From Deltaproteobacteria bacterium (GTDB taxonomy: Bacteria; DRYD01), in the NCBI GenBank assembly GCA_028276365.1, contig JAPYWL010000020.1:1-18035 (forward strand): DNA of 18,035 nt. Reading direction: 5' to 3'. Within the stretch, counting starts at the first letter, position 1; the number at the start of each line of letters is the position of its first letter. Made by a program: the position numbers and the translations under genes. The notes beneath the pieces were generated by a model, which saw nothing but the letters and a program-made list of their open reading frames with translations, had not been told where the DNA came from and did not search any database. Below are positions 1-18,035 of this stretch, piece after piece.

Positions 1-236
1 ATATTTACTTCATAAGCGAGATTTTCTATTATTTCTTTAGAAACTAATATATTCAATGTATTCTTTTCCTCTTTTATAAGATATTCATTGTTATTTATAG
101 GTTTATTAAATATAAATAAGATATAATCAGCTGCATATATAGGTAAAATCAAGAAAAATACAATAAAAGAAAAAGTAAATAAAATAACTATTCTAAATAT
201 ATTTGTTTTAAAATTGGTTTTAAAATATCCTAGTAT
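1..236 (-). CDS. Partial exported protein of unknown function, apparent ATA start
   Basis: An open frame runs from 236 off the left edge; only the first 78 codons are present. The N-terminus looks like a signal peptide: a short basic segment (LGYFKTNFKTNIFR), then a hydrophobic stretch of about 20 residues ending in PIYAAD, where signal peptidase could cut. A strong Shine-Dalgarno sequence (AGGGAGGG, complement of about 241-251) lies just upstream. However, no ATG, GTG or TTG follows it in frame. At the right distance the codon is ATA (236-234), and the frame is closed upstream by a TAA. The next usual start is a TTG inside the hydrophobic core with no ribosome binding site. I therefore call the start at ATA; a sequence error is the main alternative. 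I do not recognise a family in the visible part (continues ADYILFIFNKPINNNEYL). Confidence 0.6.
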   Translation of the reverse strand, partial: MLGYFKTNFKTNIFRIVILFTFSFIVFFLILPIYAADYILFIFNKPINNNEYLIKEEKNTLNILVSKEIIENLAYEVN

Positions 237-251
237 AACCTTTCCCTCCCT

Positions 252-574
252 TAATTTATTTAAATTTTACCAAAAATAATTCCTTCTTTAGTATTAAAAA
301 AATAAAATTTAATAATAATTTAAAAAATATTGATAAAAGTCAACAAAATTGAATATTTTTTATAAAAAAGCTCTTTTTTAAGTCTTTTTATTTATTTTTC
401 AAAAAATTATCTTTGCTATTCCTTGAAAATACTATGATTAAAAAACATATTTTTAAAAAATTATGAAAATTCTTAATATATTTATAAAAAAAATATTTTT
501 TAATGTAAATAAAAGGAAAAACTTATTAAAATATAAAATAATATATTGTAAGAAGTAAAAAGGAGGTGAACTAA
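252..574. other. Divergent AT-rich intergenic region
   Basis: This 323-bp stretch separates the leftward exported-protein gene from HU. It has no open frame with a ribosome binding site. The leftward promoter candidate is listed separately. For HU the best rightward match is TTGAAA (423-428), 17 bp, CATATT (446-451), which would leave a leader over 100 nt long; I hold this weakly. The HU ribosome binding site AAGGAGGTGA lies at the right end. Nothing else stands out beyond A and T runs. Confidence 0.4.
315..343 (-). promoter_or_regulatory. Candidate promoter for the leftward exported-protein gene
   Basis: On the minus strand TTGACT (343-338) is followed after 17 bp by AATTAT (320-315), four of six matches to TATAAT. 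It would give a leader of roughly 70 nt before the gene starting at 236. In DNA this AT-rich, such matches also arise by chance. Confidence 0.3.
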
Positions 575-895
575 ATGCCAAAAGCAACAAAAACAAAGAG
601 TAAAGTAGTTACCAAAAAAGAATTAGTAGATTCCATGGTAAAATGGGCTGCTCAAAACAAAGGAGTAGAATTAACAAAGAAACAAGCAGAAGCAGCTCTA
701 AAAGGAATGCTTGAAAGTGTAAGAGAATTCTTACACAAAGGTCATAAAGTCCAATTAGTTCCCTACGGAAGCTGGGAAGTAAGACAAAGAGCTGCAAGAA
801 AAGGTAGAAATCCTAAAACCCAACAAGTTATTCAAATCCCTGCAAGAAAGGTCCCTGTTTTCAGAGTTGGTAAAAGATTAAAGGAAGGAATGTAA
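575..895 (+). CDS. hup: HU/IHF-family DNA-binding protein
   Basis: Histone-like nucleoid protein that bends and compacts DNA as a dimer. From about residue 13 (TKKELV) the 106-residue protein follows HU throughout: the two-helix dimer core, the VQLVPYGSWEVR strand (canonical VQLIGFGNFEVR), then RAARKGRNPKT (residues 72-82) and IPARKVPVFRVGK (88-100). These last two are the DNA-gripping beta arm and its return strand. The family is usually about 90 residues. The extra length is a Lys/Thr-rich N-terminal tail (PKATKTKSK) and a few residues in the helical core (around KWAAQNKGVE). A near-perfect ribosome binding site, AAGGAGGTGA, sits 6 nt before the ATG. It is a single-gene unit ended by the hairpin at 926-956. 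Several HU paralogues exist in many bacteria, so I cannot say which one this is. Confidence 0.95.
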   Translation: MPKATKTKSKVVTKKELVDSMVKWAAQNKGVELTKKQAEAALKGMLESVREFLHKGHKVQLVPYGSWEVRQRAARKGRNPKTQQVIQIPARKVPVFRVGKRLKEGM

Positions 896-925
896 TTTTT
901 TATTCATTTTCACAATAAGATCTTG

Positions 926-956
926 AAAAGAGGGATGGTTTCCATCCCTCTTTTTT
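926..956 (+). terminator. Rho-independent terminator after HU
   Basis: The arms AAAAGAGGGATGG (926-938) and CCATCCCTCTTTT (942-954) form a 13-bp stem with a TTT loop, and the run of T continues to 956. It is a textbook intrinsic terminator 30 nt past the HU stop. Confidence 0.93.
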
Positions 957-1029
957 ATTTATTTATTTTATTTAATTTATTATATTAAAAGGTAATTTAA
1001 ATTAATTGTAGAATAATAAAAATAAAGTA

Positions 1030-1101
1030 GCCCACGTAGCTCAGTGGAAGAGCGCATCCTTGGTAAGGATGAGGTCACCGGTTCGATCCCGGTCGTGGGC
1101 T
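1030..1101 (+). tRNA. tRNA-Thr (anticodon GGT)
   Basis: Full cloverleaf. The acceptor GCCCACG pairs with CGTGGGC (1094-1100), with discriminator T at 1101. The D arm is GCTCAGTGGAAGAGC. The anticodon stem CATCC/GGATG closes the loop TTGGTAA, giving anticodon GGT for threonine. The T arm is ACCGG-TTCGATC-CCGGT. CCA is not encoded, so it must be added enzymatically. A T-rich stretch follows at once (1101-1111), and the alcohol dehydrogenase start codon lies only 13 nt past the tRNA. Confidence 0.97.
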
Positions 1102-1114
1102 TATTTTTTTTGAT

Positions 1115-2152
1115 ATGTTTAAATTTCTAGCTGCTTATTGTATTGAGCCTAAAAAAGATCTAGTTATAAAAGAAACAACTATTGATAATTTAAATTCTAA
1201 AGAAGTTTTAATTAAAGTTTTATATAGTGGAGTTTGCCATAGTGATATACATATAATAGACGGAGATTGGGAAAGTAGAGGATTTATTAGATATCCATTA
1301 GTACCTGGTCATGAAATAGTAGGAGAAGTAGTAGAAGTAGGTAGTAATGTTCAATTCATTAAAAAGGGTGATATAGTAGGATTACCCTGGGTTTATAGCA
1401 GTTGCTTAAATTGCGAATATTGTATTAGTGCTAATGAGCAATTCTGTGAAAACAGAAAAATAACAGGGATTCACTCTATAGGTGGATTTTCTGAATATAT
1501 CGTAGCTATAGAAGATTTTTTAACTATTATTCCTAAAGATATGGATTTAAAATCAAGTGCTCCGTTATTCTGTGCAGGATTAACCGTATATAGTGCTATA
1601 AAAAATCTTAATCTTAAACCTAACTCATATATAGCTATTCTTGGAATAGGTGGATTAGGTCACTTAGCTATACAAATAGCTAAAATATTTGGTCTTAATG
1701 TAATATCATTCAGTTCAAATCAAGATAAAAAAGATTTAGCACTTAAATTGGGCAGCGATTATTTTTTTAATTACAATGAAATAGAAAAAATCAAATCCAT
1801 TGGTAAAATAGATGCAGTTTTATCTACTTTACCTAATATTAAAGGTAAATCTGAAATAATTATGAACTTTATAAATTACTTAAAACCATTTGGTAAAATT
1901 TCCTTTGTAGGTGCTCACTTAGAAGAATTACAATTTAAACCAATTGATTTAATTTCTAAAAACTTAATAATAACAGGTAATGCAGTGGGTAATAGAATAA
2001 ATCTAAGAGAATTAATTAATTTAGCTTATAAAAAAAATATAAAAGCTATTATTGAAGAATTTAGTTTTAGAGATATAAATAAAGCAATAGAAAAAGTAAG
2101 AAAAGGGACTGTAAAATTCAGAGCAGTTATAAATTTCTCTAAACAAAACTAA
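1115..2152 (+). CDS. Zinc-dependent alcohol dehydrogenase (MDR family, CAD-like)
   Basis: Interconverts alcohols and aldehydes with a nicotinamide cofactor in the cytoplasm. At 345 residues it has full family length. Catalytic zinc ligands are Cys41 (GVCHSD), His66-Glu67 (GHE) and Cys153 (PLFCAGLTVYSA). Structural zinc Cys97, Cys100, Cys103 and Cys111 are all present. The Rossmann motif GIGGLG is at 177-182. After the next beta strand comes VISFSS...KK (196-206), in place of the Asp typical of NAD users. The PLxCAGxTVYS block together with this loop resembles cinnamyl-alcohol/aldehyde-reductase-type enzymes, so NADPH use is likely (inference). The natural substrate cannot be told. The start is supported by alignment of MFKFLAAYCIEP with the usual first strand, yet there is no Shine-Dalgarno, only T-rich DNA following tRNA-Thr. 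No clear terminator follows. Confidence 0.92.
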   Translation: MFKFLAAYCIEPKKDLVIKETTIDNLNSKEVLIKVLYSGVCHSDIHIIDGDWESRGFIRYPLVPGHEIVGEVVEVGSNVQFIKKGDIVGLPWVYSSCLNCEYCISANEQFCENRKITGIHSIGGFSEYIVAIEDFLTIIPKDMDLKSSAPLFCAGLTVYSAIKNLNLKPNSYIAILGIGGLGHLAIQIAKIFGLNVISFSSNQDKKDLALKLGSDYFFNYNEIEKIKSIGKIDAVLSTLPNIKGKSEIIMNFINYLKPFGKISFVGAHLEELQFKPIDLISKNLIITGNAVGNRINLRELINLAYKKNIKAIIEEFSFRDINKAIEKVRKGTVKFRAVINFSKQN

Positions 2153-2221
2153 ATAAAAATATCATATTTAATTACATTTTAGCATTAATACTTTTAGTCT
2201 TTTCCTGTATTACTTTGTTTC

Positions 2222-2239
2222 TTACAATATAATTTGTAA
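2222..2239 (+). promoter_or_regulatory. Palindrome centred on a TATAAT box
   Basis: TTACAA-TATAAT-TTGTAA: a perfect 6-bp inverted repeat exactly flanks a consensus -10 box. No good -35 is seen 16-18 bp upstream (the bases there read CTGTAT). It could be an operator covering an activator-dependent promoter for the downstream peptidase gene, or chance in AT-rich DNA. Confidence 0.25.
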
Positions 2240-2285
2240 TATATTTAACAATAGTTTAACATTTTTTACAAAAAATTTCTAAATT

Positions 2286-2314
2286 TTTAACTTAAAATAT
2301 TAAAACTATATAAT
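2286..2314 (+). promoter_or_regulatory. Candidate promoter for the NlpC/P60 gene
   Basis: TATAAT (2309-2314) is preceded at 17 bp by TTTAAC (2286-2291), a weak -35. It would start a short leader of about 30 nt that contains the ribosome binding site AGGGAGGT just before the ATG at 2350. Confidence 0.35.
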
Positions 2315-2349
2315 AAAAATAACTTCAATAATTCCAGGGAGGTATAGGT

Positions 2350-3348
2350 ATGATTAATTTTAATAATACCATTAATTTTAATTCTATTAGTTTCAATAAC
2401 TTCTCGTATTTTAATAATGTATCATCTTACAATTTAAGCTTAAATTTTTTAGCTAATAATATAGATTTAGCTAATATTAATCCCAATTTAATTAACAATT
2501 TTAATAATATAAATAATTTACCTAATTTATTAAGTTCAAATATTGGTTTTTTAATAGGTTCAATTTTAGGAGGGATTTTAGGAGGAATTTTAGGACTTAA
2601 TATAGCTAACCAAAATAATTTCAATCCCTATCAAAATTTATCGAATAATTCAATAAATAATACCCTTTTATTAACCCTACTTTTATTATTAATTCAATTA
2701 CTAATAAATAACAATCGAGGTAATTTTAGCAATAATTTTGTTTTCCCTAATAATTTTGGTTTCCCTAATAACTTTGGTTTCCCCAATAATTTTGGTTTCC
2801 CTAATAATTTTGGTTTCCCCAATAATTTTAGTTTCCCTAATAATTTTGGTTTCCCCAATAATTTTAGTTTCCCTAATAATTTTGGTTTCCCCAATAATTT
2901 TAGTTTCCCTAATAATTTTGGATTAGGACCTGTTCCACCAAAAGGAAATGGTAGTGCTTCAGATCTTGTAAAAATAGCTTTATCTCAAGTAGGAAAACAA
3001 TACATATTTGGAGCAGAAGCTAATCCAAATGATCCAAATCCAAGAGCTTTCGATTGTTCAGAATTAGTAGAATGGGCTGTTAAAAGGGCAGGTGGAAACA
3101 TAGTAGATGGTGCAGCTAATCAATTTAATTATTGTAAGCAACATGGAACACTTATAAGTGTTCAACAAGCATTAAGAACCCCAGGAGCTTTATTATTTTA
3201 CAAAGATTTAGGGCATGTTATGATAAGTTTAGGGGATGGTAGAGTTGTAGAAGCTGGTAACAGTAGAGTGGGTGTAGTAGTTAGACCTGCAAGTGTTCAT
3301 AGTGATAAAATAGGTTATGCTGCTTTAGTTCCTGGACTTAAATACTAA
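2350..3348 (+). CDS. NlpC/P60 peptidase with Asn-rich FPNNF-repeat N-terminal region
   Basis: Probable cell-wall (murein) endopeptidase. The C-terminal 125 residues form an NlpC/P60 domain with catalytic Cys236 (FDCSELVEWA) and His289 (LGHVMISLG); the third catalytic position is not obvious (Glu301/Asn304 region). The first 190 residues are unusual. An Asn/Phe-rich stretch (1-64) is followed by a glycine-zipper-like hydrophobic segment (65-86, GSILGGILGGILG), a Leu-rich segment (105-119), and ten exact FPNNF[G/S] hexapeptides (132-191). A PVPPKGN linker leads into the enzyme. No classical signal peptide is visible, so export would rely on the internal hydrophobic segments or another route. 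The repeat region resembles an aggregation-prone or structural surface matrix (inference). The ribosome binding site AGGGAGGT supports the start. It appears monocistronic. Confidence 0.88.
   Translation: MINFNNTINFNSISFNNFSYFNNVSSYNLSLNFLANNIDLANINPNLINNFNNINNLPNLLSSNIGFLIGSILGGILGGILGLNIANQNNFNPYQNLSNNSINNTLLLTLLLLLIQLLINNNRGNFSNNFVFPNNFGFPNNFGFPNNFGFPNNFGFPNNFSFPNNFGFPNNFSFPNNFGFPNNFSFPNNFGLGPVPPKGNGSASDLVKIALSQVGKQYIFGAEANPNDPNPRAFDCSELVEWAVKRAGGNIVDGAANQFNYCKQHGTLISVQQALRTPGALLFYKDLGHVMISLGDGRVVEAGNSRVGVVVRPASVHSDKIGYAALVPGLKY
2743..2922 (+). repeat. Ten 18-bp tandem repeats encoding FPNNF[G/S]
   Basis: Ten in-frame units of TTCCCTAATAATTTTGGT with small variations. From the fourth unit the variants alternate in pairs (CCTAAT...GGT then CCCAAT...AGT), so units 4-9 form three 36-bp higher-order repeats. 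This suggests recent expansion by duplicating two-unit blocks. Copy number changes would stay in frame. Confidence 0.95.
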
Positions 3349-3481
3349 AATAAATAAATTAAAAATATTTCATTAAAAAGGGTTTCAAATAAAATATAAA
3401 GAATAGATAAAATGGCTAAATAAAAAATTAGTAATTTTAGTAAAAATTAAGAAATAAAATGTCTAAAAAAGGAGGTCAAAA

Positions 3482-4030
3482 ATGCTAAGTAATAAAAACG
3501 ATTTAATGGAAAATTATGTAAAATCCTTAATAAGAGAAATTCCTGATTTTCCAAAACCAGGGGTTAATTTTAAAGATATTACACCTTTACTAAGAGATAA
3601 AAAAGCATTTCAATACATAGTAGATACTTTATCACATTATTTTATAGAAAAAAAAATAGATATAGTAGTACCAATAGAAGCAAGAGGATATATAATAGGT
3701 TCTGCAATAGCATATAAATTATCGGCAGGAGTAGTTCCTGTAAGAAAGCAAGGGAAATTACCAGCCGAAAAAATAGCAGCCGCTTACCAATTAGAATATG
3801 GTGAAGAAATTTTAGAAATTCATACAGATTTAATAAAACCTGGTGAAAATGTATTAATAGTGGATGATTTAATAGCAACTGGCGGGAGTGCAGAAGCTAC
3901 TAAAAAATTAGTCGAAAATTTAGGAGGAAAAGTAGTAGGATTTGCTTTCATTATAGAATTATCCTTCTTAAATGGAAGAGAAAAAATTAAAGATTATGAT
4001 TATTTTGCTTTAATTAAATATGATAAATAA
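3482..4030 (+). CDS. apt: Adenine phosphoribosyltransferase
   Basis: Purine salvage enzyme: adenine + PRPP to AMP + pyrophosphate, in the cytoplasm. The 182-residue protein carries the APRT hallmarks in order: IPDFPKPGVNFKDITPLL (20-37), VPIEARGYIIGSAIA (63-77), the flexible loop with RKQGKLP (88-94), and the PRPP-binding motif VLIVDDLIATGGSAEA (124-139). The start at 3482 has an excellent ribosome binding site (AAGGAGGTC, 5 nt spacing). An internal Met10 would match the usual family length more closely but lacks one. The stop lies 11 nt before the next gene, so the two are probably co-transcribed. The upstream gap (3349-3481) shows no convincing promoter or terminator. Confidence 0.96.
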   Translation: MLSNKNDLMENYVKSLIREIPDFPKPGVNFKDITPLLRDKKAFQYIVDTLSHYFIEKKIDIVVPIEARGYIIGSAIAYKLSAGVVPVRKQGKLPAEKIAAAYQLEYGEEILEIHTDLIKPGENVLIVDDLIATGGSAEATKKLVENLGGKVVGFAFIIELSFLNGREKIKDYDYFALIKYDK

Positions 4031-4041
4031 ACAATAAAAAA

Positions 4042-4944
4042 GTGAATATAAAAGTAGTTCAAAGTGGAAGCAATAGAGAATTTATTATATTAAAAAGAAA
4101 TGTTATACTTATAGATCCTGATTTTAATAATTTACAAAAATACATAAATATATTATCATTTTTAAAAAAAAATAATATAAATGTCCCTCAAATAAAAAAA
4201 ATATATAATAACTTTATAATTTTACAAAACTTAGGTTCAAAAAGTTTACTTAATATATACCTAAAGCTAAAAGAAAATAAAAAAAACTTAAATAAAATTA
4301 AATCTAAATATGAACTAACTTTAAAAGAAATATCAAAACTATATAAAATAGATATAAAAAAAAAGTATAAAGAGTTAAAAAAAATAGGAATTAGAGCTTT
4401 TAACTTAAAGGTTTTAAAATGGGAATGGCAATACTTTGTAGAAAACTACGCTATAAATTACAAAGGATTAAATAATTTTAAAATTCATAAATTATATCTT
4501 ATATCAGAAGAAATTATAAATACATGTTATAATATTATTAAAACATATCCCACCTTAATACACAGAGATTTACAATCTACAAATATTATTTTTTACAAAA
4601 ATAAACCTTATTTAATAGATACCCAAGGAATAATGGTTAGTAATTTTTTATATGATTTAGCTTCTTTATTGGAAGATCCTTATATTAAATTACCCTATAG
4701 ATTTAAATTAGAACTGCTAAATTACTTCTTTCAAATTAATAATCATTTTTTAATAGATTATTCTAGATATTATAAATATTTTAAAATTCAGAGATTAGTT
4801 CAAGTTTTAGGGGCTTTTAGTTATCTTAGCATCCATAAAAAAAAATCGTTCTTTATAAAACAATTAAATAGTATTTTTAACTTCCTGGATAATTTAAAAC
4901 AAGAGATGGATTCTTGGGGTTATCTATGGGAAGATTTGGAGTAG
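4042..4944 (+). CDS. AmgK-like phosphotransferase (aminoglycoside-phosphotransferase fold)
   Basis: Kinase of the choline/aminoglycoside phosphotransferase superfamily. The catalytic loop is LIHRDLQSTNI (His174-Arg175-Asp176, Asn181), the metal-binding segment LIDTQG (Asp193), followed by YDLASLLEDPYIKLP (204-218). That last block closely resembles cell-wall sugar kinases of the AmgK/COG3178 group (typical form YDLASLLxDxY), which phosphorylate MurNAc or GlcNAc at the anomeric position. The N-terminal lobe (1-65) is degenerate and very Lys/Asn/Ile-rich. At 300 residues it is close to the family length. The start is a GTG with no Shine-Dalgarno and no ATG nearby, so translation may be coupled to apt. 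The last 68 nt overlap the convergent phospholipase-D gene. No MurU-like nucleotidyltransferase is in the window, so the substrate is uncertain. Confidence 0.72.
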   Translation: MNIKVVQSGSNREFIILKRNVILIDPDFNNLQKYINILSFLKKNNINVPQIKKIYNNFIILQNLGSKSLLNIYLKLKENKKNLNKIKSKYELTLKEISKLYKIDIKKKYKELKKIGIRAFNLKVLKWEWQYFVENYAINYKGLNNFKIHKLYLISEEIINTCYNIIKTYPTLIHRDLQSTNIIFYKNKPYLIDTQGIMVSNFLYDLASLLEDPYIKLPYRFKLELLNYFFQINNHFLIDYSRYYKYFKIQRLVQVLGAFSYLSIHKKKSFFIKQLNSIFNFLDNLKQEMDSWGYLWEDLE

Positions 4945-6115
4945 GAGTTGGTAAACTTATTGGTTCTAAAGAAGTATTATTTTTCCAAACATTATTAAAG
5001 AAATCAGTTGCTTTTTCTAAAATATTTTTATCATTTGTTATTAATCCTACTTCATGGTTTACATCTAAACCTTTATGAGAAAAATTTCCACTACCTACTA
5101 TTACTTCATCATCTACTATCATTAACTTGGCATGGAGCATATTAAACTCGGAATCACTATAAGAATTAGGTTTAAACCACCTATAGCTTATTTTATTATC
5201 TTTTAAAATTTTAGCAGTTTGGTAATTAGGATTATCATAAGTATCACTTTTATTAGGATCTAAAATAACTTTAATATTAACTCCTCTATTTTTAGCTTCT
5301 ATTAACAACTTGATTAAATAAGGATCAGAAAGAACAAAAGCAGAGATAAGGATATTTTTTTTAGCATTAGAAACAGCTCGATAAACTGCTGCTCTGTAGC
5401 TATCTTTTGGAAAATTCTTATCAGCTATTAATACAGAAGCTTTTGAATTACCAACTTTCTCTGCTCTTGGAGTATATTCATAATCAGATCCCCCACTTCT
5501 TTTAAATAAAAACCAGAATTCTTTTTCTAAATCATCTATTACAGGGCCTTCCACATACAATCCACAATCTATATTTTTAAAAGCTCTATTACTCCAATTC
5601 AAGCTAGAAACTACAGCCTTCTTAGCATCTATAACTATATATTTCGCATGCATTAATTGATATTTTATATATTCCTTTAAATTTGAATCCCCTTTTATTT
5701 CATTTAAATCCCCTGAAGAATTTATATTTTTATTTTTAAGGTTTATATTTTCCAAGCTCTTATTTTCAAGGGGTACAAAAGGAAATTCAGCTACTTCTAC
5801 ATTGTTCTGCTTTAGATAATTTATGATATATTTCTTTAAATTCCATTCACTAGGAGAAAAATTAGAAGATAAAGGATCTACTACTACTCTCACTTTAACT
5901 CCCTCTTTAGCTTTTTTTACTAATAAATTAGCCAATAATGGATTATTAAATGAAAACTTAGCTATATGAATTGTATCTTTTGCCTGATTTATAAGTTCTA
6001 TTTCCTTTGCAGTTAAATCTTCATTTACTAAAAAATCTAATTTATTCCCATCTTTATAGTAATCTTTGATATTACCTCCACCATTTAAATTATTTAATTT
6101 TACAGAATTTATCAT
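4877..6115 (-). CDS. Phospholipase D family protein with two HKD motifs
   Basis: Two tandem PLD half-domains, each with a complete HxKx4D motif: LMHAKYIVID...SLNWSN in the first half and MLHAKLMIVD...GSGNFSHKG in the second. Such enzymes hydrolyse or transfer phosphodiesters through a phospho-histidine; members include phospholipases, cardiolipin synthases and nucleases such as Nuc. I place the start at 6115 because GAAAGGAG stands 7 nt before that ATG. An in-frame ATG at 6181 has no ribosome binding site. This gives 412 residues. No signal peptide or membrane helix is visible at either start, so a cytoplasmic nuclease or a non-classically exported enzyme are both possible. The C-terminus is a Pro-rich tail (LPTPTPNLPIDNP) encoded opposite the kinase gene end. 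It lies downstream of the pseudopilin operon on the same strand, with its own gap of 193 bp. Confidence 0.88.
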   Translation of the reverse strand: MINSVKLNNLNGGGNIKDYYKDGNKLDFLVNEDLTAKEIELINQAKDTIHIAKFSFNNPLLANLLVKKAKEGVKVRVVVDPLSSNFSPSEWNLKKYIINYLKQNNVEVAEFPFVPLENKSLENINLKNKNINSSGDLNEIKGDSNLKEYIKYQLMHAKYIVIDAKKAVVSSLNWSNRAFKNIDCGLYVEGPVIDDLEKEFWFLFKRSGGSDYEYTPRAEKVGNSKASVLIADKNFPKDSYRAAVYRAVSNAKKNILISAFVLSDPYLIKLLIEAKNRGVNIKVILDPNKSDTYDNPNYQTAKILKDNKISYRWFKPNSYSDSEFNMLHAKLMIVDDEVIVGSGNFSHKGLDVNHEVGLITNDKNILEKATDFFNNVWKNNTSLEPISLPTPTPNLPIDNPKNPSLVLNYPGS

Positions 6116-6206
6116 AATTTTTCTCCTTTCTATGTTATTTACTATCTTTAATTCTAAATTTAAAATCCCATTATTTACCAAAATTTTTTTAATAAAATGT
6201 TAAAGA

Positions 6207-6236
6207 TTTATTTTTAAAAAAAGATTTAAAAATAAA
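6207..6236. repeat. AT-only 12-bp inverted repeat
   Basis: TTTATTTTTAAA (6207-6218) and TTTAAAAATAAA (6225-6236) are perfect complements around a 6-nt loop. It lies between the Hint pseudopilin gene and the PLD gene. It contains no G-C pair, so it would be a weak terminator; a protein-binding site is equally possible. Confidence 0.35.
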
Positions 6237-6244
6237 AATATAAA

Positions 6245-6253
6245 ATAATACCA
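6245..6253 (-). promoter_or_regulatory. Candidate extended -10 promoter for the PLD gene
   Basis: On the minus strand TGGTATTAT is an extended -10 (TGnTATNAT). TTGTCA lies further upstream at a non-ideal 22 bp. It would start a leader of about 120 nt ahead of the ATG at 6115. Confidence 0.25.
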
Positions 6254-6265
6254 AATTTCTACATT

Positions 6266-6365
6266 TTTAGATTGACAACAAAAACTTCAGAAGTTAAATT
6301 ATAATTAATTATTGCTTTAGATTGGCAGCAAAAACTTCAGAAGTTAGATTATAATTAATTATTGC
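6266..6365. repeat. 50-bp tandem duplication at the 3' end of the Hint pseudopilin gene
   Basis: 6266-6315 and 6316-6365 are adjacent copies that match at 47 of 50 positions. All three differences are A in the first copy and G in the second (6275/6325, 6278/6328, 6297/6347). The second copy is coding sequence. Most of the first lies beyond the stop codon at 6309-6311. Confidence 0.95.
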
Positions 6366-7676
6366 TAAAAATAATAAAGAACCTCCCGTAAATAAAGGAG
6401 CTAACACTTTAAAAACATTTATATGACTATATCCTGAATGAGCTAAGATAAACGTATTACCATCTACTGATACTAAAAATGTATTTATTTCCTCTTTTAA
6501 TTCTAATGTCATTATTTTATCTACTATTATTTCTTTTCTTATCTCTTTTATTTCTTCCCAGTTATATTTTCCCTCTTTATAAACTAATACCTTATCTCCT
6601 ATGTTTAATTTTCCTGCTTTCTTATCATTATTATTCTCATCTATTATTAGCGGATGATTTGGCGTTAATCTTATTTTTCCACTTTCTGTTATTAATTCCA
6701 TTATTTCCCATTCTTGTTTATCGTGTAAATGTATCTTCTCTACTTCTATTTCTTTTAGTTTATAATTTTCTACTGGATCTATTGTTAAAACAATATCCCC
6801 TATCTTAACATCTGACATCTTCTTTAAAATATATTTATCTTGTTCTTTTGTTAAAATCAAACATGATAACTCAAAACATCCCCCCCCTCCACCACCGCCA
6901 GTAGTAGTAGTAGTTGTTGTTGTTGTCGTAGTAGTCGTAGTAGTGGTAGTGGTAGTATTAGTGGTAGTCCAAGTAGTGGTAGTAGTAGTGGTAGTAGTAG
7001 TTGTAGTCGTAGTAGTCATATTAGTGGTAGTATCATTAATAGTAGTGGTAGTATCAGTAGTAATAGTACTACTCATATTCCCAATATTATTATCATTCAT
7101 AGTAGTGGTAGTAGCAGTCATATTAGGATAAGCAACAGTGAAAGTCCCTACATCTACTGACGGTATATTTGGTTGTATTACCCCTATTTTAAACGAATTA
7201 GCTGTTAAATATATCTCTATTCTATTTATTCTTCTTAGATTCTTATGCTCATATATTAGCTCCACTTCTACTTTATATAGATTCGTATTATTTATCCTTA
7301 CTGGTTGGCTTATTCTTATTTCCCTTATCTTATTGTATCTATTATACCCTAATGTATTTACTAAATTAAATATCTCAGTAGGTGTATTAACATTCATCTT
7401 TAAATCAAATTGCCCTTCTCTACCAGCTATTGGTTCTAAATAAAAATATTTTCCACTATTTCTTGTTAATTCCATCTGTATGAAAACTGAAGCATTTGAT
7501 ATATCTATTAACTTCTGATTTATATCACTAAAACTTGTTGATCCCCAATATACTATGCTATATAATGCCATTATTAATATTAACGCTATTGTAAATGATA
7601 TTACTACCTCTACTATTGTCATTCCTTTATAACTTTTTCTTATTTCATTATTTAAAAAATCTTCTTTTTTCAACAT
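6309..7676 (-). CDS. Prepilin-type protein with poly-Thr stalk and Hint autoprocessing domain
   Basis: A 455-residue composite protein. Residues 14-40 are a type IV prepilin signal: KSYKG then MTIVEVVISF and a hydrophobic helix, with cleavage expected after Gly18 and Glu at mature position 5. Residues 45-185 form a PilW/GspJ-like pseudopilin body. A Thr/Asn-rich stretch (186-220) leads into T15-W-T3-N-T19 (221-259) and seven Gly (260-266). Cys267-Phe begins a Hint (Hedgehog/intein) domain of about 148 residues. It has MSDVKIGDIVL, the block-B motif TPNHPL (Thr338, His341) and the C-terminal FLVSVDGNTFILAHS. The conserved penultimate His is His413, but the usual Asn is Ser414. There is no homing-endonuclease insert. 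A hydrophobic segment (about 419-442) ends the protein. The start has GGGGGATGAG. It is the last of three pseudopilin genes, 15 nt after the previous one. The self-cleavage chemistry is inferred from the motifs. Confidence 0.85.
   Translation of the reverse strand: MLKKEDFLNNEIRKSYKGMTIVEVVISFTIALILIMALYSIVYWGSTSFSDINQKLIDISNASVFIQMELTRNSGKYFYLEPIAGREGQFDLKMNVNTPTEIFNLVNTLGYNRYNKIREIRISQPVRINNTNLYKVEVELIYEHKNLRRINRIEIYLTANSFKIGVIQPNIPSVDVGTFTVAYPNMTATTTTMNDNNIGNMSSTITTDTTTTINDTTTNMTTTTTTTTTTTTTTTWTTTNTTTTTTTTTTTTTTTTTTTGGGGGGGCFELSCLILTKEQDKYILKKMSDVKIGDIVLTIDPVENYKLKEIEVEKIHLHDKQEWEIMELITESGKIRLTPNHPLIIDENNNDKKAGKLNIGDKVLVYKEGKYNWEEIKEIRKEIIVDKIMTLELKEEINTFLVSVDGNTFILAHSGYSHINVFKVLAPLFTGGSLLFLAIINYNLTSEVFAANLKQ
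6880..6887 (-). repeat. G8 homopolymer in the Gly run: possible slippage switch
   Basis: Eight G in a row on the coding (minus) strand, within GGA-GGG-GGG-GGA-TGT, just before Cys267 of the Hint domain. Gain of one G puts TGA three codons further on (ATG-TTT-TGA). Loss of one gives a TGA after about eight codons. Either slip removes the Hint domain and the C-terminal membrane segment. Confidence 0.8.
6900..7016 (-). repeat. Trinucleotide (ACT/ACC/ACA/ACG) tract encoding poly-Thr
   Basis: Thirty-nine consecutive codons encode 37 Thr plus one Trp and one Asn. Most codons are ACT, with ACC, ACA and ACG interspersed. A looser Thr/Asn-rich stretch continues to about 7130. Triplet gains and losses would change the stalk length without changing the frame. 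Confidence 0.9.
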
Positions 7677-7691
7677 CCACTCATCCCCCTA

Positions 7692-8333
7692 TTATTTACT
7701 ATTAATAGGGACATCCAAGTAATATATTATCCTACTTCTTTGGTTTCTAAATAAAAAATCAGTTTTAATGCTTACTCTTACTAAATTAACTACCTTATTT
7801 TCAAAGTATAATTCGCTATTTATAACCTGCTCTACTATTCCTAAATTAATATCTCTTTCAATTCTTGTATCTTGTCCATCAATAAACCCATTGTTATTTA
7901 TATCATCATATATTATTTTTTTTACTTTAAATAAATAATCTTTAGAAATTCCTCTATCCTTTATTAAAATTCTGTTTATTATTAAATAAATAAAATTATT
8001 TTTAACTGTTATTGGATTTTGATTAATAATATTAGTAGTAAATCCTATGGTATTAGTAGATAGTTTAAATATAGAATTTGTAGTAGAATTAAAATTTGAG
8101 TTTCTAATTATCTCATTAGCTAATTTATTTAAAATATTTTTAGAAGTAGAAGATACATAGTACTTATAAGAAAGTTTTCTCATTATAAATGTCATCTTAC
8201 TTATTGATAGTGCTAAAATTATCATTATACCTAACGCTATTCCAATAGCTATTAAAAGCTCAGCTAATGTAAAACCTTTATTACTAACCTTTTTTAATAA
8301 CTTATTCAAAAATTCTCTTTTATTTCTTACCAT
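7692..8333 (-). CDS. Type IV pilin-like minor pseudopilin (PilW/GspJ-like)
   Basis: A 213-residue protein with a canonical prepilin signal: basic leader (MVRNKREFLNKLLKKVSNK), Gly20, then FTLAELLIAIGIALGIMIILALSI. The prepilin peptidase would cut after Gly20, leaving N-methylated Phe and Glu at mature position 5. The rest is a small globular domain with acidic and Asn-rich loops, including a calcium-loop-like stretch (DDINNNGFIDGQDTR) that may bind Ca2+. This Ca-binding type is known in other pseudopilins and is inferred here. Size and position between a large PilX/GspK-like gene and a second pseudopilin suggest a minor tip subunit. The ribosome binding site is moderate (AAGGGAAG). No pilus ATPase, platform protein or prepilin peptidase lies in the window; they must be encoded elsewhere. 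Confidence 0.85.
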   Translation of the reverse strand: MVRNKREFLNKLLKKVSNKGFTLAELLIAIGIALGIMIILALSISKMTFIMRKLSYKYYVSSTSKNILNKLANEIIRNSNFNSTTNSIFKLSTNTIGFTTNIINQNPITVKNNFIYLIINRILIKDRGISKDYLFKVKKIIYDDINNNGFIDGQDTRIERDINLGIVEQVINSELYFENKVVNLVRVSIKTDFLFRNQRSRIIYYLDVPINSK

Positions 8334-8380
8334 ATCTTCCCTTCTTTTTACATTTTTATAAAAAACTATCTAATAAAAAA

Positions 8381-9970
8381 TTATCTACTTGGGAATTTTA
8401 TTATTTCTTTTGCTAATATTTGGGTTCTATATATTTTAAGTGAAGCTATATCGTTTAGTTTATCTACTCTTGGATCTGAATAATAAAACTCCTTAGCTTG
8501 GGTATTAAAAATATTTTGGCCATTTATTTTTATACTATCATAACTTTGGAAAGCCCCAAATACATTTATCTTTAGATCATTAGGAGCATTTATTATATTA
8601 ATGGTTGAATTTGGATTATAAAAAGCACTAAAAATACCTGTAATATCTATATTATTACTATTATTAGCATCTATTATTATATTATCTGAAATCACTTTTA
8701 TTAAGGAATTTGAATTAGATGATATAGATTTATTAGCAGTATTATAATCATAATATCTAAAAGGTAAATCAATTATTTTTACATTCTTATCCAATTTTGA
8801 GACAATAAGTATATTTTGAGCAATCCCTAAATTAACAACTCCATTAACAGGAGAATGCAAAATTATATCATCTAATGCAAGAATAATAAATTGAGTATTA
8901 GGAGTTCTAATACTTACATATTGTTGGTCTCGTCCATATGGTAAGTTAAATATAATTTTAGCTATATAATCACCATCATAAGTATATATTCTATCTATTC
9001 TATTTTCATAGTAAATAGCTAATGTTGGATCATTCGTTATTAAAGGGTTTTTAGTTCTCACGTCAAATCCACCAATGTAACTACTATTACCAGAAGCTCC
9101 TACTGTTTTTGATACCGCCAACTGATAGCCAAAAGAATATAATTCACTTAATAGTACTTCTACTATAGTATCAAACTTATTAGCAAAAGGGTATGTAATT
9201 AATCTTACTCTTGCTTTACGTTTTATAATCAAATCTCCTTCATTAGTAAATACTATATTATTATCTTCATACAATGCTACACCATTTTTTAAATTTCCTG
9301 ATTGATCAAAATACTTATCATACAGTGCTTGATAATAATTTCTATAATAGCTTGAAATATATTGATTAAGATTTTGAGCTAAACTATGTATATTATTTAT
9401 ATCAATATCAGTGATTAGATTATTAGTATATTTTGAAAAATCAGTAATAAGGGATCCGTTATTTCCTGTAATTTTAGTATTAGGAGCAAGAATTAAATTA
9501 TTAAATATTTTGTTAGCATTTACATCTACCCTTGAAGTTTCAGCTGCTATTAAAGTGTTATTGTATTTATTATCAGCTTTAAATTCAACTGGATTTCCCA
9601 CTATTTTATTTATACTACCCAAATCTATACTATATTGTACTATATACTTAGCATACAACTCACTATTTTTTAATATATTTACCAAAAGAGTAGATGAATC
9701 AATTGGTTCTATGCTGTATCTATAACCAGTATTTAATATATCTGAACTTCTTAAATTATTAACTTTATATAATTCAACAGCAGTGATAGCATATGAATCA
9801 AAATTTATAGCTTGATTAATGTTTTTAGAAAATTTAGTAGCAGTTTTTATATCAGCCGCAACATAATTAAATATCACAATACTAGCAGTAGATATAATAA
9901 GAGTAAATAAAATTAGCCATACATATAAACTAAATGCCTTTTTATTACTAAAATTTGAAATTTTATTCAT
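8381..9970 (-). CDS. Large PilX/GspK-like minor pseudopilin
   Basis: A 529-residue protein with a prepilin-like N-terminus: NKKA then FSLYVWLILFTLIISTASIVIF. The hydrophobic helix and basic leader fit a class III signal with cleavage after Ala12. Mature position 5 is Val17 rather than Glu, as is typical of GspK/PilX-type subunits at the pilus tip. The remaining 480 residues are far larger than PilX. They include an Asn-rich, strand-rich C-terminal half with repeated hydrophobic strands (IILALDDIILHS, NILIVSKLDKNVKIIDL, LIKVISDNIIIDA, LKINVFGAF), which suggests a beta-helix or beta-sandwich domain (inference). First gene of the operon, with ribosome binding site AGGGGGG. No catalytic motif is recognisable. 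An adhesin-like tip protein is the most likely role, but no specific family is certain. Confidence 0.7.
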   Translation of the reverse strand: MNKISNFSNKKAFSLYVWLILFTLIISTASIVIFNYVAADIKTATKFSKNINQAINFDSYAITAVELYKVNNLRSSDILNTGYRYSIEPIDSSTLLVNILKNSELYAKYIVQYSIDLGSINKIVGNPVEFKADNKYNNTLIAAETSRVDVNANKIFNNLILAPNTKITGNNGSLITDFSKYTNNLITDIDINNIHSLAQNLNQYISSYYRNYYQALYDKYFDQSGNLKNGVALYEDNNIVFTNEGDLIIKRKARVRLITYPFANKFDTIVEVLLSELYSFGYQLAVSKTVGASGNSSYIGGFDVRTKNPLITNDPTLAIYYENRIDRIYTYDGDYIAKIIFNLPYGRDQQYVSIRTPNTQFIILALDDIILHSPVNGVVNLGIAQNILIVSKLDKNVKIIDLPFRYYDYNTANKSISSNSNSLIKVISDNIIIDANNSNNIDITGIFSAFYNPNSTINIINAPNDLKINVFGAFQSYDSIKINGQNIFNTQAKEFYYSDPRVDKLNDIASLKIYRTQILAKEIIKFPSR

Positions 9971-9995
9971 AAATTTTATTCCCCCCTAATTTAAA

Positions 9996-10001
9996 ATTAT
10001 A
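9996..10001 (-). promoter_or_regulatory. Possible -10 box for the pseudopilin operon
   Basis: TATAAT on the minus strand, about 26 nt before the ATG at 9970. No good -35 is visible at 16-18 bp. Upstream lies a 9-bp-period direct repeat (TTTCCCTAT twice, about 10003-10020 on the plus strand), which might bind a regulator. The 162-bp gap is shared with the divergent nfi gene. Confidence 0.2.
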
Positions 10002-10132
10002 CTTTCCCTATTTTCCCTATTTATTAGTTGTAAAAAAATAAAAAAAATTCCTTAATTAAATAAAAAAATATTAACATTTTTTTTACAAAGTATAAAAGGC
10101 ATTTAGAAAATAAAAAACAAATTTTTTTATAA

Positions 10133-10858
10133 ATGAACAAAGATAATATAACATCAAAGTTAATTAATATCCAATTAAATTTATCTAAAAAACTAAACTT
10201 AGTAAAATTAGAAAAAAATATAAGAGATTTTAAATTAATAATAGGTATAGATTTAACTTTTATAAAAGAACAGAATATGGATAAAGGAATAGTTTGCTTT
10301 GCAATCCTAAAAAACAATATAAGAAATATAAAAATAGAATATAAATATTTAAAAGAAGAAGTGAAATTCCCTTATATACCCGGATTTTTGGCTTTTAGAG
10401 AATTTCCATTAATAGAAAAATTATTTTATAACATTAAGTTTTTATATGCTAAAGAAATAGAGAATAAAGAGATATTGTTTTTTATAGATGGTCACGGGAT
10501 AAGTCATCCAAGATCCTTAGGAATAGCCTCACATTTCGGTGTTAAATTAAATCAAATATCAATAGGAATAGCTAAAAGAAAACTATTTGGATACTATGAT
10601 CAAAAAGAACTACAAGAACAAAAAATAACTAAACTATATAAAGATAAAGATAAAACTAAACAATTAGGATACGTTTTAAATACTAAATTAATAAGTAATC
10701 GAAAAATTTTAGGTAGTTATGAATTATTTATTTCTCCAGGTAATAATATAGATTGTGATTCAAGTTTAAATCTATTCTTACAAATGGTAAAAACTTATAA
10801 CTTAGTAATTACTGAATTAGCTCATAAATACTTAGTAAATCTAAGAAAAAAATACTGA
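10133..10858 (+). CDS. nfi: Endonuclease V (deaminated-base repair)
   Basis: Cuts DNA one phosphodiester 3' of deoxyinosine and related deaminated bases, starting alternative excision repair. All family landmarks are present in 241 residues: GIDLTF with catalytic Asp40, the wedge motif PYIPGFLAFRE (80-90, Tyr81, catalytic Glu90), and FFIDGHGISHPRSLGIASHFG (Asp119, then the conserved HPR and ASH segments), continued by SIGIAKRKLFG. There is no Shine-Dalgarno; the ATG follows T-rich and A-rich DNA. It is divergent from the pseudopilin operon and begins a rightward run with yraN, tmk and the zinc-ribbon membrane gene, none of which has a ribosome binding site. A stop at TGA shows the standard code. 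Confidence 0.96.
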   Translation: MNKDNITSKLINIQLNLSKKLNLVKLEKNIRDFKLIIGIDLTFIKEQNMDKGIVCFAILKNNIRNIKIEYKYLKEEVKFPYIPGFLAFREFPLIEKLFYNIKFLYAKEIENKEILFFIDGHGISHPRSLGIASHFGVKLNQISIGIAKRKLFGYYDQKELQEQKITKLYKDKDKTKQLGYVLNTKLISNRKILGSYELFISPGNNIDCDSSLNLFLQMVKTYNLVITELAHKYLVNLRKKY

Positions 10859-10887
10859 ATATAAAATAATTTTTAAATATAAAATAA

Positions 10888-11238
10888 ATGAACAAAAACA
10901 AGAATAGTTTTTATAAAGGAAAGTTATTTGAAAATATCGCATGTAAATATTTAATAAATAAAGGTTATAAAATAATCTCTAAGAACTTATATTCACGATT
11001 TGGAGAAATAGACATATTAGCTACTAAAGATAAAAAATTAATTATAATAGAAGTTAAAGGTGGAAAATTTAGATACCAAAATATAAATAAAAACAAATTA
11101 AACAAAATAATTAATACCTTCTTACATAAAGAAAACAAGATATATAATAATATGAATTCATTTGATGCTATTCAAATTGATCTAATTTTTATAGACGAAA
11201 AAAACAATATAGAACACATTCAAAATATTATAGAATAA
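10888..11238 (+). CDS. yraN: YraN/UPF0102 family nuclease-fold protein
   Basis: Small protein of 116 residues with the UPF0102 pattern: GKLFENIACKYLINKGYKII (11-30), then NLYSRFGEIDILA (33-45) and LIIIEVKGG (51-59). Glu40, Asp42, Glu55 and Lys57 match the (E)xD...ExK active site of the restriction-endonuclease-like (PD-(D/E)xK) fold. The usual conserved Arg-rich segment after EVK is reduced here to GGKFRYQN. Its cellular role is not established; family members often lie near DNA-repair or ribosomal genes, and here it follows nfi after 29 nt. There is no Shine-Dalgarno sequence. Length matches the family. Confidence 0.9.
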   Translation: MNKNKNSFYKGKLFENIACKYLINKGYKIISKNLYSRFGEIDILATKDKKLIIIEVKGGKFRYQNINKNKLNKIINTFLHKENKIYNNMNSFDAIQIDLIFIDEKNNIEHIQNIIE

Positions 11239-11308
11239 AAAGAAAAAAATATATTATAAAATTAAAAACAAAAAAAATAAAAAGAATAAAAAAAGGGAAA
11301 ATAAAATT

Positions 11309-11341
11309 ATGAACAAAGAATATAATATATGGAAAAAATAG
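11309..11341 (+). other. Possible 10-codon leader ORF overlapping the tmk start
   Basis: A short frame (MNKEYNIWKK) begins 20 nt before tmk behind AAAAGGGAAA, a weak ribosome binding site. It ends at a TAG 13 nt inside tmk in another frame. Termination there could allow re-initiation at the tmk ATG, which has no ribosome binding site of its own. This may equally be chance. Confidence 0.2.
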
Positions 11342-12006
11342 ATATAGTATCATTTGAAGGAGTAGATGGAGTAGGAAAAAGTACTATAGTTTCTCAAGTT
11401 TATCAAAGATTATTAAAAGAGGAAAATATTAGTTATGAAAAAATCTTAAGTTATCCAGAACCATACTACTTTAAAGATTTATTAGAACAAGAAAAAAAAG
11501 ATAATATTAGCCTATTGTTACTATTTTTATTATCCAGAAGGAAATTATTACAAAAAATAAAAAAAGAAACAGAAAATTATGAAAAACCCGCTCTTATACT
11601 TCTTGACAGATATATAGACAGCACAATAGTGTATCAAATACTTTTAAATAAATTAGATTTAAAAACATTTTTACAATTTCAAGACATCATCTTTTTTGAA
11701 AATCAAAATATCTATCCCCTAATAACCTTTATATTTAAAGCTGAAATAAAAGAAATCATAAAAAGAATAAAGTCAAAAAGTAATAAATTTTTGTTTGATA
11801 ATGAATCAGAAATAAAAAAAATTGAACTAATTCAAGAACTATATTTAAAACTACCGGAAATATTTGCTAACAGAGTATTTTATATAATAGATACTACAAC
11901 AAATACAATTGAAGAGATTACCAAAAAAGTAATAAATATAATAAAATCTAAATTATTTATAAAAGACATAATAAATAGTAAAAATCCACAAAAATTAAAA
12001 ATATAA
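11329..12006 (+). CDS. tmk: Thymidylate kinase
   Basis: Phosphorylates dTMP to dTDP with ATP, an essential step in dTTP synthesis. The P-loop FEGVDGVGKST (9-19) and the dTMP-binding DRY motif (LLDRYIDSTIVYQ, Asp93-Arg94-Tyr95) are intact. The lid region reads KSNKFLFDNESEIKKIELIQELYLKLP, a degenerate form of the usual DRFE...YL block, in which few basic residues remain. Total length 225 residues is slightly above the family norm because of a Lys/Ile-rich C-terminal tail. The ATG lacks a Shine-Dalgarno sequence. It lies 90 nt after yraN, in an A-rich gap with no terminator, and 26 nt before the next gene, so co-transcription is likely. Confidence 0.93.
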   Translation: MEKIDIVSFEGVDGVGKSTIVSQVYQRLLKEENISYEKILSYPEPYYFKDLLEQEKKDNISLLLLFLLSRRKLLQKIKKETENYEKPALILLDRYIDSTIVYQILLNKLDLKTFLQFQDIIFFENQNIYPLITFIFKAEIKEIIKRIKSKSNKFLFDNESEIKKIELIQELYLKLPEIFANRVFYIIDTTTNTIEEITKKVINIIKSKLFIKDIINSKNPQKLKI

Positions 12007-12032
12007 CAAATATAAAAAATATCTAAAAAAAG

Positions 12033-13154
12033 ATGGTAGGATATATAAGGTGTCAAATATGTAATAATGTTATTCCTAAGGATTCAAATATTTGCCCATT
12101 TTGCGGAAATGAATTAAAAAAAGTAAATGAAACTTTAATTAATCAAGATAATAATAACCAAATATTAAATAATGAAAAAATAGAAACTACAGAACTACTT
12201 AAAGAAAATCAATATAAAAATCAAGAAGAAATAAGCAAAGAAAATGAAAATATTAACTTAATAATCCCAAAAGAGAAAAAACAAAAAGCTCCTGATTTCT
12301 TTGAAACTTCAATAGAAATAATAAAAAATAATTTCTCTCCTTTTTTAATATTTTCTTTATTAAGTAATGTATTAATTACATTATTTTTAGCTTCTATAAT
12401 TTTACTTGGATTTTTATTTTTAGGTGGTATAAACTTTAATGAAATATTTGATTTTGATTTCAAAAATTTTAATATCTATATTTTAATATTTGGATTACTT
12501 TCTTTACTTTTAACATTATTAACAGGCTTAACAATTAATATTGCTTACTTAAATGACATTACTTATAACACCTGTAAAAAAATAATAGAAATAAAAAATT
12601 TAATAAAAAATAATAATCCAATTGATTACAAAATTTATAGATCTCCTTACTTAGTTAGTTCTTTAAAAAATGGAGTTATTATGATGTGGTATCAATTCCT
12701 GTATTTTACAATACCAGTTTTATTCTTAGTTTTTTTATACATAGTTAATTACATTATATCTTCTTTTTTAATATCAAGTCCCTTATGTTGTTTAGGTTTC
12801 ATTATTAATATCCTTGTTAATTTTCTAATATTTTTAATCTATACTATTCTTTATCTTTCTTTTTTTATTTATTACTCTTTTATAAGATATAATAATCAAA
12901 AATTTAATTTAATTGAAAGTTATAAATTTATTTTAGATAATCTAATAGCGAAAAATTCAGTAAGTTCTATTTCAGCTATTATTATATACTATCTAATTTC
13001 ACAGGTGATTTTACCTTTACTTTACTTATTTTTTATTGTATTTACATTAGGTATAGGTTTATTATTCCTTAATCTTCCTATACTTATAATCAATATATTT
13101 ATATTTTCTTTTTTAATTTTGAATTTAGAATATAATTTAGAATCCAGTAATTAA
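12033..13154 (+). CDS. Zinc-ribbon multi-pass membrane protein, function unknown
   Basis: The N-terminal zinc ribbon has four Cys in two CxxC knuckles: CQIC (Cys7, Cys10) and CPFC (Cys21, Cys24). A hydrophilic Glu/Asn/Lys-rich linker (30-88) follows. The C-terminal 270 residues hold five or six strongly hydrophobic segments at about 103-133, 147-172, 217-247, 250-286 (perhaps two helices), 308-337 and 340-366. The layout resembles bacterial zinc-ribbon membrane proteins of unknown role with a DUF4013- or GDPD-membrane-domain-like region; I do not recognise a specific family. The first short loop contains GGINFNEIFDFDFKNFN. There is no Shine-Dalgarno. It is last in the rightward run from nfi. 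A short AT-rich tandem repeat follows its stop. Confidence 0.8.
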   Translation: MVGYIRCQICNNVIPKDSNICPFCGNELKKVNETLINQDNNNQILNNEKIETTELLKENQYKNQEEISKENENINLIIPKEKKQKAPDFFETSIEIIKNNFSPFLIFSLLSNVLITLFLASIILLGFLFLGGINFNEIFDFDFKNFNIYILIFGLLSLLLTLLTGLTINIAYLNDITYNTCKKIIEIKNLIKNNNPIDYKIYRSPYLVSSLKNGVIMMWYQFLYFTIPVLFLVFLYIVNYIISSFLISSPLCCLGFIINILVNFLIFLIYTILYLSFFIYYSFIRYNNQKFNLIESYKFILDNLIAKNSVSSISAIIIYYLISQVILPLLYLFFIVFTLGIGLLFLNLPILIINIFIFSFLILNLEYNLESSN

Positions 13155-13157
13155 TTT

Positions 13158-13186
13158 TTAAAAATTAGTTAAAAATTAGTTAAAAA
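13158..13186. repeat. 11-bp tandem repeat after the zinc-ribbon gene
   Basis: TTAAAAATTAG occurs twice in a row (13158-13168, 13169-13179), followed by a partial third unit (to 13186). It starts 3 bp past the TAA of the membrane protein gene. Confidence 0.8.
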
Positions 13187-13222
13187 AATGTAAATAGGTC
13201 CCCAAAATTCCCAACTTTGGAA

Positions 13223-13261
13223 ACAATTTTGTAACAATTTTCCTTAAAAAATCATTATAAT
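13223..13261 (+). promoter_or_regulatory. Promoter region of the EF-hand protein gene
   Basis: A consensus TATAAT lies at 13256-13261, 28 nt before the gene start at 13290. No canonical -35 sits at 17 bp. Instead the area holds ACAATTTT twice, spaced 11 bp (13223-13230 and 13234-13241), about one helical turn. This looks like a possible activator site. A strong ribosome binding site AAGGAGGTGA follows. Confidence 0.35.
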
Positions 13262-13289
13262 ATATATTGAAAAAAGGAGGTGATTACAT

Positions 13290-14228
13290 ATGAATAGAAT
13301 AATTATAGCTCTTATTATAGGGCTAATAACTATATCTATAGCACTAGCAGGGATTAAAAAAGGAGAAATACAAAAAGATTTTAATTATAACCAAAATGTT
13401 AACGTTACCCACAGAGTTGTATCAGGCTATGCACAATATGAATTAGGTCCTAATTTCTTAGAGAACGACTGGGATGAGGTAAGGGCAGGTTCCTGGTCTA
13501 ATCTAACTCAAGCAGATAGGGATTACTTAAAAAGTATAACAGGTTTAAGTAATGGTGTATGGTATTATATTGATCTAACGGATAGAACAGGAGCAATACC
13601 TGGTCAAGATCAAAATACAATGCCGTTTCAAGATTTCTCTGAAATTCTATCTGAAGGAGATGTCAATATTAATGTAAGCCATACTTATAGTTTAATCTTA
13701 CAAGTATACGATTATTCACCAATAGTATTAGATTTAAATAACGATAAGAAAATAGATGTAGCATATAATTATTGGTTACCACATGCACCTAAGTTTTTCA
13801 CCCAAAACATAGTTAAATTTGATATAACTGGAGATATGGTACCAGACTTAGTTGAATGGGTTGTTGGTCCTAATGATGGATTACTTGTTGAACCTGGAGT
13901 TAAGAAAGTAAAAAGTGCCTTAGATCTATTTGGTACTGCTGGAGGATATTCAAATGGTTATGAAAAATTAGCTACTTATGATAAAGATAAAAATGGTTTT
14001 GTAGAAGGAAAAGAATTAGAAGGCTTTAAAGTATGGATAGATAAAAATCAAAACGGAACATGCGAAGAAAATGAATTATTTGATATAAAACAATTTAACA
14101 TCAAAAAATTATCAGTTAATCATAATGGTAAATATGTAAGCTACTATGAAACAAATGATGGACAAAAGAGACTAATGTGGGACTGGTGGCCTGCTGCTAT
14201 AGAAGTTAAAAAAATAGCCAAAGAATAA
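13290..14228 (+). CDS. Exported calcium-binding protein with EF-hand-like loops
   Basis: A signal peptide (MNRIIIALIIGLITISIALA, cleavage near Ala20-Gly21) directs export. Residues 144-265 match the calcium-rich module often found near RTX-type proteins: IVLDLNNDKKID (146-156), FDITGDMVPDLVEWVVGPNDGLLV (177-200), then a Gly-containing loop and two EF-hand loops. Loop one is Asp231 to Glu242 (DKDKNGFVEGKE); loop two is Asp251 to Glu262 (DKNQNGTCEENE), split by FKVWI. Ligand positions 1, 3, 5 and 12 are intact in both. The N-terminal 130 residues are acidic and aromatic and not assigned. It probably acts outside the cell as a calcium-dependent structural or adhesive protein (inference). The strong ribosome binding site AAGGAGGTGA supports the start. 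Confidence 0.82.
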   Translation: MNRIIIALIIGLITISIALAGIKKGEIQKDFNYNQNVNVTHRVVSGYAQYELGPNFLENDWDEVRAGSWSNLTQADRDYLKSITGLSNGVWYYIDLTDRTGAIPGQDQNTMPFQDFSEILSEGDVNINVSHTYSLILQVYDYSPIVLDLNNDKKIDVAYNYWLPHAPKFFTQNIVKFDITGDMVPDLVEWVVGPNDGLLVEPGVKKVKSALDLFGTAGGYSNGYEKLATYDKDKNGFVEGKELEGFKVWIDKNQNGTCEENELFDIKQFNIKKLSVNHNGKYVSYYETNDGQKRLMWDWWPAAIEVKKIAKE

Positions 14229-14261
14229 TAAAATTATGTAAAAGAATAATAAAATTATGTA
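14220..14261. repeat. Perfect 21-bp tandem duplication across the stop codon
   Basis: 14220-14240 and 14241-14261 are identical and adjacent. The unit begins with AAAGAATAA, the last two sense codons and stop of the calcium-binding protein gene. Because 21 is a multiple of 3, the second copy repeats the same ending in frame. Confidence 0.95.
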
Positions 14262-14280
14262 ATTTAAATAAACAAACCTA

Positions 14281-14317
14281 AAAGGGGGGGGAAATTTTAT
14301 TCCCCCCTTTCTTTTTT
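14281..14317 (+). terminator. Rho-independent terminator after the calcium-binding protein gene
   Basis: Eight G (14284-14291) and six C (14302-14307) form a stem around the loop segment AAATTTTATT. It is flanked by AAA and TTT and followed by CTTTTTT. It separates the calcium-binding protein gene from the next gene, although read-through remains possible. Confidence 0.87.
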
Positions 14318-14353
14318 AATAACTAAAACTTAATTAAGGAGGTTAACTTTACT

Positions 14354-15445
14354 ATGCAAATAAAAAACAAAATCACCAAATTTTGGATATTTTCTTTTTT
14401 ATTAACAATATTCTTTTTAATAACTTACTCTTATTCAGCAGAAATGAAAATCTTATATACTTATGATCTACAAGAAATTCTAAATAATTCTATAAAAAAT
14501 AATGTTAATATTAATAAGAATTTATTCATAAAAGATTTAATGATTACTTTTTATAAGAATAAAGATTCAAATAGTAAAGATTTTAACAAAGAAATGGTAA
14601 TGATATATGACTTAAAAAATAATAAAATGTTAAAAAATATAGCATTAAGTTACAATCGCTTTAAAGATGCTATTTCATATGATAATAATAACATACTAAT
14701 AATTTCTTGGAAACCAGTTAAATTATATTCTTTTAATATACAAAATTATAAATTTGAAGAAGTATATGAAAATGATCCTCAAAAAGATAAAATATTATTT
14801 ACCTTATCAAGTCGTATAACTAAAGATTTTAATAATAATATTATTTCAACAGTAGATATAAGACAAAGAGATATTCAAATAACAGATGATATTCCATTTA
14901 GCTTATTAAAATTAGCAAGTAATAAACTAGAAATAATCCCTTGGGTTTCAAGCATTAAATTAAACCAAGATATAAAAACTTTTTTAAATAAAGATAAAAT
15001 AAATTCTTTATATTACTTTGTATATCCTAATCTAATATTAGTAAATGTAGATAATGATAAACTATTAAAAATAGATACAAATCAAGAATATAAAGGAAGA
15101 AGCCAAGAATTTAATATAAAAGAAATCTCAAGTAATGTAGGAGTCTTAGCAGATTATAAAAACAATAATCTATTACTTATAAAAAAAGATGGTCTATATC
15201 TACTTGAAGAATATAATAAAGAAAAACAAATATTTAAAGGAAAAGTATTAAAAGCAAGGTTCCTTAATCAAAATAATTATTTATATTTAGTATTAAACAA
15301 ACAAGTAAAACTTTATATAAATAATAACTTAATATCAAATAATTTCCCTTATATATTACTAAATGAAGTAGAAAATGAAAAAGACGGATATTCTCTAATT
15401 TGTTCAGATAATAAACAAATAATTAAAATTTATATTAAGATTTAA
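14354..15445 (+). CDS. Exported protein of unknown function
   Basis: A 363-residue protein beginning with a signal peptide or membrane anchor: MQIKNKITKFWIFSFLLTIFFLITYSYSAEM, with a plausible cut after YSA. The mature part is rich in Lys, Asn and Ile and is predicted by eye to be mainly short beta strands separated by KDG/NN turns (for example NVGVLADYKNNNLLLIKKDGLYLLEEY). That pattern suggests a beta-propeller or beta-sandwich, but no motif is diagnostic. I do not recognise a family. The ribosome binding site is excellent (AAGGAGGT, 11 nt before the ATG). It lies after a terminator, so it probably has its own transcription signal or depends on read-through. Its end faces the convergent peptidase gene 27 nt away. 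Confidence 0.7.
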   Translation: MQIKNKITKFWIFSFLLTIFFLITYSYSAEMKILYTYDLQEILNNSIKNNVNINKNLFIKDLMITFYKNKDSNSKDFNKEMVMIYDLKNNKMLKNIALSYNRFKDAISYDNNNILIISWKPVKLYSFNIQNYKFEEVYENDPQKDKILFTLSSRITKDFNNNIISTVDIRQRDIQITDDIPFSLLKLASNKLEIIPWVSSIKLNQDIKTFLNKDKINSLYYFVYPNLILVNVDNDKLLKIDTNQEYKGRSQEFNIKEISSNVGVLADYKNNNLLLIKKDGLYLLEEYNKEKQIFKGKVLKARFLNQNNYLYLVLNKQVKLYINNNLISNNFPYILLNEVENEKDGYSLICSDNKQIIKIYIKI

Positions 15446-15472
15446 AAAACATATAAGCAATAAAAATTAGTT

Positions 15473-17092
15473 TCAAATTTTATTTTCAAAGATTTTATTA
15501 ATAAAACTGAAAACAATATTAGGTAAGATATTAAAAGTATAAAAGCTATCTAATCTTTCAGTAAATTTATGAGCATCATTACCTAAAGAACCTATATCAA
15601 ATACATCCGTACTTATATAATTTATCTTTTCAAAATCTAAAAAATAAACCTCATTAAAACCTACTAAATTATTTTTAATATAATCAATATTATCAACATT
15701 ACCTAAAAAACTCAAATCAGATATATAAGGGAAAAATTGTTTTATATTATATCTATAACCATACTCTCCATCAAAATTCTTTAAAACATTTTTTAATATT
15801 TTAACAATTTTTTTATTCTTATTAAAAACAGCAGGATAGAAAGGAGGAGTGAGAAATAAAATAACTCTAGGTCTAAAATCTAAATATTCATTTAAATTTT
15901 TAACTAAGTACAAAGAATAAAACCTCTCATCCACTTTACCATTTAAATAGTCATTATATAATTTCTGTTTTATTTTGTTATAAATTTCATCATAATTTTC
16001 TTTTAATTTTAGTTTCAACAATTTAGTAAATTCTTCATAATCAAAAATCTCTAATTTATACTTATGAATAAAAGTATTTAAAACGTTTTTTAAAATTCTT
16101 TTTATATTAGATATAACTTTATTTACGTTATTATCAAAGATAAGTATATTAAGGAAAGCAAAAGCATCCGAAGGAGTTTTAACTGAATAACTATCCTTTA
16201 AATCCTTTGAATAAATAAAAGTAGGTGGAATTACATCCTTACTTTTTTTATTTATAACATTTTTATTCATTTCTAAGGAACTAACTATTTTAGACATTAT
16301 TAATAAAGGATTTAATCCTTTATAAGACTCCCCCACATGAGCTTCTATTCCCTTTACATAAAACCCAACCAATATCTTACCTATACTTCCATAATAACTA
16401 TTAACTAAAATACTATCATTTCGTTTATCTTTTACAATATAATCAGTATCAATACAAGCAATATAATTTACCTTATTATTTTTTTTATAATTATATAAAA
16501 AATCAATAGCTTTTAGCATACCTAATGAGTTAGTTTCCTCATCAGCAACAAAAAGAGCTATAACAATACCATTAAACTTATCTATATTTTCTGCTAATTC
16601 CTTTATGATAGCAAGATTAACAGCCACCCCCGACTTCATATCCAATACTCCCCTACCAAATATATACCCCTTACTTTCAATATCATCTATTATTTCTTTT
16701 ATATCTTGATTATTATTTACTGTATTACTTAAATATAATTGTTTAATTTTAGAAGTTAATTCATCAATATCAAAAGCATATTCTTTTAAATTTTGATAGT
16801 CTTCTATATCAACCGTATCAAAATGAGATAATAAAATTATTACATTATTACTTTTTAAACTACCTCCTTTTATAATAGCTATAACATTTTTTCTTCCAAT
16901 GTTATCGTTTAACTCTTGTAAAATTAAATTTTCTTTATTTTTTTTAAAATAATTTAGTAAAGCTAAGAAATTATATATATATAAAGCAGCATCAATTTCT
17001 CCTTTAGTATTAGTTATACTATTTATCTTAACTAAATCATAAGTTAACTTTTTAATTAGTTCCAAGTTTTGATTACTTAAATTGTTACTCAT
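15473..17092 (-). CDS. RocB-like M20-family metallopeptidase/hydrolase
   Basis: Zinc hydrolase of the M20 clan, closest by pattern to RocB (arginine-utilisation protein, about 540 residues). The N-terminus has VKINSITNTKGE; LLSHFDTVDIEDYQNLKEYAFD (88-108) holds metal ligand His90 and Asp92, and its tail matches the RocB signature. GRGVLDMKSGVAVN (146-159) provides bridging Asp151, and FVADEETNSLG (181-191) the catalytic Glu pair Glu185-Glu186. EAHVGESYKGLNPLLIMSKIV starts the lid/dimer domain. DIGSLGNDAHKFTERLDSFYTF near the C-terminus supplies the final ligand region. RocB's exact substrate is not well established, so amidohydrolase/peptidase is the safe call. No arginine-pathway genes are nearby. 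The start has the ribosome binding site GGGGGAG. It probably follows plsC and mgtE in one transcript. Confidence 0.85.
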   Translation of the reverse strand: MSNNLSNQNLELIKKLTYDLVKINSITNTKGEIDAALYIYNFLALLNYFKKNKENLILQELNDNIGRKNVIAIIKGGSLKSNNVIILLSHFDTVDIEDYQNLKEYAFDIDELTSKIKQLYLSNTVNNNQDIKEIIDDIESKGYIFGRGVLDMKSGVAVNLAIIKELAENIDKFNGIVIALFVADEETNSLGMLKAIDFLYNYKKNNKVNYIACIDTDYIVKDKRNDSILVNSYYGSIGKILVGFYVKGIEAHVGESYKGLNPLLIMSKIVSSLEMNKNVINKKSKDVIPPTFIYSKDLKDSYSVKTPSDAFAFLNILIFDNNVNKVISNIKRILKNVLNTFIHKYKLEIFDYEEFTKLLKLKLKENYDEIYNKIKQKLYNDYLNGKVDERFYSLYLVKNLNEYLDFRPRVILFLTPPFYPAVFNKNKKIVKILKNVLKNFDGEYGYRYNIKQFFPYISDLSFLGNVDNIDYIKNNLVGFNEVYFLDFEKINYISTDVFDIGSLGNDAHKFTERLDSFYTFNILPNIVFSFINKIFENKI

Positions 17093-17133
17093 ATAATCTT
17101 ACTCCCCCTATTAAATAAATTAATAATAAAAAA

Positions 17134-17787
17134 TTATTCATAAATTTTTTTTAAAACAAAATCCGCAAATTCTTCAAATATTTCTTTTAATTTATCCTTA
17201 GGTAATTCATTAATATTTCCAATATTGTATTTATCTTTTACAAAATCCTTAAAACTAATAGGATCTTTTATAATAATATTTATATTATGTTTTTTAAATT
17301 TTAATAAGTTTTTAAATAACTGGGATTTCCAATTAATATTACCTTCAATTTTAATAGGTATAACCAACTTATTAGTATAGTAAGCTAAAATAGAAACTCC
17401 AGGATAAGCTTTAGATTTAGATAAATCTTTAACTCTTGTACCTTCAGGAAAAATCCCAACTATTTTATTATTTTTTAATCTTTTTATAGCTTCTTTTAAA
17501 GTAATAGGATTAAAGTTATCTCTATCAACTGAAATAGAATCATATAATTTTACAAAAAAACTAATAAAAAAAGTTTTAAACAATTCTTTTTTAGCAATGA
17601 AATTTATATTGTTATTTAAAAAAACTATAAGTAATGGAGGATCTAAATAACTACTATGATTAGAAGCAACAATATAGTTATCACCTTTAGGTAACTTATC
17701 AACATTTTGTATAATTATTTTAAAAAATAAACTTATAAACAATTTAGTTATTTTTATAATAAATAATTTTAGTTTATTTTTTAGCAT
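17134..17787 (-). CDS. plsC: 1-acyl-glycerol-3-phosphate acyltransferase (PlsC-like)
   Basis: Membrane-associated acyltransferase that adds the second fatty acid to lysophosphatidate in phospholipid synthesis. In 217 residues it holds the family blocks: NHSSYLDPP (43-51, HX4D with His44 and Asp49), the FIAKKELFK segment (63-71), SVDRDN (86-91), GIFPEGTRVK (111-120), and VIPIKIEG. The N-terminus is a basic, hydrophobic segment (5-27) likely to attach it to the membrane. The ATG has no Shine-Dalgarno sequence. It begins 26 nt after mgtE on the same strand and ends 41 nt before the RocB-like gene. Other acyltransferases of the family cannot be excluded. Confidence 0.9.
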   Translation of the reverse strand: MLKNKLKLFIIKITKLFISLFFKIIIQNVDKLPKGDNYIVASNHSSYLDPPLLIVFLNNNINFIAKKELFKTFFISFFVKLYDSISVDRDNFNPITLKEAIKRLKNNKIVGIFPEGTRVKDLSKSKAYPGVSILAYYTNKLVIPIKIEGNINWKSQLFKNLLKFKKHNINIIIKDPISFKDFVKDKYNIGNINELPKDKLKEIFEEFADFVLKKIYE

Positions 17788-17813
17788 AAGATTTTGTAAG
17801 AATAAAAAACATT

Positions 17814-18035
17814 TTAAATATTAAGGATAGCTTTAGCAATAAGGAAGTATATAATTAAACCGGTAGCATCAACAAAAGTAGCAATAAAAGGAGCTGACAT
17901 AACTGCAGGATCTATATTAAATTTCTTAGCAAACATAGGCAACAATGAGCCAATAGATGTAGCCCAAATAACTATAACAAACTGTGCTAAAACTACTACA
18001 GGAACAATTCTCCAATCAATTCCTAAAAAATATTT
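17814..18035 (-). CDS. mgtE: Magnesium transporter MgtE, C-terminal part
   Basis: The last 73 residues of an MgtE-type Mg2+ channel; the rest lies beyond the right edge. The visible part contains two hydrophobic helices and the conserved segment DPAVMSAPFIATFVDATGLIIYF, with the pore-lining Asp of FVDATG. This is the last pair of transmembrane helices of the family. The stop (17816-17814) is 26 nt before the plsC start. The regulatory CBS and N domains are outside the window. Confidence 0.93.
   Translation of the reverse strand, partial: KYFLGIDWRIVPVVVLAQFVIVIWATSIGSLLPMFAKKFNIDPAVMSAPFIATFVDATGLIIYFLIAKAILNI

Follow-up and report, generated by a model that had tools for sequence, protein, structure and literature searches.

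The window, that is, the whole stretch of DNA that was analysed (18,035 nucleotides), is the entire contig of a 1.59 Mb draft genome, and it was compared with five further genomes of the same family (six in all). On its minus strand lies a frame of 455 residues, read from 7676 to 6309, in which a leader, a pilin body, a stalk, seven glycines, a Hint domain and a hydrophobic tail follow one another (Table 1). The leader is KSYKG/MTIVE (the slash marks the cut), with Gly18 before the cut and Glu at +5. The stalk is T15-W-T3-N-T19, then G7, then Cys267-Phe268, and the Hint motifs are TPNHPL (Thr338/His341) and FILAHS (His413/Ser414). The features described in an earlier note on this DNA, including the hydrophobic tail, were all found again with the same residue numbers.

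Table 1. Features of the pilin-Hint locus and its surroundings in the window.
Feature	Position	Strand	Basis or remarks
NlpC/P60 protein	2350..3348		about ten FPNNFG/FPNNFS repeats ahead of the peptidase domain
Two-domain phospholipase D-like protein	4877..6181		adjoins the pilin-Hint gene; place kept in genome G001, not in G002
50-base tandem duplication (94% identical) of the pilin-Hint gene 3' end	6266..6365		second copy directly beyond the pilin-Hint stop codon
Pilin-stalk-Hint-membrane-helix protein, 455 aa	6309..7676	minus	open frame; Pfam N_methyl and Hint above cut-off; orthologues
C-terminal tail with membrane helix (residues 417-455)	6312..6428	minus	model (low confidence there), hydropathy
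Hint core Cys267-Tyr416 = Hint residues 1-150 (Cys1, Thr72, His75, Ser148)	6429..6878	minus	Pfam, alignment, model
Thr-rich stalk ending T19-G7 (residues 188-266)	6879..7115	minus	sequence and codons
Prepilin leader, site G18/M19, Glu +5, and pilin body (residues 1-187)	7116..7676	minus	Pfam N_methyl; family alignment; model
Small minor pilin, 213 aa, NKGFTLAE	7692..8333	minus	N_methyl 17.6 bits, below cut-off; G001 orthologue in the same place
Large pilin-like protein, 529 aa	8381..9970	minus	adjoins the pilin-Hint gene in G001 and G002

In the Pfam analysis of the window protein, PF01079 (Hint) was found with E=6.3e-9 and 36.2 bits against a cut-off of 29.7, in agreement with the Hint domain claimed in that note, and N_methyl with 21.4 bits against a cut-off of 21.2; the score of the intein family PF14890 was under its cut-off. 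PF01079 alone cannot separate Hedgehog from inteins because it also gives 37 bits on an intein-like insert. All four Thr codons are used in the stalk and all four Gly codons in the Gly run, which indicates that these runs are held as protein and are no plain DNA microsatellite.

The pilin part was aligned in an 11-member family, and its model shows a beta sheet and, at the N-terminus, a long helix (21-72). Its structural matches include two pseudopilin chains, 2ret_G with Z 6.7 over 79 residues and 9a1f_R with Z 5.2 over 109 residues, along with unrelated rows of equal Z. The pilin-Hint gene is the last of three pilin genes, a set conserved in G001 and partly in G002. The small minor pilin gene upstream probably belongs to the same operon, and the large protein could be GspK-like, considering its size and the absence of Glu at +5. 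Moreover, each of the six genomes encodes one prepilin peptidase and one or two secretins. A promoter scan gave a result at chance level.

Fold and active site of the Hint domain

The AlphaFold2 model, made from a shallow alignment, shows pLDDT values mostly above 90 for Hint residues 1-150 and a tail helix at 155-175 with low confidence (pLDDT <50). When this model was compared by VIA-align, the first match was Hedgehog D46H (Z 20.9, 1.7 Å, 137 residues), next came wild-type Hedgehog (Z 20.6, 1.8 Å), and inteins were found at Z 20.2 and lower; the top Hedgehog matches include the D303H form. Foldseek placed the bacterial intein-like domain 2lwy first and Hedgehog fourth. Judging from the predicted structure, with Z values of about 20 to both Hedgehog and inteins, the Hint fold is sure and the choice between the Hedgehog and intein subfamilies is a tie.

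Core identity among the six readable Hint copies is 31-79% (31-40% between genera), and Cys1, Phe2, Glu3, His50, His52, Arg70, Thr72, Asn74, His75, Pro76 and Gly149 are invariant. In 6/6 copies, Ser or Cys (Cys in two) occupies the position of the intein terminal Asn, which aligns with the Asn of the 'AHN' and 'VHN' bacterial Hint proteins; the endings are His-Ser, His-Cys or Asn-Cys, followed in all six by Gly149. The intein Asp F:4 is also absent; the residue aligned with it is Thr, Ala or Ser. Profile, structure and the comparison of the six copies support the Hint fold, the catalytic Cys, Thr and His, the missing C-terminal Asn and the membrane tail. Since this Asn is absent in all six copies, Asn cyclisation and splicing are not expected. 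Splicing appears unlikely from these sequences, and an N-terminal thioester chemistry, leading to cleavage or transfer, appears likely; the preference of the earlier note for N-terminal cleavage or ligation over splicing would follow from the missing Asn (6/6) and the missing F:4 Asp. The published roles of the Hint residues (PMC4031507, PMC9163320) fit N-terminal thioester chemistry without splicing. An active splicing intein was also considered and rejected, as neither a terminal Asn nor a C-extein is present in the six copies.

Relatives, junction and membrane tail

The same architecture was looked for in related genomes and is present in five intact genes and two broken ones, across four genomes and two genera. 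The carriers are hot-spring bacteria related to Candidatus Calescibacterium, and the nearest relatives of the Hint domain come from hot-spring draft genomes, one of them labelled with this name. The copy in G001 C15 has the same layout with 62% identity over 438 aligned residues, and the gene order agrees over most of the window; the pilin-stalk-Hint layout also occurs in G002 C6 and G002 C9. In G001 C5 (L017), a Hint domain 76% identical over the core is attached to a different, unrelated pilin class, and the domain is therefore found on two pilin classes. Concerning the broken copies, the frame of the one in G003 C61 is interrupted within a 12-base linker repeat, possibly through an error of assembly, and the one in G002 C18 has lost the start of the Hint. 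Compared with the nearest orthologue (G001 C15), the Hint core gives a dN of 0.15 and a dS of 0.64, the pilin 0.18 and 0.76, and dN/dS is about 0.24 in both cases; the Hint and the pilin are under purifying selection. These values, with the orthologues of the same layout, rule out a frame artefact or chance.

Pilins of the same class without Hint are encoded in the same genomes (L002, L015, L018). Furthermore, L011 (G004 C96, 754-1407) carries the same-class pilin and a Thr stalk ending in GGGSGGGGGGG, followed by YIKPPQVM and no Hint. It seems that the pilin C-terminus is a site where modules get swapped. L023 (G001 C11, 7155-7790), a copy of the same pilin that is damaged and has an internal deletion, bears the tail CGYVLPGGYTCARPKGHKGPHAF instead of a Hint; this end is rich in Cys and His and resembles a metal-binding one.

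When a profile built from the six readable Hint copies was run against 386 genomes, the matches were confined to this family, apart from two weak ones in one high-GC genome outside it. L029 and L012 (G034 C33) are neighbouring Hint matches in a high-GC genome, and L012, like the myxobacterial group of PMC2362128, is secreted and has Cys residues ahead of its Hint. With PF01079, no pilin-Hint fusion was found in other phyla among the 386 genomes; of the five other matches, two looked like inteins, one like an RHS-type protein and one like an intein-like protein with the ending AHN, and the fifth was an unplaceable frame; no pilin was seen in any of them. A search for further copies by the pattern GG-Cys-Phe-Glu gave one extra match, by chance within another gene. 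A viral origin was not supported either, with no relative among viral contigs or plasmids and weak PHROGs matches.

Regarding the linker, the stalk is replaced in relatives by TTTA, TTTQQ or GTPSDP repeats, and its end is Gly-rich in 5/6. The junction is Gly-Cys-Phe in five of the six copies, the window included, and Lys-Cys-Phe in L017. The earlier note had given the Gly run a role in leaving the thioester unhindered. The run is kept in 5/6 copies while the rest of the linker turns over, which speaks for a role; nevertheless, the intact L017 has Lys-Cys at the junction, so the run is not essential. In the nematode Hog protein XC Thog, about 70 Thr/Ser residues lie ahead of the Hog domain (PMC2362128), a striking and probably convergent parallel to the Thr stalk.

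The C-terminal membrane tail proposed from the window sequence turned out to be general, as a hydrophobic helix follows the Hint in 6/6 readable copies. In the window, the stretch has 19 residues with a mean hydropathy of 1.92, and the six tails all have such a 19-residue stretch (mean hydropathy 1.87-2.09). A hydrophobic C-terminus of this kind is present in 15 of the 128 proteins of these loci, namely the six Hint proteins and nine of the other 122, these nine being mostly evident membrane proteins. The identity among the tails is 8-37%. A property that is kept with a sequence that is free suggests that the tail is an anchor and no ligand site. Its orientation would follow from the pilin being outside. 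A signal-peptidase-like site (FA/A) in some tails was considered and not supported.

Possible function of the pilin-Hint protein

The pilin, the stalk, the Hint with its catalytic residues and the second hydrophobic helix are kept together by selection. According to the reading that we hold slightly more probable than its negation, the protein would serve a type IV pilus or a type II secretion apparatus as a minor pilin and would carry its own single-use processing enzyme, working by cleavage and preferably for release. The prepilin peptidase would remove the leader, and the pilin would then have two anchors in the inner membrane, its own N-terminal helix and, via the Hint, the C-terminal membrane helix. 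Cys267 would attack the carbonyl of Gly266 (N-S acyl shift) and form a thioester, which could be broken by water or another nucleophile, so that the Hint and its helix stay in the membrane and the freed pilin-stalk can enter the pilus. Release by hydrolysis is somewhat more likely than ligation, in which an amine, alcohol or lipid headgroup of the surface would be the partner, and release is plausible because a pilin could hardly enter a pilus as long as it has a second membrane helix. Two broken copies, one copy without Gly at -1 and the unsure tail model are points against cleavage. In addition, L002, L015 and L018 have no Hint, and such processing is therefore not needed for these pilins in general.

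The thioester could also be attacked, as in Hedgehog, by a specific small or surface molecule (a lipid headgroup, polyamine, peptidoglycan or protein amine). This molecule would then be joined to the stalk at its Gly end, giving anchoring or decoration of the pilin without sortase. We regard this ligation as a tentative possibility of rather low probability. The top structural matches with Hedgehog, its D303H form included, and the Gly-Cys-Phe junction speak for it, and no sortase was found in any of the six genomes (0/6; 71-90% complete). The fly Hedgehog reference sequence used in the alignments is an exact match to the Protein Data Bank. In hhalign, Cys1 and TxxH were aligned with Hedgehog and the invariant His52 was at D303, the general-base place, and in MAFFT the invariant His50 was there, a disagreement that weakens the argument; Asp53, next to His52, is D/D/D/D/E/T in the six copies. 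Hedgehog D303H keeps activity and accepts a wider range of acceptors (PMC9163320). Structural ends matching 1..150 to 258..402 place Ser148 at about Hedgehog C400, although MAFFT aligns that strand differently. Hog motif J matches intein motif G, and some algal Hog domains have Ser in place of the motif J Cys (PMC2362128). These likenesses at D303 and C400 point to similar working, not to Hedgehog membership, and inteins lie within about 1 Z unit of Hedgehog. Besides, no sterol recognition region was found in the tail; one hydrophobic helix makes it up, and its sequence is not conserved, unlike a region binding a single ligand. Squalene-hopene cyclase was not found in the six genomes (71-90% complete), which makes an acceptor of the sterol or hopanoid type unlikely; at this completeness a single absence, of this enzyme as of sortase, is weak, and six of six is fair evidence. 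The bolder idea of a bacterial Hedgehog counterpart, moving the Gly-ended stalk from the membrane anchor to a specific non-sterol acceptor as a sortase-free anchoring or modification of the pilus tip, seems doubtful to us.

It is improbable that the Hint is no longer catalytic and gives the pilin no more than a folded spacer and a membrane anchor. The splicing residues are lost and L017 has no Gly at its junction, which speaks for this reading; however, Cys1, Thr and His are invariant in six copies in spite of the low core identity between genera, an anchor would not need active-site residues, and the doubly anchored pilin would again hardly fit into a pilus. A decaying intein or bacterial intein-like selfish domain trapped in pilin genes is very improbable. 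The existence of broken copies and the first place of 2lwy in Foldseek would agree with it, but the domain is under purifying selection, already visible at the active-site residues of six copies, has a C-terminal place without homologous C-extein and without endonuclease, and lacks Asn in every copy.

Several known systems share parts of this layout. With the type IV minor pilins and type II pseudopilins (GspI/J/K, PilV/W/X), the window protein has in common the leader with Gly at -1 and Glu at +5, the long hydrophobic N-terminal helix with the sheet, and a minor-pilin operon with a large K-like member, in a genome with peptidase and secretin; it differs by adding the C-terminal stalk, the Hint and the second membrane helix. 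The Hedgehog (Hog) proteins share the exported N-terminal part, Gly-Cys-Phe, the Hint fold (Z 20.6-20.9, 137 residues), Cys/TxxH, the absence of a terminal Asn and a hydrophobic C-terminal region. Here, in contrast, the protein is bacterial, the processed part is a pilin, D303 is not clearly kept, the tail is one helix without conserved motifs and no sterol/hopanoid route was found. BIL domains of types A and B also present a Hint in a bacterial surface protein, with Cys1 and TxxH. Type A ends in His-Asn, whereas the domain described here ends in Ser/Cys and has a fixed C-terminal place ahead of a membrane helix; type B, which lacks block G and shows uncoupled splice-site cleavage (PMC4031507), would be compatible with the pilin-Hint protein by its sequence. 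Finally, PT-HINT (PF07591) is a Hint in secreted proteins with possible release of a part, but there the Hint precedes a toxin and here only a membrane helix follows it; the PF07591 match is weak (3/6 members, best E 7e-4).

No description of a natural pilin-Hint fusion was found in the open-access literature on pilins with Hint, intein or intein-like domains, in line with the earlier note, which knew of none. Pilins and Hint domains are both known, and their joined layout with a membrane tail appears to be new. It occurs in thermophiles without detectable sortase. With its exported part, Gly-Cys-Phe junction, Hint and hydrophobic tail, it is a natural bacterial parallel to Hedgehog and is testable in vitro. 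An N-cleaving Hint without splicing residues, probably heat-stable, would also be of use in protein chemistry. If the domain is active, these bacteria would have a self-contained way of timing when a pilin leaves the membrane, or of fixing it to another molecule.
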